From a virus: a DNA stretch of 64,000 bases. The position numbers and the translations under genes are program-made. Every line of letters starts with the position of its first letter. Within the stretch, counting starts at the first letter, position 1. Of this stretch, positions 1 to 64,000 are shown piece by piece. A model generated the notes under the pieces. That model did not search any database, had not been told where the DNA came from, and saw only the letters and a program-made list of their open reading frames with translations. The DNA lies in the IMG/VR virus record IMGVR_UViG_3300021963_000055, positions 40,878-104,877 of that record; one strand, written 5' to 3'.

Positions 1-302
1 ATATCTTTACCTGAATATGGATGGCCAAGTTTCCTTACCCAATTATGAATGGCAAGGTAATTTTTCATGCCCTCATCCACAATAAATTCAAGATTTAAAT
101 CTTCAAAATTAATTTCATCTCCAGGATGTGGAATTGCATTCCATCGTGTAGATTGAGTAGCTACAGATAAAGATACTCCAGGAATATTTGCTGACTGACA
201 AAAGAATGATACATTAGGATATTTAATTAATTGAAATTGAAATCCAATTCCTGTTAAAAAATTAGCTGGGCAAGAAGAATTTGTTACAAAATTAGCAGCC
301 AT
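1..302 (-). CDS. Tail-tube-family protein (gp3/gp54/gp19-like), 3' end outside window
   Basis: The first 100 residues are visible; the gene runs off the window edge. It starts MAANFVTNSS and contains a segment around 'NIPGVSL' and 'HPGDEINFEDL' followed by 'GMKNYLAIHNWVRKLG'. This pattern (hydrophobic strand, PGD turn, then an aromatic helix ending in a W) is typical of T4-type tail-tube and tube-end proteins such as gp19, gp54 and gp3. It lies just downstream of gp23 beyond a terminator, where cyanophages usually carry a tail completion gene. Which family member it is cannot be decided from the fragment. Confidence 0.5.
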   Translation of the reverse strand, partial: MAANFVTNSSCPANFLTGIGFQFQLIKYPNVSFFCQSANIPGVSLSVATQSTRWNAIPHPGDEINFEDLNLEFIVDEGMKNYLAIHNWVRKLGHPYSGKD

Positions 303-323
303 GATGTTTTATTTTTATTTAGA

Positions 324-349
324 TAAAAAAAGAGCCCCAAAAGGGGCTC
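324..349 (-). terminator. Rho-independent terminator after gp23
   Basis: The hairpin GAGCCCC-AAAA-GGGGCTC (332-349) is followed, reading the minus strand, by a run of T (A run at 325-331 on the plus strand). It lies 22 nt past the gp23 stop, so it ends the abundant capsid transcript. There is no gene in 303-370. Confidence 0.9.
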
Positions 350-370
350 CTGAAGTATATAAACCAGCGA

Positions 371-1756
371 TCACATTAGGTTGATCACACGGGTTCTTCT
401 GTAGTAAACGTTGTCGTTTGCTTGGAGAGCACCAGAACGCTGGGTAAGACCACCTGCAAATGGGTTTGCAACCATGCCGTAACGGGTCTTGAAGCCAATC
501 TTAGGCTGGAAGGTGTCCTGACCGATAGAACGAACCATCTGGAGAGGGACATATGGGCAATAGAAGAGACCTGCATCGTATGCATTGCTTCCCTTATAAC
601 CCATTACATAGTAATGATCGTTAGAGATGTTTGCGGAATATGGATCAACATAAACCTTGATACGACCGTTGATAGTACCAGCAAGAGTAGAAACGGTGTC
701 ATCTGGGGTGTCACTGGTGTTGAGTAGTGGGGTGTAATCCATTACTTTAGCAGCAGCTAGAGCACTTGCAACGTCTGCGGAACAAACGATGAAGTTACCC
801 TTTCCTCTACGAGTCTCATGACCGATTGCGTTTGCATCACGCTCGATCTGGAATAGTAGACCCTTGAACTTCTCAACTGACCAACGACCGTTGGAGTCAA
901 CGTCGAGGTCGAAAGTACCAGCGTTAGCTACGTTGTTCTGAGCACCAGGCTTTGCAGTTACGTAGATGGTACGTACAACTTCACGGTTGATTTCAGTTAA
1001 AATCTCTGAGCTTAGGATGTTAGCAAGCTCAGTCTCGGCATCAAGACCATGAATAGCCTTGAGGTCTTGTGCGAGTTCTAGGGTGTACTCAGCTTTTAGA
1101 GCACGGCTCTTTGCTGTTACAGTTACCTTCTCAATGCTGAAGCTCATTTCACGGAACTCGGAACCAGCTTCACCTAGAGCTTCTGCAGCGTTGGTATTCA
1201 TACCACCAACTGCAGCGTAGTTGCCAGAAGCGTTAAGTACACCAGGGTTGGTTGCAGTCTCACCAGTTGCTGCAGAGTATGCACCACCAGCAGCAGAGTA
1301 ACCAGAAGGAACTTCGTTGAAGAAGGTCTCGTTATCGAATACGTTTGGAGTAGCACCGTTACCGTTACGGTCAGTACCACGATGAGCACGCATTGCGAAG
1401 ATGAGTCCAGTAGGACCGCTCATTGGCTGAACACCGCAAATGTCATAAGCAATTAGCTTAGGCATGGAACGGCGGATTAGGCTGATTAGAACTGGATCGA
1501 AACCAGCAACTGGACCGCCAGCAGCAGCGCCGCCAGAGAAACCATGTGCTCCTGCACCTGCACCACCTGCAGTGAAGGAACCAGTGCTGTTAGCAGCTAC
1601 TTCGGAAAGAACGCCACGCTCTTCACGAAGGAAAGACTCTTGGTTCTCAAGGAGAACTGCAGTTACTGCCTTACGATATCTGTCTGTAATTGGGTTTAGA
1701 TCGTTATGCTCCAGAATAGGAGCCCATTTTCTTTGTAGCTGTTCTGAATTAAACAT
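371..1756 (-). CDS. 23: Major capsid protein gp23
   Basis: 461-residue precursor of the hexameric head shell protein. The N-terminus (MFNSEQLQRKWAPILEH) and the overall length fit T4-like cyanophage gp23. A gp21 protease site of the T4 type (I/L-x-E, then cut) is visible as L50-S51-E52, after which comes a Gly/Ala-rich stretch (residues 54-85). The mature shell protein would therefore lose about 52 residues. It sits after gp22 and before a strong terminator, with its own late promoter 49 nt upstream, as expected for the most abundant virion protein. Its GC content is higher than that of the tail genes, as is usual for highly expressed capsid genes. Confidence 0.97.
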   Translation of the reverse strand: MFNSEQLQRKWAPILEHNDLNPITDRYRKAVTAVLLENQESFLREERGVLSEVAANSTGSFTAGGAGAGAHGFSGGAAAGGPVAGFDPVLISLIRRSMPKLIAYDICGVQPMSGPTGLIFAMRAHRGTDRNGNGATPNVFDNETFFNEVPSGYSAAGGAYSAATGETATNPGVLNASGNYAAVGGMNTNAAEALGEAGSEFREMSFSIEKVTVTAKSRALKAEYTLELAQDLKAIHGLDAETELANILSSEILTEINREVVRTIYVTAKPGAQNNVANAGTFDLDVDSNGRWSVEKFKGLLFQIERDANAIGHETRRGKGNFIVCSADVASALAAAKVMDYTPLLNTSDTPDDTVSTLAGTINGRIKVYVDPYSANISNDHYYVMGYKGSNAYDAGLFYCPYVPLQMVRSIGQDTFQPKIGFKTRYGMVANPFAGGLTQRSGALQANDNVYYRRTRVINLM

Positions 1757-1804
1757 TGGGGGTTAACTCCTTGGTTGTTAAATTTATTGTTAGGAATCTA
1801 TTAA

Positions 1805-1812
1805 TATTTATA
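1805..1812 (-). promoter_or_regulatory. T4-type late promoter of gp23
   Basis: The minus strand reads TATAAATA exactly, the T4 late promoter octamer recognised by gp55-modified RNA polymerase. It is 49 nt upstream of the gp23 start codon, inside the short gp22-gp23 gap. Confidence 0.75.
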
Positions 1813-1825
1813 AAAATCTAGACTA

Positions 1826-2974
1826 TCACTGAGCCCATCTGGAAACAGCATTTACATATGCTGCCATTGGTCCCTCATAGAAGTCTTGATTCTTTTCAAC
1901 GAGGTCTTCCACATAATTAGACTGAACTCTTGGGAAATAATTTTCCTTAATAGTTTCAATCTTGTCACGGAAAGATTCTTCACTAATAAACTCAACACCT
2001 TCTGCAAGGTTGAACATCTTTTCCTTTTGTGTTTCTGCTAGACCTTCGGATACTTCTGCAATAATTCCATGTTTAATATAGGATCCGATTTCTTGGTTTA
2101 GTTCAACATTAACTTCAATCTGTTCGTTGAGTTTTTCCTCCATCTCATCTAGTTTAGCTGCCATTTCGGCAACTACATCTTGTTGCTCTTCTGGAAGATC
2201 AATGTTGTTCTCCATGAAGAGGTTTGCAAGACCTTGCATTAGATTTTCAGCAATTTCGGTCTTGATGCCGTTGTCAATAGAAAGCTGGTTCTCAGCAATC
2301 CACTGTTCAGCAACATAATCAAGGTGAGCGTCTACACGAGTCTCTAGGGACTCAGCAATCTCTTCAATTTCCTCGATTAGACGCTGTTCGTATAGTGCCT
2401 CAAACTTTTGAACTTCTTCAACAACTTTAGCCTTTACTGCTGCTTCAAAAATAGTTGCAGCCTTTTGCATAAAGTGCTCGGAGAGTTCTTCTCCGTAGAA
2501 GAGTGCATTGAGATCGTCGGTAATATCGACTTCAATCTCTTCTGCCTTCATTTCTGTTTTTTCTTTCTTGGAAGACTTTTTCTTGCCTTCCTTTTCATCT
2601 TCTTCATCCTCATCTTCATCTTCATCCTTTTCGTACTCACCTTCAGCAAGTAGTTCATCATCCTCTAGTTCCTCTTCTTCTCTCATTCCTTTTTGGCCTG
2701 GAGCGGAACCTTGGAGATGTGGCATTGTATCTGGAGACTTAGCTCCAGCATTTACTTTAGAAGATGACTTCTTTACTCTGGAAGAAGCTTTTTTGCCAAT
2801 TTCATCACCTTCTGGCTTAGTTGTGGAAGAACCACCTAACTCTTCTGGTGATGCACCCTGTCCAGGAGTGCTGTGCTGTAATTTTTGCATACGGTCTCCT
2901 GGTTTAGCGTGAGCAGTGACAACGTTTCCTTCTTCTAGAAATTCGTCAAATTCTGTATTTAATACATTGGACAT
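1826..2974 (-). CDS. 22: Prohead core scaffold protein gp22
   Basis: 382-residue internal scaffold that shapes the prohead and is degraded by gp21. The middle (about residues 95-145) is a long Asp/Glu run followed by a Lys/Ser patch; the C-terminal two thirds are heptad-rich helix with many E and Q, consistent with a coiled-coil core. Several gp21 cleavage motifs are visible: LLAE-G, IAE-S, IAE-V, LAE-G. T4 gp22 is about 270 residues; cyanophage versions are longer, as here. The position between gp21 and gp23 confirms the assignment. Confidence 0.93.
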   Translation of the reverse strand: MSNVLNTEFDEFLEEGNVVTAHAKPGDRMQKLQHSTPGQGASPEELGGSSTTKPEGDEIGKKASSRVKKSSSKVNAGAKSPDTMPHLQGSAPGQKGMREEEELEDDELLAEGEYEKDEDEDEDEEDEKEGKKKSSKKEKTEMKAEEIEVDITDDLNALFYGEELSEHFMQKAATIFEAAVKAKVVEEVQKFEALYEQRLIEEIEEIAESLETRVDAHLDYVAEQWIAENQLSIDNGIKTEIAENLMQGLANLFMENNIDLPEEQQDVVAEMAAKLDEMEEKLNEQIEVNVELNQEIGSYIKHGIIAEVSEGLAETQKEKMFNLAEGVEFISEESFRDKIETIKENYFPRVQSNYVEDLVEKNQDFYEGPMAAYVNAVSRWAQ

Positions 2975-3007
2975 CGAAAAAACCCTCTAGAATATGTGAT
3001 ATTTTCT

Positions 3008-3020
3008 ACTATTATTTATG
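3008..3020 (-). promoter_or_regulatory. Late-promoter-like box upstream of gp22
   Basis: The minus strand reads CATAAATAATAG, a one-base variant of the T4 late octamer, 34-46 nt upstream of the gp22 start. The spacing resembles that of other structural genes in the window. Confidence 0.5.
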
Positions 3021-3669
3021 AAATTTTGATATTACGGAGAAAACTTTCAAAAACTTGTAGTTTTCTTTCAGTTAAACTATTAGAAGATGCGTTATTAATT
3101 GCTCGTCTGTAACTATTAATTACCTTTTCTTCTAACATACCATTGTTCCAAATCCACTCTTTGCCTTCCATAATGCCTTGTACAAAAGCATCTGGAGCAG
3201 AAGGATCCGCAACAATGTCTGCAGCAGTAGATAACATAAAGTCATCTTTCACTACATTTACTCCATTCCTTTCCTCAATAGATCCAATACCTCTTGAGGA
3301 AACTCCGAGTGTAACTCCAGACTCAAGGAGAGACTTAGCGATTTTACCCATAGGAGTTTCTAGAATTTGAGCTTTCCCAATGAAGTTTGTTCCTTCTGCA
3401 CGGAGAGAAACAATCTTATGGGATACTCGATCTAGATTGATTGTTGGGCTATCTGGATGTCCCAGTTCACCTAGAGCACGACCCTTGGCAACGTAGTTCT
3501 CATTGTATGAGCCTACCTCTCTATTGAGAGTTTCCATGGGATACATTCGACCATTGCGGTTCTTTAGTTCCGCTTGAAGAAATACTCCTTCAATATATAG
3601 GTTCTTTTTACCACCTCTTTCTTCGGTGATAACTTTAATGTTTTCTATAGTTTCTGTGATTAGTTTCAT
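3016..3669 (-). CDS. 21: Prohead maturation protease gp21
   Basis: 217-residue serine protease of the T4 gp21 family (peptidase U9/S-type assemblin fold) that matures the prohead by cutting after L/I-x-E. Catalytic candidates are visible: His71 in the 'ELGHPDSP' motif and Ser124/Ser125 in 'LGVSSRG', with 'RMYP' upstream as in other prohead proteases. It overlaps the preceding small core protein by 4 nt. Its likely substrates in this window are gp22, gp23 and the capsid-targeted protein encoded at 41006-41416. Confidence 0.95.
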   Translation of the reverse strand: MKLITETIENIKVITEERGGKKNLYIEGVFLQAELKNRNGRMYPMETLNREVGSYNENYVAKGRALGELGHPDSPTINLDRVSHKIVSLRAEGTNFIGKAQILETPMGKIAKSLLESGVTLGVSSRGIGSIEERNGVNVVKDDFMLSTAADIVADPSAPDAFVQGIMEGKEWIWNNGMLEEKVINSYRRAINNASSNSLTERKLQVFESFLRNIKIS

Positions 3670-3914
3670 TGTTCGTACTCTTCTTCTGGTACTTCGTCCC
3701 CATCATCTTCATATTCAACTACAGATTCACTACCGTCATAATAATCATCATCTTCTTCATAATTATTAGATGCAAACATATTTTGTGCAATTTCAATTTT
3801 TCTCATCCCAATCTTTTCGGAAGTTTTTCCAAAAAGTGAATCATAGATTTTTTCATTTGCATTTACATTATTTCTAGCAATAATGCTATCAACAATTTCC
3901 TGTGCCAAAGACAT
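3666..3914 (-). CDS. Prohead core protein, gp67/gp68-like
   Basis: 82-residue protein with a short helical N-terminal half ('KIEIAQNMF' resembles the T4 gp67 helix) and an extremely acidic, Tyr-containing C-terminus. It lies between portal gp20 and protease gp21, exactly where T4 has gp67 and gp68, and its stop overlaps the gp21 start by 4 nt. The acidic tail and size match gp67, while the N-terminus also recalls gp68; it may serve for both. Role (prohead core assembly) is inferred from position and composition. Confidence 0.75.
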   Translation of the reverse strand: MSLAQEIVDSIIARNNVNANEKIYDSLFGKTSEKIGMRKIEIAQNMFASNNYEEDDDYYDGSESVVEYEDDGDEVPEEEYEQ

Positions 3915-3947
3915 AAAAACTCCAATAATGTATAAAAATTACAATAA

Positions 3948-3957
3948 CTATTTATTA
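3948..3957 (-). promoter_or_regulatory. Late-promoter-like box upstream of the gp67-like gene
   Basis: The minus strand reads TAATAAATAG, a variant of the late octamer, 34 nt upstream of the start codon and overlapping the last codons of gp20. It fits a recurring ATAAATA motif 22-50 nt before late genes here. Confidence 0.45.
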
Positions 3958-5625
3958 AAATTTAGCTCTTCCATAATCGGAAGGAGAGATGTAATTTTTA
4001 AATTGTGCATCTACTCCACCTCCTGCGGGACCTGCTTCACCTGATGCTGATTGATCAGTTGGAATTTGTTGGTCTTGACCTGGAGGTAATGCATCTCCAC
4101 CCATTCCCTGATCCATCATCAGTGCGTTAGGATCTTGAATAATTCCAAGTTCCTTTTCTTTATCAATTTGCATATCAATTTCTTCAATCTCATCATCAGT
4201 TTGCTTGAGAATTTGTCTGCGAACATATTCAACAGAGAAATACTTACCGAGATATGGTTCTACCTGATTAACAATGGCTAGTCTATCATTTAAAATTTCT
4301 GAATTTTTTAACTCAGTGAAATGATTGTCAAAGATATAATCATACTGAATAAATTCCTTCATTTCTTCCCAATCATCTGCAGTGATGATTCCTTTGAGAA
4401 GAAGTTGAGTTCTGAGAAGATCATGAAATAGATCACTAAAACGCTTACGAAGTCTTCCGACAAATTTAGCAAACTTAAGTTCATCACGAGTGATTTCGTT
4501 AGTTCTACCGATGGTAAATGAACTTTCTTGCTCTAGTCTTGAAAGAGGAATATTTAGTGACTTATAAAGTTTCTTTTGGAAATACTTGACATCCTCAAGT
4601 TCTCCAAGATTTTGTCCCCCAGGAAGAGTTGTGATTTCTGTACCACGGCCACCTTCTCTTCTTGGTAGCCAAAAATCTTCAAGCATACTTAGATGCTTAC
4701 GATCATCACGAATTTCTCCAGTTGCAGAGTCATAAACTAGCTTGTTTCTGTATCTACCCATGACTTCTCTGAGGTACTGTTCTGCCTTAACTTTAGGTAG
4801 ATTACCCACGTCAATATAAAAGATTCTACGTTCTGGAGCACGAGATAATCTGTAAATTACTAGAGAGTCTTCGATCATTCTAAGTTGATTTACAGACTTA
4901 ATAGCCTTATAAAGATAACTTAGAACCATATTTCTATTATGATCATATAAACCAGATGGAACATAGGTTATAGCATCATTAGAAATTTTGATACCGTTTG
5001 CATCAGAACCTTTGTATCCTCTTGGGAAATAAATGTAGTATTCAATAAACTCACCATAGTCATACTTCTGACCTTCCATGGTGGTTAGTGAATCTACATT
5101 TTTCTGTCTTTTAATTTCTCTAACTCTTTTTATTTTAAGTGAGTCAATATATCTTAATTCTTTAATTCCTTCTTTTGGTTTATCGAAGTCAATAATTTTA
5201 TGGTAATATAGTCTTCCATCAATATACCAGCGACGGAAGATGTTATGACATTTTTTATCAAAATTTAAAAGTCTTAGAAGATTTCCAAACTCTTCTTTGA
5301 TTGATTTTTTAATTTTATCACTCGCTTGAAGATTTGAAAGTTCTACTGATACTGGAGCAAAATCTAAATCACTACTGATAGCTTCATTAATAATATCATC
5401 AATAGCGCCATCAATTTCTGGATGTAGAGCAATTTCTCTATATTTTCTAACCAGCTCAAATTCGTTATTATGTTGACCAACACCATCTAAATCTAGGTAC
5501 TGACCAAAATAGGCACCTGCAGCAACTACTGAGGTGCCATCATCATCATTAGGTGGCGCTGGTGAAAACGCTTTTGCTGGTTTCTTCTTTCTATCCTCAA
5601 TTGAGAAACCAAATAACTGGGTCAT
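3955..5625 (-). CDS. 20: Portal vertex protein gp20
   Basis: 556-residue portal protein that forms the dodecameric DNA channel at the head vertex and docks the terminase. Family-typical stretches include 'EIDGAIDDIINEAI' near residue 75, 'RRWYIDGRLYYHKIID' near 130, 'YRLSRAPERRIFYIDVGNLPK' around 255, and 'SLNIPLSRLEQ' near 360. The C-terminal 60 residues are Gly/Gln/Pro-rich. Length is close to T4 gp20 (524). It is the gene commonly used as a cyanomyovirus marker. Confidence 0.97.
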   Translation of the reverse strand: MTQLFGFSIEDRKKKPAKAFSPAPPNDDDGTSVVAAGAYFGQYLDLDGVGQHNNEFELVRKYREIALHPEIDGAIDDIINEAISSDLDFAPVSVELSNLQASDKIKKSIKEEFGNLLRLLNFDKKCHNIFRRWYIDGRLYYHKIIDFDKPKEGIKELRYIDSLKIKRVREIKRQKNVDSLTTMEGQKYDYGEFIEYYIYFPRGYKGSDANGIKISNDAITYVPSGLYDHNRNMVLSYLYKAIKSVNQLRMIEDSLVIYRLSRAPERRIFYIDVGNLPKVKAEQYLREVMGRYRNKLVYDSATGEIRDDRKHLSMLEDFWLPRREGGRGTEITTLPGGQNLGELEDVKYFQKKLYKSLNIPLSRLEQESSFTIGRTNEITRDELKFAKFVGRLRKRFSDLFHDLLRTQLLLKGIITADDWEEMKEFIQYDYIFDNHFTELKNSEILNDRLAIVNQVEPYLGKYFSVEYVRRQILKQTDDEIEEIDMQIDKEKELGIIQDPNALMMDQGMGGDALPPGQDQQIPTDQSASGEAGPAGGGVDAQFKNYISPSDYGRAKF

Positions 5626-5657
5626 AATAATCCTATAACTCTTTTATGTATTTAGTA

Positions 5658-6293
5658 TCAAGATAAAGACTTGGATGTAGCTTCAAAGAAATTATACTGG
5701 AACTCTACAGTGAATTCCTCGATTTGATCATTTGCTTCAAAAGAAAGATCAATTGAAGAAATTGCTGAAGGCCATGCATCATAAAATTTATATGCACGAA
5801 TAACTTCTAGTTCAGCACCTTCTCCATTATTTGGATTAGCTGGAGTCTTGCTAGGGTTTTGATTATCTCTACTGAGCTGAAATACAGTCATATCTGCACA
5901 ATATGACTTACCTCCATCACTTCCGTACCCTAATTGAGACGCATTTTCAGTGAGGGCATTGATACCTCTTGACCATGCTTCAAATGCTTGTCTAATTTCA
6001 AAGCTACCATCATTAATAATTGTCACAGACCATGGTTCAAAAGTTCTGTCTCCAGCAACTTTTAACATTCTTCCACGGAAGGGAACTTCAATTGTTCCAA
6101 TATTTGAAGAGGGAATCTGAGCAGTTTTTACTAAAAATTCTGCTTGCTTTTGAAGATTTTGTGCAGTTTGCACATTTCCAATATCAACAATTTGAGAAAT
6201 AGATGTTGGAAATGTTAACCTAACTAGAAATAGATTAGGTCTTGCACCACCCTTTTTTAATTGTGATTTAAATTCTGTAATACTCTTAGCCAT
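5658..6293 (-). CDS. 19: Tail tube protein gp19
   Basis: 211-residue inner tail tube subunit that stacks as hexamers inside the sheath. It begins 'MAKSITEFKSQLKKGGARPNLF' and contains 'SSNIGTIEVPFRGRMLKVAGDRTFEPW', the conserved tube-fold hairpin, and ends with strands around 'EEFTVEFQYNFFE'. T4 gp19 is 163 residues; cyanophage forms are somewhat longer. It lies between sheath gp18 and portal gp20 as in all T4-likes. Confidence 0.93.
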   Translation of the reverse strand: MAKSITEFKSQLKKGGARPNLFLVRLTFPTSISQIVDIGNVQTAQNLQKQAEFLVKTAQIPSSNIGTIEVPFRGRMLKVAGDRTFEPWSVTIINDGSFEIRQAFEAWSRGINALTENASQLGYGSDGGKSYCADMTVFQLSRDNQNPSKTPANPNNGEGAELEVIRAYKFYDAWPSAISSIDLSFEANDQIEEFTVEFQYNFFEATSKSLS

Positions 6294-6327
6294 TGTTTTC
6301 TCCTAGATGGTTTACAAAATAGAATAA

Positions 6328-8613
6328 TTACTGAGTTAGTTCGCTAAATGAAACGCCAGTTCTCGTGGCTATAAAAGTGATGGTGATGTAATTAATACTT
6401 CTAGCAGGTTTAATGTAAATCTCAGCATTAAATTCATTTCTATCAATTACATCTGCACTATTATTGGTTTCATCACATATTACAAGGAAATCGTAAATTC
6501 CTCTTCTTCCTTGTACTCCTCTAAGATAAGGCTCAACAGCAGCTTTGAAAGAACTTCTAGTTATTTCATCATTAATTTCAAATAATTGGAATTTGGAGAA
6601 TGTAGCAACATTCTTTTCAAGTTCAATGAAGAGTCTGCGAACATTAATTCTGCTAAAAGCACTAGGGGAAGATAACGCAGTTTTATCACCAAATAAAACA
6701 ATTCCTTGCCCTGGGAAAGAAACAATAGGATTAATTCTATTTGTATAAAGTCTATCTCTTTCACTTTGTTTTGGTGAGTATGCAAGTTTAGTTGCATTTT
6801 TTAAGTTTCCTCTATTGTAACCTGCTGGAGAGAACCAAGTTTCAGAATTAATAGTGGTACTAATGCAAAGACCCGCAACATCAGCAGCACAAGGGACATA
6901 ACGATAGGTATCATTAAATTTATCATAAATGTATTTGTATCCAGAATCAAAAATTGCAAATGAACTACTTGCTAGACCACTGAAAAAATCAATTATAGCT
7001 TCAGTTTTTATTGAACTAGCTGAACTATTAATAACGTCACTTCTTCTTGGAGAAATTACTGCCATGCAATCTTTTCTTGAAGATGCAATATCAATAAGTT
7101 TGGAAGCTCTCTCTACGCTAATTTTTCCAGGAATTAAAAAGTCGATATCATTAAATCCTTCAGAATCTCTTAAAAGTTCATACGCATTGGTGGTTGCAGA
7201 TTCAATATCTGCAAGATCAGTAGTAAATTCATAATCTTTACCGCCACTTAAGCTAAATCCAAGTGTAGGTGAATAGTTGATAGATGAAATTAATGAATAT
7301 AATTTATTTGCACTATTTGTTTCTCCAATAGATGCAGTTGAATTTGCAGGACCTTCTAAGTTAATTTTTGAATTGCCAATAAAATCTAAACCAGCTCCAA
7401 ATCCTGGGAAAATATATTTGGATTTCTCTGCAATTGCTGAGTGAAAATAAACAAGAGAACCATCTAATGTACTTGCATCTTTTGCTTTAGAAACAAATAA
7501 ATATTTTTCTAAAATTGTGTTTGGGACGCCAGTAATAACGCCATCTTCATCTAAAACCAAAATGTGCATTTCATCAAATTTACCGCCTTTACTGGCAACT
7601 GAAGATGAAGTTCCTGGTTGTGGTGCTACTTCTCTCCACTTAAGACCAGAAGCATACTCAAGAGAATCATAATATGTATTATCTACTGAAATAATATCTC
7701 CAGCAGCAATTAAGGTTGTTGGGGTATCAGCATTATCAGTGATGCTATAATTATTAAATGCAGAACTTGGAACTCTTTCTGTGCTCTTATTTAAAACAAT
7801 ATAAAATTTATTAGTAGTAGTATCTACTTTATAAACCCATCCAGTTCCTACTTTAGTTGCTCCATTTTTGATTACAATAGCATCTCCTGGTGTGACTGTA
7901 GGATCGACAACAACTCCAGTTACTGTTAGTGTAATATTATTTGCTGGGGCAGCTCCACCGACATCAGAACCTAAAATAGTAATTGTATCATTGACAACAA
8001 AATTTTCTCCACCTGTTATAGTTACAGTATAAACATTTCCTGCAGATACTTCAACATTTAAAATTGCTCCTGTTCCAGATCCATTGGTAGTATATGCAAC
8101 ATTTGGATATGAAGCAGCACCACCAGTTGCAGTTCCAGTAGTTGTAAATGTAGTAATTTTTCCAGTTGTTGCAGCGTAATTAATTATTTGATCTGCACCG
8201 TGATCAACTGCAACCACTCTGAGTGAATTTAATTTTTCCCCTGCAGTTCTACCTGCAAACTTAAATGCTGTACCATTATAGTTATCAAAATCAAATTTAC
8301 TCTTAATAGTAAAATTTGATAATCCAGTATCAGAAGATGAATTTAAAGTGATATTTGAACCACTTGGTCTAATTACTGCAGCAATTCCGCCATATTCGAT
8401 AATAGTTGATGCGGCAAACCAAGATTCATAATTATAATCATTTGGTCTGCCAAATGTATCTACTAATTCTCTTTCGCTAGAAATAAAAGTTACTGTATCT
8501 ACAGGACCAGTTTCTGCAGCGATTACGACTGCACCAACGTTCTGATCAGATACATTAACTATTGGAGTTAAATCAATTTCTTTAATGGATACTCCAGGTG
8601 AAGCAAACGCCAT
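6328..8613 (-). CDS. 18: Contractile tail sheath protein gp18
   Basis: 761-residue sheath subunit. The N-terminus 'MAFASPGVSIKEIDLTPIV' and the C-terminal 'AEIYIKPARSINYITITFIATRTGVSF' are the sheath signature. T4 gp18 is 659 residues; the extra length is explained partly by a Gly/Thr/Ala-rich beta insertion at about residues 150-245 (roughly 7875-8165), related in style to modules in gp14, gp8 and the giant tail protein. That insertion is probably surface-exposed because the sheath core is otherwise intact. The gene has a late-promoter-like box 34 nt upstream. Confidence 0.96.
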   Translation of the reverse strand: MAFASPGVSIKEIDLTPIVNVSDQNVGAVVIAAETGPVDTVTFISSERELVDTFGRPNDYNYESWFAASTIIEYGGIAAVIRPSGSNITLNSSSDTGLSNFTIKSKFDFDNYNGTAFKFAGRTAGEKLNSLRVVAVDHGADQIINYAATTGKITTFTTTGTATGGAASYPNVAYTTNGSGTGAILNVEVSAGNVYTVTITGGENFVVNDTITILGSDVGGAAPANNITLTVTGVVVDPTVTPGDAIVIKNGATKVGTGWVYKVDTTTNKFYIVLNKSTERVPSSAFNNYSITDNADTPTTLIAAGDIISVDNTYYDSLEYASGLKWREVAPQPGTSSSVASKGGKFDEMHILVLDEDGVITGVPNTILEKYLFVSKAKDASTLDGSLVYFHSAIAEKSKYIFPGFGAGLDFIGNSKINLEGPANSTASIGETNSANKLYSLISSINYSPTLGFSLSGGKDYEFTTDLADIESATTNAYELLRDSEGFNDIDFLIPGKISVERASKLIDIASSRKDCMAVISPRRSDVINSSASSIKTEAIIDFFSGLASSSFAIFDSGYKYIYDKFNDTYRYVPCAADVAGLCISTTINSETWFSPAGYNRGNLKNATKLAYSPKQSERDRLYTNRINPIVSFPGQGIVLFGDKTALSSPSAFSRINVRRLFIELEKNVATFSKFQLFEINDEITRSSFKAAVEPYLRGVQGRRGIYDFLVICDETNNSADVIDRNEFNAEIYIKPARSINYITITFIATRTGVSFSELTQ

Positions 8614-8646
8614 GTTTATTACCTCTATGAGATTTTTTTCTCAAAA

Positions 8647-8659
8647 CTATTTATTTATC
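8647..8659 (-). promoter_or_regulatory. Late-promoter-like box upstream of gp18
   Basis: The minus strand reads GATAAATAAATAG, two overlapping copies of the ATAAATA late core, 34-46 nt upstream of the gp18 start codon in the gp17-gp18 gap. Confidence 0.5.
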
Positions 8660-8673
8660 TTTATATTTTGAGG

Positions 8674-10350
8674 TTACTTATATTCCCACATGTAAGCCAT
8701 ATCGCCATACTCATCAACATTCCATTTACTATCAGTAGCAGAAGTCCAATAATCTCCTTTTGTATCTATAAAAGTAGTTTCATCATCAGTTAAGCCATCT
8801 AGTATAAAACCAAATGGAGCCATATCCTGTTCAATAGCCTCTCTTTGGTCTTCAAAAATTCTTTTTCTGACATCATTTGAAGTAAGCTCTCTAAAGTAAG
8901 GTTGAGTGGATAGCCAGGAAAAAATCACAAGACACATGGCAAGGTCATCGTTACATCCTTCTTCTGCATTAAAGGTATCACTTTTTTGAATGAACGTAGT
9001 AAGCTCACTAATAATATCGTAATCAGGAATCAATAATTTATCATCTTCAATCAATGCTTTCAGATTAGCACATCCATACTTTTTGACAGCTTTAGTCATC
9101 TTGACTCCTAACTGTGCTTTATTGGAAAACCCAGTGCCAACTAATTGTCCAGCACGACCTTTCATTGCACACATAAGCAAGTTATCATATTCAAGATCAA
9201 ACTGAAGAATATCTGCCACTTGTCCTCCAATATCATTAACTTCAACAAGTACGTTAGCGTTGTTGTAATTTTTACCTACGGTATCAATAATATTAGGGAA
9301 CAATATTGGTTTGATTTCGTTGTTTTTATATTTTGCTACTAATTTATATGGAATAGTAGTTACATCAATCACAGCAAATGCAGAGTAATCATTTCCAACT
9401 CCTCGTGCAACGTCAACAGTCATAACATAGTCATGACCTTCTATTACGTCTTCATATACATCCAATCCACCACTTCTCTTTAGTGGATCTTCATAAACCA
9501 TAGAACGAAGTTTATTTGGATTAATGAGAGTATCAACAGATCCTAGGAAGGTACATTCAAATTCTTGCTCAAACTGTCGTTGAGAAGTGTTTGCAATAGT
9601 TTCTTCTTTCCATTTTTGGTCTCTACCTGGAACATCCCACCAATTAACTTCAAGTGGAGTGTAACTGTTTTTTCCTCGTTCTGCATCATGCCAAAACTTG
9701 TAGAACATGTTCATTCCATTTGGTGTGGAAATGATAATAACTTTAGTTGTCTTACCAGATGAAATGGTTGGATATACAGAGCTAAAGAACTGTTCTGCAA
9801 TATGGTTTGGAATGAATGCAAACTCATCCAAAAAGATGATGTTAAAAGAGTTCCCTCGGACAGCAGATGATGAGGTAGATGCAGCAATAATTTTAGATCC
9901 GTTCTCTAGCTCCAGTGAGCCACGGTTCCAAGAACCCACGCCCTGCTGTAACCATTTGGGTAGATTTTCATAGGATAACTGCAATCTGGATAGAAGTTCC
10001 CTTGAGGTCTCTGCTTTATTTGCAAGAATAGCTATTTTTACGTTTGGGTTGAAAAGTGCATAGTGCAACAGGTAGGAAACCACAGTAGTTGATTTCCCTG
10101 TCTGTCTTGGAAGCTTTGCAATATTGAATCTATGTTTATGAAAATTATCAATTAATCTTTCTTGAAATTCCCACATTTTAAAAGGTACTAGACCTTCATC
10201 AAGAGAAACAATTTTAATATACTTTTTGGCAAAGTAAATTGGGTCTTCTTGACACTTCAAATATTCTTCTAATTGTTCAGAAGTAAATTGTATTTGTACA
10301 TTAGAAGGTTTTAGGTTGGGATTACCCTTATAACTAGATTTATCACTCAT
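8674..10350 (-). CDS. 17: Terminase large subunit gp17
   Basis: 558-residue DNA packaging motor with an N-terminal ATPase and C-terminal RNase-H-fold nuclease. Walker A is RQTGKST at residues 82-88; Walker B with catalytic Glu is 'IIFLDEFAF' (D175, E176); a coupling motif follows at 'ISTPNG'. Nuclease acidic residues are seen in 'TVDVARGVGNDYS' (D313) and 'NDDLAM' near the C-terminus. It docks on gp20 and works with gp16, found 1.8 kb upstream in transcription order. The start ATG at 10348-10350 is 15 nt after the frame-shifted end of the previous gene. Confidence 0.97.
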   Translation of the reverse strand: MSDKSSYKGNPNLKPSNVQIQFTSEQLEEYLKCQEDPIYFAKKYIKIVSLDEGLVPFKMWEFQERLIDNFHKHRFNIAKLPRQTGKSTTVVSYLLHYALFNPNVKIAILANKAETSRELLSRLQLSYENLPKWLQQGVGSWNRGSLELENGSKIIAASTSSSAVRGNSFNIIFLDEFAFIPNHIAEQFFSSVYPTISSGKTTKVIIISTPNGMNMFYKFWHDAERGKNSYTPLEVNWWDVPGRDQKWKEETIANTSQRQFEQEFECTFLGSVDTLINPNKLRSMVYEDPLKRSGGLDVYEDVIEGHDYVMTVDVARGVGNDYSAFAVIDVTTIPYKLVAKYKNNEIKPILFPNIIDTVGKNYNNANVLVEVNDIGGQVADILQFDLEYDNLLMCAMKGRAGQLVGTGFSNKAQLGVKMTKAVKKYGCANLKALIEDDKLLIPDYDIISELTTFIQKSDTFNAEEGCNDDLAMCLVIFSWLSTQPYFRELTSNDVRKRIFEDQREAIEQDMAPFGFILDGLTDDETTFIDTKGDYWTSATDSKWNVDEYGDMAYMWEYK

Positions 10351-10365
10351 AATATTTTATTTAAA

Positions 10366-10581
10366 TTAACAATTCCAGGCTCTTAAAGATTTATTGATTC
10401 TGCTGTTTGGATCGTTGGCTGTTTTTGAACTAGTAAGTTTCTTTTTCATACCACTCATCCTGGCACAAAATGATGCCCTGCGAGGATTGCCTACCTTTTT
10501 TGAAGGTGCCTTGAGATCGCTTCCAGGATTTTCTTTTTCGTATGAGCGGCGTCCTTTTTCATTCAGTCCGCCGCTTGGGGC
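10366..10581 (-). CDS. DUF6321-like C-terminal domain reached by -1 frameshift
   Basis: A 71-codon reading frame, -1 relative to the upstream gene. It encodes a basic domain with 'GGLNEKGRRSYE', 'NPRRASFCARMSGM' and the ending 'SRINKSLRAWNC', which I recognise as the phage DUF6321-type pattern. There is no plausible independent start: a TAA closes this frame two codons before the slippery site, and the first ATG is in the middle of the domain. Fused after codon 348 of the upstream frame it would give a 419-residue protein. The upstream 'GAAWTKKSGK' supplies the usual first strand of the same domain, so the two frames together make one complete domain. A single-base sequencing error is the main alternative. 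Confidence 0.75.
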   Translation of the reverse strand, partial: APSGGLNEKGRRSYEKENPGSDLKAPSKKVGNPRRASFCARMSGMKKKLTSSKTANDPNSRINKSLRAWNC

Positions 10582-10587
10582 TTTCCC
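10545..10587 (-). promoter_or_regulatory. Programmed -1 ribosomal frameshift signal
   Basis: On the minus strand the heptamer G GGA AAG (10587-10581) sits in the zero frame as X XXY YYZ, the same slippery sequence used by phage lambda G/GT. A 5-nt spacer (CCCCA) follows, then a perfect 7-bp stem AGCGGCG/CGCCGCT with a 17-nt loop (10575-10545). The zero-frame stop is five codons past the heptamer and the -1 frame opens just before it. Confidence 0.75.
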
Positions 10588-11624
10588 GATTTCTTAGTCC
10601 AAGCAGCTCCCTCAGTCTTTAACTTTGGCTTTTTCCACTCAGGACCTTTTAGTTTTGATTTAGCTACAGAAGCTTCCCCTGCACTAGTAGTTCTATCTGC
10701 AAGATTTCTAATCTTTGCTTGCTTTTGAGCAGTTTTATGTCCAGGACCAATCTCAAAGCTTGCTTCTTTCATAAATTCAGAGAAAGATTTTGATTCCCCT
10801 CTAAGCTGACGATAATGTGCTTTCTTTTCTGCACCAGAAGAACTCTTTAACCATGGATCATCATGATCAATTGAAGATTTATTAACTTGAACAGTCTTTA
10901 CTTTATTCTTTGCATATGATTTTCCACTACCATATACAACTTTAGTTTTTGTTGGTCTAGTTGATTGATAAACTCTTCCTCCGCTACCAGTACGACCAAC
11001 TTCTACTCTTCCTTTTGCTTTATCAATTAATCGTCTAATTAATCCTTCATCCAATTCTTCATCAGATGCAAGATATTCGGCAGCAGTATCTACAAAGTCC
11101 GCAGCTCTAGTAATTTTAGATTGTACCCATGCAGGTAGTTGCTGATTTGATTTACGAATAACTTTACGAAGCATAGCAATAGATCTTTCCATTTGATCTA
11201 ATTCAAGTTTTGCCATGTAACCTTCATGGTCTTTAATCTTTCCTGAAGCTATCTCTTTATGGTCTTCTTGCATGTTGAGAAGACTAGTATTCATTTCCCA
11301 TGCACTAGGTCCATATGAACACTCAGATTTTTTCTCTGGTTTTTCGCAAAGATGGCAATAACGAGTTTCTTCTTTCTCTTCTTTGACGGCTTTTTTACCG
11401 TTTCTCCATTCTCCCTTTAGTTTCTTTTCCATCTTGAGTAAGTGCTTGTAGTAATCTGGAAATTCTGCAATATGCTGAAGTGCGATATTGTACGCCTCAT
11501 CATGCTTTGTAACATGCTCTCGTTCTACAGTAGATCCAATTTCAGCTTGCCTGATAACGTAATCTACTGAGACGCCATGTTTTTTAGCAATCTCCTTTTC
11601 AGTAGGAACTCTTTTGTGTGCCAT
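10563..11624 (-). CDS. Conserved phage protein, DUF5661-like N-terminus, with internal capsid-targeting-like motif
   Basis: 353 residues in the zero frame; a -1 shift near the end would give 419 (see 10366-10581). Residues about 1-70 ('KKHGVSVDYVIRQAEIG', then 'HIAEFPDYYKHLLKMEKKL') resemble the DUF5661 family of small phage domains. A CxxC-x8-C cluster ('CHLCEKPEKKSEC') near residue 95 may bind zinc. The second half is Lys/Arg-rich. Around residue 280 'KSFSEFMKEA' resembles the T4 capsid-targeting and gp21 cleavage sequence. It lies between gp16 and gp17 in the late block, so virion packaging is plausible. I prefer ATG at 11624 over the GTG one codon earlier; it overlaps the previous stop by 1 nt. 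Confidence 0.8.
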   Translation of the reverse strand: MAHKRVPTEKEIAKKHGVSVDYVIRQAEIGSTVEREHVTKHDEAYNIALQHIAEFPDYYKHLLKMEKKLKGEWRNGKKAVKEEKEETRYCHLCEKPEKKSECSYGPSAWEMNTSLLNMQEDHKEIASGKIKDHEGYMAKLELDQMERSIAMLRKVIRKSNQQLPAWVQSKITRAADFVDTAAEYLASDEELDEGLIRRLIDKAKGRVEVGRTGSGGRVYQSTRPTKTKVVYGSGKSYAKNKVKTVQVNKSSIDHDDPWLKSSSGAEKKAHYRQLRGESKSFSEFMKEASFEIGPGHKTAQKQAKIRNLADRTTSAGEASVAKSKLKGPEWKKPKLKTEGAAWTKKSGKPQAAD

Positions 11625-12175
11625 CACCCACCTACAATCTGAACTTCAGTAATATGTCCTGTAGCAGCGCCATTGCCATCAGGCTTTACAGAAAATTTAA
11701 TTGAATTTGAAAGAGTTGCAGTGTCAGTAAAATCTGCATATGCAGATGAATTTAATGCAACAGTAATTGAAGTATCTGTAACTGCAATAACTTCTAGGTG
11801 TGCAATGCCAGTATTGTACGCAGCAACTGAAGATCCAGTTAAAGTTACATAGTCTCCAACCGCAAAAGGATGTCCAGGAGTACCAGTATCAAGAGGAATA
11901 TTCATCACTGTATTGGTTGCACCTTTAGTGATTGAAGTTATTCTTACTCTTTTTGGAGTAGCACACTTTACAATTTCAGAACTTTCTTTTGGGATATGAA
12001 AATCATTTCCATCTACTGCAGTTGGATTGCCACCCCATGCTACATGAATTGCATCACTAGCATCAGCAGTAAAACGATAAATTCCACTTCGTACAATTAC
12101 TGCAGCGGACTGTGTAGCGTTACCACCAGTACACGCCACCGCAGCAATATTTTGGACAACCTTAAGTACAGACAT
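11624..12175 (-). CDS. Putative virion protein of unknown function
   Basis: 183 residues, rich in Thr, Ser, Ala and Val with alternating strand pattern and no charged core, as in beta-sandwich virion or decoration proteins. No catalytic motif is visible. The first half ends in 'IVKCATPKRVRITSI' and the second half reads like a small repeat of strand-turn units ending 'ITEVQIVGG'. It lies between gp16 and the frameshifted gene and is preceded by a late-type AAATAAATAA box around 12197-12206. Decoration or head fibre role is a guess from composition and position only. Confidence 0.75.
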   Translation of the reverse strand: MSVLKVVQNIAAVACTGGNATQSAAVIVRSGIYRFTADASDAIHVAWGGNPTAVDGNDFHIPKESSEIVKCATPKRVRITSITKGATNTVMNIPLDTGTPGHPFAVGDYVTLTGSSVAAYNTGIAHLEVIAVTDTSITVALNSSAYADFTDTATLSNSIKFSVKPDGNGAATGHITEVQIVGG

Positions 12176-12185
12176 TAAAATACTC

Positions 12186-12614
12186 CTATTCTTCTGTATT
12201 ATTTATTTTTGATTGTTTTAGAAACTTTTGTAGTTCTGCGGTGGAACCAACAAACATAGTATTATTTACAGTAGATGGACCTTTAGTTGGTTTATCTTCT
12301 TCAATATCTTTCATCTTTTTCTGAACTTCTATTAGTTTTTCTGCAAGCTCTGAAACATTTTTAATCCCTTGGAAAGCAACTTCATAAGCTCTTGGATGAT
12401 CACTTTGAGAAGCTACATCTAAAATTCCATCAATTGCTTTTTGTCCTTTTTGAATTAAATTGTATAGTTGACCTCTACTATATTTGTAATCTTTTTTTAG
12501 ATCTTCTAAATCTGAATCTAAAATAACTTCAAGTTCTGAAACTATTTCTGATGTGTCATTTGAGTTAGTTGGAACTATATCAAAAGTGTCATCTAATTTA
12601 TCGTATGCTGACAT
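12186..12614 (-). CDS. 16: Terminase small subunit gp16
   Basis: 142 residues from the ATG at 12614 (a TTG five codons upstream is in frame but less likely). The central helix pair reads 'DYKYSRGQLYNLIQKGQKAI' and 'SDHPRAYEVAFQGIKNVSELAEKL', a clear match in pattern to T4 gp16, which oligomerises and stimulates the gp17 ATPase during packaging initiation. T4 gp16 is 164 residues. The start lies right after gp15 and the gene is two genes upstream of gp17. Confidence 0.93.
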   Translation of the reverse strand: MSAYDKLDDTFDIVPTNSNDTSEIVSELEVILDSDLEDLKKDYKYSRGQLYNLIQKGQKAIDGILDVASQSDHPRAYEVAFQGIKNVSELAEKLIEVQKKMKDIEEDKPTKGPSTVNNTMFVGSTAELQKFLKQSKINNTEE

Positions 12615-12616
12615 AA

Positions 12617-13414
12617 TTATTGTGTCCAAAGTTCATTAAATCCAAAGTTATCGTCAGATTCAACTAATAAATCATCTGCAGAGTTAATTTTACCATCTTT
12701 ATTTAAATCTGTTAGTGCCTTAGGAGTTACACTATAAGTAACATATCTATTTGCATTGATAGCAGTTCCAATATCAACGTTAACCTTTTTAATGACATCA
12801 GAAGTAGTAATAGGACCATAAATATATGACTTTGCAGTGAATGTTAAAGTATAAATAATTGTTCTTCTTTGTGTAAAATCACCTTCATAGTCATCTTGAA
12901 TAGAAACATTATTCAGTAAAATTGGAATATCTCTTTTCTCATTTGTCTCTGCTACCATATTAATAGTAATTGAAAAATATGGCTGAAAGAATGGTAAAAT
13001 TTGCTCTAAAATTTGAACGGCATCATCATTATTCTTGCTGATGATTGCAACTTCAAAGTCTAGATTGTATGGCACTGGCAGATAATGAGAATATGTTTTT
13101 TCAGTATCTCCAGATTTTGGGGTTCTGCAGATTTGAGTAGGTCCAAGCTTTCTCGCAGCATCATAAGAAATTCCTTTCATCTCAAAAGAAATTCTGGGAA
13201 GCTGAATTTGTGTTGGTCGTCTCTTGTCTAAATCTGGCTCTGCTTCTATTCTAGCAAGAAATTTTTCTGTAGGTCCATATGCAAGAGGAACCTTAATTGT
13301 CTGCTTAACAACTCCGTCTTTGTCTTTACGTTGAAGTTCTATATTATTGAATAATGTACCAAATCCAACAATAGTTTTACGAATTGATTCGTTATAAAAA
13401 TGTGTACCTAACAT
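12617..13414 (-). CDS. 15: Tail sheath stabiliser / terminator gp15
   Basis: 265 residues. N-terminus 'MLGTHFYNESIRKTIVGFGTLFNNI' and central 'PVPYNLDFEVAIISKNNDDAVQILEQILPFF' are the gp15 signature. The protein forms the hexameric ring that caps the tail and binds the neck. Near the C-terminus 'DLNKDGKINSADDLL' (about residues 235-250) looks like a calcium-binding EF-hand/dockerin-type loop (DxNxDGxINxxD), which is not a T4 gp15 feature. Its end is adjacent to the gp14 stop/start junction (1-nt overlap with gp14). Confidence 0.93.
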   Translation of the reverse strand: MLGTHFYNESIRKTIVGFGTLFNNIELQRKDKDGVVKQTIKVPLAYGPTEKFLARIEAEPDLDKRRPTQIQLPRISFEMKGISYDAARKLGPTQICRTPKSGDTEKTYSHYLPVPYNLDFEVAIISKNNDDAVQILEQILPFFQPYFSITINMVAETNEKRDIPILLNNVSIQDDYEGDFTQRRTIIYTLTFTAKSYIYGPITTSDVIKKVNVDIGTAINANRYVTYSVTPKALTDLNKDGKINSADDLLVESDDNFGFNELWTQ

Positions 13415-14511
13415 TAAAATTCTCCCATGTTTGAATATTCACCAAATGGATTTCGTTCGGACCAGTCAATAATTTTATTTCCTTCGTCTTCAAACCATTT
13501 GTTTTCATTGAAATCATCATTTTCATTTTCAATAGAACTGAATGTATTAATTACCCATTCAGCATTACTAGTTCTACCAATTAAGGTTTCTCCATCAACA
13601 AATTTACCTACTATATCTATAAGCTCAAGTTCTTTAGTTGTGACATCATAACGAATAACCTTACCTTTTGCTCCGCTTCTGGAACCAGTTACAGTTTCTT
13701 CATATTTATAAGTTCCTCTTGGGGCTAAAATTGCTTGTGCAGTTGCACCAGTTCCAGCTCCAGTAATTGTAACTGCAGGTACAGAAGTGTATCCAGTTCC
13801 AGGCTCAATTACTTTTATACCTGTAATAACTCCAGCAGATACTGTAGCAGATGCTCTAGCTCCAGATGCTCCATTTACAGAACCAAAATTAACTGTTGTT
13901 CCTGATGCAGTATATCTAGTTCCACCAGAAATAACATTAATTTGTTTAATACCTTCGGTAAGTTTAAATGTAATTGAATATCCTTCATCTCTTCTAATTT
14001 TATCAATTTCATCAATTCCAGTTTCAAATCTTTCGCCAGAATCTTCCATCACTTCACAAACTAGTTGATACGTTGCAATCTGCCCTAGCTGTCTGAATGG
14101 TTTATTATGTTCTACAAATTTAATTTGGAACAACTGATTAGTTAATGGGAAATAAATTACATCACCTTCATTAGGTCTTTTAGATGTAATTAAATTATTT
14201 GATTTAGAAATTAAATCTTCCCAACGTCGTTTGGATACAATAAAGGTAGCTTCTTCGGCAATTCTAACTCCAAATCTAGTTAATAAAGTTCCTTCTCCAG
14301 TAAATCCCTCATAATTTGAAACATACATTTCAATTATATAATTTTCATCAAATTTTGCTAAAGGGTCTTCGCCAAACAATCTTTCATCGTTAGAAAATTC
14401 TCTTGGCAAATAATAAACATCAAATCCATATATTTTTAAAGATTCTATTATTAAATCTTCATAAAGTTTTTGTTCAGATGAAGTTCCGTGAGAAAAATAA
14501 ACGTTTTTCAT
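13414..14511 (-). CDS. 14: Neck protein gp14
   Basis: 365 residues; T4 gp14 is 256. The first 180 residues ('MKNVYFSHGTSSEQKLYEDLIIESLKIYG' start, 'GDVIYFPLTNQLFQIKFVEH') and the last 30 ('NEWFEDEG..IIDWSERNPFGEY'-like) match the neck protein. The extra length comes largely from a glycine-rich insertion at about residues 190-265 (13717-13945) with 'EPGTGYTSVPAVTITGAGTG', a phage virion module also recognisable in gp8 and the giant tail protein. Together with gp13 it forms the collar joining head and tail. Confidence 0.93.
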   Translation of the reverse strand: MKNVYFSHGTSSEQKLYEDLIIESLKIYGFDVYYLPREFSNDERLFGEDPLAKFDENYIIEMYVSNYEGFTGEGTLLTRFGVRIAEEATFIVSKRRWEDLISKSNNLITSKRPNEGDVIYFPLTNQLFQIKFVEHNKPFRQLGQIATYQLVCEVMEDSGERFETGIDEIDKIRRDEGYSITFKLTEGIKQINVISGGTRYTASGTTVNFGSVNGASGARASATVSAGVITGIKVIEPGTGYTSVPAVTITGAGTGATAQAILAPRGTYKYEETVTGSRSGAKGKVIRYDVTTKELELIDIVGKFVDGETLIGRTSNAEWVINTFSSIENENDDFNENKWFEDEGNKIIDWSERNPFGEYSNMGEF

Positions 14512-15332
14512 TATCCTACCATATCAAGTGGTGGCAATTCATATGTGTTAAGTAATTCTTCATATAGCTTGTCTAATTCTCCTATTGCGTCATCATATAA
14601 CTGACGGCCATTAAAAGTTACTCCACCTGGCATTTGAATACCTTCAAATTTAGATAAATTTTGTCCCCACTGTTTTTTAATAAGTGAAGTTAAATATTTT
14701 TTAACCCAAATTTCATTATAAAGTTTGGTAAAACTATTTGGATCTAACGCTCTATAGCAGTCTACTACAATAAAATCATTAACAGATTGCATACCCCAAT
14801 CTAGATCAATATACAGCCTATTTTGAACTTTGTTATATCTAATATCTTTATTACCTTCTAACATAAAATCAAGAGTTTCAAGATAAGTCAATACCATGTA
14901 ATAATTCATGATATCATATGAATAAAAATTATAAAAATCATTTAGGAAAAATTGATACCTAAAACCAAACATATTATTCACAAAAGCATTAGATACTTTA
15001 AAAATTCCTTGAACACCAACAACATGGTCTGGAACTGTTAAATATCCTCTACCTTCTTCAAAATTTAAAGTTCTGGAATTAACAGAACCGTTTGTATCAG
15101 TTTGAGTTGTAGTGAAATTACGTTTTTTTCCATTATCAATATCTTCTTGAGTAAGTTTGTACTTTAAGTACATTCTTTCCATTCCATTATAAGCTCTTTC
15201 ATTAAAGATCTGAATGGTGTCATCAATAAGATCTTCAACTTGGTCATCATCTACGTTAATTTCAATTACTGGTTTGCCAAGCTTACGAAGACAATATTCT
15301 TTTAATTGTAATCTACTACTTGGTTTTGACAT
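14511..15332 (-). CDS. 13: Neck protein gp13
   Basis: 273 residues; T4 gp13 is 309. Typical stretches are 'LKEYCLRKLGKPVIEINVDDDQVEDLIDDTI' near the N-terminus and 'NFYSYDIMNYYMVLTYLETLDFML' in the middle, followed by 'NSFTKLYNEIWVKKYLTSLIKKQWGQNL'. It binds the portal-proximal face of the neck with gp14, whose start it overlaps by 1 nt. Confidence 0.95.
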   Translation of the reverse strand: MSKPSSRLQLKEYCLRKLGKPVIEINVDDDQVEDLIDDTIQIFNERAYNGMERMYLKYKLTQEDIDNGKKRNFTTTQTDTNGSVNSRTLNFEEGRGYLTVPDHVVGVQGIFKVSNAFVNNMFGFRYQFFLNDFYNFYSYDIMNYYMVLTYLETLDFMLEGNKDIRYNKVQNRLYIDLDWGMQSVNDFIVVDCYRALDPNSFTKLYNEIWVKKYLTSLIKKQWGQNLSKFEGIQMPGGVTFNGRQLYDDAIGELDKLYEELLNTYELPPLDMVG

Positions 15333-15392
15333 TATACTAACCTTTTAAATTTTTACGATTTGTTTGGACAATTATTAACGCAATTTTATTTT

Positions 15393-15725
15393 TTATGTTA
15401 CTCCAGGATTAATAGTGACAACACCTTCAATTACTCTAATTTTTTTGTTGGATGGATCTGAAAGAACTACATCATATAAGTATCTTCCTTGCTCCATTAA
15501 AGAAGTTTGTGAAGATGTCAAATTTAAATTTACGATTCCGTCAGTTCTAGTTGAAGAAAAGGTCACTAAAAAGCTCACATAAGTTGTACTATAATAAGAT
15601 TTTTTTATTTTAGCCAATCCAGTGTAATCAGTTAAATCACGAGGATTATTATTATTATTGTACACTACAAATTGAACATCAAAATCAGCTCCTTGGTCAA
15701 CATATAAGTTTTTTACCGCTGCCAT
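15393..15725 (-). CDS. Small virion-associated beta protein
   Basis: 110 residues, predicted all-beta: 'MAAVKNLYVDQGADFDVQFVVYNN' followed by 'PRDLTDYTGLAKIKKSYYSTTYVSFLV' and a terminal 'VIEGVVTINPGVT'. The pattern (N-terminal 'VDQGADF', 'DLTGYT.AKIR', terminal 'EGxVxxxPxVT') is that of an Ig-like domain common beside tail genes in T4-like cyanophages. It has a perfect late octamer 24 nt upstream, so it is expressed late. Exact location in the virion is unknown. Confidence 0.8.
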   Translation of the reverse strand: MAAVKNLYVDQGADFDVQFVVYNNNNNPRDLTDYTGLAKIKKSYYSTTYVSFLVTFSSTRTDGIVNLNLTSSQTSLMEQGRYLYDVVLSDPSNKKIRVIEGVVTINPGVT

Positions 15726-15748
15726 TTTATGTAGGGAGATTTCAATAA

Positions 15749-15756
15749 TATTTATA
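15749..15756 (-). promoter_or_regulatory. T4-type late promoter
   Basis: The minus strand reads TATAAATA exactly, 24 nt upstream of the start codon of the 110-residue protein and just downstream of the 52-residue gene. Confidence 0.7.
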
Positions 15757-15763
15757 ATAAGAC

Positions 15764-15922
15764 CTATTTGTTTAATAACATATTTAATATGAGATGTTGT
15801 TGCATATGATATAATTTAGCAAATTCTTTTGCTATTTTTTTAGCTTCTTCTTCATTTAAAGTATCTATATCATTATAAATTTTTTGAAGAGTAAATTGTT
15901 TAGTTAGAGGAAGTTCGTTCAT
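15764..15922 (-). CDS. 52-residue NblA-like small helical protein
   Basis: Starts inside the end of the previous gene (23-nt overlap) and reads 'MNELPLTKQFTLQKIYND', then 'LNEEEAKKIAKEFAKLYHMQ' and a final 'LLNK'. The size, the leading 'LxLxxxFxLQ' helix and the second helix with an 'E-x-A..' start and 'LL.K' end follow the layout of NblA, the phycobilisome degradation adaptor (about 55-65 residues) known from cyanobacteria and some cyanophages. The resemblance is by eye and weak; a generic helix-hairpin protein is equally possible. It lies among late tail genes. Confidence 0.7.
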   Translation of the reverse strand: MNELPLTKQFTLQKIYNDIDTLNEEEAKKIAKEFAKLYHMQQHLILNMLLNK

Positions 15923-16133
15923 TTAATTTTAAAAGTAAATTTTTGATATCATTGATATCAGATTTTAAAGAATTTAAATCTTCTTCTATTTTATCAATTC
16001 TTTCAGATTTGTTTTTTCTTAATTCATAATTTTTAATATAGTTATCGTATTCATACGAATTATCATTTATTATTGCACCACTAGATGTATCTCTGTAGAG
16101 ACTTGGGTGCCCGTCTACTATTAATTTATTCAT
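15900..16133 (-). CDS. Conserved small cyanophage protein with C-terminal coiled coil
   Basis: 77 residues from ATG 16133, which immediately follows the stop of the 2093-residue tail gene (ATG two nt past the TAA). It begins 'MNKLIVDGHPSLYRDTSSGA' and ends in a heptad-patterned helix ('RIDKIEEDLNSLKSDINDIK' then 'LLLKL'). This N-terminal phrase is a familiar short phage protein found beside tail or neck genes. An in-frame upstream start at 16151 would overlap the tail gene and is less likely. Function unknown; a coiled-coil assembly or virion protein is likely. Confidence 0.85.
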   Translation of the reverse strand: MNKLIVDGHPSLYRDTSSGAIINDNSYEYDNYIKNYELRKNKSERIDKIEEDLNSLKSDINDIKNLLLKLNERTSSN

Positions 16134-16134
16134 A

Positions 16135-19100
16135 TTATACTGCAAGTGCAATAGCTCTAAAGTTTCTTATTTTTGGAATGTTTGTTTGATCATTACTGAT
16201 CATACAAATTTTAATTGAAAATTGTTTAAATTCTGAAACATTTTTTAGTTCAAAATCGAAAGCTTTATAATCTTTTGAATTTAATGATTTTGGATATGAT
16301 ACTGCAGGAATTTCAATATAACTCATTGAATCAAAAGATCCTAAATTTCCTTCACTATATATTTTTGCAAATACTTTAATATCAGAATACTCTCCATTTA
16401 GTCCTTGTTCTCTAATTGCATCCAATAAAACTTTAATAGAAGTTGATGTATTTTGTAAAGTAATTTTTTTGGTAATATAAGAAGAATAAATTCCAGATAA
16501 AGGAGTAAGTTCTTGTGTTATATCAATTTTATTATTAGCAATTTTTTTAATGATTCTATTTGAAACTGCAATCGCAGATGAACCATTAATATCTAATGCG
16601 GGACTGACATTATCTTTTTCTGTAGATAAATTTACATTTAATGTTAAAGATGCAGAATTTTCAGAACCAAAATACTGATTTGAATTAGTTGGAGATGCAA
16701 CTAATCTAGAACTACTTAACTCATTGTATTGTCTATTTTGTACTGACTGCTCAGAAATTCTTACAAATGAAGTTTCCGCTTGATAAGGACTGTTTGCACT
16801 AACGCTTTCAAGTCCAAAAGAGACATTTGTAAATGGAATTGATAAAATATTTAAATTTGGATATAATTCTTCATACTGTATATTTCGTGAAGCTTTAATA
16901 TAAATGCCTCCAGAAATTACATTAGAATTAGCATTCACTCCAGAACTAATTTTATATCTATCTAAATCAATAATTTGCGTAATTTTATGAATTTTATTAA
17001 TTTGATTTAATGGAACTCCATTGATAGAATAGCAATACAATACACTCCCTGCTGCATGTGTCGTTGCAGTTGTTCCAAACTGACCTCTTCCATCAGGAGG
17101 TATGGACAACGTAGTTCCAGATATAGCAGTATATTTTATAATTTCATTATTTACTAAAATATATCCAGGGTTAGTTGCTGAAACAGGTGTCTCTGCTATA
17201 GTACTCCAAGTAGTATCGGAAGTATTTCCTACATTTATAGCTCCACTTTGAGTCGCTGTTGTAATTGAAGTATTTAAAGATGTTACTAAAGCTTCTGAAA
17301 CTACAGAAGAAATTTTGACATAATTTTGAATACTATTCATTCCATGATTTGGATGATAGACTTCAATTGATCCTGAAGATTGAGTGAATTTTAATGCATT
17401 AGCAGGAAGAGTTACATCTGTCACTGGACCATTTATTAGTTTACAATTATATGTCGTTTCAGTAACAAATTTGGCTCTATTGAGTGTAAATTTAAGATCT
17501 TCAAATTGATCTGGAGTCCATACAGACATATTCTGAGATTTATAAAGAGAACCAGAATATGGTTGCTTGTCAATAATAAATCCTCCCAATACATCAGTTT
17601 CAGAAAGTCTTGAAATCCAAACTTTATAATTCTTGGAAGCACTTCTAACAATAAATGCGTATTCTGTATTCTGATTTAAATAAATTGGACATGGGAAGGT
17701 GAATCTAGTAGCAACAGAGCCATTGTTTGATACATTTACATTTGCAGATTGAACAGTAGCAATACTATTTGGAACTACTGTATTTGTTAAAGTGCCATTT
17801 TCCATGGTTCTAACTTCAACAGATACTGGAAGTATAGAATCTTTGGTCTGGAAATACAAATCAATAGATGTAGCAAAGATTCCACCTTCAATATCAACCA
17901 AGAATGATTGTGCTAAAGGATCTCTTCCTGCTGGAGCTGGTGGTGGAGGTGGTGGGAATGGAATAAATACCGTTCTTGTTCCAATACCTGCGGTAGAAGA
18001 AATTTGTGCAGTAGTAAGTGAAACTACGTTACTAGTGAGAGATACGTTTGTACCTAGTGTATTGTAAGTTGTTTGAGCACTTGAATCAGAAATTCCGTAA
18101 ATAGAAGTTCCTGTAATTTGATCACATAGTTTAAATACAGTTTCTCCAGTTTGATATGTATTTGGTGGAATAACTAAAAATGCTTCAACTGTTCCATTTA
18201 CATCTGACTTTACTCTAGGTCCAGTGAATTGAACAGTTCCAGTAGCTCCAGATGCCAATCCTCTAATCTGAATTGTATCAATAAGTGCAGTTGGATTGAT
18301 TTCTGTACCATCTCTTGTAGTAATGTTATCAATTTTTAGGAAAGTTGTTGTTGATGTGTAACTTCCTAGGGGAGATGTTACTACTATTCCTCTTACTGGA
18401 TTTGTAGCATTTGTTGCAGGAGAGAAAATCTCTACAGTTTCGCCATTGACAAAAGCAACACCATTTCTATTAGTCATCCCAGTTATTTGTTTGGGGAAGA
18501 TCATAGAATTATTTAATCTATCATCAACAAAGAAATGGAATAGTGTATCTGGCTTTAGCTTTGTTGATGTAAGCTCAACAATTCTAGATCTAATAAATCT
18601 TTCTGCAGAGATATTATTGATACTATCTCCAACTTGAATATCTTGTGTTACTGGTGTAAATGTATTATTTCCACCTGGAGTGTTTTGAACACTTAAAGTT
18701 CCTCCTCCAACTACAAGACGTGGAACAATGTTTCTATTCCAGTCATTCCATTGATCTGCAAGAGCAGAAGTTCTATCGAATAGTGCTCTTAGGGGCTGAG
18801 ATAAATCAATTCGTTGGACTTCTCTTGCAGTTCTTACTGTATCGAACCAAACATCCTTTTCTGGTTCTAGTTGAATGTCGCCATACCATTGAATAACTTC
18901 AAATGGCTGAAGATTTTCAACTCTGCTTGCATAACTTTGAACAACAAATGGAGTCTCCGTATATGGGAGAGTAACTAAGCTACCAGTCTGCTTTGCTGTA
19001 AATCCAGAAGTTGCTGGTTTTAACTGAATATTAGTAACATATGGATATGGTCTTAGTATAGCTTTTTCAGTGTCAATACATGCAGTATATGAAGTATTAT

Positions 19101-22100
19101 TTAAATCGGCTAAATCTGTAGTTTTAAAATTATCTGCAACAAATCCAGTTTTAAATCTATTATTGCCATCTTCATCAACAATTGTTAAACTGTTAGTGCC
19201 AATTTCCAAAAGATTTAATGAAGTTAACTCTTCTACTGTTTCTAGACGTTTATCAATTAATCCAATATCTTTCATTGTATAACGTCTTGATTTAATGATT
19301 TCTAATGTAGAATCATTTACTGATTTCATATATGGAGGTATTGTTAAAGTGCCAATATGTAAAGTATTTGGCACATCTTCAGGTTCTTTAGGAATTAAAG
19401 AATCTGAACCTTTTGCAATGATTATATTTCCATTTTCATCAAGAAAAATTTTATCAATTCTTCCAAGATAATAATCATAATCTAAACTAATTATTTCTCC
19501 AGGAAATGCAAACGATGGAATTACTCTGTATAAAGATAATACATCAAATGCAGAAGCAGATTCTTGATATGGAGTGATTAAAGAACCTCCAGAACCAGGG
19601 GAAGGAACAGTTTCAAATCTAAAATCTACTATATTACTATATGGAGTTCCATCATAACATAGTGGAATTTCTGAATATTCAATTTGTGAAGTATCATATG
19701 AATTTGTAGAATAAAAATCATTACTAGTATTATTATGAATAAAATAATCAAATACAACTATAAATTTATTTTGTGGAGTTGGGCTACTTGAACGTCTAAC
19801 TAATTTGGAAATATTATAAAACTCAGGTCCATCATTTTTATTTAATATAAAATCATTTGTAATATCTTTATAATTTCCATTTGTAACAGAAGTAATAAAT
19901 TTGCCAACTACTGGAGAAATGGATGTTATATCTACTGATAAAGTTAAATTAGTTCCATTTTGAAATTTATTATCTGAAAGATATACAATATAGAGAGTAT
20001 TTCCACTAATTGAAATAATTTTTGCTCTAATATTTTGGTATGATATAATATCTCCAGCTACTAATCCAGTGGAATCATTGATATTAATTTTATCAAATAA
20101 GTCTTGATTTGATGCTTGCGAATTTAGTGCTTGTCTAATAGCATGAATTTTATATACATCTGGAAATTTTAAAGATATTTCATTATCTACAAATCTAGTT
20201 CCATATATTGTGTTTGTACTAGTTTTTAATTTATCAACTAGCAAAAAGTTAAATTTACTTGCAGATTTTGTTTTTAATGAAGGGTTATTAGATCTAACTT
20301 TATAAGTAATATTTACATTAGTATTACTCAATGAATCGCTAACAAAAATATTTACAGATGATGGAGATATTGAAGAAGCAGAAAATTCAACAATTCCAGA
20401 ACTATTTGTGATTATAATATCATTGGGAGATATAGTAAAATTAGAAGTTGTGGAAATAGTAAATCCAGCATTTGAAACTAGTTTCGTTTCTGTTATGGCT
20501 TTATAATATGATAGATCTGAAGTTGTTTTGACAGAATTATTTGAAATTCTTGAGAAAAAATTTGTCCCTGAAGTTTTAACTTTAGGAATTAATTTTTTTA
20601 CATTATAATAAACTCCATCAGCTACAGTTTCAGTAATAGTTATTTCACTATCAGTAACATTAGTTACTGTAGCAACAGAAGTTCCAATCAATAGTTTCAT
20701 AGGAACTTGAATTTCGGATGAAAATCTTGATCCGATTCCAGATAAAGTATTTCCAATAACTTTAAATGAAGTTCCAGAAATTGATACTTGTTCTAATTTT
20801 ACGCTTGAACTAAATCCAGGTGCGCTTAAATTTGTAATATTTTCAATATTATTTGCAATTACTGTGGATATAGTGTATGTTGAATTATTTTTGCTATTTG
20901 TAAATGTAGATCCTGGTAAAAGTGTTCCTGCAACTTGTCTTAATGTAAGGGTAGAACCATTAATTGAATCTATTACTGCACTTGCACCATTATTTGTAAA
21001 AATAAAATCTCCTATAGCTAATGCGGGAGAATTTTCAGATGTTGTAACAACAGTAAACATCGAAATATCTGCCAAATATAATTTTCCACCTACTATTAAT
21101 GATAATGCTACTGCTTTACCAATCGAAGTTTCTACACCGCTTGCAATTTTTTTTAGTGTTACTAAATTTCCTGGTAACACTGATCCCTGTATTGTTGTCG
21201 TATCTAATTCAATATAATTGCCAAATGCAGAAATTAATCCTTGATTATTAATTGCTAAAGATTTTCTTGGTTTTTCTATCGTTACATATTTTTTATCTGT
21301 GTTATTAATTTCAAATCCTTTTACATATGCTTTTATGGGAGAAAGTTCCATAGTATAATAATTTCTTCCATCAATAGATTTCCCATCTGTAATACTTGGA
21401 GTTCTATTTAATACTACTGTTCCATCTAGTAAAGTATCGTTATAAGAATATACACCATTATTTTCACCATCATTATAAGTTTCTCGTAAATTTAAGTTAA
21501 AATCTGTTACAGTATAATTTCCAGATTCATCAAAAGTTCTTCTGGCTAAGTTTTTTTCAAGTTGATTATATACAGAATTTTCTACTAATTTAGCTACTTT
21601 TCCTTCTTCTAGTCTGAGAAGTTCAATAAATGTAGAATCTGTAGGGAGATCAATATCTTGTTTAGATAAGATAGCTTCAATTTTTAATCTATCTGCTCCT
21701 GGTGCTGCAAAATTAGGAGAACCAATTGCATTATCATATAAAGAATTATCTTCGTCTGTAGTTACAACACTTTCTAATATAGATAATCCAATTTTATATG
21801 ATGAAAAATTGTTATATTGATCTAAAATAATACTTTGTTCTGGAACTTCTACAAAAAATCCACGAATAAAATATACTCCAGCTGTAATATATGCGGCACT
21901 TCCGACAAATGATGTTGCATTTTGTGTTGCAGTTACAGCTACGGGATTGTTATTTTCATCTTGTAATATTTCTCCATTTGTAAATTTTGTTAATTGAACG
22001 CCATTTACAACATTTCCAGAAGCAACATATTTTACATATAATGTTGCTGTAGATTTATCAGATTGTGTGGCACTAATGCTATTTAAAACTTTAGCTTTAA

Positions 22101-22416
22101 CTCCTGAAGTTTGACCCACTAAAGTTTTTTCTGTCAGATTAGTTCTAATGCTTTCAAATGATATTCCTCCAATTGATGGCTGAACTAAAACAGCCTGATA
22201 TTGAAGGTCATACCCAACTTGTCCTGGAATTACTACAGAACCGTGTTTAAATATGTGCTTACCAAATTTTTCAATTTGTCCCTGAAGGATTGATTGTAGA
22301 GTAGTTAATTCTCTAGCTTGAATAGGATAATTTGGTTTAAATAGTACCCTATAAAAATTTTTAGATGAATCAAAATCGTCAAAATATGGCTGCAAATTAA
22401 GATTAGTATCTTGCAT
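16135..22416 (-). CDS. Large baseplate/tail-fibre-associated virion protein (DUF4815-like)
   Basis: 2093 residues. The N-terminus 'YFDDFDSSKNFYRVLFKPNYPIQARELTTLQ' is the DUF4815-type signature of large cyanophage structural proteins. About residue 1490 there is a poly-proline hinge ('FPPPPPPAPAG') followed by 'DPLAQSFLVDIEGGIFATSIDLYF' and a jelly-roll-like region, suggesting an N-terminal baseplate-attached part and a distal part. A module 'ILVNNEIIKYTAISG' near 1740 resembles segments in the 3319- and 1098-residue proteins. It lies between gp8-like and gp13-side genes. Probably a baseplate wedge/fibre connector; the precise T4 equivalent (gp10-like) is uncertain. A late-type AAATAAATAA box lies about 35-45 nt upstream. 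Confidence 0.88.
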   Translation of the reverse strand: MQDTNLNLQPYFDDFDSSKNFYRVLFKPNYPIQARELTTLQSILQGQIEKFGKHIFKHGSVVIPGQVGYDLQYQAVLVQPSIGGISFESIRTNLTEKTLVGQTSGVKAKVLNSISATQSDKSTATLYVKYVASGNVVNGVQLTKFTNGEILQDENNNPVAVTATQNATSFVGSAAYITAGVYFIRGFFVEVPEQSIILDQYNNFSSYKIGLSILESVVTTDEDNSLYDNAIGSPNFAAPGADRLKIEAILSKQDIDLPTDSTFIELLRLEEGKVAKLVENSVYNQLEKNLARRTFDESGNYTVTDFNLNLRETYNDGENNGVYSYNDTLLDGTVVLNRTPSITDGKSIDGRNYYTMELSPIKAYVKGFEINNTDKKYVTIEKPRKSLAINNQGLISAFGNYIELDTTTIQGSVLPGNLVTLKKIASGVETSIGKAVALSLIVGGKLYLADISMFTVVTTSENSPALAIGDFIFTNNGASAVIDSINGSTLTLRQVAGTLLPGSTFTNSKNNSTYTISTVIANNIENITNLSAPGFSSSVKLEQVSISGTSFKVIGNTLSGIGSRFSSEIQVPMKLLIGTSVATVTNVTDSEITITETVADGVYYNVKKLIPKVKTSGTNFFSRISNNSVKTTSDLSYYKAITETKLVSNAGFTISTTSNFTISPNDIIITNSSGIVEFSASSISPSSVNIFVSDSLSNTNVNITYKVRSNNPSLKTKSASKFNFLLVDKLKTSTNTIYGTRFVDNEISLKFPDVYKIHAIRQALNSQASNQDLFDKININDSTGLVAGDIISYQNIRAKIISISGNTLYIVYLSDNKFQNGTNLTLSVDITSISPVVGKFITSVTNGNYKDITNDFILNKNDGPEFYNISKLVRRSSSPTPQNKFIVVFDYFIHNNTSNDFYSTNSYDTSQIEYSEIPLCYDGTPYSNIVDFRFETVPSPGSGGSLITPYQESASAFDVLSLYRVIPSFAFPGEIISLDYDYYLGRIDKIFLDENGNIIIAKGSDSLIPKEPEDVPNTLHIGTLTIPPYMKSVNDSTLEIIKSRRYTMKDIGLIDKRLETVEELTSLNLLEIGTNSLTIVDEDGNNRFKTGFVADNFKTTDLADLNNTSYTACIDTEKAILRPYPYVTNIQLKPATSGFTAKQTGSLVTLPYTETPFVVQSYASRVENLQPFEVIQWYGDIQLEPEKDVWFDTVRTAREVQRIDLSQPLRALFDRTSALADQWNDWNRNIVPRLVVGGGTLSVQNTPGGNNTFTPVTQDIQVGDSINNISAERFIRSRIVELTSTKLKPDTLFHFFVDDRLNNSMIFPKQITGMTNRNGVAFVNGETVEIFSPATNATNPVRGIVVTSPLGSYTSTTTFLKIDNITTRDGTEINPTALIDTIQIRGLASGATGTVQFTGPRVKSDVNGTVEAFLVIPPNTYQTGETVFKLCDQITGTSIYGISDSSAQTTYNTLGTNVSLTSNVVSLTTAQISSTAGIGTRTVFIPFPPPPPPAPAGRDPLAQSFLVDIEGGIFATSIDLYFQTKDSILPVSVEVRTMENGTLTNTVVPNSIATVQSANVNVSNNGSVATRFTFPCPIYLNQNTEYAFIVRSASKNYKVWISRLSETDVLGGFIIDKQPYSGSLYKSQNMSVWTPDQFEDLKFTLNRAKFVTETTYNCKLINGPVTDVTLPANALKFTQSSGSIEVYHPNHGMNSIQNYVKISSVVSEALVTSLNTSITTATQSGAINVGNTSDTTWSTIAETPVSATNPGYILVNNEIIKYTAISGTTLSIPPDGRGQFGTTATTHAAGSVLYCYSINGVPLNQINKIHKITQIIDLDRYKISSGVNANSNVISGGIYIKASRNIQYEELYPNLNILSIPFTNVSFGLESVSANSPYQAETSFVRISEQSVQNRQYNELSSSRLVASPTNSNQYFGSENSASLTLNVNLSTEKDNVSPALDINGSSAIAVSNRIIKKIANNKIDITQELTPLSGIYSSYITKKITLQNTSTSIKVLLDAIREQGLNGEYSDIKVFAKIYSEGNLGSFDSMSYIEIPAVSYPKSLNSKDYKAFDFELKNVSEFKQFSIKICMISNDQTNIPKIRNFRAIALAV

Positions 22417-22461
22417 TTAGTTAAACCTTCAAGAATTTATGGTCGTTTTTTATTATTTATT

Positions 22462-24072
22462 TTAGAATTCTACTACTAATTTAATATCTTCAATTTGATC
22501 ATTAGATCTGAAAACTGGTTTTCTATTTTCAATGTAAATAATTTTACCACTATATTTTTTAATTTCTCCGTTAGAATACCCGTTTACAAAGGTAGTTCCT
22601 GAAAGAACTGTCCCCACTGGAGTGCTATATGAAGTATCTGGCATTGCAGTAACATTACCTTGAGAAATTGCAAAATTACCAGAAAAATTAATAAATTTAT
22701 CTTTATTTGCTCCTTCTTGAGTTTTATTGATATGCTCATTTTGATAATATTTTAAAATTTTATTCACTGAATCCCAATGAATAATTCTTCCTTTTGCACC
22801 AGTAGTTGGCTGAGTGATAATTTCTCCGTTTGTAAAATCATCAATCATTGTGGATGGAAATTTAATTGCTTTGCATACTGAAGCAGTAGGAGCAGTATAA
22901 TCTAAATTTCCTATAGTTTGGGGATCTTCAATAAGCCCAAATCTTCTAAATTGCATGTTGATTGGAATATCTCCATTTCCATCAAGAAAATCAAGACTTT
23001 TATTAATCATTACTCTATACCCTCCTAATTCGTAAATAGAATTTGATCCATGTCCGCCAGGAGGAGAAATAATAATTTCAAGTTTTGCAGTTGTTCCAAG
23101 ACTAGTCACTGCACCAGATTGGGAATTTGCATCTGAAATACTAGAATAACATTTAGTTAAATCTGCTACGCCATAGGTATATCCAGTGCCAAGATAATTG
23201 TTTACTACTTCTACTGCAGTGATCTTTGAAGAAGATACTGTAATACCTAAAATTGCTTTTGTAGACCCATCTCCAATTACTGGAGTGTACCAAGTTCCAT
23301 TTGTGAGGCCAGAACCTCTATTAACAATTAAAACTTGATGAATAGCACCATCTACTGCTGCATTTTTAACAGATGAATCTAACCTAACTGGAATAAAATC
23401 AGACGAAACAAATTTGATATAATCAGAAATTGAAATAGTATACATGTACTTCCATTTATACCCATCAGAAGTACTAAAAATACCAGTGCTTGTTCCAGTT
23501 GGCTCTATAGTTGAAACTTTACCATTTTGATTTACATCTGGATCTTGGCCATTGTATATGCATTTATATACTTGAAAATCTTTGTTCATGACATAAAATT
23601 GAGTATCATATAGTTTTGATTGGCCAGTAGAAGATATTTTTGGTTGGCCATTAACTATAGTTCCGTAATCATGTTTGTACATATCATAAACTAGTCCAGA
23701 TTGCCAAACTCTTCTTCTAATAACTTCAGATACATCACTTCTAGTTACTCTTTTTATGGCAATCATATCATCATAAATTTCACTCATTTCATCAAATGAA
23801 TCTACTGGATTTGGAGGAGAAAAATCTGAAATAGTAGATACGCCAGCATATTTTTCTGGAACTGCGCCCACAGTAGGATCATTCCAATTATAAGAACGAC
23901 CAATAAAAAGATAAATCTTACTTCTATATGCTTGAGAAGCAGAAGATTCTGCAGGAGAAGCTACTTCGTCTTCAGATGCAGGTAAATAAGAACTATTATA
24001 TGGTTCTTCTAATGATTCAATAAATTGCTGTGAAGCAAAAATTCTAAAATTATCTGATACTAATGAAGGCAT
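22462..24072 (-). CDS. 8: Baseplate wedge protein gp8-like
   Basis: 536 residues; T4 gp8 is 334. The N-terminus has 'LVSDNFRIFASQQFIESL' and 'SKIYLFIGRSYNWND', then 'RRRVWQSGLVYDMYKHDYG' and 'QFYVMNKDFQVYKCIYNG', which are typical of gp8 in T4-like cyanophages. The central part (about residues 245-330) carries the glycine-rich module with 'RGSGLTNGTWY' and 'YLGTGYTYGVADL'. The C-terminus contains 'NGEIITQPTTGAKGRIIHWD', a small beta motif also present in gp14. It would sit in the outer baseplate wedge beside the gp7-like protein encoded next. Confidence 0.85.
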   Translation of the reverse strand: MPSLVSDNFRIFASQQFIESLEEPYNSSYLPASEDEVASPAESSASQAYRSKIYLFIGRSYNWNDPTVGAVPEKYAGVSTISDFSPPNPVDSFDEMSEIYDDMIAIKRVTRSDVSEVIRRRVWQSGLVYDMYKHDYGTIVNGQPKISSTGQSKLYDTQFYVMNKDFQVYKCIYNGQDPDVNQNGKVSTIEPTGTSTGIFSTSDGYKWKYMYTISISDYIKFVSSDFIPVRLDSSVKNAAVDGAIHQVLIVNRGSGLTNGTWYTPVIGDGSTKAILGITVSSSKITAVEVVNNYLGTGYTYGVADLTKCYSSISDANSQSGAVTSLGTTAKLEIIISPPGGHGSNSIYELGGYRVMINKSLDFLDGNGDIPINMQFRRFGLIEDPQTIGNLDYTAPTASVCKAIKFPSTMIDDFTNGEIITQPTTGAKGRIIHWDSVNKILKYYQNEHINKTQEGANKDKFINFSGNFAISQGNVTAMPDTSYSTPVGTVLSGTTFVNGYSNGEIKKYSGKIIYIENRKPVFRSNDQIEDIKLVVEF

Positions 24073-24113
24073 TATTCGCTGTCCTTTTAGTTAGTCTTTG
24101 TTATAATTATTTA

Positions 24114-27100
24114 TTATATAAATTTGTCATAATATACGATACTGTTTTGAATATGTGTAGTGGGTGATTGAGATCTAGTGCAACCAACTAATTGATTTGA
24201 TAAAATATAAGTGTATTCTATAATCTCTCTGTCAATAATTGCTCTAAACGTGTCATATCCCTCTCCAGAATTTCTAACAATTACTGAAGTTACTCGTCCC
24301 ATACTATCTAGAATAACCTCTGGAACACAACCACTTCCACCTCCACCAATAACAATTACTTCTACATCTCTATCATCATACCCAATTCCCTGTGTAAGTA
24401 CATCAATTTTTTTAATTCTTCCATTGCTAATAAATGGTCTAAATGTCGCTCCAGATCCAGTAGAAGATTTAATTTCAACTCTAATTTCGCTCTGTTCAAA
24501 ATTTTGTGCGTTTGCTACTGGAATTATTTCTGATGTTGAATTAATTGTTGAAGTTAATTTTGTTCCTATTTTTATATTTGAAGTACTTAATGGCCTTTGT
24601 TTGTATGAATATGCATATGTAGTAGGAACTACAATTTGAGGTCCATATTGATTATATCCAGGATATTGAATTTGAACTGGAGTTTCTATGGTTCCACCTT
24701 TTATTGCGTTTATATTAGTTGTTATTTTTGCTCCAAATCCAGTTCCTAAAGTTCTCAATATAGTTGGATTTTTATATCCTTTACCTCCGTTTGATATTGA
24801 AATTGAAGTAACTTTGCCATTTGTTGTGGATGCAGATCCAATAAACCCAGATGGTTTTTCTCCAATATATGAAGTTGTTTTTAACAATGTTGGTGATAAA
24901 ATATCTGTAACAACTCTTGGATTAGATTCCCCATCAATATGTAATTCATCACCAACATTAATTTGATATGATCTACTATTCACATTTACATCCAACCTAG
25001 TTCCTCTAAAATCTAAAATTACTACTTTACTTCCAGCTGCAACTGTGTTTGTAAAAATAATTTTATCATTATTGATATAATAATCATAAAGTGGACTTTG
25101 AATATTGCCATCTTTGATAACTAAAATTTGATTTTCATGACTTCTTGGCCTTTCAATAATAGCATTTGGATAATAAGGTCCAAATTTTGCAGCAACACCA
25201 GAATTAGTCATTTGAACTGGGCCAGTTCTAGTCATTACAATTTGCTCTAAAATTGGCATTAATATTCCATTTCTAGTTAATGTCGAAACAGGAATTCCTG
25301 ATGACATTTCTAATATATTAGTCGCTGATGTGACTAATATAGTATTTAATTTATTAAATGAACCAACACACTTAACTGACACTATATCAGTAGAAATTAA
25401 TGGAGAATTAAATTCAATTTGACTCTTTATATCTCCTTGTAAAGTATAATCTACTCCAGCCTCTAAAAATTTTCCATTTTTAGTAACAATTAAACTAGAT
25501 TCTGATGCTACGGAATCCACACTTACCGTACCTGGAGGCATAAAATTATCTTCATTTAAGAAAAGATTAAATTTAGTATTTACTCCATTAAATGGAGTAT
25601 TAGTTTGATCTAGTAAGTGAAAAACTCCAGCAAATTTAATGCCAAAAATATATGCTGATGTATTTGGGGATGTAAGTGTAATTCTATATCCAGTATTGTA
25701 AGTATATTCATTTAATTCATTGAATTTCCAACTATTATTTGAGAATACAACTAAATTTTCTGTTGTACTGAGATTATCAATATCATATACTGTATTTGAA
25801 TTAGATACTGAAGTTAAATTTACAACCTGATTTCCATACATTCGGATCCTGAAAATTTCATCGGTAAATTGTGGGGGAGTTGCAAATTCTACAATTCCTC
25901 TGTTTGGAGATATTGTATATTGCACTCCAGGATATTGTATAACACCATTGACAGATATTAAAATGTCTGCATCCTGAATAATATCGGAACTAATTAAATT
26001 TTGTTCATTATAAAATAATCTAAATTTCTTTCTAGTTCCATTTGGACAATCATCTGGGTCATTTAAAAAATGTATTGAAGGATATTTAATTGCAAAAATA
26101 GAATCTATTTCAGTATTTGAAAGTAATGTTACTGTATTTCCTGAAATGGTAAAATTTTGTCCATAAAATTGAGGAACACCATTAATATGAAGAACTAAAT
26201 TTGCCCTTTCATTTGTTGAAATAGCAGTTCCGAGAGTTATGGAAGTTCCAGAAATATTTGTTATAGGTATTTCTGTAGTTCCATGTCTATATGCGATATA
26301 AATTTCATCATCTTGCGTTATATTTGTAGTAAACGTAATATAACCATTTCCAACTATAAAATCTTCTCCAGGATTTTGTGAAACTCCATTTCTTAAAACA
26401 AAAACATCAGAATTTGCTGGAGGATTAAAACTTCCATAATTTTTTTGCAATTTATATGTAGATTTTGAAAAATCATCATTTAAATAATCTACAATTATTG
26501 TATCAGTCGCAGAAGTTCCTACCTGGTAGATATGCACAGGTGATAGTGAATAATCACGAATATTAAATAATTCATGAGCATTAGTTAGTTCTATAATTGC
26601 AGAATTGCAATTATATGTGGAAGTTTTTTGAATAACTCCATTTACTAGTAAAATTAAATTTTCACTCGTTGCGGGCAGTAAAGTGTTTATAATAGTGTTA
26701 TTTTTAAGTAAATTATATTTATAATTTGCAATAGTAATTATATCGGATGAAGATATATTAGAAGTAAACGTAATATATCCAATACCATAATTATAATCAA
26801 CACCAGGAATTAATAATGTATCATTTTTATAAACAAAAATATTTCCACTTATTGTATTATCATAATATACATAATTTGATGATAATTTATAAGTATTTTT
26901 GCTATAATTGTCATTAATATAATCTAAAACATCAACATTATAAGAAGAAATCTGAAATACTTTAGAACGGTAATTTACATAATTAATTACATTATTCAAT
27001 CTTAATATATTTCCATTTATAGTATAATTCACTGATGGAACTAAAATTGAATCATTTATATCTAAAATTAAATCCTGAGCCCTTGGAAGATTTGTAGTTA

Positions 27101-30100
27101 TAGGAATTAAATTGGTGCATAATTGATACTCATTAACATAAATTTCAATTGCATCAGATTCTAAAATAGGATTTGCAAAAGTAATATACCCAGTTAAATT
27201 TGCATAATCAGTTATTGGATTTAAAGTAATTCCATTTTTTATCACAGTTAAACTATTAATTCCAAAAATTACATGTGTTTTATAGTTAAATTGTAGTTTA
27301 AAAGTAGTTTTTGTAAAATTATCATCTATGGGATCCAATAAAACTGTACCATAATTTACACCCAATTTGTAAATTAAAACTGTTGAATTTATATTTAAAT
27401 TTTGATTTAATAATGTTATTTCATTATTTGAAGCTGTATATGAAATCTCGGGTATTTGAACTACACCATCAATGACTACAATTAAATCTGAAGCTTTAGT
27501 TAAATTATCTGGAATATTGACATTGTTTTTTTGTAAAGTATAAGTTGAAATATTATTTTGTACAGTAAATGAATCTAATTGCACTTTTGCAGAAATAAAC
27601 CCAAATATTTTTACTTTATCGGTAGATAAATTTACATTTTCATCAAAAGTTAATATACTAGTACTAGAATTGTAATTCCATGAACTAATTTGAATAATTC
27701 CATTTACATATATCAAAAATACATCAGTATCTATTATTGGAGTTAATGATGTATATTGTAAAGAATTTGATGACAGCTGTGTAAATCTATTAGTTACATC
27801 TACTATATCTGAATTTGGATAACTAACAATATGAACTGCCTCAGTTGAATTTGGAGCAGTTAAAAATTCAATAGATGGTGAATTGTCTGGTCCAACGATA
27901 GAATAATCAACATTTTCATATTGGTATACTCCATTTCTAAATACATGAAATGTTGAATCATTGGTAACATTTAAATAATTTTTAGTTAATGCAAATTTTA
28001 CATTTACAGAATTAAAATTTTTAAAATTATCAAGTTGAATCACATTAAAACTATCAATTTTTGGTTTTGATGTTTTAAATGCAATTATTTTTAAATTATC
28101 TATATTTAAATTTGTTGGTTGAATAAAAGTTAATACGTTAGAAGAAAAACTCCAAGTTTCATTGCTCAATAATATTCTGCCTTGTGCAGTATCTTTGTAT
28201 ATTAAAAATGTATTGGTATCTATTGTTGGTGATGTTGATGTATATTGAAGTTGGGTTGGTGAACTTTGACTAAATCTATTAGTTACATCTATAATATCGT
28301 CATTAACAATATTTCTAATATCAAATTTGTCGGTCGAAATTGGTGCAGTTTCAAGCTCAAGATATTGGGCAGAATTTTGACCAACAATAAATTTGGAATT
28401 GTTGCTGGTTTTTACATCATATACATCTGAATGTAAATATTTTCCATTTTTGAAAATTTGTAAATTAGTATTACTTAATATAGGAGTTTTGATATAATTT
28501 TTTGTTAACGCAAACGTTTTATTTACTCCATTAAATTCTTTAAATGAATCTAATCTTTCTGGAGTAATTTGATCTAAAAATCTTTTTTGTGATTTAAAAG
28601 CTAATATAGAAACTTTATCTAATGCTAAACTTACAAAAGATCCACTAAAAGATAGAATATTTGTAGTTGTATTAAAATTCCACGCAGTATTATCCTGTAA
28701 AACTCCGTTAAGATAAATTAAAAATATATCAGTGTTAACTATTGGAGATTGACTTGTATATCTCAATGAAGTTGTATTTTCTTGTGTAAACCTATTTGTG
28801 ATATCAATTAAGTCATCTCCCATGAATGCAGTGATAACAATATCATCATCTGTAGTTGGCGCAGTTGCAAAATTTATATAATTATAATTAGAAGTTCCAG
28901 CCATAGTGTAATCAATTCCTGGATATTGATACGCACCATTTCGGATAACTTGTAAATTACTAGATGTTGCAGGATTAATACTAATATAATTTTTAGTTAA
29001 TGAAAATTTAGTTTCAATGCCATTATATTTTTTAAATGTATCAAATTCAAAATTTTGATTCAATCCATCATATGCATAATACATTGATATAATTTCTCCA
29101 TATAATGGAGTTGTTGTGAAAGTTATATTTGATCCTACTATTATATAATCTGTTACTGGTTTCTGATATACACCATTTCGGATTACAATTACATGATGTT
29201 CAGTTATTGGAGCAAATAAAATTCCATCTAAAGTGATTGGGAATGTTGCTCGGACACCATTGAAACAAATAAAAGGATCTATAAGTACATTTTTAGTTTT
29301 TTGTGGAGATAATTGACGATTGAAATATGCAAGTTTTATATTATCGGTAGAAGTTGGTGCCAAATTAAAAGTAATTTTATTGGCGAAAACAGTATGACTT
29401 TGAGAATCTGGTTTAATTAAATTTCCGTTTTTAATTACAAAAATATCTTCAAGATTTTTAACATAATGAGGAACACCTCTATCAGATAAATTAAAAGTTT
29501 TTCTAGTGCCATTTTGAATGACATTTAATCTATCTAAATCTGCACCTTTAGATGATGTAGTGGTATTTGACAAATATTTACTTATAAAATCTACAATGGT
29601 GCATTTTGTTCCAGTAGGATAAACCTGATTAAATGTAATATTAGAACCAGATAATGTATATTGAGAAGAATCTAAAATAGTATTATTTACATATACAATT
29701 AAATTATTTTTTCCATTTATTGGAGTATAAGAAATTCCATCCGCATATTTAAGTGCAAATGTAGTTAAAGTTCCATTAAATTTAATTTCATTTAAAACTT
29801 CTACATAACTGGTTGAATATTCTGGATTTGAATAAGTAAATCTTGTATCATATCCATATACAGTAGTATTGTCAGGATCTGTATATACAGTGCCATCTAA
29901 TAAATCTTTAGTTGTTTGATATAAAGATTTTGGAGTTTTTATTGCATTAGATTCAATGTAGCAATTTAATTTATGTACATCACAATCATAAATTTGCGTA
30001 ATTTTATTTGGTTGTGATGTATTAATATTATCTAAATAGCAAGCTACAGATTCATCAATATACCAACCAAAAATATCAGATGCATTCACAGAAGATGACA

Positions 30101-33100
30101 AACTAATTTGATTTCCAAATATTGTAAAATCTGTAACAAGCTCGGATTGAAATACGGAATTTGCAAAAATTAATAAGTTGCAAGTATCTGATGGCGTATA
30201 ATTTAAAGTATAATTAAACCCAGAACCATTAAATGTCAATACTTTTAAATTTTGATGATATAAAACAAAAATATTACTTTCTGGAGATATAATTGAATTA
30301 AATGTCACTACATTTTCAGAAACAGTAAATGTAGGCTCTTGGACAACACCATCAATAGAAATTAAAAGTCTTTCTGCAAATTGTGGATTAAATTTTTGTC
30401 TTCCTTTTAATAAATTTAATTTATTCCCTTCAAGTACAAAATTTAATACCTCAAAATTAGTAGTTAATTTGTGGGCTACAATATTATCAGTAGGATTTAA
30501 TGCAAAATTAAAAATTAAATTGTCATTAGAAACATAATATGAATCTATAGGTTTTTGTAATATTCCAGAATAAAATACAAATGCATAGTCAGTTTGATTA
30601 GCTCCTGTCGCTGCAAACTCTTTTGAAACTTCAAATATAAAATCTCCAACAATAAATTTAGTTTGTTTTAGTATTAATACTTCTATGTAATTTTCGGAAA
30701 ATGATTGTATGATTCCAAATGCACCTGATAAATTTCCATATATGAATTGTCCAACTGCAAATAAAGATACATCAGATATAGAAATTTTTTGTGTTTTACA
30801 GTCTGATAATTTTAAATTTAAATCTAATAGATTTAATAATGTAGCTTTAAAAATTACAGAACTATTAAATATATCTTGTTCATTTTTAAATAATGCTGTT
30901 TGATTATGGATTAAATTTTTTCCAAATAATTTAAACCCAGTAGGATGTGTATTTTTGATTACGTCATTTTTCCAATCTAAAGTATTTTTTGATGATGCAA
31001 TACTATATGACCAATCTTGGTAGTAATTACTATCATGAATTTTTTGAGTTGTATCATTTAAAAATCCATAATTATCTAAAAATTTATATGGAAATGATAC
31101 ATTTGTTGATGTCTTTGCATGTGCAGATGCAGTTTTAATTGAAAATATATTTCCATATAAAGAGCCATCTGGCAGATAAATTAAATCATTATTATTAACA
31201 GTTCCACTAATTTTTTCAAATTCAATCGTAGATGATGGAACATCAAAATTTATAACCTTGCAAATTGCAGTTGGATTTACAAAGGAACCAATTTTTAATT
31301 CATCATTTGCGAATATTAATTTTCTGCTCAAATTAACTTTTAATTCTACACCAACACCATATTCACTTTCTATAGTAACAGTTGGAATATAATTTAAATT
31401 ACTGCCGCCATTTATTACGGTAATATTTGTTATAATTCCACATGAAGTATCAATTTTAAATTTATAATTGTTATCAATAATTCCATTTATTTTTATTTTA
31501 TCTGTAGGTCTATAATTTACTCCTCCAGATATAACTTCAATACTTGCAATTTGGAAATTATTTTTAATTTTAGCAGTACTTGAAAATTTTATTGGAAATT
31601 GTTTTTTTCTATCTCCAATTAATTCTCCAGTTACAGATTGGCAATTAATTGCTGAAATTTTTCCAATATTAGATGAATTTAATTGCATCAATGCTCCATA
31701 ACCAGAAGTTGTTTCTACACCTATAACTTCTGGTAATTTTTTATAATTATTTCCTTTACTTGAAATATTAATTTTTACAATGCCACCCATAGCTGTTTTG
31801 GATGTGGTAGTATAATTTAAAGTTTGAATTAAACTACTAAATTGCTTTGGTTTTGGAATCAAAAATTTAGTTGAACTTCTTACAGAAAAAACTTTTTGTT
31901 TTAAAAGTAAGGGATTATCAAAAATTAACAAATCATTAGTTTGTAAATTGTGATTTATTGTGGTATTAATTTCTATATAAGAATTTCCAAATTCAGTTAC
32001 AAAATTATAGGAAGAAATATTTACTCCATATACTTGTGCAACATATGCAGAAAATCCAGTCCCATATGTAAATGAATTGTCTACTTTTAATTTATCATTT
32101 GTTCTATAATTAAACCCTGGATTTTCAATTATAACTTCATCAATAGATCCAAAATTATATGATTTAGACTTTAAAATTGAATTTGTTGTACTTTCATTAA
32201 ATTTAAATATAGATGAAGTATACAATGCCCCTCCATCAGTAACTGTAATATCAGATGGCAGAGCTAGCATTCTAAAAATTATTGGAGATTTTGTTCTATC
32301 TCCATTTAAATAACCATTTAAAAAATAATTTACATTTCCAGAAGTTAAACAAGTTCTTCCATATAAGTAAATAGCAGTTGAATTGCTAATTGTAAGTGGA
32401 GATGTTCCAGAAATTATTCTACAATTTAAAAATTGAGTATTAGTTCTTGTAGAATATTCTATTACCCTTCCATTAATATATAATTTTCCAGATTTTTGTG
32501 GAAAATTTTTAGCATCAATAGTACTTATTGATGAAAGTGAATTTGATGTTACCGTTGAAGTCTGGGTAGCGATTGTAGATGGTGGCAAAAATAATTTTTT
32601 ATAATTTAAATTTGAATCTATTTCAAATTCATATAAATTATTTTCTAAATTTTGAATTTCTGAAATTTGCAAAGAAATTCCTGGAATTTTATAACTTAAA
32701 TCTCTAGACTGAACTAATTCAATTAATTTTACATTATCTAAATTTTCAGCTCCAGAAATTAATTCGCAACGAATAATTCGTCTTTCATAAAAGTTTGCAG
32801 ATGAACCTTTAATTACATTCTCTTTAGGTCTTTCTATTTTTGGATCAATTGAAATAATTTCAATTGATGGATTTCCTTGTTTATTTGTTTCTGTTAGGTA
32901 TGCAGCAGCAATTCTTGCCCTTGGAGATTCTCCTCCAATTCCAACTATTCTAGAATTAGAAGTAAAATACCCAGAAATTTGATATAATATTAATTCTCGT
33001 GAAGAATCACTCCAACTATAAACTTTGCCGCTGCCAATAATGTTATTATTAGAATCAATACAATTTACTATTTGATCTGGATCAAAACTTCTTTCACGTA

Positions 33101-34073
33101 CCTCTGCTGTAATAGGTCCAACATATCCAAATCCTTTATTTGCAATTTTAACTCCATCTACAGCAATTCCTCCAGATGAAGTCATTTTGGTGACAATCAT
33201 CTCTGCTGTTTTTGTAGTAGTTAATGTTAACGGATTTACGGATCCAGTTCCAGATCCAATTATTTTAATTATTGGAGGAGATAGTAATTCATTATTAATT
33301 TTTTCGTAATAATATCCAGAACCACTATTTACAACTTGAAAGGAACTTATATCGCCAGAATAATTTAAAATATTAATATATGCTCCAAATCCACTTGGAT
33401 TCAATTTTAATTTTACTCGTTTTTCATTAAATAAAATTCTAAACAATAATTTGTGAGAATTTTCGGTTCCTTTAGAACGATAAAAAGAATTAATATTTTT
33501 TAAAAATGATACTATATTTAATTCGGGAGTTAATACTTCTGGAAGAGTTGGCGAAATTTCGGATTTAATTCTATTAAAAAATTCAATTGTAAATTGATAT
33601 GAAATATTGTATACTAATGTGCCAGATGCATAAGATTTTGCATCTCCTCCGTTTGTGTATACAATATTTGTAGAAGGAATTTTTTCTAATGTAAATGCGC
33701 CTGTAGATCGAACGCAATTTAAAAATTGCTGTTTAGTTTTTGTTTTGTAAAATATTATTTCGTCTTCGATTTGAATATAACCATTTGAATCAGGAAATCC
33801 ATCAGTGCTGGCAACAGTAAGGGTAGTTTCAGTTGCAGATATTGAAGAAGAAATACTAGTATACTCTTTTAACTTACTAATAGAGTAATGGCCAATGTTA
33901 TAATATTCAATTAAATTTTCAACAATATCCAAAGAATTATATTTAACTTCCTGGGATTCATAGTAAGAAGTTAAAAATGATATAAATTTTGGATTAGATT
34001 CCCTTACAAATGACGGAAGTTGCTTTTCAATTAATACTGAAGTATTAATAATTTTTTCGTCTAAATTTGTCAT
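24114..34073 (-). CDS. Giant baseplate/tail-fibre protein (gp7-like N-terminus), 3319 residues
   Basis: The largest gene of the window, very AT-rich. The N-terminus ('VLIEKQLPSFVRESNPKFIS', 'NSFYRSKGTENSHKLLFRILF') is typical of the cyanophage protein at the gp7 position; T4 gp7 is 1032 residues. Residues about 1230-2850 are a long array of modules built on 'FNG-x-x-T-x-F-x-L', then 'V-x-x-NG-x-x-Q-x-P' and 'DY-x-x-x-G-x-x-I-x-F', typical of elongated tail fibres. Three of them (27560-29070) are close copies with 'VTNRFTQ'. Both ends carry GxGY glycine modules and 'EIIxY..L.C.RS' motifs. It overlaps gp6 by 4 nt. Likely a long baseplate-anchored fibre for host contact. Confidence 0.85.
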   Translation of the reverse strand: MTNLDEKIINTSVLIEKQLPSFVRESNPKFISFLTSYYESQEVKYNSLDIVENLIEYYNIGHYSISKLKEYTSISSSISATETTLTVASTDGFPDSNGYIQIEDEIIFYKTKTKQQFLNCVRSTGAFTLEKIPSTNIVYTNGGDAKSYASGTLVYNISYQFTIEFFNRIKSEISPTLPEVLTPELNIVSFLKNINSFYRSKGTENSHKLLFRILFNEKRVKLKLNPSGFGAYINILNYSGDISSFQVVNSGSGYYYEKINNELLSPPIIKIIGSGTGSVNPLTLTTTKTAEMIVTKMTSSGGIAVDGVKIANKGFGYVGPITAEVRERSFDPDQIVNCIDSNNNIIGSGKVYSWSDSSRELILYQISGYFTSNSRIVGIGGESPRARIAAAYLTETNKQGNPSIEIISIDPKIERPKENVIKGSSANFYERRIIRCELISGAENLDNVKLIELVQSRDLSYKIPGISLQISEIQNLENNLYEFEIDSNLNYKKLFLPPSTIATQTSTVTSNSLSSISTIDAKNFPQKSGKLYINGRVIEYSTRTNTQFLNCRIISGTSPLTISNSTAIYLYGRTCLTSGNVNYFLNGYLNGDRTKSPIIFRMLALPSDITVTDGGALYTSSIFKFNESTTNSILKSKSYNFGSIDEVIIENPGFNYRTNDKLKVDNSFTYGTGFSAYVAQVYGVNISSYNFVTEFGNSYIEINTTINHNLQTNDLLIFDNPLLLKQKVFSVRSSTKFLIPKPKQFSSLIQTLNYTTTSKTAMGGIVKINISSKGNNYKKLPEVIGVETTSGYGALMQLNSSNIGKISAINCQSVTGELIGDRKKQFPIKFSSTAKIKNNFQIASIEVISGGVNYRPTDKIKINGIIDNNYKFKIDTSCGIITNITVINGGSNLNYIPTVTIESEYGVGVELKVNLSRKLIFANDELKIGSFVNPTAICKVINFDVPSSTIEFEKISGTVNNNDLIYLPDGSLYGNIFSIKTASAHAKTSTNVSFPYKFLDNYGFLNDTTQKIHDSNYYQDWSYSIASSKNTLDWKNDVIKNTHPTGFKLFGKNLIHNQTALFKNEQDIFNSSVIFKATLLNLLDLNLKLSDCKTQKISISDVSLFAVGQFIYGNLSGAFGIIQSFSENYIEVLILKQTKFIVGDFIFEVSKEFAATGANQTDYAFVFYSGILQKPIDSYYVSNDNLIFNFALNPTDNIVAHKLTTNFEVLNFVLEGNKLNLLKGRQKFNPQFAERLLISIDGVVQEPTFTVSENVVTFNSIISPESNIFVLYHQNLKVLTFNGSGFNYTLNYTPSDTCNLLIFANSVFQSELVTDFTIFGNQISLSSSVNASDIFGWYIDESVACYLDNINTSQPNKITQIYDCDVHKLNCYIESNAIKTPKSLYQTTKDLLDGTVYTDPDNTTVYGYDTRFTYSNPEYSTSYVEVLNEIKFNGTLTTFALKYADGISYTPINGKNNLIVYVNNTILDSSQYTLSGSNITFNQVYPTGTKCTIVDFISKYLSNTTTSSKGADLDRLNVIQNGTRKTFNLSDRGVPHYVKNLEDIFVIKNGNLIKPDSQSHTVFANKITFNLAPTSTDNIKLAYFNRQLSPQKTKNVLIDPFICFNGVRATFPITLDGILFAPITEHHVIVIRNGVYQKPVTDYIIVGSNITFTTTPLYGEIISMYYAYDGLNQNFEFDTFKKYNGIETKFSLTKNYISINPATSSNLQVIRNGAYQYPGIDYTMAGTSNYNYINFATAPTTDDDIVITAFMGDDLIDITNRFTQENTTSLRYTSQSPIVNTDIFLIYLNGVLQDNTAWNFNTTTNILSFSGSFVSLALDKVSILAFKSQKRFLDQITPERLDSFKEFNGVNKTFALTKNYIKTPILSNTNLQIFKNGKYLHSDVYDVKTSNNSKFIVGQNSAQYLELETAPISTDKFDIRNIVNDDIIDVTNRFSQSSPTQLQYTSTSPTIDTNTFLIYKDTAQGRILLSNETWSFSSNVLTFIQPTNLNIDNLKIIAFKTSKPKIDSFNVIQLDNFKNFNSVNVKFALTKNYLNVTNDSTFHVFRNGVYQYENVDYSIVGPDNSPSIEFLTAPNSTEAVHIVSYPNSDIVDVTNRFTQLSSNSLQYTSLTPIIDTDVFLIYVNGIIQISSWNYNSSTSILTFDENVNLSTDKVKIFGFISAKVQLDSFTVQNNISTYTLQKNNVNIPDNLTKASDLIVVIDGVVQIPEISYTASNNEITLLNQNLNINSTVLIYKLGVNYGTVLLDPIDDNFTKTTFKLQFNYKTHVIFGINSLTVIKNGITLNPITDYANLTGYITFANPILESDAIEIYVNEYQLCTNLIPITTNLPRAQDLILDINDSILVPSVNYTINGNILRLNNVINYVNYRSKVFQISSYNVDVLDYINDNYSKNTYKLSSNYVYYDNTISGNIFVYKNDTLLIPGVDYNYGIGYITFTSNISSSDIITIANYKYNLLKNNTIINTLLPATSENLILLVNGVIQKTSTYNCNSAIIELTNAHELFNIRDYSLSPVHIYQVGTSATDTIIVDYLNDDFSKSTYKLQKNYGSFNPPANSDVFVLRNGVSQNPGEDFIVGNGYITFTTNITQDDEIYIAYRHGTTEIPITNISGTSITLGTAISTNERANLVLHINGVPQFYGQNFTISGNTVTLLSNTEIDSIFAIKYPSIHFLNDPDDCPNGTRKKFRLFYNEQNLISSDIIQDADILISVNGVIQYPGVQYTISPNRGIVEFATPPQFTDEIFRIRMYGNQVVNLTSVSNSNTVYDIDNLSTTENLVVFSNNSWKFNELNEYTYNTGYRITLTSPNTSAYIFGIKFAGVFHLLDQTNTPFNGVNTKFNLFLNEDNFMPPGTVSVDSVASESSLIVTKNGKFLEAGVDYTLQGDIKSQIEFNSPLISTDIVSVKCVGSFNKLNTILVTSATNILEMSSGIPVSTLTRNGILMPILEQIVMTRTGPVQMTNSGVAAKFGPYYPNAIIERPRSHENQILVIKDGNIQSPLYDYYINNDKIIFTNTVAAGSKVVILDFRGTRLDVNVNSRSYQINVGDELHIDGESNPRVVTDILSPTLLKTTSYIGEKPSGFIGSASTTNGKVTSISISNGGKGYKNPTILRTLGTGFGAKITTNINAIKGGTIETPVQIQYPGYNQYGPQIVVPTTYAYSYKQRPLSTSNIKIGTKLTSTINSTSEIIPVANAQNFEQSEIRVEIKSSTGSGATFRPFISNGRIKKIDVLTQGIGYDDRDVEVIVIGGGGSGCVPEVILDSMGRVTSVIVRNSGEGYDTFRAIIDREIIEYTYILSNQLVGCTRSQSPTTHIQNSIVYYDKFI
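27560..29070 (-). repeat. Three tandem ~165-residue modules inside the giant tail protein
   Basis: Three consecutive coding units, each opening with 'FKxFNxVxxxFALTKNY' (or FKKYNGIETKFSLTKNY) and carrying 'DI(I/V)D(V/I)TNRF(T/S)Q', 'SLxYTS.(S/T)P' and 'DVFLIYxNG'. The VTNRF-type motif falls near 27795, 28280 and 28805, a spacing of about 485-525 nt. They are the most similar members of a longer, more diverged array. Confidence 0.8.
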
Positions 34074-36277
34074 GAGCAGGTATCTGGATTTATTGGAGTG
34101 AAGTCTTCGATATTTGGATCAAGTGGAGGACATCCTAATGTAGCAAGTTGCTGTAATGTTTGAGTATCAGCATAACCTTGAGTAATAATTTTATCATATA
34201 ATTTTTGACAGTCTGTAATTGCTGTAGTTGGAGGAATAATAACTTGAGAACCGTCTGGATTTGTAGTTATAGAAGTTCCATCATCTTCAATAACTGTAAT
34301 ACTTCCATCAGCATTTCTTGTTGCACTTCCTAAAATATCTGTGACTGGTGAAATACCAAACGGATCTCCAGTGACAGGAAAAGCACTAGTAGAACTAGTA
34401 GCAGTTGGTCTAGGCAATTCAGTTTCTGGATTTAAATCATTATTTGTATAATCTTTTATATCAATTGGGTTTGTTGCGAACAATTCGGCGTTTGGATATG
34501 TATCCGAACCCGTTGTAATATCAGGACTTTCTGGTATTACGTAAATATTTATTGGATCATCTTGACAAGAAGCTATAGTAAATTCTACTTCTCCTGTTTC
34601 ATAATTAACACTACCAACTTTAGCAATTACTCTTTCCTTTAAAGTTAAAAGATAAATATCAGAATTATTTCTAGGTGAACAATCATTAACATTATAACCA
34701 GCAAATTTATTGCTAAATGCAGCTAAGAAAAGAGGTTCATTATAACCTTTAACACAAAAAGCGTCACTGATCATTGTGTATTTGTCTTGAACATTATTTT
34801 TAATTTTAGAATAAAATTTTAATTTATATCTATAATATAAATTATTGTATAATTCTACAATTCTTTTAAAAATTGGTTTTATTACGACAAATTTTATAGA
34901 TGAATCTAAATCACGAATTTGGCAAATTAATTTGGAAGATGAAAATACTCCATTAAAATTTTTAAAATCATCATCTAAATTATATTTTGCAACTTCTTGA
35001 TTAATTAATTCACTAAGTTTTCCAGAATCTTTTTTTGTTCTATTTTTTTCGTAAATTATATTAATTGCCATTAAAATATAGAATGGATTTGCATCTTCAA
35101 TAATTGGAGTTATAGATCCTACAGTATAGGTTTTAATTTCATCTGCAATTCTTTTCTTTTCAGCCGTAGAAATTTTAGTCCCTACTTTTGGTTTAATTGA
35201 AATAAAAACTTTACCATATTCGGGAGGAGATTTAGTTTCTCCTCCGACAACTCGCACTAAATCTGCATTTGCGTAAATATTTTGCAAGATACTTTCATAA
35301 TCATCATTAACTACTGCTCTTTGCTGTGCGGCATAATATCTTGGAGCCCTGTATTTAATTGATTTTATAGGTTCAAACTCAGCCCCACCATCAGTTTTTG
35401 TTGATATTGCTAATGGAGTTACATTTACATTACCAATTACAGATTCTCCACTAGTATTGGATCCTTTTACTGTGCCAACAAATTTTAATTGTGAGGTATT
35501 AATAGAATTTGCAGCAGAACCATTAGTAATTACATAACTTATGATAATGACTTCTCCATTCTGTAATTTTCTTCCTATGACATCATCTCCAAAAATTACT
35601 TCATATTTCTGATCTTGAACTTCTTCTACAAAGAAAATTTTATCTGAAGAAGATACTCCAACAATACTAGTTCTTTTCTCATATTCTACTTCTAAATTAG
35701 TTGCTGGATCGGAAATTACAGAAACTTTAATTGAATTTGCATCTATGAAGTTATTTGGAATAAAAAATCTTTGATTTTCGTTGCTATCATCTACAGTATA
35801 TCTAATTAAAAACTGTTGCCCTTCCTGAACAGTAATATTTGAAAATGTTACTGTAGAATTACCTTGGACATTTTCAACAAGTTTATCTCTAGTAATATAA
35901 GTGTAAGTTTTATTATTTTCAGTAACTGAAAATAATGGACCTGGTTCAATTACAACACTTTGGTATTGCGAAACATTATTTACTGTAATATCAAAAACAG
36001 CAGTGGATGATGTATAAGAATTTGGTGTATATCCTAACTTTTTTGCATGGGAAACTACATTATCTCTAAGAACAGCAGTATCTAAATTTAATTCATTCGC
36101 CGCCATATTGATATTATATGACGAATACATGCTATTATACGCCAAAATATCCATTAACATAGACAGATTAGATCCTTCAAAATCGTAATCTTTAAAATCT
36201 GTCTTTGTTTTGATGTAATTTTTAATAGATTCTCTGATTTGAGAAAATTCTAAAGCAGAGATAGTAGGTAGTTCCAT
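34070..36277 (-). CDS. 6: Baseplate wedge protein gp6
   Basis: 735 residues; T4 gp6 is 660. N-terminal 'ISALEFSQIRESIKNYIKTKTDFKDYDFEGSN' split over two helices, 'ILAYNSMYSSYNINMAANE' and 'DNVVSHAKKLGYTPNS' are diagnostic of the gp6/baseplate J family, and the 'RAPRYYAAQQRAVVNDDYE' segment near residue 315 is its core motif. gp6 forms the iris ring joining baseplate wedges and contacts gp25, encoded directly upstream. The last 100 residues (Ser/Thr/Pro/Asp-rich) are an extension not present in T4. Confidence 0.95.
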   Translation of the reverse strand: MELPTISALEFSQIRESIKNYIKTKTDFKDYDFEGSNLSMLMDILAYNSMYSSYNINMAANELNLDTAVLRDNVVSHAKKLGYTPNSYTSSTAVFDITVNNVSQYQSVVIEPGPLFSVTENNKTYTYITRDKLVENVQGNSTVTFSNITVQEGQQFLIRYTVDDSNENQRFFIPNNFIDANSIKVSVISDPATNLEVEYEKRTSIVGVSSSDKIFFVEEVQDQKYEVIFGDDVIGRKLQNGEVIIISYVITNGSAANSINTSQLKFVGTVKGSNTSGESVIGNVNVTPLAISTKTDGGAEFEPIKSIKYRAPRYYAAQQRAVVNDDYESILQNIYANADLVRVVGGETKSPPEYGKVFISIKPKVGTKISTAEKKRIADEIKTYTVGSITPIIEDANPFYILMAINIIYEKNRTKKDSGKLSELINQEVAKYNLDDDFKNFNGVFSSSKLICQIRDLDSSIKFVVIKPIFKRIVELYNNLYYRYKLKFYSKIKNNVQDKYTMISDAFCVKGYNEPLFLAAFSNKFAGYNVNDCSPRNNSDIYLLTLKERVIAKVGSVNYETGEVEFTIASCQDDPINIYVIPESPDITTGSDTYPNAELFATNPIDIKDYTNNDLNPETELPRPTATSSTSAFPVTGDPFGISPVTDILGSATRNADGSITVIEDDGTSITTNPDGSQVIIPPTTAITDCQKLYDKIITQGYADTQTLQQLATLGCPPLDPNIEDFTPINPDTCS

Positions 36278-36280
36278 TTA

Positions 36281-36697
36281 CTAGCTTTCTCTTACGAGGA
36301 TAAAATCTACGGTTTGTAATATTGGAGGCAATCCAACTATAAAATATTCAATACTTACATCAAACTCATTTGAATCGTCCTCAACATTTACTGTAATATT
36401 TTTTAATGTTATTCTAGATTCATATAATTGAAGGACATTTTCAATTTCTTCAATCAAAGAATTAGCGGAAAAAGTTGTTGTCAATTCAAACAAATATCCA
36501 GTAGTATTGGTTCCTACATTTGGATTGAAAAGACGTTCTCCTAATTTAGTTAAAACTAAATTTTTAACAGATTGCTTGATCGCTTCTTCATTTTTTAATA
36601 TAACAACGTCTTTTGTAATTGGATTTAGGCCAAAATTTAAACTAATGTCTTTAAATGACCTAGATATTTTGCCTAATTCTTCCGAGACAGTAGACAT
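36281..36697 (-). CDS. 25: Baseplate wedge protein gp25
   Basis: 138 residues (T4 gp25 is 132). Shows the lysozyme-like wedge fold signature 'DVVILKNEEAIKQSVKNLVLTKLGERLFNPNVG' (spread over residues 28-61) including the EPR-like core region, and a final strand 'FDVSIEYFIVGLPPILQTVDFIL'. It bridges gp6 and the sheath initiator. Its stop is 3 nt from gp6, so the two are co-transcribed. Confidence 0.94.
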   Translation of the reverse strand: MSTVSEELGKISRSFKDISLNFGLNPITKDVVILKNEEAIKQSVKNLVLTKLGERLFNPNVGTNTTGYLFELTTTFSANSLIEEIENVLQLYESRITLKNITVNVEDDSNEFDVSIEYFIVGLPPILQTVDFILVRES

Positions 36698-36723
36698 GTA
36701 TGTAAAAAAATAAGAATTATAAA

Positions 36724-36879
36724 CTATTTAGATGTATCTTCAAAATATTCGCAATAGTCTACATGATAAATTTTTTTATTTGTTTGTTTTATTGGAATAT
36801 AATCAGTGATTAATCGTGTAGTTCCCCACATTTGTTTCATATATGAGGTATCTCTATCAGGGTTTGGGTGAATTGCCAT
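36724..36879 (-). CDS. Small conserved protein of unknown function
   Basis: 51 residues, 'MAIHPNPDRDTSYMKQMWGT' then 'LITDYIPIKQTNKKIYHVDYCEYFEDTSK'. It fills the space between a terminator and gp25 and has a good reading frame with no competing frame. No membrane segment or catalytic motif. Short proteins of this type accompany baseplate genes in T4-like cyanophages. Function unknown. Confidence 0.65.
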   Translation of the reverse strand: MAIHPNPDRDTSYMKQMWGTTRLITDYIPIKQTNKKIYHVDYCEYFEDTSK

Positions 36880-36950
36880 CTGTCTTCTCCAAAAAATGGG
36901 TCTAACAGAACTTTTAAAGGGGTTGCTATCCCTTCGGTAGTATTTATGGT

Positions 36951-36976
36951 TAAAAAAAGAGGGTCTAACGACCCTC
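36951..36976 (-). terminator. Rho-independent terminator
   Basis: Hairpin GAGGGTC-loop-GACCCTC (36959-36976) followed on the minus strand by seven T. It ends the transcript that carries the 1098-residue protein, PAAR and 47-residue genes. The same stem occurs in the terminator at 53895-53920. Confidence 0.88.
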
Positions 36977-36983
36977 TAAATTA

Positions 36984-37127
36984 CTATTTTCCCTGTCCTC
37001 GATAAGCTTTTTTACGTCCATTTCGACTAGTTGCCGAAAGTTTAGTGTTTTGTGAACGTCCTTGACGAGTACATTTGGGTTTCCCAGGAACATAGCTGGT
37101 CTTATTGAAACTAGGTGATTTTGCCAT
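36984..37127 (-). CDS. Small basic conserved cyanophage protein
   Basis: 47 residues, strongly basic: 'MAKSPSFNKTSYVPGKPKCT' then 'RQGRSQNTKLSATSRNGRKK' and 'AYRGQGK'. One cysteine. It follows the PAAR gene by 2 nt and is followed by a terminator. This is a recurrent short protein near baseplate genes in marine T4-like phages; nucleic-acid binding or a virion role is possible but not shown. Confidence 0.75.
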   Translation of the reverse strand: MAKSPSFNKTSYVPGKPKCTRQGRSQNTKLSATSRNGRKKAYRGQGK

Positions 37128-37129
37128 AA

Positions 37130-37453
37130 TTAACTCACGAATAAATTTGTAGGAGCTGGTAATATTGTACGTGGAGAAGCTGGATTTGTCAAGTCCCCTA
37201 CGTGTGCGGATGGCCTTCCATTAATAAAAACTTTACTTGGCGCAATAATTGTTCTTGCTAATGGTGGACAAAAAGTGTCTTTACATACTGGAAAACCTGG
37301 AGCTGGGGTTAAAACGTCTCCAGCTTTTGCTCGTGGGCGACCTTGAGAAAAAACTGTAGATATGATAGGTGTAACTACATTAGGAGGGTATACACAACAA
37401 GGTCTAGTAGATACAGAGTCGGGGTTTCCTAATGCTGCAATTGGTCTTGTCAT
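37130..37453 (-). CDS. PAAR-domain baseplate spike tip protein
   Basis: 107 residues from ATG 37453, whose ATGA overlaps the stop of the preceding gene; a start 11 codons upstream would overlap more. Contains Pro/Ala/Gly-rich repeats ('GNPDSVSTRPCCVYPP', 'GQGRPRAKAGDVLTP'-like and 'VFINGRPSAHVGDLTNP') and the 'GRPxAxxGD' motifs typical of PAAR, plus Cys and His residues that could bind the tip metal ion. PAAR proteins sharpen the central spike that pierces the cell envelope. Confidence 0.85.
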   Translation of the reverse strand: MTRPIAALGNPDSVSTRPCCVYPPNVVTPIISTVFSQGRPRAKAGDVLTPAPGFPVCKDTFCPPLARTIIAPSKVFINGRPSAHVGDLTNPASPRTILPAPTNLFVS

Positions 37454-40400
37454 AGAACCTCTTTGTTTTGAATCTCTACTGGCCAATATTGAGAAATGTA
37501 ATTGTCTTTTCCATAACTATGTACTGTAAAAGTACTGCCTTCAAATGGAACTAAAATACTTCCAAATAGATAAACTTCACCCGACTCAATAGTTCCAGAT
37601 CCATCTGCAGTTGCAGTAAATACAGTTCCTGCAGTGTACCCATCAGGAGCACCATAATCTTTCCAATTTACACTTCCGAGAGTCTTTATTATATATGTAA
37701 TTCCTTGTTCGATAAATGCAGAGTTAGAACTTTCTTCAAATGTATAAGTTGTATTAAACATTTGACGTGTGCAACTTAAAAATTGAGTTTCTGTTTTATC
37801 TTTATAATATATAATTTCCTCTCCCAAATAGTAATGCATTAATGTTTCATTTTTTGTTTCTAAATTTATATGTTTTTTGATAATAAATTTTGGAATAATT
37901 ATATACCCAGAAGAAATAAATTGACTTGTATCATCAACTTTTATTACAGTATCATTTGGTTTCAATTCTTCTGTTAATTTTGCATATGGGGGTTCATCAA
38001 TAAATGGATTTCCTTTATTTTTAACTGCTTTTGCAATTGTTTTGCTTACTTCATTTACTCTAAAGTTTAAAATTTTTGGATATCCCGATTGATAATTAGT
38101 TCCATATATATCGGATGCAAGATTTGCTTCTCCATGCCAAATATATTGCGGTGCAGGTCCTGCAGCCCAAGCTTTTGTCCCACCACCCAAAACAACATTA
38201 AAAGGCTCAGATGCTGTGGTAACACTGGTTATAAACCCATTTGAATCTTTATTGGTGAGAATACGAAGGCCATCTATAGGATTAATATCAGGACCAGTTT
38301 GACCGTTTGAACTAGCATTCCCAGTCCATCTAGGAATAGATTTTAACATAATAGTAATTCTATTCTCTTCTGAATCTGGAATTAAACTTGAATCACTAGT
38401 AAAACTAAAATCATCAATTATATACTCTAAAGATTTAAATCTTGGAGGAATACGATATCCAGTGTTACTTCTAAATATTTTTCCAGATTTATCTTCGCCC
38501 TCAATAGATGGAGGTAAGTTTGGAATAGTAGTTTTCTTTGGTACAGAAGAACCAATTGTACCTACTGCCCTCAAAAGAATATTTTGTAAAGAATTTTCAT
38601 CTGAAATAACTCTTTTATACATTTCTTGTGGAAGATTTAATGAAGCTACATCAAAACCTCCCTGAAGATTTGATGTAATAAGATTACTTAATTCATCTTG
38701 ATTTAAAGCATCAGGAGTTTTAACATCTACACATTCATCATAACCTGCATTTTTTTCAACTGGATTAATATATTCTTTAAAAGTATCAAATTCTTGATGT
38801 GGATAATATACTTTACTATAGTCTGGATTAATTACACTGTCACATTCTATATCTTTGACTGATACCACAACTTTATTATTTAATCGTTGGTTCTCAAAAT
38901 TTATAATTTCTTTTTGAATTGCAACATAATTAGAATTTTTTAATTTTAAAGTCCAAGTTTCTAATTCTTCTTTTTCAGCAGGCCGTTTAAAATAAGTCCA
39001 AAAAATATTATTTACTTCATATCTATCATTTGTGGCAGGACTAACACATAAAAATTTCTCTTTAATGTAGTAAGTTCCATCATTTAATATTACATTTCCA
39101 AGTAAATATTTGCCAGTTTCATCCTCAAGAGGAGTAGTTTCACAAAAATTATCTTTAGAATAAAATAATGGAGTATATGTATAGAATTTTTTGTCATTAC
39201 TGATATAAACTCCGCATACTGCAGATCTGTCAATAATACCTTTACCTGCAACTACTTTAATTCTATTTGGCGCAATTAGAGCAGAACCCTGAACTCGGGT
39301 TACACTCCAACCACGAATATAGGTATTAACCTTGTTGCTATCACGTTTAAACCAAACTCTAAAGGTTTTTGTATTTACAACGTCTACTTTAGAGACAAAA
39401 TTAAAAGAATTTTTGACTCCAGATGCAGATTGATCATCAGTAATTCTAATATTTACATCAGATGGTTTAGTAATTGTAGTTGAATCTAAAAATGTAACTT
39501 CATAGTACTTCCTATTCAAGCTATCATTAGATCCACCTTCATCGTTTTGGTTCTTTGCTACAACTTTAATGTCCTTTGAGCTGCTTAGTTGTATATTTTT
39601 GTTTTTATTGTCGTTAAAAACATGATAAACAGTACTTGTATACTGAGGAGTTGAAGGGGTATTTTTTGCATAGAAGGCGTCTTTAACAAAATTAGCACTT
39701 CCACCACTAATTTCTGCGTAACAAAGAATCTGATTTGAAATATTATTTACTAATTCTGTCTTAGTAAAGGCCACATTACGAACTTTTCGCTTATTTTTGT
39801 ACTTTAGTGGCTTAGATAAGAAGATTTTAAGCCCTTGAATACCTTCAACAACAGTATCTTTTTGAATTCCATAACCAGAAACCTTATCTCCAATATTAAT
39901 AATTCTATCTTCAGTATCATCATTTTTGTTTACAAAGATAAATGATGGGGTTTTATTTTTTTCAGATAGTTTAGAGACTCTTCTACGAACGGTTTCTGAA
40001 GTACGAATGGTTTTTTCGTTCAAATATTCTGAATTATAGTTTACAACTTTATTTACAGTCCAACCATTGATGACATCACCAACGGCAATCATATCTTTAT
40101 TAGCAGTATTTTCATAAAAGAAAAAGATTTTATTGTCTATTGTACCACCATGATACACAATAGTTCCTTCTGGAATTCCCTCAACTTGACTATCAACTCT
40201 AGCTAAGTTAAAAGTGCCAGATACAGTAGTACTTTCAACTGCATAAACTGGACAACCTGCCGCACCGTCAGGTGAAGGAGGTGGAGTAGTTACTGTAATG
40301 CCACCAGCAGGACGACTTGGCAACGTATGAGTTAGTGGCCATTCAAAAATATGAAAGAAATATTGTTCATCATATGAAGGATCAGCTTTGCAATATCTTC

Positions 40401-40746
40401 TATAAACTGGTTTAGAAATTATTTCATCATCATTAGATGAAATAATTTCATACTCTGGCTGATAATAAACAGTATCAATAAAATTAACTACGTCTCCACT
40501 TGCGTTTTCTGGATTATTCAGATCAGGAACTTTGATGATAGACTTTTTTAGTTTTTCTTGCTTAGTTCCATTTATAATTGTTTTTCTAGATGCACTGGGT
40601 GGCCTGACTTCAAACCAGTGCTTTTCTTTATAATTAAATTCTATTGTAATTTTAGCTGGAGGTCCATTTTCTGGCGGAGGGCACTGATCATAAGTAAAAG
40701 TTAATTTTGCATCAATTGCCTCTGATTTTCCACTGCAGTTAGCCAT
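37450..40746 (-). CDS. Large virion structural protein of unknown fold (1098 residues)
   Basis: Lies between the AbrB-like gene and PAAR, which suggests a baseplate hub, spike or fibre protein. The N-terminus ('MANCSGKSEAIDAKLTFTYD') lacks a signal peptide. The middle has many strand-turn units ('NIGDKVSGYGIQKDTVVEGI', 'IFLSKPLKYKNKRKV'). The last 180 residues contain 'LGEEIIYYKDKTETQFLSC' then 'TRQM', a motif shared with the 3319-residue tail protein. An ATAAATA box overlaps the start codon. I do not recognise a T4 counterpart; similar large proteins occur beside PAAR in cyanophages. Confidence 0.82.
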   Translation of the reverse strand: MANCSGKSEAIDAKLTFTYDQCPPPENGPPAKITIEFNYKEKHWFEVRPPSASRKTIINGTKQEKLKKSIIKVPDLNNPENASGDVVNFIDTVYYQPEYEIISSNDDEIISKPVYRRYCKADPSYDEQYFFHIFEWPLTHTLPSRPAGGITVTTPPPSPDGAAGCPVYAVESTTVSGTFNLARVDSQVEGIPEGTIVYHGGTIDNKIFFFYENTANKDMIAVGDVINGWTVNKVVNYNSEYLNEKTIRTSETVRRRVSKLSEKNKTPSFIFVNKNDDTEDRIINIGDKVSGYGIQKDTVVEGIQGLKIFLSKPLKYKNKRKVRNVAFTKTELVNNISNQILCYAEISGGSANFVKDAFYAKNTPSTPQYTSTVYHVFNDNKNKNIQLSSSKDIKVVAKNQNDEGGSNDSLNRKYYEVTFLDSTTITKPSDVNIRITDDQSASGVKNSFNFVSKVDVVNTKTFRVWFKRDSNKVNTYIRGWSVTRVQGSALIAPNRIKVVAGKGIIDRSAVCGVYISNDKKFYTYTPLFYSKDNFCETTPLEDETGKYLLGNVILNDGTYYIKEKFLCVSPATNDRYEVNNIFWTYFKRPAEKEELETWTLKLKNSNYVAIQKEIINFENQRLNNKVVVSVKDIECDSVINPDYSKVYYPHQEFDTFKEYINPVEKNAGYDECVDVKTPDALNQDELSNLITSNLQGGFDVASLNLPQEMYKRVISDENSLQNILLRAVGTIGSSVPKKTTIPNLPPSIEGEDKSGKIFRSNTGYRIPPRFKSLEYIIDDFSFTSDSSLIPDSEENRITIMLKSIPRWTGNASSNGQTGPDINPIDGLRILTNKDSNGFITSVTTASEPFNVVLGGGTKAWAAGPAPQYIWHGEANLASDIYGTNYQSGYPKILNFRVNEVSKTIAKAVKNKGNPFIDEPPYAKLTEELKPNDTVIKVDDTSQFISSGYIIIPKFIIKKHINLETKNETLMHYYLGEEIIYYKDKTETQFLSCTRQMFNTTYTFEESSNSAFIEQGITYIIKTLGSVNWKDYGAPDGYTAGTVFTATADGSGTIESGEVYLFGSILVPFEGSTFTVHSYGKDNYISQYWPVEIQNKEVL

Positions 40747-40769
40747 ATTTATTAAGAACGGATAAAGCC

Positions 40770-40952
40770 TTAGTCTCCTACTTTATGTATGCGAATTCCT
40801 GGAGTATCATGATGATCAAAGTACTCAAACTCTAAAGTATCTCCCTCTTGCCATTGCATCTCATCGAGGATCTCATCAGGAAATGTAATGAAGTACTCAC
40901 CAGATTTGTCATCATATTGCACTTCAGTTGTAAACGAAGAAAGACTAGACAT
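40770..40952 (-). CDS. AbrB/MazE-like small protein
   Basis: 60 residues. 'TTEVQYDDKSGEYFITFPDE' followed by 'ILDEMQWQEGDTLEFEYFD' has the strand, 'P.e.l..l.w.eGD.l' turn and strand pattern of the SpoVT/AbrB swapped-hairpin DNA-binding domain. It is transcribed divergently from the plus-strand gene at 41006 across a 53-nt spacer, so it could regulate that pair. DNA binding is inferred, not shown. Confidence 0.72.
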   Translation of the reverse strand: MSSLSSFTTEVQYDDKSGEYFITFPDEILDEMQWQEGDTLEFEYFDHHDTPGIRIHKVGD

Positions 40953-40986
40953 TTTTATTTTTTAAAACTTACAGTATATAGCCAAA

Positions 40987-40993
40987 ATAAATA
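40987..40993 (+). promoter_or_regulatory. Late-promoter-like box for the plus-strand gene
   Basis: ATAAATA within an AT palindrome (AAATATTT) in the divergent 53-nt spacer, 13 nt before the ATG at 41006. The palindrome also presents an AT-rich face to the minus-strand gene. The distance is shorter than for other late genes, so support is modest. Confidence 0.35.
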
Positions 40994-41005
40994 TTTAAAA
41001 AACAC

Positions 41006-41416
41006 ATGAAAACATACTCCGAATTCATTACAGAAGCTAAAAGAATTAAGATGACAAGATATTATCATGGGACATCATCATCTTCTGCAGATAGCATTCA
41101 TAAGTCAGGGTTTAAAGGCTCTGAAGTACATGCATCAACATCTGCTAGAACTGCAGATGCTTTTGGTAAGAGGTATGGTAAGGATACTAGAACTCTTTCA
41201 ATTCGTGTCCCTTCAAAATCAAAGCATGTAGAAAAAACAAAGGGTCAGCAAGGTATTGATGCTTGGGGAAGAAGACATCACTCTGCTATAATGAGTCCAG
41301 AGTATGCTTCTAAACACATTACAAAATCACCAACAATTCCTGCACCTAAGGTTCCAAAGAAGTATGCACATCTGAGTCCTTTTAAAAAACGAACTAAAAC
41401 TCAAATAAAAAAATAA
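41006..41416 (+). CDS. Putative capsid-targeted mini ADP-ribosyltransferase-like protein
   Basis: 136 residues, the only supported plus-strand gene. The N-terminus MKTYSEFITEA is almost identical to the T4 capsid-targeting sequence of internal proteins and Alt (MKTYQEFIAEA), and contains a gp21 cleavage motif (I8-T9-E10, then A11). After it, 'YYHGTSSSSADSIHKSGF' and 'ASTSARTADAFGKRYG' resemble the first two conserved segments of ADP-ribosyltransferase folds (His/Arg motif, then STS). The C-terminal third is Lys/Pro-rich and unstructured. Mature protein (about 126 residues) is very basic, as T4 internal proteins are. A catalytic Glu is not certain, so activity is inferred. It is followed by its own terminator. 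Confidence 0.75.
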   Translation: MKTYSEFITEAKRIKMTRYYHGTSSSSADSIHKSGFKGSEVHASTSARTADAFGKRYGKDTRTLSIRVPSKSKHVEKTKGQQGIDAWGRRHHSAIMSPEYASKHITKSPTIPAPKVPKKYAHLSPFKKRTKTQIKK

Positions 41417-41424
41417 ATTATTTT

Positions 41425-41459
41425 TTCCGAGGATCTAAACGGTTCTCGGAATTTTTTTT
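41425..41459 (+). terminator. Rho-independent terminator of the plus-strand gene
   Basis: Stem TTCCGAG/CTCGGAA (41425-41431, 41445-41451) with a 13-nt loop, followed by eight T. It begins 9 nt after the stop codon. The strand between here and 41557 holds another hairpin (GCCCTC/GAGGGC near 41493-41513) and no gene. Confidence 0.8.
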
Positions 41460-41557
41460 GCTGAAAATTTTTTCCGAGATTATTTTGATGCCCTCGGTAA
41501 GGCAGAGGGCAATATATCTGAATTGCTCGGAATACGTTGTGCGGGTAGGGAGGGGCT

Positions 41558-41935
41558 TCATTTTTTTCCAAAGGTATTTCCTACCATCCATCGTTGGTTT
41601 TCCTTTCTATCTACCCATCTCAGATTTTCTATGGAGTTGTTTTGTTTGTTTCCATCAATATGGTCTACTTCTTTGAAATTTTGTGGGTTTTCTATAAGGG
41701 TCTCTGCTATGAGTCTATGTGAGTAATATTTGATTTGTTTTGTAGTCCTTCCGTTTGCATCCTTTAGAGAAATATTGATAGATTGATACCTATCAGATTC
41801 TTTGAGACCTCCTCGTGGATTTTGAGTCATTTTTCTAGCTTCTCCTCGTCTATGAGGATTTCTGTGCCACTCAGTCCATATAGAGCCATCTTCACAGACA
41901 TAGTATCCTTCAAATTTTGTTGGAAATTTTTTCAT
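41558..41935 (-). CDS. HNH homing endonuclease
   Basis: 125 residues. N-terminal NUMOD4-like part ('FEGYYVCEDGSIWTEWHRNP') and a C-terminal HNH_3 core 'HRLIAETLIEN' plus 'EVDHIDGNKQNNSIENLRWV', with the H-N-H residues in place (D-H-I-D-G-N, then N). Such genes are free-standing or intron-borne nucleases that spread by cutting uninvaded relatives. No intron signature was detected in the neighbours, so it appears free-standing. It sits at the boundary between the late block and the GC-rich island. Confidence 0.9.
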   Translation of the reverse strand: MKKFPTKFEGYYVCEDGSIWTEWHRNPHRRGEARKMTQNPRGGLKESDRYQSINISLKDANGRTTKQIKYYSHRLIAETLIENPQNFKEVDHIDGNKQNNSIENLRWVDRKENQRWMVGNTFGKK

Positions 41936-42140
41936 GATATTTTGGAAATTTTTTTTTATTTAAATCACTATATCTAGGTCGATCTAGGAATGGTATAGCT
42001 TAGGGTAGTTAAGGCTTTTTGTACGGGTACGGGGGGCGGCGACCCATAAGGGCCGCTTATACTGCCCCTGCCCACTGATAAGCACTGCTGATGGATCAGA
42101 TCTGCTGATGGGTGGGGGAGGCTGGCTCCCCCTCTGCTTA
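41936..42140 (-). other. Gene-free GC-rich boundary segment
   Basis: 205 nt between the HNH gene and the first gene of the GC-rich island. It holds repeated words (CTGATAAGCA, and CTGCTGATGG twice near 42085-42110) and a strong hairpin GGGGGAG/CTCCCCC (42114-42132) just past the stop of the 55-residue gene, probably its terminator. No supported coding frame. Confidence 0.5.
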
Positions 42141-42308
42141 TCAGTCCCAGAGCAGGTTGGCGATGGCTTCCAGTCGCTGCTGGCGGGTGGCCAGCTCGGC
42201 TTCGATGGCCTCGGCTTCCTGTTCGGTAGGGTTGCCCTCATCGAGCCATTCCATCAGCTGGAAGCTGCTCAGGTCGTCGAAAGCGGTGGCGATGGTTGCG
42301 TCGAGCAT
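42141..42308 (-). CDS. Small acidic protein in GC-rich island
   Basis: 55 residues: 'MLDATIATAFDDLSSFQLME', 'WLDEGNPTEQEAEAIEAELA', 'TRQQRLEAIANLLWD'. Glu/Ala-rich helical protein. Codons are strongly GC-ending (GCC, CTG, GAC), unlike the late phage genes and unlike the 44-64 kb genes. A TAGACT -10-like box precedes it (42335-42340). Not recognised. Confidence 0.65.
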   Translation of the reverse strand: MLDATIATAFDDLSSFQLMEWLDEGNPTEQEAEAIEAELATRQQRLEAIANLLWD

Positions 42309-42382
42309 GGTTGGCTCCGTTGGTTTGCTTGATCAGTCTACCATGGATGGGGCCAGCTTGTGGCCAGCCCCGTTACAAAGGT

Positions 42383-42697
42383 TTACACAGGGCTGGGGCG
42401 ATCCTGGCTCCAGCGAACTAGCCTGCGGTTGCTGGCCTTGCTGTAGACTCGGTTGCCAATGGTTCGGCCATCGGCCAGCGTGATCACGCTGCGGCCAGCG
42501 GCGTCAGCAGCAGCCTGCAGAGCCTGGCGTCCCAGCTTGCGCTCCTCCTTGAGAGCAGTCTCACTGGTGGCCAGATCAAACAGCCACTGTGCCCGATGGC
42601 GGCCAACGATGACGCCATGGCGGATGGTGACCTTGGCAACAGCAACAGCCACTGCGGTGGGGATGCTGGTGCGGGTGAGGCGGTCAGAGCGGGTCAT
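42383..42697 (-). CDS. Small basic protein of unknown function, GC-rich island
   Basis: 104 residues, 'MTRSDRLTRTSIPTAVAVAV' then 'KVTIRHGVIVGRHRAQWLFD' and 'LATSETALKEERKLGRQALQ'. Arg/Ala-rich with GC-ending codons; no membrane or catalytic motif recognised. A sigma70-type promoter lies 44 nt upstream, and a hairpin with the GGTAGACT box follows its stop, so it is a single-gene unit. Confidence 0.7.
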   Translation of the reverse strand: MTRSDRLTRTSIPTAVAVAVAKVTIRHGVIVGRHRAQWLFDLATSETALKEERKLGRQALQAAADAAGRSVITLADGRTIGNRVYSKASNRRLVRWSQDRPSPV

Positions 42698-42740
42698 GGT
42701 CTCAGGTGGTTGTGGGGGCTTCTCTCGCCCCCGTGTTCAA

Positions 42741-42768
42741 ATTATAGGGCATGGGTGGGGGCTGTCGA
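42741..42768 (-). promoter_or_regulatory. Sigma70-type promoter upstream of the 104-residue gene
   Basis: Minus strand TCGACA (42768-42763), 16-nt spacer, TATAAT (42746-42741), 44 nt before the ATG at 42697. It lies in the gap after the gp88-family gene. Confidence 0.65.
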
Positions 42769-42802
42769 TGCCCCAGACCCGAACTGTTACAAACCGAAAT
42801 AA

Positions 42803-43561
42803 TTATACTTTAGCGGCCAGAATAGCCTGGCGTTCCTTCCTGTAACCGCTGAACTTACCAGCACGGCGGCGAGCATGGACAGCTTTGCCATAGGTTGAAC
42901 CTTTAGGCTGTGTTGAGTGTACCAACAGTGCAAACGGTTTGTCACCAAAACAGTGCGAGTCGTCGTGATCAACCTCTAGCCCAATCGCTTCAGCTTCTTC
43001 ATCGTTATGCACAACTTTACTGTAGCGAGTGAACACACCTGCGTCGATATAGTGGTCGAATTTGCCACCATAACTTGCCGTCATGAAGAAGTTAGAGGGC
43101 AACTCCAAACCTACAAACAGTGGCAGGTTTTTGCTGTAGCAGTAGAACTTGAGATCAGGGTTCAGCTTTGCCACTGTGATCCAGGCATCCAGATAGGCAC
43201 CCGAGAAGAAATCACCAGACTCGTGAATCCTGACGAGTTTGCTATTCTTCTTGCGAGCATTCTGCAGGCTGTTGTTGATCAGTTCGGCTGCAGTGTTGGT
43301 TTGGATCGCCTCAACAACCAGCTGCAGATTGCGAGCCCGAGCATAGAAAGGGCCATCGTATTGTGCTTCACTAGTTGCAGCAAAACACCTAAATTGTGTT
43401 TGAGGGCCATCCTGAACTTTACGCTTGCCGTCTTCATTAACAACAGCAAACGAGAGACAGAATAGAGCGCCAGGGCAGGTTTTGCCAGCTGGCAGGCTAA
43501 AGATCAGGGTGCCCTTACCGAGCTTGGCGTTACCGTGGCTGAAGGTCAGAAGGTCAGACAT
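42803..43561 (-). CDS. Gp88-family phage protein
   Basis: 252 residues. 'LLTFSHGNAKLGKGTLIFSLPAGKTCPGA' (shown here in two parts: TFSHGNAKLGKGTLIFSLPA and GKTCPGALFC), 'RIHESGDFFSGAYLDAWITV' and 'FYCYSKNLPLFV' match the pattern of the GP88 family (first seen in mycobacteriophages), which has conserved Cys, the S/R-GDFF motif and a TIM-barrel-like layout. The biochemical role of this family is unknown to me. It is GC-rich, unlike surrounding phage genes, and is flanked by hairpin/promoter units. Confidence 0.8.
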   Translation of the reverse strand: MSDLLTFSHGNAKLGKGTLIFSLPAGKTCPGALFCLSFAVVNEDGKRKVQDGPQTQFRCFAATSEAQYDGPFYARARNLQLVVEAIQTNTAAELINNSLQNARKKNSKLVRIHESGDFFSGAYLDAWITVAKLNPDLKFYCYSKNLPLFVGLELPSNFFMTASYGGKFDHYIDAGVFTRYSKVVHNDEEAEAIGLEVDHDDSHCFGDKPFALLVHSTQPKGSTYGKAVHARRRAGKFSGYRKERQAILAAKV

Positions 43562-43587
43562 TGGTGGTTTGGGTGTGAACTGAGGTT

Positions 43588-43623
43588 AGTCTACCAGATG
43601 GGAAGGGCCAGGCTGGCTGGCCC
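43588..43623 (-). terminator. Hairpin plus -10-like box at a gene boundary in the GC-rich island
   Basis: Stem GGGCCA/TGGCCC (43605-43610, 43618-43623) just past the stop of the 88-residue gene, followed 12 nt later on the minus strand by GGTAGACT (43593-43588) upstream of the gp88-family start. The same order (CTTTGyAACrGGG hairpin, then GGTAGACT) occurs at 42335-42371 before the 55-residue gene. Confidence 0.55.
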
Positions 43624-43634
43624 TGTTGCAAAGC

Positions 43635-43901
43635 TTAATGCTGTGTCACCCAGTGGTCCATGGTCATGATCCAACCCTCACCGTGCCACGTATGGAAGCG
43701 ATCGGTTTTGAACTGCTCCCACTGGGCTTTGGTGATCAGATGGCCCTCAACCCATACCAGGGTCTGATCCTGCTCCCGCTCAGCTTGCTTGGCCCCAGCC
43801 CGCACCCGAAACATTTCGGCTGCAATGGTTCCCTGGCTGGCGTCAGGGCCGATTCCTGGGAGGTGCTCGGTGTTCAGCATTGGTCCTTTGCGACTGCTCA
43901 C
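43635..43901 (-). CDS. Small protein of unknown function, GC-rich island
   Basis: 88 residues, 'GPDASQGTIAAEMFRVRAGA', 'KQAEREQDQTLVWVEGHLIT', then 'DRFHTWHGEGWIMTMDHWVT'. Trp/His-rich C-terminus. GC-ending codons throughout. The true start could be Met8 (MLNTEHLPG) but I keep the first ATG. No family recognised. Confidence 0.65.
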   Translation of the reverse strand: MSSRKGPMLNTEHLPGIGPDASQGTIAAEMFRVRAGAKQAEREQDQTLVWVEGHLITKAQWEQFKTDRFHTWHGEGWIMTMDHWVTQH

Positions 43902-43957
43902 GAATCCTACACCATCGGGTGAGCCCTGAAGCCCACCCCTGTAACAGAATGAAATAA

Positions 43958-44152
43958 TTACATTTCCAGCTCCCAGTTCTGATCTTTGTGCATATCAACC
44001 CAGAAAATCTCTTCAGGGTCAGCTATACTTGCCAGCAACATTCTGCCATCCATGTGTCGTAGGATGGTGCAATGCTCGCAGCGTTTGAGTGCATTAGCGA
44101 ACCTGTTTTTGGCTTTCTTGCTGATAGGTTTGACTGAAATGATCTGTGCCAT
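43958..44152 (-). CDS. Small protein with CxxC, unknown function
   Basis: 64 residues, 'MAQIISVKPISKKAKNRFAN', 'ALKRCEHCTILRHMDGRMLL', then 'WVDMHKDQNWELEM'. A CEHC pair lies in the middle. Composition returns to normal for the early region. Similar small proteins with 'K.KNRF.N' starts are common in cyanophages. Single gene between non-coding gaps; role unknown. Confidence 0.75.
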   Translation of the reverse strand: MAQIISVKPISKKAKNRFANALKRCEHCTILRHMDGRMLLASIADPEEIFWVDMHKDQNWELEM

Positions 44153-44248
44153 TAGAGTAGTTTCCTCTTGAGAGATTGTAACAGAGTGAAGAACACCAGA
44201 ACAAAAAGAAGCTCGAAAGTCACAGAATGAAACAATGAAGAACTGGAA

Positions 44249-44267
44249 GGGGGGAATTGATCCCCCC
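44249..44267 (-). terminator. GC hairpin downstream of the 87-residue gene
   Basis: Perfect stem GGGGGG-AATTGAT-CCCCCC just past the stop at 44277. No strong T run follows, so it may act as a terminator or an RNA-stability element. The 124-nt gap 44153-44276 holds nothing else I can support. Confidence 0.55.
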
Positions 44268-44276
44268 AGAATCCTA

Positions 44277-44540
44277 TCAGATCGCTTTCAGTTCTTCAGT
44301 CTTGCGAGCATCTGCGATAGTGGAACCGATGCTTACATTCTTCAGGATCTCATCATTGTTGAGCAGATCACTGAGGAATTGAATGTAACTATCTGATGCA
44401 ATAAAGTTGTAAACTTTATCAGGATTGCTGTGATAAGTTATAAAAACATCATTGCTATCTAGGGGCATAGTGATAGATTGAATGGCGCTAGATTGCTCTT
44501 TAGTGAATTGACGATGGATGGGGGAGATTGCAACGGTCAT
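44277..44540 (-). CDS. Small protein of unknown function
   Basis: 87 residues, 'MTVAISPIHRQFTKEQSSAI', 'VFITYHSNPDKVYNFIASDS', 'YIQFLSDLLNNDEILKNVSI'. A mixed alpha/beta pattern; no recognised family. Served by its own sigma70 promoter (44567-44595). It is single-transcription-unit like, ending in a GC hairpin. Confidence 0.75.
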   Translation of the reverse strand: MTVAISPIHRQFTKEQSSAIQSITMPLDSNDVFITYHSNPDKVYNFIASDSYIQFLSDLLNNDEILKNVSIGSTIADARKTEELKAI

Positions 44541-44566
44541 GATGTTTGTTCAGGTGTACGTTTAAT

Positions 44567-44595
44567 AATTTACAGGTTGGGGGCTGAGGTGTCAA
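44567..44595 (-). promoter_or_regulatory. Sigma70 promoter
   Basis: TTGACA (44595-44590), 17-nt spacer, TAAATT (44572-44567) on the minus strand, 27 nt before the ATG at 44540. Confidence 0.75.
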
Positions 44596-44620
44596 CCCCC
44601 TGATTGATTAGTAATACTAA

Positions 44621-44752
44621 TCAGAACTCAATTTCGTCTAGAGTTGGCTCTGTAATAGTATCATCAGAGCCTGCAATCATGTCGAGAATGGTGAGAATTT
44701 CATCACCAGTCTGACCTTTCCGAAGCATCGAAACAAGTACCTCTTTAGACAT
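44621..44752 (-). CDS. Small acidic protein, unknown
   Basis: 43 residues: 'MSKEVLVSMLRKGQTGDEIL', 'TILDMIAGSDDTITEPTLDE', 'IEF'. N-terminal helix pair with an acidic tail. Located between two promoter-bearing gaps and 9 nt after the 45-residue gene stop. Resembles the short 'LRxGxxGdeIL.iLd' proteins common in cyanophage early regions. Function unknown. Confidence 0.65.
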   Translation of the reverse strand: MSKEVLVSMLRKGQTGDEILTILDMIAGSDDTITEPTLDEIEF

Positions 44753-44760
44753 AATAATTC

Positions 44761-44898
44761 TCAGTAATCGTAATTAGAGTTAATAAATTGATGAAAGTTT
44801 AGTTCGCTTTCATCATCATCAGCTGCAGGAATCAGCATATCATCCTGCCAATCGTAAATCTCAGCTTCAAGATCTACGAAATCAAACGTAGTTTCCAT
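44761..44898 (-). CDS. Small acidic protein, unknown
   Basis: 45 residues: 'METTFDFVDLEAEIYDWQDD', 'MLIPAADDDESELNFHQFIN', 'SNYDY'. Very acidic (about 13 D/E). Its promoter lies 25 nt upstream of the ATG. Acidic mini-proteins of this kind can be DNA mimics, but nothing specific supports that here. Confidence 0.6.
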   Translation of the reverse strand: METTFDFVDLEAEIYDWQDDMLIPAADDDESELNFHQFINSNYDY

Positions 44899-44922
44899 TG
44901 GTTCAGTGAAGTGAACGATTCA

Positions 44923-44951
44923 AGTATGACCTGGATTGTCTGGGATGTCAA
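44923..44951 (-). promoter_or_regulatory. Sigma70 promoter
   Basis: TTGACA (44951-44946), 17-nt spacer, CATACT (44928-44923), 25 nt before the ATG at 44898. Confidence 0.65.
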
Positions 44952-44972
44952 CCCTTTGAGCCATAAGCATTG

Positions 44973-45179
44973 CTAATCTGACTGATTAGCTTTGATAAAG
45001 TTTTCTAATGTGTCCAGTTCAGTTTCATTTAAGCCTAACACATATTCTTCAATGATTTGCTCCATTAGAACATATTCATTGCTGTAAAGTTGTTCTTTAA
45101 GAGCATCAATCATCTCATCTTGTTTCATTGATTTGGAATGAAAGAACTGTACCACGTCAGAATAGTTGATTGTGTGCAT
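44973..45179 (-). CDS. Small helical protein, unknown
   Basis: 68 residues; 'VQFFHSKSMKQDEMIDALKE', 'YVLGLNETELDTLENFIKAN'. A predicted all-alpha protein. A TTGACA/17/TATTCT promoter (45159-45187) straddles the annotated ATG, so transcripts from it would begin inside the gene and translation might start at Met18 (45128), giving 51 residues. The longer form would need the upstream promoter at 45401-45429. Confidence 0.7.
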   Translation of the reverse strand: MHTINYSDVVQFFHSKSMKQDEMIDALKEQLYSNEYVLMEQIIEEYVLGLNETELDTLENFIKANQSD

Positions 45180-45187
45180 GATGTCAA
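45159..45187 (-). promoter_or_regulatory. Sigma70 promoter overlapping a start codon
   Basis: TTGACA (45187-45182), 17-nt spacer containing the ATG at 45179, TATTCT (45164-45159) on the minus strand. Confidence 0.5.
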
Positions 45188-45205
45188 GTAGGTGAATGAT
45201 AAGGA

Positions 45206-45376
45206 TTACTTATTAATAACTAATGCACCATATTTGTTTAATTTACCTGCACACGGTTTGTTATCATATAGCCCAAAGTAATACTTACCAATACTAATAC
45301 CAAATTGTTCGTCACCTTGCTTAGCCTTGGTGTTAGCACCAATGTAGAAGATTCGGGAGTCAAGTGAGAATTTCAT
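45206..45376 (-). CDS. Small protein of unknown function
   Basis: 56 residues: 'MKFSLDSRIFYIGANTKAKQ', 'GDEQFGISIGKYYFGLYDNK', 'PCAGKLNKYGALVINK'. Aromatic- and glycine-rich beta pattern. First gene of the run downstream of the 497-nt gene-free region and served by a clear promoter. Not recognised. Confidence 0.65.
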   Translation of the reverse strand: MKFSLDSRIFYIGANTKAKQGDEQFGISIGKYYFGLYDNKPCAGKLNKYGALVINK

Positions 45377-45400
45377 GGTTGTTCATGTGTGAACATAGTC

Positions 45401-45429
45401 ACTATAGAGGTTTCTCAGAGGGTTGTCAA
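45401..45429 (-). promoter_or_regulatory. Sigma70 promoter
   Basis: TTGACA (45429-45424), 17-nt spacer, TATAGT (45406-45401), 25 nt before the ATG at 45376. Confidence 0.8.
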
Positions 45430-45509
45430 GGGTTCTTTGATTAGTGTATCTTATATGGTTAATAATTTCTAAGTATACTTAATAATAAGTTCTGAACCCT
45501 GACATGGTT

Positions 45510-45538
45510 ATTCTAGCAGGTTTTGGGTGTGTTGTCAA
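45510..45538 (-). promoter_or_regulatory. Sigma70 promoter
   Basis: TTGACA (45538-45533), 17-nt spacer, TAGAAT (45515-45510) on the minus strand; a second, tandem promoter for the genes starting at 45376. Confidence 0.75.
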
Positions 45539-45561
45539 GTGTATATTGATAATAATTTCTG

Positions 45562-45640
45562 ATCGGTGGCCTCCGAGTGATTTGGAATGCTTATATTAGT
45601 AATACTTATCGGTGGCCTCGGAGTGATTTGGAATCCTTAT
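45562..45640. repeat. Two 33-bp direct repeats (plus a partial third)
   Basis: Copies at 45562-45594 and 45608-45640 differ at 2 of 33 positions; the core is GGTGGCCTCsGAGTGATTTG. A degenerate third copy (TGGCC..GAGTGATgATATAATGCT) at 45671-45693 overlaps the spacer and -10 box of the plus-strand promoter. Confidence 0.8.
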
Positions 45641-45661
45641 GAGTTTTTTGGGCCTGGGGGC

Positions 45662-45690
45662 TTGACAAAATGGCCGAGTGATGATATAAT
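45662..45690 (+). promoter_or_regulatory. Perfect sigma70 promoter on the plus strand
   Basis: TTGACA (45662-45667), 17-nt spacer, TATAAT (45685-45690): both hexamers are exact consensus. It reads to the right, where every supported gene is on the minus strand, so its product would be a non-coding or antisense RNA. Confidence 0.8.
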
Positions 45691-45873
45691 GCTCGCCAAG
45701 ACTGCTGCACCCCCGCACATTTCAGATACTTTCTCTGACACACTCGGACACATACAGTATATACTTAATAATTTCACACATATACCCTATACACTTAATA
45801 ATTTCTCTCTTTCAGTCTCTCTCTATACAACACAAACATATATTTTTTATTACATTTATTATATACTTAATAA

Positions 45874-46443
45874 TTACACAAAAAACGACTGATTGTTTAC
45901 ATATACCTGCGGACTATACATTACATAAACTAACTTTAGATTCTTTTGGAAGTCTGTTTCATAGTGAGATCTCTTATGACGATCAATCACTATATTAGTA
46001 TTCTTTACAAAGAATCCATCTTCTCTTATTGGTACATATTGTGCATCTACTTCCCAGATCATTACTCTCTGATGTGTAAGTAATACATGATAATATAAAT
46101 CAATTTTCTCTGTTGATAGATTCTGTTGTGTATTCTGGAATGTTAGCTGGAATCTATCTTTAATCTCACCATCTGTATTGGTGGTATCCTGGCGGAGTAC
46201 AACTTTTTTGATTTGTGCATTGAGCCAGATCTTAGGTTGTTTCTCTACAAGTAAATCTACACCTGTATCTACTTTTGGTTCTGCTACATTGATTTGATTC
46301 ATGGTAAGATAGCCCATGACGAAGCTTTGGCACGAGATACCTGAATAGTTTGGATCCGCCAGGATAACCTTCTCTTCTTGCAATAAAGGAGGCATTGTTG
46401 GTGGTATAAAGCTGGGTGCGATCAGATCAGTTACTTTATTCAT
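45874..46443 (-). CDS. PD-(D/E)XK-type nuclease candidate
   Basis: 189 residues. 'SGISCQSFVMGYLTMNQINV' then 'EPKVDTGVDLLVEKQPKIWL' and 'NAQIKKVVLR' fit a PD-(D/E)XK core: Asp63 in 'GVDLLV' and Q77-x-K79 in 'AQIKK', as in group I intron/homing and repair nucleases. Conserved Glu could be E55 or E67. No HNH or GIY motif. It closes the operon whose upstream neighbours are small proteins and faces the gene-free region. Could be a homing or restriction-like enzyme. Confidence 0.6.
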   Translation of the reverse strand: MNKVTDLIAPSFIPPTMPPLLQEEKVILADPNYSGISCQSFVMGYLTMNQINVAEPKVDTGVDLLVEKQPKIWLNAQIKKVVLRQDTTNTDGEIKDRFQLTFQNTQQNLSTEKIDLYYHVLLTHQRVMIWEVDAQYVPIREDGFFVKNTNIVIDRHKRSHYETDFQKNLKLVYVMYSPQVYVNNQSFFV

Positions 46444-46591
46444 TATAGTGCAAAAAAGTAGTGTTTTTTGGTTGTAAATACTTGGCTTTGAGGTGATTTA
46501 GAGATTGCTTCCTGGCTTTGATTTTGGCTTTTGATTGACCTTTGGTGGTCTTTGGTTTGTTAGAGTGATGTTGCCAGTTTGGTGTGTTCAT
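46436..46591 (-). CDS. Small very basic protein
   Basis: 51 residues from ATG 46591 (ATGA overlap with the preceding stop): 'MNTPNWQHHSNKPKTTKGQS', 'KAKIKARKQSLNHLKAKYLQ'. About one third Lys/Arg/His. Could bind nucleic acid. It overlaps the nuclease start by 8 nt, so they are translationally coupled. Confidence 0.65.
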   Translation of the reverse strand: MNTPNWQHHSNKPKTTKGQSKAKIKARKQSLNHLKAKYLQPKNTTFLHYNE

Positions 46592-47040
46592 GGTAGTTTG
46601 ATTTCTTGCTTTGGTTGAAAGAGATTTGTGGAATAACATTTCCACTGATTCTTGCGAGTGAACAGATACACATACTCTTCACCACCTAACTTACCAGAAA
46701 CAAACTTATGAAATGTAGTATGCTGAACTTCGATTTCCTCACCACGCTCTGTATAATAGAGTGGCTGCGGAATACGATCATTCTCATACATCAAATAGCC
46801 CGCATCATCACAAATATATTCACCTTTTTCATCACGAAGAGAAGAACCAGAATTCCAGGTTTCACGAGTGCGAAGGGAAGAAATAGCTCCACCATCAATC
46901 AGATTGACGACTTGATCTCTGATGGAGTAATGTTCCTTCAGAATCTTAGCATGGTGCTCAGGATAACCATCCCAATGGCAGTACACTGAAACAACAGAGC
47001 GATCCTTGAGTTGAATGCCGATGCGTGAGCGGGTAGCCAT
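46588..47040 (-). CDS. Conserved phage protein of unknown function
   Basis: 150 residues. 'MATRSRIGIQLKDRSVVSVY' and 'CHWDGYPEHHAKILKEHYS' form a widely distributed phage and bacterial protein N-terminus; the middle carries 'LIDGGAISSLRTRETW'. The usual length is about 100-150 residues. Function unknown. It is the first gene downstream of a gap with the -10-like TATACT box near 47062-47067. Confidence 0.88.
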   Translation of the reverse strand: MATRSRIGIQLKDRSVVSVYCHWDGYPEHHAKILKEHYSIRDQVVNLIDGGAISSLRTRETWNSGSSLRDEKGEYICDDAGYLMYENDRIPQPLYYTERGEEIEVQHTTFHKFVSGKLGGEEYVYLFTRKNQWKCYSTNLFQPKQEIKLP

Positions 47041-47077
47041 TGGAGTGGTTTGAACTGTGTTCAGTATAGAGGTGGAA

Positions 47078-47206
47078 TCAGCCCTGAGGACTGGGCTGTG
47101 TGCCAGCTTGAGAACTGGCCTTGGATGTCTTGCTGTAGGTATGGAGTGAACCGAAGATCTTTACAGTCTTTGGCTTGGGATTGTTGTGATAAGGTTTGTT
47201 GCTCAT
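47078..47206 (-). CDS. Small basic protein, unknown
   Basis: 42 residues: 'MSNKPYHNNPKPKTVKIFGS', 'LHTYSKTSKASSQAGTQPSP', 'QG'. ATGA overlap with the next gene upstream supports it as real. Low complexity C-terminus; no function assigned. Confidence 0.55.
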   Translation of the reverse strand: MSNKPYHNNPKPKTVKIFGSLHTYSKTSKASSQAGTQPSPQG

Positions 47207-47469
47207 AGTGATTGTACTTCTTCTAGAATGTTGTTAATGTCTTGTTCATCACGATGACCTAATACATCATCAGTGATTGGTGTATCATAGGTGATTTCCC
47301 AATTATCTTGGGTTCCTTTGAGAATGGCTACTTCATACAGATCATCTTCAAAACCATAACTACCAGGAAAACGAACTACAGATACACCATAACCATTAGG
47401 AAAGAAATGTGTAGCTTGTACACCATCTTGAATCTTGTGTTTTTCAAACTTTAGATCAGTGAAGTTCAT
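47203..47469 (-). CDS. Conserved small phage protein, unknown
   Basis: 88 residues from ATG 47469, which overlaps the previous stop (ATGA); an earlier start at 47502 would overlap it by 36 nt. 'FFPNGYGVSVVRFPGSYGFE' and 'DDLYEVAILKGTQDNWEITY' is a pattern seen in many T4-like cyanophages. No catalytic motif; function unknown. Confidence 0.8.
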   Translation of the reverse strand: MNFTDLKFEKHKIQDGVQATHFFPNGYGVSVVRFPGSYGFEDDLYEVAILKGTQDNWEITYDTPITDDVLGHRDEQDINNILEEVQSL

Positions 47470-47624
47470 TGACAATGATGATGAGTTGGGTTTTTGGTGC
47501 AAAATAGTTTGTGAACTGCTCTGTATTCAGTATCAATCAGTTTACCATTGTCACGAAGAATAGCAAGTGTATTCCATCCAACAATGATACCAATTCCACA
47601 GATGATAACTGGTAGGCACTTCAT
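47466..47624 (-). CDS. Small membrane protein
   Basis: 52 residues with one N-terminal hydrophobic segment ('CLPVIICGIGIIVGWNTLAI') that may be a signal-anchor, followed by a polar tail ending 'NPTHHHCQ'. ATGA overlaps on both sides. Probable inner-membrane protein; role unknown. Confidence 0.65.
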   Translation of the reverse strand: MKCLPVIICGIGIIVGWNTLAILRDNGKLIDTEYRAVHKLFCTKNPTHHHCQ

Positions 47625-47797
47625 GCGTTGTATCCTTCCGCTTTCAAAATAGCACGACGAGCTTCATATGCTTGAAACTGAGTAGCAAATTCAGCAATCT
47701 TTTGAAATGAATGCCGACGATACAATCCCCATCGAGTTGTACCATAAATTTGGCAAATTTGATAAGGATTGTCGATACCGAGAGGATAGGGTTTCAT
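47621..47797 (-). CDS. Small protein, unknown
   Basis: 58 residues from ATG 47797 (a GTG three codons upstream is also in frame). 'MKPYPLGIDNPYQICQIYGT', 'TRWGLYRRHSFQKIAEFATQ', then 'AYEARRAILKAEGYNA'. C-terminal helix resembles short phage proteins with 'F.ARR.i..EGY'. ATGA overlap downstream. Confidence 0.65.
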   Translation of the reverse strand: MKPYPLGIDNPYQICQIYGTTRWGLYRRHSFQKIAEFATQFQAYEARRAILKAEGYNA

Positions 47798-47802
47798 GGT
47801 AG

Positions 47803-47964
47803 TCACACCGAAAGAGAAACTTCAATTTGTTTGATGTTAAGTCCACAAAGTTGTTCATGGACACGTTTGCAAATCAAATCTGTTGCAGACTTTGCTTTAG
47901 ACTTTTCATACCAGATGGTACAAAGACCATCATAGGTTTCAACACGAACTTTGTAGTTTTTCAT
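47803..47964 (-). CDS. Small protein, unknown
   Basis: 53 residues: 'MKNYKVRVETYDGLCTIWYE', 'KSKAKSATDLICKRVHEQLC', 'GLNIKQIEVSLSV'. Strand-helix-strand pattern. 5 nt upstream of the following gene's ATG region. No function known. Confidence 0.65.
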   Translation of the reverse strand: MKNYKVRVETYDGLCTIWYEKSKAKSATDLICKRVHEQLCGLNIKQIEVSLSV

Positions 47965-47966
47965 GT

Positions 47967-48236
47967 TCAGTCAGGAAGAATACAGAATGAAGCACAGAAC
48001 TGTCGAACCCATTCTAGTGTGGCACGGTAGCCTCTGGGATTCGACATCACCATACTAGCACCTTTTCGGGGATTGTGGGCGATGGCAACATACTTGTAAA
48101 CATCAGGGGATTCTTCAATCTCTTCAATCCACATCTGGTTCACGTCACCATCTTGCCAATCCCAGCGACTGGTGGTGTAATGGTACACTTCACGGAATCG
48201 TGGTTTGACTGGTGTGAGTGTGATGATGTCGTTCAT
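47967..48236 (-). CDS. Small protein, unknown
   Basis: 89 residues: 'VYHYTTSRWDWQDGDVNQMW', 'IEEIEESPDVYKYVAIAHNP', 'RKGASMVMSNPRGYRATLEW'. Trp/Tyr-rich. Starts 1 nt after the preceding stop and ends 2 nt before the next gene, so it is in the middle of an operon. Not recognised. Confidence 0.72.
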   Translation of the reverse strand: MNDIITLTPVKPRFREVYHYTTSRWDWQDGDVNQMWIEEIEESPDVYKYVAIAHNPRKGASMVMSNPRGYRATLEWVRQFCASFCILPD

Positions 48237-48237
48237 T

Positions 48238-48513
48238 TCAAACAGTCTCCTGATAGATTTTCATACCCTTACGGAGACGGATTGTATCATCAATCATTTC
48301 ACCAACCTGTTCGTAAATGTAGGAAGAACCTCCTACATCACAGAGAACATCTTCAGTGAGTTCTTTAGAGAAACGCACTTCGTCGCAGTTTTCACCAACG
48401 ATCTCAAATACATCATCTTGAGTGAATACAAACGCAGCACAACCTGCGTTCTCACCTTGACGCTCAATCATTTGGTTGATTGAGTCACGAAGTTCAGAAA
48501 GTGTGCGGTACAT
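48238..48513 (-). CDS. Small acidic protein, unknown
   Basis: 91 residues: 'MYRTLSELRDSINQMIERQG', 'ENAGCAAFVFTQDDVFEIVG', 'ENCDEVRFSKELTEDVLCDV'. Helix then beta pattern. A sigma70 promoter 27 nt upstream, inside the end of the previous gene, drives this and downstream genes. Widespread in cyanophages; unknown function. Confidence 0.78.
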   Translation of the reverse strand: MYRTLSELRDSINQMIERQGENAGCAAFVFTQDDVFEIVGENCDEVRFSKELTEDVLCDVGGSSYIYEQVGEMIDDTIRLRKGMKIYQETV

Positions 48514-48539
48514 GGGTTGGTTCCCTTGACTACCTCAGT

Positions 48540-48568
48540 AGGTTAACCGATCTGCGGGGGCATGTCAA
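48540..48568 (-). promoter_or_regulatory. Sigma70 promoter embedded in a gene end
   Basis: TTGACA (48568-48563), 17-nt spacer, TAACCT (48545-48540). It overlaps the last codons of the 61-residue membrane protein gene and lies 27 nt before the ATG at 48513. Confidence 0.6.
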
Positions 48569-48728
48569 CCTTTGATTCATTAGCCTTCTTAATACGTGCG
48601 GAACGTTTCCGCATTTCATACTGATGGTTCCGTGTGAAAGCATAAAGAATCACAACAAGTGCTCCAGCTAGTCCAGCAACAGCTGCGATAGCATTGACTT
48701 CAACAGGGAATGTAGTGGTTTCAATCAT
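48543..48728 (-). CDS. Small membrane protein
   Basis: 61 residues from ATG 48728, overlapping the previous gene by 8 nt. 'VNAIAAVAGLAGALVVILYA' is a clear transmembrane helix, followed by a basic tail 'RNHQYEMRKRSARIKKANES'. Orientation: N-out, basic tail in the cytoplasm by the positive-inside rule. Role unknown. Confidence 0.7.
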   Translation of the reverse strand: MIETTTFPVEVNAIAAVAGLAGALVVILYAFTRNHQYEMRKRSARIKKANESKVDMPPQIG

Positions 48729-48942
48729 TGAGAATACCTTCAAGATGGTCAAGACAGAGTGTAACATAGGTTTGATCTTCTTCGATCAGTTCACGATACT
48801 CTGCATAGAGAGCATCAGCAATTCTGAAGTTCTTGTGCATTGTTTTGTAGGTCTTAGCCTTTACTGCACGATTATTGAACTTCTCCATTCTCTCCATAGC
48901 ATTTGCATGTGAGAGATAGATTGAATAATCAGCTTCGTCCAT
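48721..48942 (-). CDS. Small helical protein, unknown
   Basis: 73 residues from ATG 48942: 'MDEADYSIYLSHANAMERME', 'KFNNRAVKAKTYKTMHKNFR', 'IADALYAEYRELIEEDQTYV'. An earlier start at 49017 would overlap the preceding gene by 89 nt. All-alpha; unknown. Confidence 0.7.
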   Translation of the reverse strand: MDEADYSIYLSHANAMERMEKFNNRAVKAKTYKTMHKNFRIADALYAEYRELIEEDQTYVTLCLDHLEGILND

Positions 48943-49087
48943 TATGGTTGGGATCTCCTTTACCTTCAAGTGATTTTGCAAGAAGTTCTGCATACTTCTC
49001 AAGATATGCTGTATCATAGGCTGCTAGATGGTTCTTTGTCAATTCTTTGTGCATGTTGTTGAGGTTAATCCAATCTTCTGTGTTCAT
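48929..49087 (-). CDS. Small helical protein, unknown
   Basis: 52 residues: 'MNTEDWINLNNMHKELTKNH', 'LAAYDTAYLEKYAELLAKSL', 'EGKGDPNHNGRS'. The ATG overlaps the phosphoesterase stop (ATGA). Contains the embedded promoter at 49013-49042. Not recognised. Confidence 0.65.
   Translation of the reverse strand: MNTEDWINLNNMHKELTKNHLAAYDTAYLEKYAELLAKSLEGKGDPNHNGRS
49013..49042 (-). promoter_or_regulatory. Sigma70 promoter embedded in the 52-residue gene
   Basis: TTGACA (49042-49037), 18-nt spacer, TATGAT (49018-49013), 71 nt before the ATG at 48942. Confidence 0.55.
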
Positions 49088-49698
49088 AGTTCTAGGTCCA
49101 CGTAATTTAATTCAGCCAAACCGATATATTCAACACCTTTGTATATGGTGTGGTGATCAACATGCCAGTGACCATGAATGAATAGATCAGGTTTGTGAAT
49201 CTCTAGTATATTATCAAGAAATTGACGAGTTATAGATGTGTCGTCATATTTCGTTAGATTACACTTAGAGCACACTATGTAGGTGAGGCTTTCTGGCATT
49301 TCATGTGCCACTACAACTTGTGGTTTCAGTTTCTCATAGTCATCGCACAACTTTAGAAACTGCTTGTAAGATAACTCTTCATCACTCCACCAGTTTAGTC
49401 CTTCTGTTCTCATGTGTGCATCAATTGATTTTGCACCACCAACACAGAAGATCTTATCATGAATCAAAGTACCATCTTTTATCCAGAATGGATGATTTGC
49501 ACATACATTTGGATTGTCATGGTTGCCACGAATAAACTTGTGGTCTCCCTTTTTCATGTGATCATATGGTGGATTGGAATGACCAGAGAATCCTACACCG
49601 AAATCACCAACTTGAATTGAAACATCGCATTCATTGATGATCTTCTTGTATCGTTTCCAATTGCCATGAACATCACCAATGAAGCGAATAGTTTTCAT
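49084..49698 (-). CDS. Calcineurin-like metallophosphoesterase
   Basis: 204 residues with all metal-binding motifs in order: D-x-H in 'IGDVHGN' (D9, H11), 'QVGDFG' (about 30-34), 'RGNHDN' (57-62), a His in 'VVAHEMP', and 'IHGHWHVDHH' near residue 175. Such enzymes hydrolyse phosphomonoesters or diesters with two metal ions; substrate unknown (could be nucleic acid or nucleotide). Similar genes occur in many cyanophages and in phage lambda (PP). Overlaps the next gene by 4 nt. Confidence 0.92.
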   Translation of the reverse strand: MKTIRFIGDVHGNWKRYKKIINECDVSIQVGDFGVGFSGHSNPPYDHMKKGDHKFIRGNHDNPNVCANHPFWIKDGTLIHDKIFCVGGAKSIDAHMRTEGLNWWSDEELSYKQFLKLCDDYEKLKPQVVVAHEMPESLTYIVCSKCNLTKYDDTSITRQFLDNILEIHKPDLFIHGHWHVDHHTIYKGVEYIGLAELNYVDLEL

Positions 49699-50018
49699 TT
49701 CTTAAGCCATTTATACAGAAGATAGATGCCCCCAATTACAATGAGAGCAAGAATAATGTAGCGGAACACCCAAATAGCAAGCAAGCATAAAAGTATCAGA
49801 ACTCCACCAAAACTAACATCAGGACTGAAACTAGATGATGAAGATGAATCGCTGCTAGATGATTTACTAATTGGATTGCAAAACTTTACTTCCTTTGCCC
49901 CATACATTGACTTTACTTGTGCAATTGCATCTTCACGCCATGGTCCAGGAGTTTCGATTTCTACATTCTGAAGCACATTGGATTGTGTCAGAATGAGTGC
50001 TTTCCAATAGTGTGTCAT
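49695..50018 (-). CDS. Membrane protein with poly-Ser linker
   Basis: 107 residues: an N-terminal soluble part ('EDAIAQVKSMYGAKEVKFCN'), a serine-rich linker around residue 53-63, and a long C-terminal hydrophobic region ('GGVLILLCLLAIWVFRYIIL' and 'ALIVIGGIYLLYKW') of two transmembrane spans ending in Lys-rich 'LKK'. Likely inner membrane. Role unknown. Confidence 0.78.
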   Translation of the reverse strand: MTHYWKALILTQSNVLQNVEIETPGPWREDAIAQVKSMYGAKEVKFCNPISKSSSSDSSSSSSFSPDVSFGGVLILLCLLAIWVFRYIILALIVIGGIYLLYKWLKK

Positions 50019-50019
50019 G

Positions 50020-50196
50020 TCAGCGACTCATGCGATAGATGATACAACGCTTGAACTCTTGCCATTCAGTATCACTAAAATTGTCGCTAGCATAAGGAAT
50101 GCCAACATCAGAGGCACATTGCTTTGCAACACTTTCAGGAACAGGAGTCGATAGGAAATCATACTGAACAACTGTAGCAAGTAGAAAGGGAAGCAT
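50020..50196 (-). CDS. Small secreted or membrane-anchored protein
   Basis: 58 residues: 'MLPFLLATVVQYDFLSTPVP', 'ESVAKQCASDVGIPYASDNF', 'SDTEWQEFKRCIIYRMSR'. The first residues are hydrophobic and could be a short signal anchor. Two Cys in the mature part. It overlaps the preceding stop by 1 nt (TGATG). Confidence 0.6.
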   Translation of the reverse strand: MLPFLLATVVQYDFLSTPVPESVAKQCASDVGIPYASDNFSDTEWQEFKRCIIYRMSR

Positions 50197-50426
50197 CAGT
50201 TTTCCTCAGTTGGGGTGAAACGATCAGACCAAAGTTCATAGAACATTTCTTTCATGTTCTCAACCATAGTATATCGTTGAATGATGGGGTTGTCAAGTGG
50301 GAGATCCCACATACCATCATCATATGGAGACACAAGTTGAAATGCCTCCATTGTGTGGCATAGAATTTCATTCAACAATTCGTGTTGAGATTCAGTCAGA
50401 GTGACTGTGATGTTACCTTCGTTCAT
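50196..50426 (-). CDS. Small acidic protein, unknown
   Basis: 76 residues from ATG 50426: 'MNEGNITVTLTESQHELLNE', 'ILCHTMEAFQLVSPYDDGMW', then 'NMKEMFYELWSDRFTPTEEN'. Starts 3 nt after the previous gene's stop. The longer frame to 50501 would overlap that gene. It contains a promoter (50268-50296). Unknown function. Confidence 0.7.
   Translation of the reverse strand: MNEGNITVTLTESQHELLNEILCHTMEAFQLVSPYDDGMWDLPLDNPIIQRYTMVENMKEMFYELWSDRFTPTEEN
50268..50296 (-). promoter_or_regulatory. Sigma70 promoter embedded in the 76-residue gene
   Basis: TTGACA (50296-50291), 17-nt spacer, TATACT (50273-50268), 72 nt before the ATG at 50196. Confidence 0.6.
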
Positions 50427-50428
50427 AA

Positions 50429-50665
50429 TCAGTTTTTGTTTACAGTAACGAGGCCAGAGAATACAAGTCGAACACCAAGAATGATGCCCCAGACTTGCCA
50501 AATAGTCAGTGCAGTGTAATTAAATAAGCTAACCAGAATCCAGTGAACAATCCATGCTACAGGAATCATGAGTAGAGCACTCAAAGCGAATGCAAATACT
50601 GCAACGATGATAAGCCCTGTAATAGCACCTAGAGCTTCAGCCCAGGTATAGTTTTTGTTGTCCAT
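50429..50665 (-). CDS. Two-span membrane protein
   Basis: 78 residues from ATG 50665 ('MDNKNYTWAEALGAITG'). Two hydrophobic stretches ('LIIVAVFAFALSALLMIPVA' and 'ALTIWQVWGIILGVRLVFSG') make two transmembrane helices. The next upstream start (50692) adds a basic 'TYTRRRKR' leader and is possible. Its promoter is at 50716-50744. Role unknown. Confidence 0.7.
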   Translation of the reverse strand: MDNKNYTWAEALGAITGLIIVAVFAFALSALLMIPVAWIVHWILVSLFNYTALTIWQVWGIILGVRLVFSGLVTVNKN

Positions 50666-50715
50666 GCGTTTGCGTCGTCGTGTGTAGGTCAAGAAACCTC
50701 CGTGTCAACAAAGAC

Positions 50716-50744
50716 ACAATAGGTCAGATTGGCTGGGCTGTCAA
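50716..50744 (-). promoter_or_regulatory. Sigma70 promoter
   Basis: TTGACA (50744-50739), 17-nt spacer, TATTGT (50721-50716), 51 nt before the ATG at 50665, in the gap after the helicase gene. Confidence 0.7.
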
Positions 50745-50771
50745 GTGGTATGTGACAGCCCATGGACTGGA

Positions 50772-52013
50772 TCAGTCAACATAGTATTCAGGTGGGATGC
50801 CCTGCCTGAATACGAAGTCTACCACACTCTGGAGCCGTTGCTGGATGTTCTTGCCATGGTTCTTGTGAACTGGTACAGTCACAAAGCCATATGATTTACG
50901 ATAGGACAGATAATCACCAGGAGTGAGTACACCATTGGCCATATCTTGTGCATCTTCTCTATCAACACGAATAACTCGGCCAATAGTTTGACACATTTCA
51001 ATCACGTTGAGATTTCGCAGGAGAATGGAGTGCGTGAGCCCTGGACAGTTGATGCCCTCACTCAAAATAGAATAGTGAAACAATACAAACTTCTTTTGTC
51101 TGTCTTGACCCCATTTAGTCATGGTGTCAAAGAATACTTCACGATTCACTTTCTTGTCATTGACATATGCACCTTCTTTAGATGTGATGTGCATAATCTC
51201 ATAGCCACGTTGTTTGAATTGATTCATGACATCAGTACGAAACAACATCTGACATAAAACCTTGGTACTAGGTGCAGCAACTAGTACTTTTTGAGATTTA
51301 TTTGAGTCTAGGCCATCTAGTATGGATAATAGCGTTTTAGCATCATGTTTTGCTGCATTATCTTTCTCACGCACACCATCTACCTCAAAGACTTGCACCA
51401 TGGGAGGAATGATGCTACCATTCTCAATCAACTCAGGTGCAGGTACATTCTCAATAACTTGACCAAACACAATAGAGTTATTCATGCCACGACCTTTTGG
51501 ATTCTGTGACAGTTTAGGTGTAGCAGTGAAGTAATATGCAGACTCTGCATGTTGAGACATCATTGCAGTAGAAACAAAGAAGTCTCGCTTACAGGCATTG
51601 TGAGCCTCATCAAAGTAGACTGTATCAATGTGTATTCCACTGTCAACAATACGATGAAGAGAATGATAAGTAGTAAAAAGTAGTTGGTGTTCATTATTAG
51701 ATTTAACCATGTTGTGGAACATGGTGATATGATCAGGATTAGTTGTAGAGAAGTGCTTAGTCTCGCCAGAATGAATGTGAGCAACCACAGCATTCTTGAT
51801 TTCTTGAGTAAACTCTGCACATAACTGATTCGCAAGCAAGATGCGAGGAGCAACAATCAGTGCAGTAAAAGGTTTGTCTGATTCTGATAATCTACGCATG
51901 AGATCACGAATCATGATCAGAGTCTTGCCACCACCTGTAGGAACATATACCTGGCCCATACGAACCAGTTCCATCTTGGTGAGGCTTCGGGCTTGGTGGG
52001 GACGGAGCTTCAT
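50772..52013 (-). CDS. Superfamily 2 DNA helicase (UvsW-like/restriction-type)
   Basis: 413 residues from ATG 52013. Motif I 'YVPTGGGKTL', motif Ia near 'ALIVAPRILLANQL', motif II 'DEAH', motif III 'YFTATP' and motif VI 'QTIGRVIRVDR' are all present. Such enzymes remodel branched DNA; in T4 UvsW does this for recombination-dependent replication. It lacks the extra N-terminal domain of UvsW, so the specific role is inferred. The sigma70 promoter just upstream ends 22 nt before this ATG and supports it over an in-frame start 17 codons earlier. Confidence 0.92.
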   Translation of the reverse strand: MKLRPHQARSLTKMELVRMGQVYVPTGGGKTLIMIRDLMRRLSESDKPFTALIVAPRILLANQLCAEFTQEIKNAVVAHIHSGETKHFSTTNPDHITMFHNMVKSNNEHQLLFTTYHSLHRIVDSGIHIDTVYFDEAHNACKRDFFVSTAMMSQHAESAYYFTATPKLSQNPKGRGMNNSIVFGQVIENVPAPELIENGSIIPPMVQVFEVDGVREKDNAAKHDAKTLLSILDGLDSNKSQKVLVAAPSTKVLCQMLFRTDVMNQFKQRGYEIMHITSKEGAYVNDKKVNREVFFDTMTKWGQDRQKKFVLFHYSILSEGINCPGLTHSILLRNLNVIEMCQTIGRVIRVDREDAQDMANGVLTPGDYLSYRKSYGFVTVPVHKNHGKNIQQRLQSVVDFVFRQGIPPEYYVD

Positions 52014-52034
52014 GGGTGATGAACGAATGGGTCC

Positions 52035-52064
52035 ACCATACCATGGCAGACCCACACATGTCAA
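52035..52064 (-). promoter_or_regulatory. Sigma70 promoter of the helicase gene
   Basis: TTGACA (52064-52059), 18-nt spacer, TATGGT (52040-52035), 22 nt before the ATG at 52013 and overlapping the end of the previous gene. Confidence 0.6.
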
Positions 52065-53866
52065 TAGCCTATCTTCAAATATACTGGATTCAAACGATTT
52101 ACCATTTTCTTCAATCTTTGTCTGCCACCAAGATTTTTAAGATTTATGTGTCTACCATCGAATATAATCAATCCAATTGAAGATGCTGCTGCATATAGTG
52201 ACATAACAAATGAATCTTTAATCCAGTCATGAACTATTTTTTCATGAGATACAACATATGATGCCATTTCAAACATCGACATCTTTTGTGCATATGATTC
52301 TGCTTTATTAGATATGCTACTGAATTTAGGATATTTATCACTAAAATTAAAATTGCCAAGTGGTTTCATATTTTTAGATAAACGATTGACATATTCAAAT
52401 AGTATTTGTTTTACTTGTTCATCAGTTCTATTGTTCATTAAGTCTGTGATTAATGCTTTAAAATCACCTTCCGTCAACATTTTTCCAGATTTAATAATAG
52501 GTGACTTGCTATACTTAGAAAAGACTTCCTTTCTAGATTTTAATAATGCACTCATAAAAGCTGCTTTTCTTGGAAGTTTCAATATAATTTTCTGAAATAG
52601 ATATTGCCTTGCAATTCCGCCAAGTCCAGCATTAGAAGTACTTTTATCTGGCATGATATGTATTTGCCCACTAGTAAACCATAATTTATTACCTTTAAAT
52701 TTTCCTTTTTTGAACTGCGTCTTAAACGGAATATCCATTCCTTGCTTGCCAATACCTAAATTTGCAGAATCAAATTCAATGTCTATCATATCATTAATTT
52801 TTTTAATAAATGATTGTTTAGAATTTGTATCAAATAATTCTATAACTGCTTTCATATATTCATCTTCCAACGATTTAGAATCATCTAACTTATATGAACC
52901 TACCACTTTAATTCTTGACGTGATGAAATTGTCATCCGTAGAATCTATATCCTTAGTTACTAATTGTTTCAATGAAATAGGAATAATTACTCCATTTTTA
53001 AACGCATGATTCATAAAATGTCTATATTGATTGTGAGTTAATTTTTTATCTTTACGATTAAATACAGCCATTACTTTTTCATACATTTCATCACTTTCAT
53101 CATAGATGTACATGTCTGCCGTAGTAAGTTTATCTGGAGATGAATAATAATTTGATTCTGTCGATTGAATCCTTTTGAATGGACCACTTTTTAAATGAGA
53201 TGCAGATTTTTCTTCTGCAACAGTATATTCCGAGAGAGTTTTAGATAAGTTTAATTTAGACTTATTTGCATATATTGTTTTTGCATTAGCATATGCATCC
53301 ACAAGATACATGTAATTATCATTGTGTGACATAATTTGAAAATCTTTAACATCACTCTTAATGAGTAATTTATTTGATTTTGTTATATTTCCTGTTTCTA
53401 AATTAAACAATATATCATATATTTTAACTTTTGGATTGTTGAAGAAGTAGTTAATTACATAACAAATAAATTCTTGTCTGAATTCAACTTTAGGTTTTGT
53501 AGCTGATGTAAAATTATAATATTTTACAGTATCTGCAGGATTGAATGCAAGTCCAGTTAGTTTTGATATTGCCCCAATAATTGCAGATTGTGTAAAACCT
53601 AGTTTAGGTTTATTTGAATCTATCATAGTTTCCAATACTATTCTAGATATGCATATTTTATTTCCAATATCATAACAAAATTTCTCAGTGTCTTTAAGAG
53701 TTTTTAATTTATTTCTTGTTTCTACTCTGCTTCGTTCTTTTATATTTTTTGGCTGATCTATTTGAACTAAATTATCTCTACATGCGATTAAAAACTCATC
53801 CAATACTGAACTATTTTTTAATTTAGTGTCGTTCAATACATCCTTTACTGTGTAAATAGTAGTCAT
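52061..53866 (-). CDS. Large AT-rich protein of unknown function
   Basis: 601 residues and markedly more AT-rich and Lys/Asn/Ile-rich than the neighbours, which suggests recent acquisition. Mid-protein 'SPDKLTTADMYIYDESDEMY' and 'NGVIIPISLKQLV' form a 'D..I..(60).ISLK' pattern that recalls degenerate PD-(D/E)XK cores and 'PADxW...PISLKK' phage proteins of unknown function; this is by eye only. The C-terminus ('IIFDGRHINLKNLGGRQRLK') is basic. It stands alone between a terminator and the helicase promoter. No certain family. Confidence 0.75.
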   Translation of the reverse strand: MTTIYTVKDVLNDTKLKNSSVLDEFLIACRDNLVQIDQPKNIKERSRVETRNKLKTLKDTEKFCYDIGNKICISRIVLETMIDSNKPKLGFTQSAIIGAISKLTGLAFNPADTVKYYNFTSATKPKVEFRQEFICYVINYFFNNPKVKIYDILFNLETGNITKSNKLLIKSDVKDFQIMSHNDNYMYLVDAYANAKTIYANKSKLNLSKTLSEYTVAEEKSASHLKSGPFKRIQSTESNYYSSPDKLTTADMYIYDESDEMYEKVMAVFNRKDKKLTHNQYRHFMNHAFKNGVIIPISLKQLVTKDIDSTDDNFITSRIKVVGSYKLDDSKSLEDEYMKAVIELFDTNSKQSFIKKINDMIDIEFDSANLGIGKQGMDIPFKTQFKKGKFKGNKLWFTSGQIHIMPDKSTSNAGLGGIARQYLFQKIILKLPRKAAFMSALLKSRKEVFSKYSKSPIIKSGKMLTEGDFKALITDLMNNRTDEQVKQILFEYVNRLSKNMKPLGNFNFSDKYPKFSSISNKAESYAQKMSMFEMASYVVSHEKIVHDWIKDSFVMSLYAAASSIGLIIFDGRHINLKNLGGRQRLKKMVNRLNPVYLKIGY

Positions 53867-53894
53867 CTAGACTGTACTGCATTTTAAATATTTA

Positions 53895-53920
53895 GAAAAA
53901 AAGAGGGTCTTTCGACCCTC
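53895..53920 (-). terminator. Rho-independent terminator
   Basis: Stem GAGGGTC-TTTC-GACCCTC (53903-53920) followed on the minus strand by an oligo-T run. It ends the long operon that finishes with the SPFH-like gene (stop at 53926). The stem is identical to that of 36951-36976. Confidence 0.9.
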
Positions 53921-53925
53921 TAAAA

Positions 53926-54336
53926 TCACTTATTCATTTGAAGTGTCGGAACTGGCATTCCACCTTCAGTCGGTACATAGATGGTCACGTTACCATTCTT
54001 GCTACCATCTTCAAGACCAGTGATATACAGATACTGAAGATACTCACGATTATCCTTCAGACTGTCACCAATAATCTGGTTTGCCTTAGCAACACCAGTA
54101 GCACGGATGATCTCAGCATCAGCAAGTTGTTGTGCTGAATCTTTCTTTGCTTGTGCTTCCAGTACTGCTACCTGTCGGGTGTATTCTGCTTTCTGCAGTT
54201 CTGCTTTACCTGCAAGAGATTGTTGCCACACATTGTATTGTGGACCACCAATGAAGATGAGACCACCAATCACAAAAAAACCACCGACAATCAGAATAAC
54301 AGCGGGGTCAATAAAACCATTACGATCAGTTTTCAT
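53926..54336 (-). CDS. Truncated SPFH/prohibitin-like membrane protein
   Basis: 136 residues. A single membrane span ('PAVILIVGGFFVIGGLIFIG') near the N-terminus, then an alpha-helical segment 'QVAVLEAQAKKDSAQQLADA' and 'EIIRATGVAKANQIIGDSL' that is the typical C-terminal EA-rich helix of prohibitin/SPFH proteins, ending 'LEDGSKNGNVTIYVPTEGG'. The central SPFH domain is missing. Similar short forms are common in cyanophages; the role (membrane scaffolding, perhaps of the host) is not known. Confidence 0.8.
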   Translation of the reverse strand: MKTDRNGFIDPAVILIVGGFFVIGGLIFIGGPQYNVWQQSLAGKAELQKAEYTRQVAVLEAQAKKDSAQQLADAEIIRATGVAKANQIIGDSLKDNREYLQYLYITGLEDGSKNGNVTIYVPTEGGMPVPTLQMNK

Positions 54337-54514
54337 AAATCATTCCTTCCATTTGTGCAGAGAGTTCAAGAAGTTCATTCTTGAGTTTTAGATTTTCTTC
54401 TTCAAGAATCCCAAGCCTACGCTTGAGATCAAGGTTTTCAGAATACAAACACATTGCATCAAGTTCTGCATCTGTGTATTTGTTTGTGGTGCCTGAAATT
54501 GTGAATTCATTCAT
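54326..54514 (-). CDS. Small coiled-coil protein
   Basis: 62 residues: 'MNEFTISGTTNKYTDAELDA' and a leucine-rich heptad region 'LDLKRRLGILEEENLKLKNE' plus 'LLELSAQMEGM'. The ATG overlaps the previous stop (ATGA). Homodimeric coiled coil likely; function unknown. Confidence 0.72.
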   Translation of the reverse strand: MNEFTISGTTNKYTDAELDAMCLYSENLDLKRRLGILEEENLKLKNELLELSAQMEGMIYEN

Positions 54515-54678
54515 TTGAGACCAACCTCTTTGAGATAATCATGATACCGCATGAATCTTGTGAGTGATGGATGTCCTGGCGGCTTCAGGCTCCAACAGCA
54601 TTCAGTATAGGACAAAAACTCATACCAAGGAGTCGTTGGGTCCAGTACGTGGACTGGTACATCATTAGAGTTTTCCAC
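54511..54678 (-). CDS. Small GTG-started protein
   Basis: 55 residues starting at a GTG (54678-54676): 'MENSNDVPVHVLDPTTPWYE', 'FLSYTECCWSLKPPGHPSLT', 'RFMRYHDYLKEVGLK'. The frame is supported because it overlaps both neighbours in the usual way (ATGA at its end). No ATG fits. Contains CC and WSLKPPGHP, a motif-like stretch; function unknown. Confidence 0.6.
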   Translation of the reverse strand: MENSNDVPVHVLDPTTPWYEFLSYTECCWSLKPPGHPSLTRFMRYHDYLKEVGLK

Positions 54679-54901
54679 CTACCACCCCTTCGTAAGATTT
54701 ACTGTCGGAAAAACCTTCTTGTTTTCCTTTAAGATAGAATCTTGTTGCAGCGATGCAAGATTCTCGTGAGAGAGAAGTAATAAGCGAGTCCCCATTCTTA
54801 TGAAAACTCTTCCAAGTTTTCCAGCGACTTTGTTCAACACGGAATTCATCATCAATCCAGTCTACCTCTGCAATTTCAGGATGTTCGTTTTGGTTTGTCA
54901 T
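54665..54901 (-). CDS. Small protein, unknown
   Basis: 78 residues: 'MTNQNEHPEIAEVDWIDDEF', 'RVEQSRWKTWKSFHKNGDSL', 'ITSLSRESCIAATRFYLKGK'. Mixed helix/strand, no motif. Overlaps both neighbours by 4 and 14 nt. Confidence 0.7.
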   Translation of the reverse strand: MTNQNEHPEIAEVDWIDDEFRVEQSRWKTWKSFHKNGDSLITSLSRESCIAATRFYLKGKQEGFSDSKSYEGVVGGKL

Positions 54902-55218
54902 TCAAATTCTCCAGTGCGGTTCTTGATTGTTCCTGACAAATATACTCCCTCAATTCGGGTGTCTCCGTCCATTCCCAGATAGTTCCGTCTTTCTGAGTAT
55001 AACTTTTCGGCATAGTTTGCATTTTCATAAATTTCTACCTCAACTTTAATTTCTCGGTCATTCCAATGTCTTACCACTCCAGCAATAATAAATGCATTGG
55101 TAATAAGATATGTAGTAAAGATAAAGGTACGAATAATAGCAACCTTATCAGCTACTTGATCTTTTTTGTGTGCTTTTTCTCCGAGTGCGAGTGCCCACAG
55201 GTGCCACAGGTGTTTCAT
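54898..55218 (-). CDS. Conserved cyanophage membrane protein
   Basis: 106 residues: 'MKHLWHLWALALGEKAHKKD' then one transmembrane helix 'TFIFTTYLITNAFIIAGVVR', and a charged C-terminal domain. This arrangement (W..ALGEKA, then a TM) is common in T4-like cyanophages. It overlaps the gene before it by 71 nt, so one of the two ends may be artificial, but both show conserved-looking sequence. Confidence 0.75.
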   Translation of the reverse strand: MKHLWHLWALALGEKAHKKDQVADKVAIIRTFIFTTYLITNAFIIAGVVRHWNDREIKVEVEIYENANYAEKLYSERRNYLGMDGDTRIEGVYLSGTIKNRTGEFE

Positions 55219-55423
55219 CTGGTGTAAAGAATGTGTCTAGTTCAGAAAACAGTTGTTGTTTCTTTTGTTTTTGTTTGATTGTTTGAATACTTGCATTGGT
55301 TGGTTTGTATCTTTCGATATGTTTTTGAAGATGCTCTTCACACATAAACCAACAAACTCGTTCATCCTTTCCATCGGTGTATTCTAGCCTGTATGGAAAT
55401 CCTTCGTATGGAAAATCACTCAT
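55148..55423 (-). CDS. Conserved small cyanophage protein
   Basis: 91 residues: 'MSDFPYEGFPYRLEYTDGKD' and 'ERVCWFMCEEHLQKHIERYK' with C-W-x-x-C and a conserved 'FP(Y/F)RxEYTDxKDxRVCWF' pattern familiar from cyanophages; the C-terminus is basic ('RTRRKSTQKRSSS'). The end overlaps the next gene by 71 nt. Possible metal-binding CxxxC. Function unknown. Confidence 0.78.
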   Translation of the reverse strand: MSDFPYEGFPYRLEYTDGKDERVCWFMCEEHLQKHIERYKPTNASIQTIKQKQKKQQLFSELDTFFTPDETPVAPVGTRTRRKSTQKRSSS

Positions 55424-55785
55424 CTAAGTATTTCAATGTGTGTAATCTTACCTAATTTAAAACATATACTACATCGTGGCCATGCTTCCCAAGTATCGTT
55501 TGGGTTTTGTTCTGGATAAACCTCAATACAATCAGTAATATATTGAGGTCGAACAATCCCATGATTGCCATTTGGAATCCATTGAAATGTGGCCCAAGGT
55601 GGAAGTGATTCGTCATCAACTTCTACAAAGTCTGCAGTCATGCACTCATCAATCTCAAATAGTTCACCTGCAGGGCTAATCCAATATTCAAACATAGAAC
55701 ATTTAAGTCCTTTGGTTTGTAGTGTATGATTATTGAAATGTTCGTTGATAGGATATGAGCAACGAACACGGTCAAACAGTCCCAT
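55420..55785 (-). CDS. Conserved small protein, unknown
   Basis: 121 residues with two Cys pairs ('CSYPINEHFNNHTLQTKGLKC' ends with Cys, and 'CSICFKLGK'), and aromatic 'EYWISPAGELFEIDECMTAD'. Could coordinate zinc. The ATG overlaps the HAD gene stop by 1 nt. Driven by the embedded promoter at 55822-55850. Confidence 0.75.
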   Translation of the reverse strand: MGLFDRVRCSYPINEHFNNHTLQTKGLKCSMFEYWISPAGELFEIDECMTADFVEVDDESLPPWATFQWIPNGNHGIVRPQYITDCIEVYPEQNPNDTWEAWPRCSICFKLGKITHIEILR

Positions 55786-56258
55786 TAGAAATCACCTTTA
55801 CCTTGGGAGACATCAAAAGTAAATATACCACGCTCCTGCCACATTGTCAAGACCCGTTTTCGATCATCAAATACTGCAAAGATTTCATACTGTTCTTCGA
55901 TCTGATCAGCAATCTCTGCCTTAACAATAGCATCATCACGATGGTCTTGATACTTTCTCATATAGAGAGCATTATAATCATCAGTCGTGATATTGTTATC
56001 TTCAAACCATTTCAGAGTTACATCACGATAATCATCAGATCGACCACTCACAAAGAAAATAGCATAGAAATACTTCAATGCATGAAACATTGCAAGCACT
56101 TGATTTACAGGTTTATCATTAGCAATACCACGATTCCATGCGTCCCAGTTACGAGGCTTGGTTGCAACAAACTGTCTACGATGTGAAACATCACACAGAG
56201 TACCATCCAGATCAAAGACGATACACTTTTCTTTAGGAGTATTCGTAGAGGAATCCAT
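55785..56258 (-). CDS. HAD-family polynucleotide 3'-phosphatase (PseT phosphatase-like)
   Basis: 157 residues. 'CIVFDLDGTLCDVSHRRQFV' holds the HAD nucleophile D16 and D18; 'IFFVSGRSDDYRDVT' is the second motif and 'FAVFDDRKRVLTMW' the acidic third motif. The pattern follows the C-terminal 3'-phosphatase domain of T4 polynucleotide kinase, which removes 3'-phosphates before RNA ligation. Here it is a separate gene, two genes away from the kinase. It overlaps the deaminase gene by 26 nt. Confidence 0.85.
   Translation of the reverse strand: MDSSTNTPKEKCIVFDLDGTLCDVSHRRQFVATKPRNWDAWNRGIANDKPVNQVLAMFHALKYFYAIFFVSGRSDDYRDVTLKWFEDNNITTDDYNALYMRKYQDHRDDAIVKAEIADQIEEQYEIFAVFDDRKRVLTMWQERGIFTFDVSQGKGDF
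55822..55850 (-). promoter_or_regulatory. Sigma70 promoter embedded in the HAD gene
   Basis: TTGACA (55850-55845), 17-nt spacer, TATATT (55827-55822), 37 nt before the ATG at 55785 and fully within coding sequence. Confidence 0.6.
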
Positions 56259-56613
56259 GGTTGGTAGTGTAGTGAACGTGAGTAATGCCAGCTTCTTTAA
56301 GTGCTAGTTGGCAAATAGGACATGGCCGAGCCATTCGTAATTTACCCTGTGGATTGATCCTAGCGACAATGATAGTATCTACTTCATCACGACACTTAAC
56401 AAGTGCAGCAATCTCTGCATGAAGATAGATTTTTTCTTTGAGACCCACTCGTTCAGCGAACTTAGCTTGAAGTGGATGAGACTTAGTTTCCAGGTTAGTT
56501 GCAGCTACAATCACCTTGTTTTTATTGAGTAGCAAAGCGCCAACTTGTTTCTTTGATGGGGAAGACTTTGCAGTTGCAATAGCCTGGTCAAACACCGAGT
56601 CAGAAATCATCAT
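56233..56613 (-). CDS. Cytidine/deoxycytidylate deaminase-like protein
   Basis: 126 residues. 'YLHAEIAALVKCRD' with H65-A-E67, and 'RPCPICQLALKE' with P97-C98-x-x-C101, form the zinc site and proton shuttle of the CDA/dCMP deaminase fold. It could act on cytidine or dCMP, or on tRNA/DNA. The N-terminal 'GALLLNKNKVIVAATNLE' is the usual first strands. It is inserted between the kinase and phosphatase genes, an uncommon location. Start overlaps the kinase stop by 4 nt. Confidence 0.87.
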   Translation of the reverse strand: MMISDSVFDQAIATAKSSPSKKQVGALLLNKNKVIVAATNLETKSHPLQAKFAERVGLKEKIYLHAEIAALVKCRDEVDTIIVARINPQGKLRMARPCPICQLALKEAGITHVHYTTNHGFLYEYS

Positions 56614-57110
56614 GCTACCTGCAATTTCAGATGCGACCCATCATGAGTCATAATAACATCAAAACCTTCGTCTTCAGTTGGCATTTCAAATTGGTGATAC
56701 ATGCGAGTAATAACAGAACGTGGAATGAATTTGTTTGCTCGTTGAGAATTGCGAATGATAGCTTCTTCAAGAGTGATAGGAAGAACCACTGCAGTCTTGG
56801 TATATTCTTCTGGAATCTTCTTTAGTTTCTTGATGCGAGACTTTCTAGAGACATTAGTTTGGTCCCAGATGATAGACTTGCCTCGTTGGATAGCAAGTTC
56901 TAGGTCTTGATACATGCGTGTGGTAGCTTCATCAATAACTTCATCGAAGACTTCATTGTAAGTCTTGTTATTTGCTTTGGCATATTCTTCGATGTAATTA
57001 TCTGTGGAAAGAATTACATATTCATCAAACACATCTGCATTTTCAATTCCCCTGCGAATGTAAGTAGACTTGCCTGCACAAGGAATGCCACACATCATAA
57101 TCAGTTCCAT
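56610..57110 (-). CDS. Polynucleotide 5'-kinase (PseT kinase-like)
   Basis: 166 residues from ATG 57110 ('MELIMMCGIPCAGKST'). The P-loop GIPCAGKST is at residues 8-16; 'WDQTNVSRKSRIKKLKKIP' is a conserved lid/substrate segment, and an Asp is near 35 ('LSTDNYI'). It corresponds to the N-terminal kinase of T4 Pnkp, which phosphorylates 5'-OH ends of nucleic acid. A start 7 codons earlier is possible. It is immediately downstream of the RNA ligase and lacks the phosphatase domain. Confidence 0.85.
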   Translation of the reverse strand: MELIMMCGIPCAGKSTYIRRGIENADVFDEYVILSTDNYIEEYAKANNKTYNEVFDEVIDEATTRMYQDLELAIQRGKSIIWDQTNVSRKSRIKKLKKIPEEYTKTAVVLPITLEEAIIRNSQRANKFIPRSVITRMYHQFEMPTEDEGFDVIMTHDGSHLKLQVA

Positions 57111-58270
57111 GAAATACCTCCGAACATCCAACGGGAATCGTTTAATTTGGTTTGTGAAGTGAGAGATTTCTCGATTGAATCAATCAAGAGTTGTTTACAT
57201 TCTTTGCCTTGTTTCATGCCAAACATGAATGGGCGATGAATGGGAAGAAGCATTCGGTTTACAAACTCAACGGCAAACTCCTTTTTATCTGGATACATCT
57301 TATCACCACCTTCAAAGATGGTAGTAAGGTCTTGTGCCACCTCATCAACTGCACTCCAAAACTCAGACTGGAACTTTCGCAGTCGAGCAGAATCATCTTC
57401 AGTGAGCAGTGGAATCATATCATCTACTGCATCATTGAGGATAACTTGAATGATATTCTTTTCTGAGTTAATTTGTTCTTTAGAGCGATGTCGAAGAATA
57501 TATTCATCTGCTTTAATTTTGACCATATGACCATCATCAAAACGGATAACTACACCTTCACCATCATCCCATTTGCGAATGTGGTCAACAACCTTAGTAA
57601 TGTCGGTTTCATCACCAGCAATTGCTTTCACAAAAGGAATACCATAATGTTCCGCAAGTTCTACCATGTTAAAGTATGGTAGATAGTTACCCTTAGTGAG
57701 ATTACGAATACCAGTGAGAATGAGTTGGTCTTCTGGATAGTCAACTACAATACGATTCTTACGAGAACACCATTCAAATATAGGTGTCATTCCACCATCA
57801 ATCATGGCACGAATAAAAGTGTTGTATTGTGGCTTATCACCAATGAATACTTCTGCATTCATTGCAACATCAGTAATACCTGCTTTTGTACCAAGACGAA
57901 ACCCTTCTGGAGTTGGAATAGGACGAATCATCGAACCATCTAGCTTCTCCAGAACTACATGTGAAGCACTTAAGTTGAGTTTATCAATCTGAGTTTCTTC
58001 TCGTTCACCAACATTGAAGAACTTATGATATGGACGAGATATTAGTTTGCCAGTAGCATTATCAAAGATAAGACCACGACATTCACGACGCATCCACATG
58101 TTGTAATGTGTACGATGGCGAATGAGTGAGAATGTATCTTCAAATGCAACCATGTAGTTGATAACAGTGTACCAACCTTTGTCCATTACTTTGAACTCTG
58201 GCTTGTCTTCAATTTGCAGAAGAACATCATCAATGTGATTGATGTCAGGAAATGTGTAGTTCATCTTCAA
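57101..58270 (-). CDS. rnlA: RNA ligase (T4 Rnl1-like)
   Basis: 389 residues; T4 RNA ligase 1 is 374. The nucleotidyltransferase lysine lies in 'LEKLDGSM' (K109), preceded by 'RRECRGLIFD' near residue 62, with further motifs 'FEWCSRKN' (III/IIIa), 'DGEGVVIRF' (IV, about 237) and 'MVKIKADEY' (V, about 248-256). The enzyme reseals 5'-phosphate and 3'-OH RNA ends, as T4 does to repair the tRNA cut by anticodon nuclease PrrC. It is adjacent to kinase, deaminase and phosphatase genes, so a tRNA-repair role is likely. Confidence 0.93.
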   Translation of the reverse strand: MKMNYTFPDINHIDDVLLQIEDKPEFKVMDKGWYTVINYMVAFEDTFSLIRHRTHYNMWMRRECRGLIFDNATGKLISRPYHKFFNVGEREETQIDKLNLSASHVVLEKLDGSMIRPIPTPEGFRLGTKAGITDVAMNAEVFIGDKPQYNTFIRAMIDGGMTPIFEWCSRKNRIVVDYPEDQLILTGIRNLTKGNYLPYFNMVELAEHYGIPFVKAIAGDETDITKVVDHIRKWDDGEGVVIRFDDGHMVKIKADEYILRHRSKEQINSEKNIIQVILNDAVDDMIPLLTEDDSARLRKFQSEFWSAVDEVAQDLTTIFEGGDKMYPDKKEFAVEFVNRMLLPIHRPFMFGMKQGKECKQLLIDSIEKSLTSQTKLNDSRWMFGGISWN

Positions 58271-58430
58271 AAGAAAAGTATTCGTAGATCTGTGACATTA
58301 CAGCCTCATCAATACGGTCCATGATGGCACTGGGGGCAGGATTCTCTACATGTTTGTGTGCGAGGTGCCAACCACGACGCACACCTTCTTCAATAGCTTG
58401 TTCTAGAATAACACGAGTTTTAACTTTCAT
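58245..58430 (-). CDS. Small conserved cyanophage protein
   Basis: 61 residues: 'MKVKTRVILEQAIEEGVRRG', 'WHLAHKHVENPAPSAIMDRI', 'DEAVMSQIYEYFSFEDELHI'. Start ATG (58430) overlaps the stop of the previous mini-gene (ATGA). This 'VKTRVILEQAIEEGVRRG' pattern recurs in cyanophages directly upstream of RNA ligase. Possibly a regulator or partner; function unknown. Confidence 0.8.
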   Translation of the reverse strand: MKVKTRVILEQAIEEGVRRGWHLAHKHVENPAPSAIMDRIDEAVMSQIYEYFSFEDELHIS

Positions 58431-58513
58431 CGGTAAATAGCTTTAAAGAAAAATACAATACCACCTACAAGCATAATGAAGGTGGCGAGCATGGAAAGAT
58501 CAACAATGTCCAT
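58427..58513 (-). CDS. 28-residue single-span membrane peptide
   Basis: 'MDIVDLSMLATFIMLVGGIV' then 'FFFKAIYR'. One transmembrane helix and a basic end. Coupled at both sides by short overlaps (ATG inside the end of the previous gene, ATGA at the end). Too short for most gene finders but position and coupling support it. Confidence 0.5.
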   Translation of the reverse strand: MDIVDLSMLATFIMLVGGIVFFFKAIYR

Positions 58514-58871
58514 CTGATTCAGTATCCCAAGGAGCAGGTCGAGAGAGTAGTTGTCGTAGAAATGGGGTTGGTGGATCGGGGTTATTGATCTTCTCCATCA
58601 TAGAGTCATAAGCCTCTTCTGTCAAGTAGATGGTCTCTGGAATCTCATCAGGAGAACTTATACCCATCATAGCTTCCTCTGTTCCTGGGGCATTAATGAA
58701 CGCATCATACTCCATAGTCCACCAACCATTGTTTAATTCATACCAGAAATCTGCATACAAATGCCTATCATCAAGACGATAACCTTGATGACAGATCATA
58801 CGATACCAATACCAGAATGGAGTGCGGATAATCGGTTTAAATCCGATTATCCATTTGTGTATAAACGTCAT
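58500..58871 (-). CDS. Small protein with DUF1778/TacA-antitoxin-like C-terminus
   Basis: 123 residues. Residues 1-80 are Trp/Tyr-rich ('WIIGFKPIIRTPFWYWYRMI', 'DDRHLYADFWYELNNGWWTM'). Residues about 85-115 read 'ETIYLTEEAYDSMMEKINNP' and 'DPPTPFLRQLLSRPAPWD', which resembles the tail of DUF1778 antitoxins (TacA family: 'F...L..PP.PN..L..LL...sPW'), the part that neutralises GNAT toxins. The N-terminal ribbon-helix-helix typical of TacA is not recognisable. Antitoxin mimicry is inference. Confidence 0.65.
   Translation of the reverse strand: MTFIHKWIIGFKPIIRTPFWYWYRMICHQGYRLDDRHLYADFWYELNNGWWTMEYDAFINAPGTEEAMMGISSPDEIPETIYLTEEAYDSMMEKINNPDPPTPFLRQLLSRPAPWDTESDGHC
58597..58625 (-). promoter_or_regulatory. 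Sigma70 promoter embedded in the DUF1778-like gene
   Basis: TTGACA (58625-58620), 17-nt spacer, TATGAT (58602-58597), upstream of the 28-residue gene, the 61-residue gene and the RNA ligase. Confidence 0.6.
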
Positions 58872-59425
58872 AATGCATCATCAATCCAATAAAAACCAAG
58901 ACAGGTTCTCATAAAGAACCTCACCAAACGATTAGGTTTATCAGGCATATAATACCTCAAATATCGTCGATTTCCAATCGTATAATAACCTTCGTGTTTG
59001 TTTCCCTGTTTGATTACAAAAGAGGTTCCATAAGAATCAGCACTCAATCCAGTTCCCATAACAAATTTTACTGGTTGTGGAAAATGTCCATTATCCTTTG
59101 CGTATTCAAATCTTTCAAAAATCTTATCAAACTCGTATTTGTATCTTTTTTCGGCAACTACTTTGGAATACTCAAACTTTTCTTTTGTTGTCTCAATCAG
59201 TTTATCAATCTTCTCATCAAACTCTTGTTGGATTTCATCCAGAGTTTTGGGTTTCTCTGGAATGATAAGGAGATGTTTGACTTTATCAAAGTTTTCATTA
59301 GTTTCAGATACTTTCAATCCAATAGCACAAAATACTGCCTCTACATCTTTGATAGAAGTTAGTTTAGTGGTATCTACATCATACCATTTATGTCCAATGT
59401 ATAAAGTTCCTTGTGGTTTAATCAT
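58868..59425 (-). CDS. Paralogous protein A (family with 63142-63714), unknown
   Basis: 185 residues. The N-terminal half is helix-rich with 'LDEIQQEFDEKIDKLIETTK'; the C-terminal half 'SADSYGTSFVIKQGNKHEGY' and 'YTIGNRRYLRYYMPDKPNRL' is beta-rich and ends 'RFFMRTCLGFYWID'. The protein at 63142-63714 shares both halves (QEFDEKIDK and the SFVIK-GYYT-LRYY-DKPN-RF-GF.W core), so they are paralogs. No known domain is recognised. Confidence 0.8.
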   Translation of the reverse strand: MIKPQGTLYIGHKWYDVDTTKLTSIKDVEAVFCAIGLKVSETNENFDKVKHLLIIPEKPKTLDEIQQEFDEKIDKLIETTKEKFEYSKVVAEKRYKYEFDKIFERFEYAKDNGHFPQPVKFVMGTGLSADSYGTSFVIKQGNKHEGYYTIGNRRYLRYYMPDKPNRLVRFFMRTCLGFYWIDDAL

Positions 59426-59589
59426 CGGATTCCAGTATCAAAGAGTTTTTTCAGTTCATTATACACCAACAACAATTCATGGTCAATAGTTAAACGACCA
59501 ACATCTTTTTGAGTTCTTAGAAATTCATAGAGTTCTAATGCTTGTGGCTCTGTGAGTTTGAGTTTATACTGTTTTTGTACTTCAATCAT
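59422..59589 (-). CDS. Small helical protein, unknown
   Basis: 55 residues: 'MIEVQKQYKLKLTEPQALEL', 'YEFLRTQKDVGRLTIDHELL', 'LVYNELKKLFDTGIR'. The ATG lies inside the end of the preceding gene (4-nt overlap) and the stop overlaps the next start (ATGA). Alpha-helical; role unknown. Confidence 0.7.
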   Translation of the reverse strand: MIEVQKQYKLKLTEPQALELYEFLRTQKDVGRLTIDHELLLVYNELKKLFDTGIR

Positions 59590-59888
59590 TTCAAAACCTC
59601 ATCAACATCAACAGCATCATAATCACTGATACCAAGTTTAGATCTTACAAAATCTGTAAAATCAGTGGCATCACATTCATAAACACAATGTCCACCATTA
59701 TTATCACTTTGAGTATAATTGGTGAAGTAATCGTCAAATACTACCATAATAGCAAGAGCACGAGATTGGTCATGTTTTGTGATTGCAGTATGTGGATGTG
59801 CCACAATCTTTGTGATACACTCAAATAACTCTTCACGAGTATATGAGAATGCTTTTGCTTCTTGATTTAATTTAAGTGGATTAGTCAT
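59586..59888 (-). CDS. Small conserved protein, unknown
   Basis: 100 residues: 'LNQEAKAFSYTREELFECIT', 'KIVAHPHTAITKHDQSRALA', 'IMVVFDDYFTNYTQSDNNGG'. Helical first part and a tail with 'GISDYDAVDVDEV'. No motif recognised. Lies 2 nt from the nuclease-like gene. Confidence 0.75.
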   Translation of the reverse strand: MTNPLKLNQEAKAFSYTREELFECITKIVAHPHTAITKHDQSRALAIMVVFDDYFTNYTQSDNNGGHCVYECDATDFTDFVRSKLGISDYDAVDVDEVLK

Positions 59889-59890
59889 AG

Positions 59891-60604
59891 TTAATTAAAT
59901 GTTTTTACATATTTTACTAAATTAATATAATTTTTACACTCTGCATCATGCTGGTAATATTCTTCTAATTTTTGCTTAGAATTTTTACTTTTTGTGCCAA
60001 GCATTCTTACAAGTCCACCAAAATTAGACATATGACTTATTTTTAATGGTTTATTGTTTTCTGGTCCTGTAATTCGTTCCCTAAATCCAGAAGCATTAAT
60101 CGGTTCATTATTGATGAAACTTCCTCCCCTAAGAATATGTAAATCGTCTCGCATCTTTGCTATATTTTTTGATAAAAAATATTCTGATTTTGTTACATAT
60201 GGACTCATAGAAGTATTATTAATATTCCACTTCCAAGCAGATACAAATAATAAATCAGTATTCAACAATTCTGATTGAATAGCATCAAAATGTGACTTAG
60301 ACTCATGAGAATTTACACATAAGGTTTTAACTTCGATATTACATACAAAATTTTCTTTATCGTCAGTAATGTAAAAATCATTATATTGATTTTTACATAT
60401 CCATTTTAAGCTATGCCCAAAAGATTCTAATTCTTTTTTCATATAGTATCCCCACATAGCTTCAAAAAGTATACCAAATCTAGTAGAATGGCCATAGTTT
60501 ATTTCTGCAGAATCAACCAAAAAAGTTTCAGAAAAAAATTGATTTAATTCTTCGACAACCTTAAAATTTAAACTCTCTAATGTTTCTTTTATCTGTTCAG
60601 TCAC
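59891..60604 (-). CDS. PD-(D/E)XK restriction-endonuclease-like protein
   Basis: 237 residues from a GTG at 60604 (preceded by AGGA-containing sequence and overlapping the previous stop); ATGs at 60619 and 60643 also fit. 'FGILFEAMWGYYMKKELESF' precedes 'NQYNDFYITD' and 'NFVCNIEVKTLC', giving a D...E-x-K core as in type II restriction and homing nucleases. The gene is AT- and Lys/Asn-rich compared with its neighbours, a sign of transfer. No methyltransferase is nearby. Confidence 0.62.
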   Translation of the reverse strand: MTEQIKETLESLNFKVVEELNQFFSETFLVDSAEINYGHSTRFGILFEAMWGYYMKKELESFGHSLKWICKNQYNDFYITDDKENFVCNIEVKTLCVNSHESKSHFDAIQSELLNTDLLFVSAWKWNINNTSMSPYVTKSEYFLSKNIAKMRDDLHILRGGSFINNEPINASGFRERITGPENNKPLKISHMSNFGGLVRMLGTKSKNSKQKLEEYYQHDAECKNYINLVKYVKTFN

Positions 60605-60791
60605 CTTTCCATTCCTCATAACGTGTGTTAATCTTACCATCATTCAGGAAAACATTCAAGTGCCCTGTGTTACCATTCTCAAAATAGAATGCCATCCACA
60701 CATGATGCCCTTCATCCATCACCTCATAGTGATAGCTTTTGATATTATCCAGGAGGAATTCATCAGGATTGTAGAGTTCTTTATCGGTCAT
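60597..60791 (-). CDS. Small acidic protein, unknown
   Basis: 64 residues from ATG 60791: 'MTDKELYNPDEFLLDNIKSY', 'HYEVMDEGHHVWMAFYFENG', 'NTGHLNVFLNDGKINTRYEE'. The ATGA at 60791 overlaps the preceding stop, which supports this start over the one 30 codons earlier. Beta-rich; unknown. Confidence 0.72.
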   Translation of the reverse strand: MTDKELYNPDEFLLDNIKSYHYEVMDEGHHVWMAFYFENGNTGHLNVFLNDGKINTRYEEWKGD

Positions 60792-61426
60792 GAGAAGTTG
60801 TAGTGAACACGAGTGTGGAAATCTTTGTAGCAATTTTTGTTGGAAAGTTTCATCATCACAGGAGGAATGTAATAAGCACATTCAGTGAAGAAATCTTCTT
60901 TACTGAGGAATCTGAGACCATGGAGATACCAAGTGCCAAACTGTTCATGGAATGCTCTCACTGCACGATATTGCTGAGAGTTAATAGGTACATACCTATT
61001 CTCATCACTAAAGTCATCACCATATGGGGTTGCCTGTGTCATCATAAGACAAACAGTATTTCCTTCTCCAGTTGCCCCATATTCAGAAAGCATATACACC
61101 CAGTATTCATCTACTGGGAACACATCACGACCATACTTCTCCTCATATTCTTTCATACAAGCATCAGCAACCAGTTGAAAGTTTTCTTTCTTCTTTGCTT
61201 GTAGTTCTTCAATCAATTGTTCATGTTCAATCTTACGAAGTTCTTTAAGTGCTTCTGAATATTTGCCAATACCATCAATGGCAATTCTCACAGCATCGAT
61301 TCGTTCCTCCTTTTCAATATCAGCAAGTTGTTGGAGAGCATCACCATTCTCATCATAGAGTTTTTCAACTGCTTTCATTGCTGCTTCTCGCCTTGCTGCT
61401 TCTTCAAGCATTTCTTCATGTGTCAT
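60788..61426 (-). CDS. Conserved protein with helical N-terminus, unknown
   Basis: 212 residues from ATG 61426 (ATGA overlap). The N-terminus is an Ala/Glu-rich coiled coil ('MLEEAARREAAMKAVEKLYD'); the C-terminal 110 residues are a mixed domain with 'DENRYVPINSQQYRAVRAFH' and 'TWYLHGLRFLSKEDFF'. No known family recognised. Driven by the embedded promoter at 61484-61512 as well as upstream transcription. Confidence 0.8.
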   Translation of the reverse strand: MTHEEMLEEAARREAAMKAVEKLYDENGDALQQLADIEKEERIDAVRIAIDGIGKYSEALKELRKIEHEQLIEELQAKKKENFQLVADACMKEYEEKYGRDVFPVDEYWVYMLSEYGATGEGNTVCLMMTQATPYGDDFSDENRYVPINSQQYRAVRAFHEQFGTWYLHGLRFLSKEDFFTECAYYIPPVMMKLSNKNCYKDFHTRVHYNFS

Positions 61427-61692
61427 GACCATTTCTCCACAGTAGATTTCCAGAAATCATAAGTCATATCTTGTGACCCTGCCATTCTAGCAACTACTTC
61501 GCCATCTGTCAAGGCTACAAGTGTTGGTGTTGCAACAACTCGACAAGTCTTAGCAAATTCGGTCCATTCGCCATTCTCTTTAGCATTGGTGATAGTAACC
61601 ACCTTTTCCCAACCATCTACTTTCTTTAGTTGTGTTTCAGCATACATGCAAGGTCTGCAACCTTCCTGTACAAATAGATGAATTTGAGTCAT
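61423..61692 (-). CDS. Thioredoxin-like protein
   Basis: 89 residues from ATG 61692 ('MTQIHLFVQEG'). Active site C-R-P-C ('EGCRPCMYAE') and the cis-Pro loop 'VATPTLVAL' are present; 'KENGEWTEFAKTCRVVATPT' links them. It could donate electrons to ribonucleotide reductase or protect phage proteins. The site is thioredoxin-like but the fold is short (usual 100-110). Coupled to the next gene by ATGA overlap. Confidence 0.88.
   Translation of the reverse strand: MTQIHLFVQEGCRPCMYAETQLKKVDGWEKVVTITNAKENGEWTEFAKTCRVVATPTLVALTDGEVVARMAGSQDMTYDFWKSTVEKWS
61484..61512 (-). promoter_or_regulatory. Sigma70 promoter embedded in the thioredoxin gene
   Basis: TTGACA (61512-61507), 17-nt spacer, TAGAAT (61489-61484), 58 nt before the ATG at 61426. 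Confidence 0.6.
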
Positions 61693-61871
61693 GGTTGCCA
61701 AGCATAAGATTTCAAGAGTTCGTTGTCCTTTTCAAGTTGTTCAATCCTTTCATTCATTTCTTGCAATAGTGCAATCAAAGCAAGATTATCAATGGTTTCT
61801 GTGTCTTGTCCATTCTCCATATCAATATAATGGGAATAGAAGAGTTCTTGTTTAAAGTTTCGGTCAGTCAT
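61689..61871 (-). CDS. Small helical protein, unknown
   Basis: 60 residues: 'MTDRNFKQELFYSHYIDMEN', 'GQDTETIDNLALIALLQEMN', 'ERIEQLEKDNELLKSYAWQP'. C-terminal coiled coil. ATGA overlaps at both ends. Function unknown. Confidence 0.72.
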   Translation of the reverse strand: MTDRNFKQELFYSHYIDMENGQDTETIDNLALIALLQEMNERIEQLEKDNELLKSYAWQP

Positions 61872-62350
61872 CGTAGTTTCCTCTTGATTTTATTGAGACA
61901 ATCGTTGAATCCTTCTACTGTGCATTCAACATAAGCATTTTGAGAACCAGCAGAAGATTGTTCTTTCGGCAACCATGCTTCGATACGATCAACGAGAGTA
62001 TCAACACATATTCCCATATCATCATTGCTATTGGTTGTGAATACATCTTCCCACCAATCATAAATCAAATCAGTGAGAGTTTGTGTTTCTTTCTTCTTCT
62101 CAATCTCCTCAAGTAGTGCTACTTTCTTTTCAAGTACTTTGATTTCTGCTTTTACTTGTTCAATTTCAGTCATTTTACGAATGTGTAGTTTTGTTTTAGG
62201 TGCTACTGTTCCCAATCTACCAGTATCTCGAACTTTTATGGTAGTTTCTCCACTTGGGGATGTGAATTTGAGGTCGGTCATTTTATCTTTGTTAAGAGGT
62301 CCATAAACTTGTTCCATTAGTTGTTGGAAATCTTTCTCAATACCAAACAT
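61868..62350 (-). CDS. Conserved protein with a shared C-terminal domain, unknown
   Basis: 160 residues. The middle is a coiled coil ('EQVKAEIKVLEKKVALLEEI'). The end 'CVDTLVDRIEAWLPKEQSSA' and 'VECTVEGFNDCLNKIKRKLR' parallels the C-terminus of the 63711-63968 protein ('DIVERWLPDEDGG' and 'GWNDCVEKLKLRLK'), so the two share a small domain. Role unknown. Confidence 0.78.
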   Translation of the reverse strand: MFGIEKDFQQLMEQVYGPLNKDKMTDLKFTSPSGETTIKVRDTGRLGTVAPKTKLHIRKMTEIEQVKAEIKVLEKKVALLEEIEKKKETQTLTDLIYDWWEDVFTTNSNDDMGICVDTLVDRIEAWLPKEQSSAGSQNAYVECTVEGFNDCLNKIKRKLR

Positions 62351-62574
62351 TACAGGTTCTCCAACTCATCACTCCAAGGATAATGATAATCTACCTCAAT
62401 ACTTTCTAAAAGTGTGCGGGCAAAGGTAATTTCACCATAATCAGAACCATCTTCAAAAATATCCCAACTATGGTGTGGATATTCATAATCTGGATTTAGA
62501 TTATAACAAGTTGGTTGTTCTGCGTAATTTTTGAGAACTTTGAGAAGATGTGTGAGTTTTTGTTCGTCAGTCAT
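62350..62574 (-). CDS. Small protein, unknown
   Basis: 74 residues from ATG 62574 ('MTDEQKLTHLLKVLKNYAEQ'); an in-frame start 7 codons earlier exists. Then 'DYEYPHHSWDIFEDGSDYGE' and 'ITFARTLLESIEVDYHYPWS'. No motif. Overlaps the next gene by 1 nt. Confidence 0.72.
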   Translation of the reverse strand: MTDEQKLTHLLKVLKNYAEQPTCYNLNPDYEYPHHSWDIFEDGSDYGEITFARTLLESIEVDYHYPWSDELENL

Positions 62575-62812
62575 CGTATTCAGTGATAAAAGCAAATGCT
62601 AAACAAAACCTTCGTTGTTGAAAATCTACACTCATAAGAGAATTACCAAAGAAAGAGAACAAGATGTTAATACCACCAGAAGAATGAATGACACCACCAG
62701 GAGTTTCAAAACTCACCCAGAGTAGTGATATGTCGTTGATAATACCAAACTGCCAGGTGTGAGATACTTCACCATCTTGATAAGTTTGTTTGGAGTGCTG
62801 GTAGAGTTTCAT
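62567..62812 (-). CDS. Small protein, unknown
   Basis: 81 residues from ATG 62812 ('MKLYQHSKQTYQDGEVSHTW'). Contains 'LLWVSFETPGGVIHSSGGIN' and an aromatic beta-rich pattern suggestive of a small beta-barrel. Widespread-looking but not recognised. Confidence 0.7.
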   Translation of the reverse strand: MKLYQHSKQTYQDGEVSHTWQFGIINDISLLWVSFETPGGVIHSSGGINILFSFFGNSLMSVDFQQRRFCLAFAFITEYDD

Positions 62813-62814
62813 AA

Positions 62815-63072
62815 TCAATCCTCCACAATCAAACAATAACGACACTGGAAAGAAAACACATCTTTATCGTTGGTTCTCTTTACTCCATTTTCGTCCCAAG
62901 AATACACAACTTCAATCCAAGGGTCTGTGTCTCCATAAGTATTGAAACCTTCAACAGTTACAATACCACCAGAAGAACCAATCCAACGAGAACCAACTTG
63001 GATTTCGTGTGCCTTGAAGAAATGACCGACTATAAATTTGTGTCCGTTTTGGATTTTAGTTTCGTAGTCCAT
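62815..63072 (-). CDS. Small protein, unknown
   Basis: 85 residues: 'MDYETKIQNGHKFIVGHFFK', 'AHEIQVGSRWIGSSGGIVTV', 'EGFNTYGDTDPWIEVVYSWD'. A beta-rich protein with 'V.V..VGSRW' resembling small cyanophage proteins. A TATAAT box lies 23 nt upstream of the ATG (63095-63100) without a good -35. Confidence 0.7.
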   Translation of the reverse strand: MDYETKIQNGHKFIVGHFFKAHEIQVGSRWIGSSGGIVTVEGFNTYGDTDPWIEVVYSWDENGVKRTNDKDVFSFQCRYCLIVED

Positions 63073-63106
63073 CGGTTTGGTTGCTTATGAAGTTATTATA
63101 AGGCAT

Positions 63107-63133
63107 CACAGGGGGATTTGGAGCACCCCTGTG
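63107..63133 (-). terminator. Hairpin after the 190-residue gene
   Basis: Stem CACAGGGG/CCCCTGTG (63107-63114, 63126-63133) with an 11-nt loop, lying 9 nt past the stop at 63142. No T run, so it may be a weak terminator. A TATAAT (63095-63100 reversed) follows, so the next gene could restart transcription. Confidence 0.5.
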
Positions 63134-63141
63134 TCAGTTCT

Positions 63142-63714
63142 TCAAGTGTCCTTTTCATCAACCCACTTGAACCCCAAGAGTTTATCCATACAAAAACGGA
63201 TTATAAAATTCGGTTTATCTCTTTTATAATACCTCAAATATCCATTACCAAAAGTATAATATCCAACTTCTTTACCACCTTCTTTAATTACAAAACTGGA
63301 AGTAAAATTACTACTACCAGTCGCAGTAAGTTTAGAGTAATCTAATGTAAGTTTAGGTGGAAAACTTCCAGTCTTGCGAGCATACTCAATATCCTCAATA
63401 ATCTTGGTAATCTTTTTACTAAACTGATACTCTTGATAGTATTTGAGTTGTGCGAACTTATATTCTACATCCTCAATCTGTTTATCAATCTTCTCATCAA
63501 ACTCTTGTGAGATTTCTTCTAATGACTTGCGTGGTAGTTCAAATTTGAGTTCTTGTGCTTCGTTTGGAATTGTGAAGTATTCTTTGAGGAGTTCATACTT
63601 TTCGTGGTCTTCTTCAGCATAAGAATACAAATTCATACACTCAAAGACATTCTTTACATCTGTGAGTGTTTTGATTTTACTTACATCTAATTTATGGTTT
63701 AATGGTTCAATCAT
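63142..63714 (-). CDS. Paralogous protein B (family with 58868-59425), unknown
   Basis: 190 residues. Shares with the protein at 58868-59425 the 'SQEFDEKIDKQIEDVEYKFA' helix and the C-terminal 'SSFVIKEGGKEVGYYTFGNG', 'YLRYYKRDKPNFIIRF' and 'LGFKWVDE'. The N-terminus is also helical. Both genes end with a similar beta domain; this points to a duplication in the early region. Stop is followed by a hairpin. Confidence 0.8.
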   Translation of the reverse strand: MIEPLNHKLDVSKIKTLTDVKNVFECMNLYSYAEEDHEKYELLKEYFTIPNEAQELKFELPRKSLEEISQEFDEKIDKQIEDVEYKFAQLKYYQEYQFSKKITKIIEDIEYARKTGSFPPKLTLDYSKLTATGSSNFTSSFVIKEGGKEVGYYTFGNGYLRYYKRDKPNFIIRFCMDKLLGFKWVDEKDT

Positions 63715-63968
63715 TTCAACCTCAACTTCAACTTCTCAACACAATCATTCCAACCACAAGCATATCTATCATCACCACCATCTTCATCAGGCAACCATCT
63801 TTCAACAATATCACAAATAACTTCTCTATTTACAAACTCCAATTGTTCTTTACAGAACATCTCATAAAGTGTTTGTGGTTTTGGTTCTTCTACTTTTTGA
63901 TACTTCACACCATCAATCATTATGGTTTCTTCATCAAGTTTTTGATAAACTCTCATAGTATAATCCAC
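63711..63968 (-). CDS. Small conserved protein sharing a C-terminal domain, unknown
   Basis: 85 residues; GTG at 63968 or ATG at 63956 (MRVYQKLDEETIMIDGVKYQ). C-terminal 'DIVERWLPDEDGG' and 'ACGWNDCVEKLKLRLK' resembles the end of the 61868-62350 protein. The ATGA overlap with the following gene supports the end. The stretch 63969-64000 is the edge of the window with nothing further assignable. Confidence 0.72.
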   Translation of the reverse strand: MDYTMRVYQKLDEETIMIDGVKYQKVEEPKPQTLYEMFCKEQLEFVNREVICDIVERWLPDEDGGDDRYACGWNDCVEKLKLRLK

Positions 63969-64000
63969 AGCACATCTTCCGTATTTTTTTCTTTCTACGA

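What the first reader, a model, noticed from the sequence alone, without database searches (positions are those of the whole stretch)
41006..41416. Plus-strand mini ADP-ribosyltransferase-like protein with a T4 capsid-targeting sequence, likely packaged and injected
MKTYSEFITEA matches the T4 internal-protein/Alt targeting peptide (MKTYQEFIAEA) and contains an I-x-E gp21 cut site; gp21 is encoded in this window. The rest begins YYHGTSSSS and has an STS-containing segment, as in ADP-ribosyltransferase folds, then a basic tail. T4 Alt is a packaged ADP-ribosyltransferase, but about 680 residues; here the whole enzyme would be about 126. It is the only plus-strand gene and has its own terminator and late-type box. 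Such a minimal injected effector could modify host polymerase or defence proteins immediately on entry.
Basis: partly seen in the sequence, partly recalled or inferred. Interest (0 to 1): 0.85.

Follow-up and report, generated by a model that had tools for sequence, protein, structure and literature searches.

The report
Phage head-packaged mini ADP-ribosyltransferase
A T4-like virus of bacteria carries a tiny gene whose protein has an address tag for the inside of the virus head and looks like the NAD-using half of a known RNA-repair enzyme, so it is probably injected into the host cell with the viral DNA to modify something there.

Summary
Window 41006-41416 (+) encodes 136 aa: a T4-type capsid-targeting peptide (MKTYSEFITE|A, ending in the gp21 motif I-x-E), then a compact ART-fold domain and a basic tail. 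The gene is under purifying selection (dN/dS about 0.11). It belongs to a previously unlabelled family: a scan of viral contigs for the tag followed by His-Gly-Thr found 55 contigs (43 ART-like), against 0 for a permuted control. By profile and predicted structure it matches the NAD+ lobe of Tpt1/KptA RNA 2'-phosphotransferase, without the RNA lobe and the Arg-His-Arg-Arg tetrad. Relatives lie in tandem with other tagged genes, often a tagged GNAT acetyltransferase, next to baseplate genes gp25/gp6. One phage fuses ART, GNAT and a third cargo into one 462-aa protein, keeping protease-like sites at the joints. A tagged cytidylyltransferase family, present in this same record, has been found by others in purified cyanophage virions. 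Best reading: a late-made, gp21-trimmed, injected mini-ART working like Alt but built on a stripped-down Tpt1 NAD+ lobe. Activity, target and virion presence are not shown.

The parts
41006..41416 (+). CTS-tagged mini-ART gene, 136 aa
   Evidence: Open frame; orthologues 81-82% identical in L001 and L002; dN/dS 0.11-0.12 by NG86
41006..41035 (+). Capsid-targeting propeptide MKTYSEFITE, predicted gp21 cut between Glu10 and Ala11
   Evidence: Key positions 4, 7, 8, 10 match T4 IPIII experiments and the gp21 motif (PMC9026906); positions 1-3, 7 and 10 identical in all 37 distinct relatives
41051..41320 (+). ART-fold domain, residues 16-105, like the Tpt1/KptA NAD+ lobe
   Evidence: AlphaFold2 model, block pLDDT mostly 80-91; Foldseek; NCBIfam; hhalign with E. 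coli KptA
41066..41074 (+). His21-Gly22-Thr23, equivalent of Tpt1 His101-Gly102-Thr103 (NAD+ ribose contacts)
   Evidence: Invariant in 16 relatives; mapping from profile alignment and PMC6333775
41171..41173 (+). Arg56, equivalent of Tpt1 Arg139 (NAD+ diphosphate contact)
   Evidence: Invariant in 16 relatives
41330..41413 (+). Basic C-terminal tail, low model confidence
40987..40993 (+). ATAAATA, possible T4-type late promoter box
   Evidence: not significant on its own
41425..41459 (+). Intrinsic terminator: 11-bp stem and T run
3016..3669 (-). gp21 prohead protease, the predicted processing enzyme
34070..36697 (-). Baseplate wedge genes gp6 and gp25, the conserved neighbours of the tagged cargo genes in related phages

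Best explanation
A minimal injected ADP-ribosyltransferase. The protein is made late; its first ten residues bind it to the prohead core; gp21 cuts after Glu10; the basic 126-aa mature enzyme stays with the DNA in the head and enters the host on infection. There its NAD+ pocket, derived from or convergent on the NAD+ lobe of Tpt1/KptA, transfers ADP-ribose to a host macromolecule early in infection. Shown here: gene, tag, cut motif, gp21, conservation, relatedness to the Tpt1 NAD+ lobe, gene neighbourhood. Inferred: packaging, cleavage, injection, catalysis, target. Because the whole RNA-recognition part of Tpt1 is missing, I expect transfer to a protein (or another nucleophile) rather than removal of RNA 2'-phosphates.
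For: Tag: the pattern of tag followed by HGT gave 55 contigs in viral contigs; the same pattern with the codons permuted (GHT) gave 0. By my reading, 43 of the 55 are ART-like, 8 are another basic family, and 4 are an HYT subfamily matched out of frame. All 37 distinct sequences keep M1 K2 T3, an aromatic at 4, F7 and E10. ART domain; several relatives also give weak ART-PolyVal hits, and cultured phage Cr30's tagged relative matches PHROG RNA 2'-phosphotransferase at 1.4e-6. Residues touching NAD+ in Tpt1 (His, Gly, Thr, Arg139) are invariant. Packaging: tandem tagged genes overlapping by ATGA; the 462-aa fusion L087 keeps SVSE|A and LLDD|A exactly where separate genes have their tags, with no tag remnant in other frames; the tagged cytidylyltransferase of this same record (MKTFRQFITEA) is 39% identical to SSM1_190 (MKKFSAFLNEA, T4-GC190), which was found by mass spectrometry in purified S-SM1 virions (PMC3037559). 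Location: beside gp25/gp6; a tagged GNAT holds the same place in cultured Synechococcus phage B23.
Against: No virion proteomics or enzyme assay exists for this family. Similarity to Tpt1 is strong only over about 45 residues; whole-lobe similarity rests on a predicted model with TM-scores near 0.45. Pfam gives no hit for P0001 itself. Tpt1's catalytic Arg121 is lost in a loop deletion, so an inactive or purely DNA-binding descendant is possible.
Confidence: 0.66

Rival explanations
1. A catalytically dead ART-fold internal protein. The basic, tagged protein is packaged like T4 IPII/IPIII for head assembly or DNA condensation, or acts as a binding inhibitor like IPI, without using NAD+.
For: pI 10.7 with 29 K/R; T4 internal proteins are small, basic and abundant (PMC9026906); Tpt1 Arg121 equivalent missing.
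Against: His21, Gly22, Thr23, Arg56 and a further block (KTxGQ...D..GR.HxS) are invariant or nearly so across relatives, most at 51-59% identity, which suggests a retained pocket.
Confidence: 0.2
2. An RNA 2'-phosphotransferase that repairs phage or host tRNAs, i.e. a true short KptA.
For: Best family matches are all RNA 2'-phosphotransferase; phage KptA is known for RNA repair (PMC9503650).
Against: [quoted passage not shown]
Confidence: 0.05
3. An injected ART whose job is counter-defence (blocking a restriction, CRISPR, or NAD-depleting defence), rather than redirecting transcription. This is a sub-case of the best explanation that differs in the target.
For: Enzymatic anti-CRISPR ARTs exist (AcrIF11, PMC12421852, abstract read only); the partner GNAT is related to GNAT domains in DarB-like antirestriction polyvalent proteins.
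Against: No defence target is indicated; PADLOC gives no hit.
Confidence: 0.25
4. A chance match: an ordinary small orphan ORF whose start happens to resemble the tag.
For: None beyond short length.
Against: dN/dS 0.11, 55 against 0 pattern control, orthologues, own terminator.
Confidence: 0.01

Closest known systems
Tpt1/KptA RNA 2'-phosphotransferase, C-terminal NAD+ lobe
   Same: Fold (Foldseek probability 1.00), HGT motif, VH/VY-x-S strand, invariant Arg equal to Arg139; 41% identity over 44 aa to E. coli KptA.
   Different: No RNA lobe, no R-H-R-R tetrad, shorter loop before strand 2, far below NCBIfam curated cut-offs (25 against 239 bits); carries a capsid tag.
T4 Alt (packaged ADP-ribosyltransferase)
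   Same: Predicted way of working: head-packaged, gp21-processed, injected, NAD+-using; near baseplate genes (PMC5512222 notes this for the Alt family).
   Different: Alt is an R-S-E class enzyme of about 680 aa with a 7-residue propeptide; here H-class, 126 aa, IP-type tag.
T4 internal proteins IPI, IPII, IPIII
   Same: 10-residue capsid-targeting sequence, L/I-x-E cut, small and basic, variable gene content between phages.
   Different: Those are not known enzymes; here an enzyme fold follows the tag.
Polyvalent-protein ART and GNAT domains (Iyer 2017, PMC5512222)
   Same: Combination of ART and GNAT delivered with the DNA; the tagged GNAT is homologous to the GNAT in the 3,764-aa DarB-like protein of phage Parlo.
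   Different: Here the domains are separate tagged genes (one fusion) in T4-like phages rather than parts of giant proteins; the ART is nearer KptA than the H-Y-D polyvalent clade.
Internal virion proteins of cyanopodoviruses S-CBP42 and P60
   Same: S-CBP42's 1,610-aa internal virion protein contains a similar strand 1-2 segment (41% over 41 aa); a subfamily-B relative also matches P60.
   Different: Embedded in a large podovirus core protein; weak statistics (tblastn E 0.5 for P0001, 0.02 for subfamily B with P60).

Membership tests
Tpt1/KptA family | NAD+ lobe with HGT and Arg139-type residue | tested here: met
Tpt1/KptA family | N-terminal RNA lobe | tested here: not met
   Only the tag and a few residues precede the NAD+-lobe homology
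Tpt1/KptA family | Arg-His-Arg-Arg tetrad | tested here: not met
   Three residues lie in the missing lobe, the fourth in a deleted loop
Tpt1/KptA family | Score above curated cut-off | tested here: not met
   25.5 against 239 bits, NF002014
T4 Alt/ModA/ModB (R-S-E ARTs) | R-S-E active site | tested here: not met
   Strand-1 residue is His; no E-x-E/Q-x-E motif conserved; no Alt-family hit
T4-type CTS-bearing internal head proteins | Targeting peptide with aromatic 4 and 7, L/I at 8, E at 10 | tested here: met
T4-type CTS-bearing internal head proteins | Prohead protease encoded by the same phage | tested here: met
T4-type CTS-bearing internal head proteins | Presence and cleavage in the virion | not testable with these tools
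   No proteomics for this phage; indirect support from T4-GC190 in S-SM1 virions
Polyvalent ART clade (Tox-ART-HYD2) | H strand 1, Y strand 2, D strand 5 | tested here: inconclusive
   H met; strand 2 is H here and Y in other relatives; Asp85 is invariant but lies before the last strand in the model
Functional ADP-ribosyltransferase | NAD+-dependent transfer | not testable with these tools
   Needs an assay

The most novel reading that the evidence does not exclude
T4-like phages of aquatic bacteria use a swappable cassette of capsid-tagged mini-enzymes (Tpt1-like ARTs, GNATs, a cytidylyltransferase, a lytic-transglycosylase-like domain) as an injected effector set, in effect a polyvalent protein broken into separately packaged parts, with the Tpt1 NAD+ lobe re-aimed at a new host target.
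Probability: 0.4. Interest if true: 0.82.

Novelty: new variant of a known kind. Interest (0 to 1): 0.64.

Why it matters
Packaged ARTs are a known strategy (Alt, polyvalent proteins), but a stand-alone Tpt1-type NAD+ lobe reduced to about 100 residues and delivered by an IP-type tag appears undescribed in the papers I could search. If right, the tag becomes a simple sequence handle for finding injected effectors in uncultured T4-like phages. The partner GNAT family occurs with the tag in cultured phages (B23, S-CRM01), and a related tagged ART occurs in cultured phage Cr30, so the idea can be tested now.

Tried and rejected
Pfam for P0001: no hit. PADLOC: none. Megablast of 37-46 kb against phage records: none. 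Cellular homologues: 70 pattern matches in genome contigs, none a relative. No cultured phage encodes subfamily A at full length. KptA (PF01885) elsewhere in this record: none. Structure of the HYT subfamily C (L003): model too poor to use (mean pLDDT 48.5); its ART nature is therefore only suggested by profile similarity, part of which is the shared tag. Frameshift artefact for the ART-GNAT fusion: rejected, no tag remnant in other frames. Alt kinship: rejected on motif class. Host of this phage: not settled; a psbA-type gene is absent from this partial record but present in two subfamily-B carriers.

Full report
What is there. The ORF at 41006-41416 (+) encodes MKTYSEFITEA-KRIKMTRYYHGTSSSSADSIHKSGFKGSEVHASTSARTADAFGKRYGK... 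with a lysine-rich end. The window is part of a 104,877-base virus record. It has a T4-type head block (gp17, 20, 21, 22, 23) and baseplate genes gp25 and gp6 on the minus strand. gp21, the prohead protease, is at 3016-3669.

The tag. Work on T4 IPIII placed targeting mainly at residues 4 and 7 and processing at 8 and 10, and gp21 cuts after L/I-x-E (PMC9026906). This protein has Y4, F7, I8, E10, A11. In this virus record the tag pattern occurs twice: here, and at the start of a 394-aa cytidylyltransferase-like protein. Across eight related records it occurs 13 times, with none for the reversed control.

It is a family. Two close orthologues (81-82% identity) were found; third codon positions carry most differences and dN/dS is 0.11-0.12. 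A scan of viral contigs for the tag followed within 6-36 bases by His-Gly-Thr codons found 55 contigs; the same pattern with the last three codons permuted found none. On reading the translations, 43 are ART-like with HGT in frame, 8 belong to a different basic family (GLGHGTG...), and 4 belong to a related HYT subfamily matched out of frame. Sixteen members of the window's subfamily align over the whole length.

What the domain is. The AlphaFold2 model (mean pLDDT 77; ten-residue blocks from 11 to 110 between 76 and 91, lower towards the tail) hits only Tpt1/KptA structures in the PDB with probability 1.00, E 0.002-0.007, TM about 0.35-0.45 on the query, and then falls to noise. In BFVD, hits include proteins annotated DarT, PARP and tRNA 2'-phosphotransferase. 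NCBIfam RNA 2'-phosphotransferase models match P0001 at 1e-5 and 14 of 16 relatives; hhalign to E. coli KptA gives 93.8%. In Clostridium Tpt1 (PMC6333775), His101-Gly102-Thr103 and Arg139 contact NAD+; their equivalents H21-G22-T23 and R56 are invariant in the family. The RNA lobe and all of Arg18, His19, Arg68 and Arg121 are missing. So this is the NAD+ lobe alone. It should not be filed as a Tpt1/KptA, nor as an Alt.

Neighbourhood. In related contigs the tagged ART sits in runs of tagged genes. The commonest identifiable partner is a tagged GNAT (Pfam Acetyltransf_7, 1e-6 to 1e-7). Ten of 48 records carry it; of 26 contigs found by a GNAT-specific tag pattern, six have an intact tagged ART or HYT relative immediately upstream with a 4-base overlap, and one more has a truncated one. 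The cassette lies beside gp25/gp6 in L002, L003, L004, L036, L040, L045, L075 and L086, and a tagged GNAT lies there in cultured phage B23. The GNAT is homologous to one inside DarB-like polyvalent proteins, and Iyer et al. reported that one such GNAT family typically has an ART as neighbour in the same polypeptide (PMC5512222).

A natural experiment. In L087 the ART, the GNAT and a third cargo domain are one 462-aa protein. The first tag is kept. At the two joints the tag's MKTFxxF part is gone, but ...SVSE|AKEARPP and ...LLDD|AW remain, matching the residues around the cut in the separate genes (FITE|AKEARPP, FIAD|AW). No tag remnant exists in the other frames. This is what one would expect if targeting is needed once and cleavage at each joint. 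The second site has Asp, which in T4 IPIII inhibited processing, so only the first joint is a good candidate.

Independent support for packaging. The tagged cytidylyltransferase of this record is 39% identical to S-SM1 protein SSM1_190 (MKKFSAFLNEA..., T4-GC190). Sullivan et al. detected T4-GC190 in purified S-SM1 virions by mass spectrometry (PMC3037559). That does not prove packaging of the ART, but it shows that a protein with this kind of N-terminus is in a related virion.

Mechanism and confidence. Most likely the protein is targeted, trimmed and injected (about 0.85), has an ART fold (about 0.9), and acts as an NAD+-dependent modifier of a host macromolecule (about 0.65). RNA polymerase is a reasonable first candidate by analogy with Alt (ART) and phiKMV Rac (GNAT), but nothing here points to a target.

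Novelty. Iyer et al. 2022 (PMC9503650) already argue that ARTs are often packaged in myoviruses; that paper does not mention targeting sequences or cyanophages. The stripped Tpt1 lobe, the IP-type tag and the modular tagged cassette are new in the literature available to me, which is incomplete.

Noticed in passing
G000:C1:20293-20322 (-), outside the window (locus L015): Second tagged protein of the same record: 394-aa cytidylyltransferase-like (PF01467, PHROG 395), tag MKTFRQFITEA; homologues in 550 phage records, mostly cyanophages.
   Followed up: yes
L087 (IMGVR_UViG_3300032290_000659), 462-aa ORF on the minus strand: Natural fusion of tagged ART, GNAT and a third cargo domain with protease-like sites at the joints.
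   Followed up: yes
L017 (G006:C1:80628): Tagged protein with a double-psi beta-barrel lytic transglycosylase domain (PF03330, 2.6e-11), a possible injected cell-wall enzyme.
   Followed up: partly
L042:117-608 (-): Second, different tagged HGT protein next to the first one in the same contig; looks like another ART (YHGT ... SLTRS ... YEERIV).
   Followed up: no
window 41984-43900: Island of 50-62% G+C in a 34% G+C genome right next to the ART and an HNH endonuclease, holding a GP88-family gene (PF17338) and a small ORF (EQFKTDRFHTWHGEGW) resembling one in the G+C-rich flank of L002 (DRFTSYRFQTWHSEGW).
   Followed up: partly
window 40770-40952 (-): 60-aa protein matching PHROG 661 and weakly MazE/AbrB-like, divergent from the ART gene.
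   Followed up: no
L041, L043, L048, L053, L061, L062, L067, L074: Another tagged family: about 170-195 aa, very basic, beginning GLGHGTGL(S/T)H, not ART-like; function unknown.
   Followed up: no
L003:5001-5564 and relatives (subfamily C): Tagged HYT proteins of about 185 aa, often directly upstream of subfamily A or GNAT; likely ART-like but structure prediction failed.
   Followed up: partly
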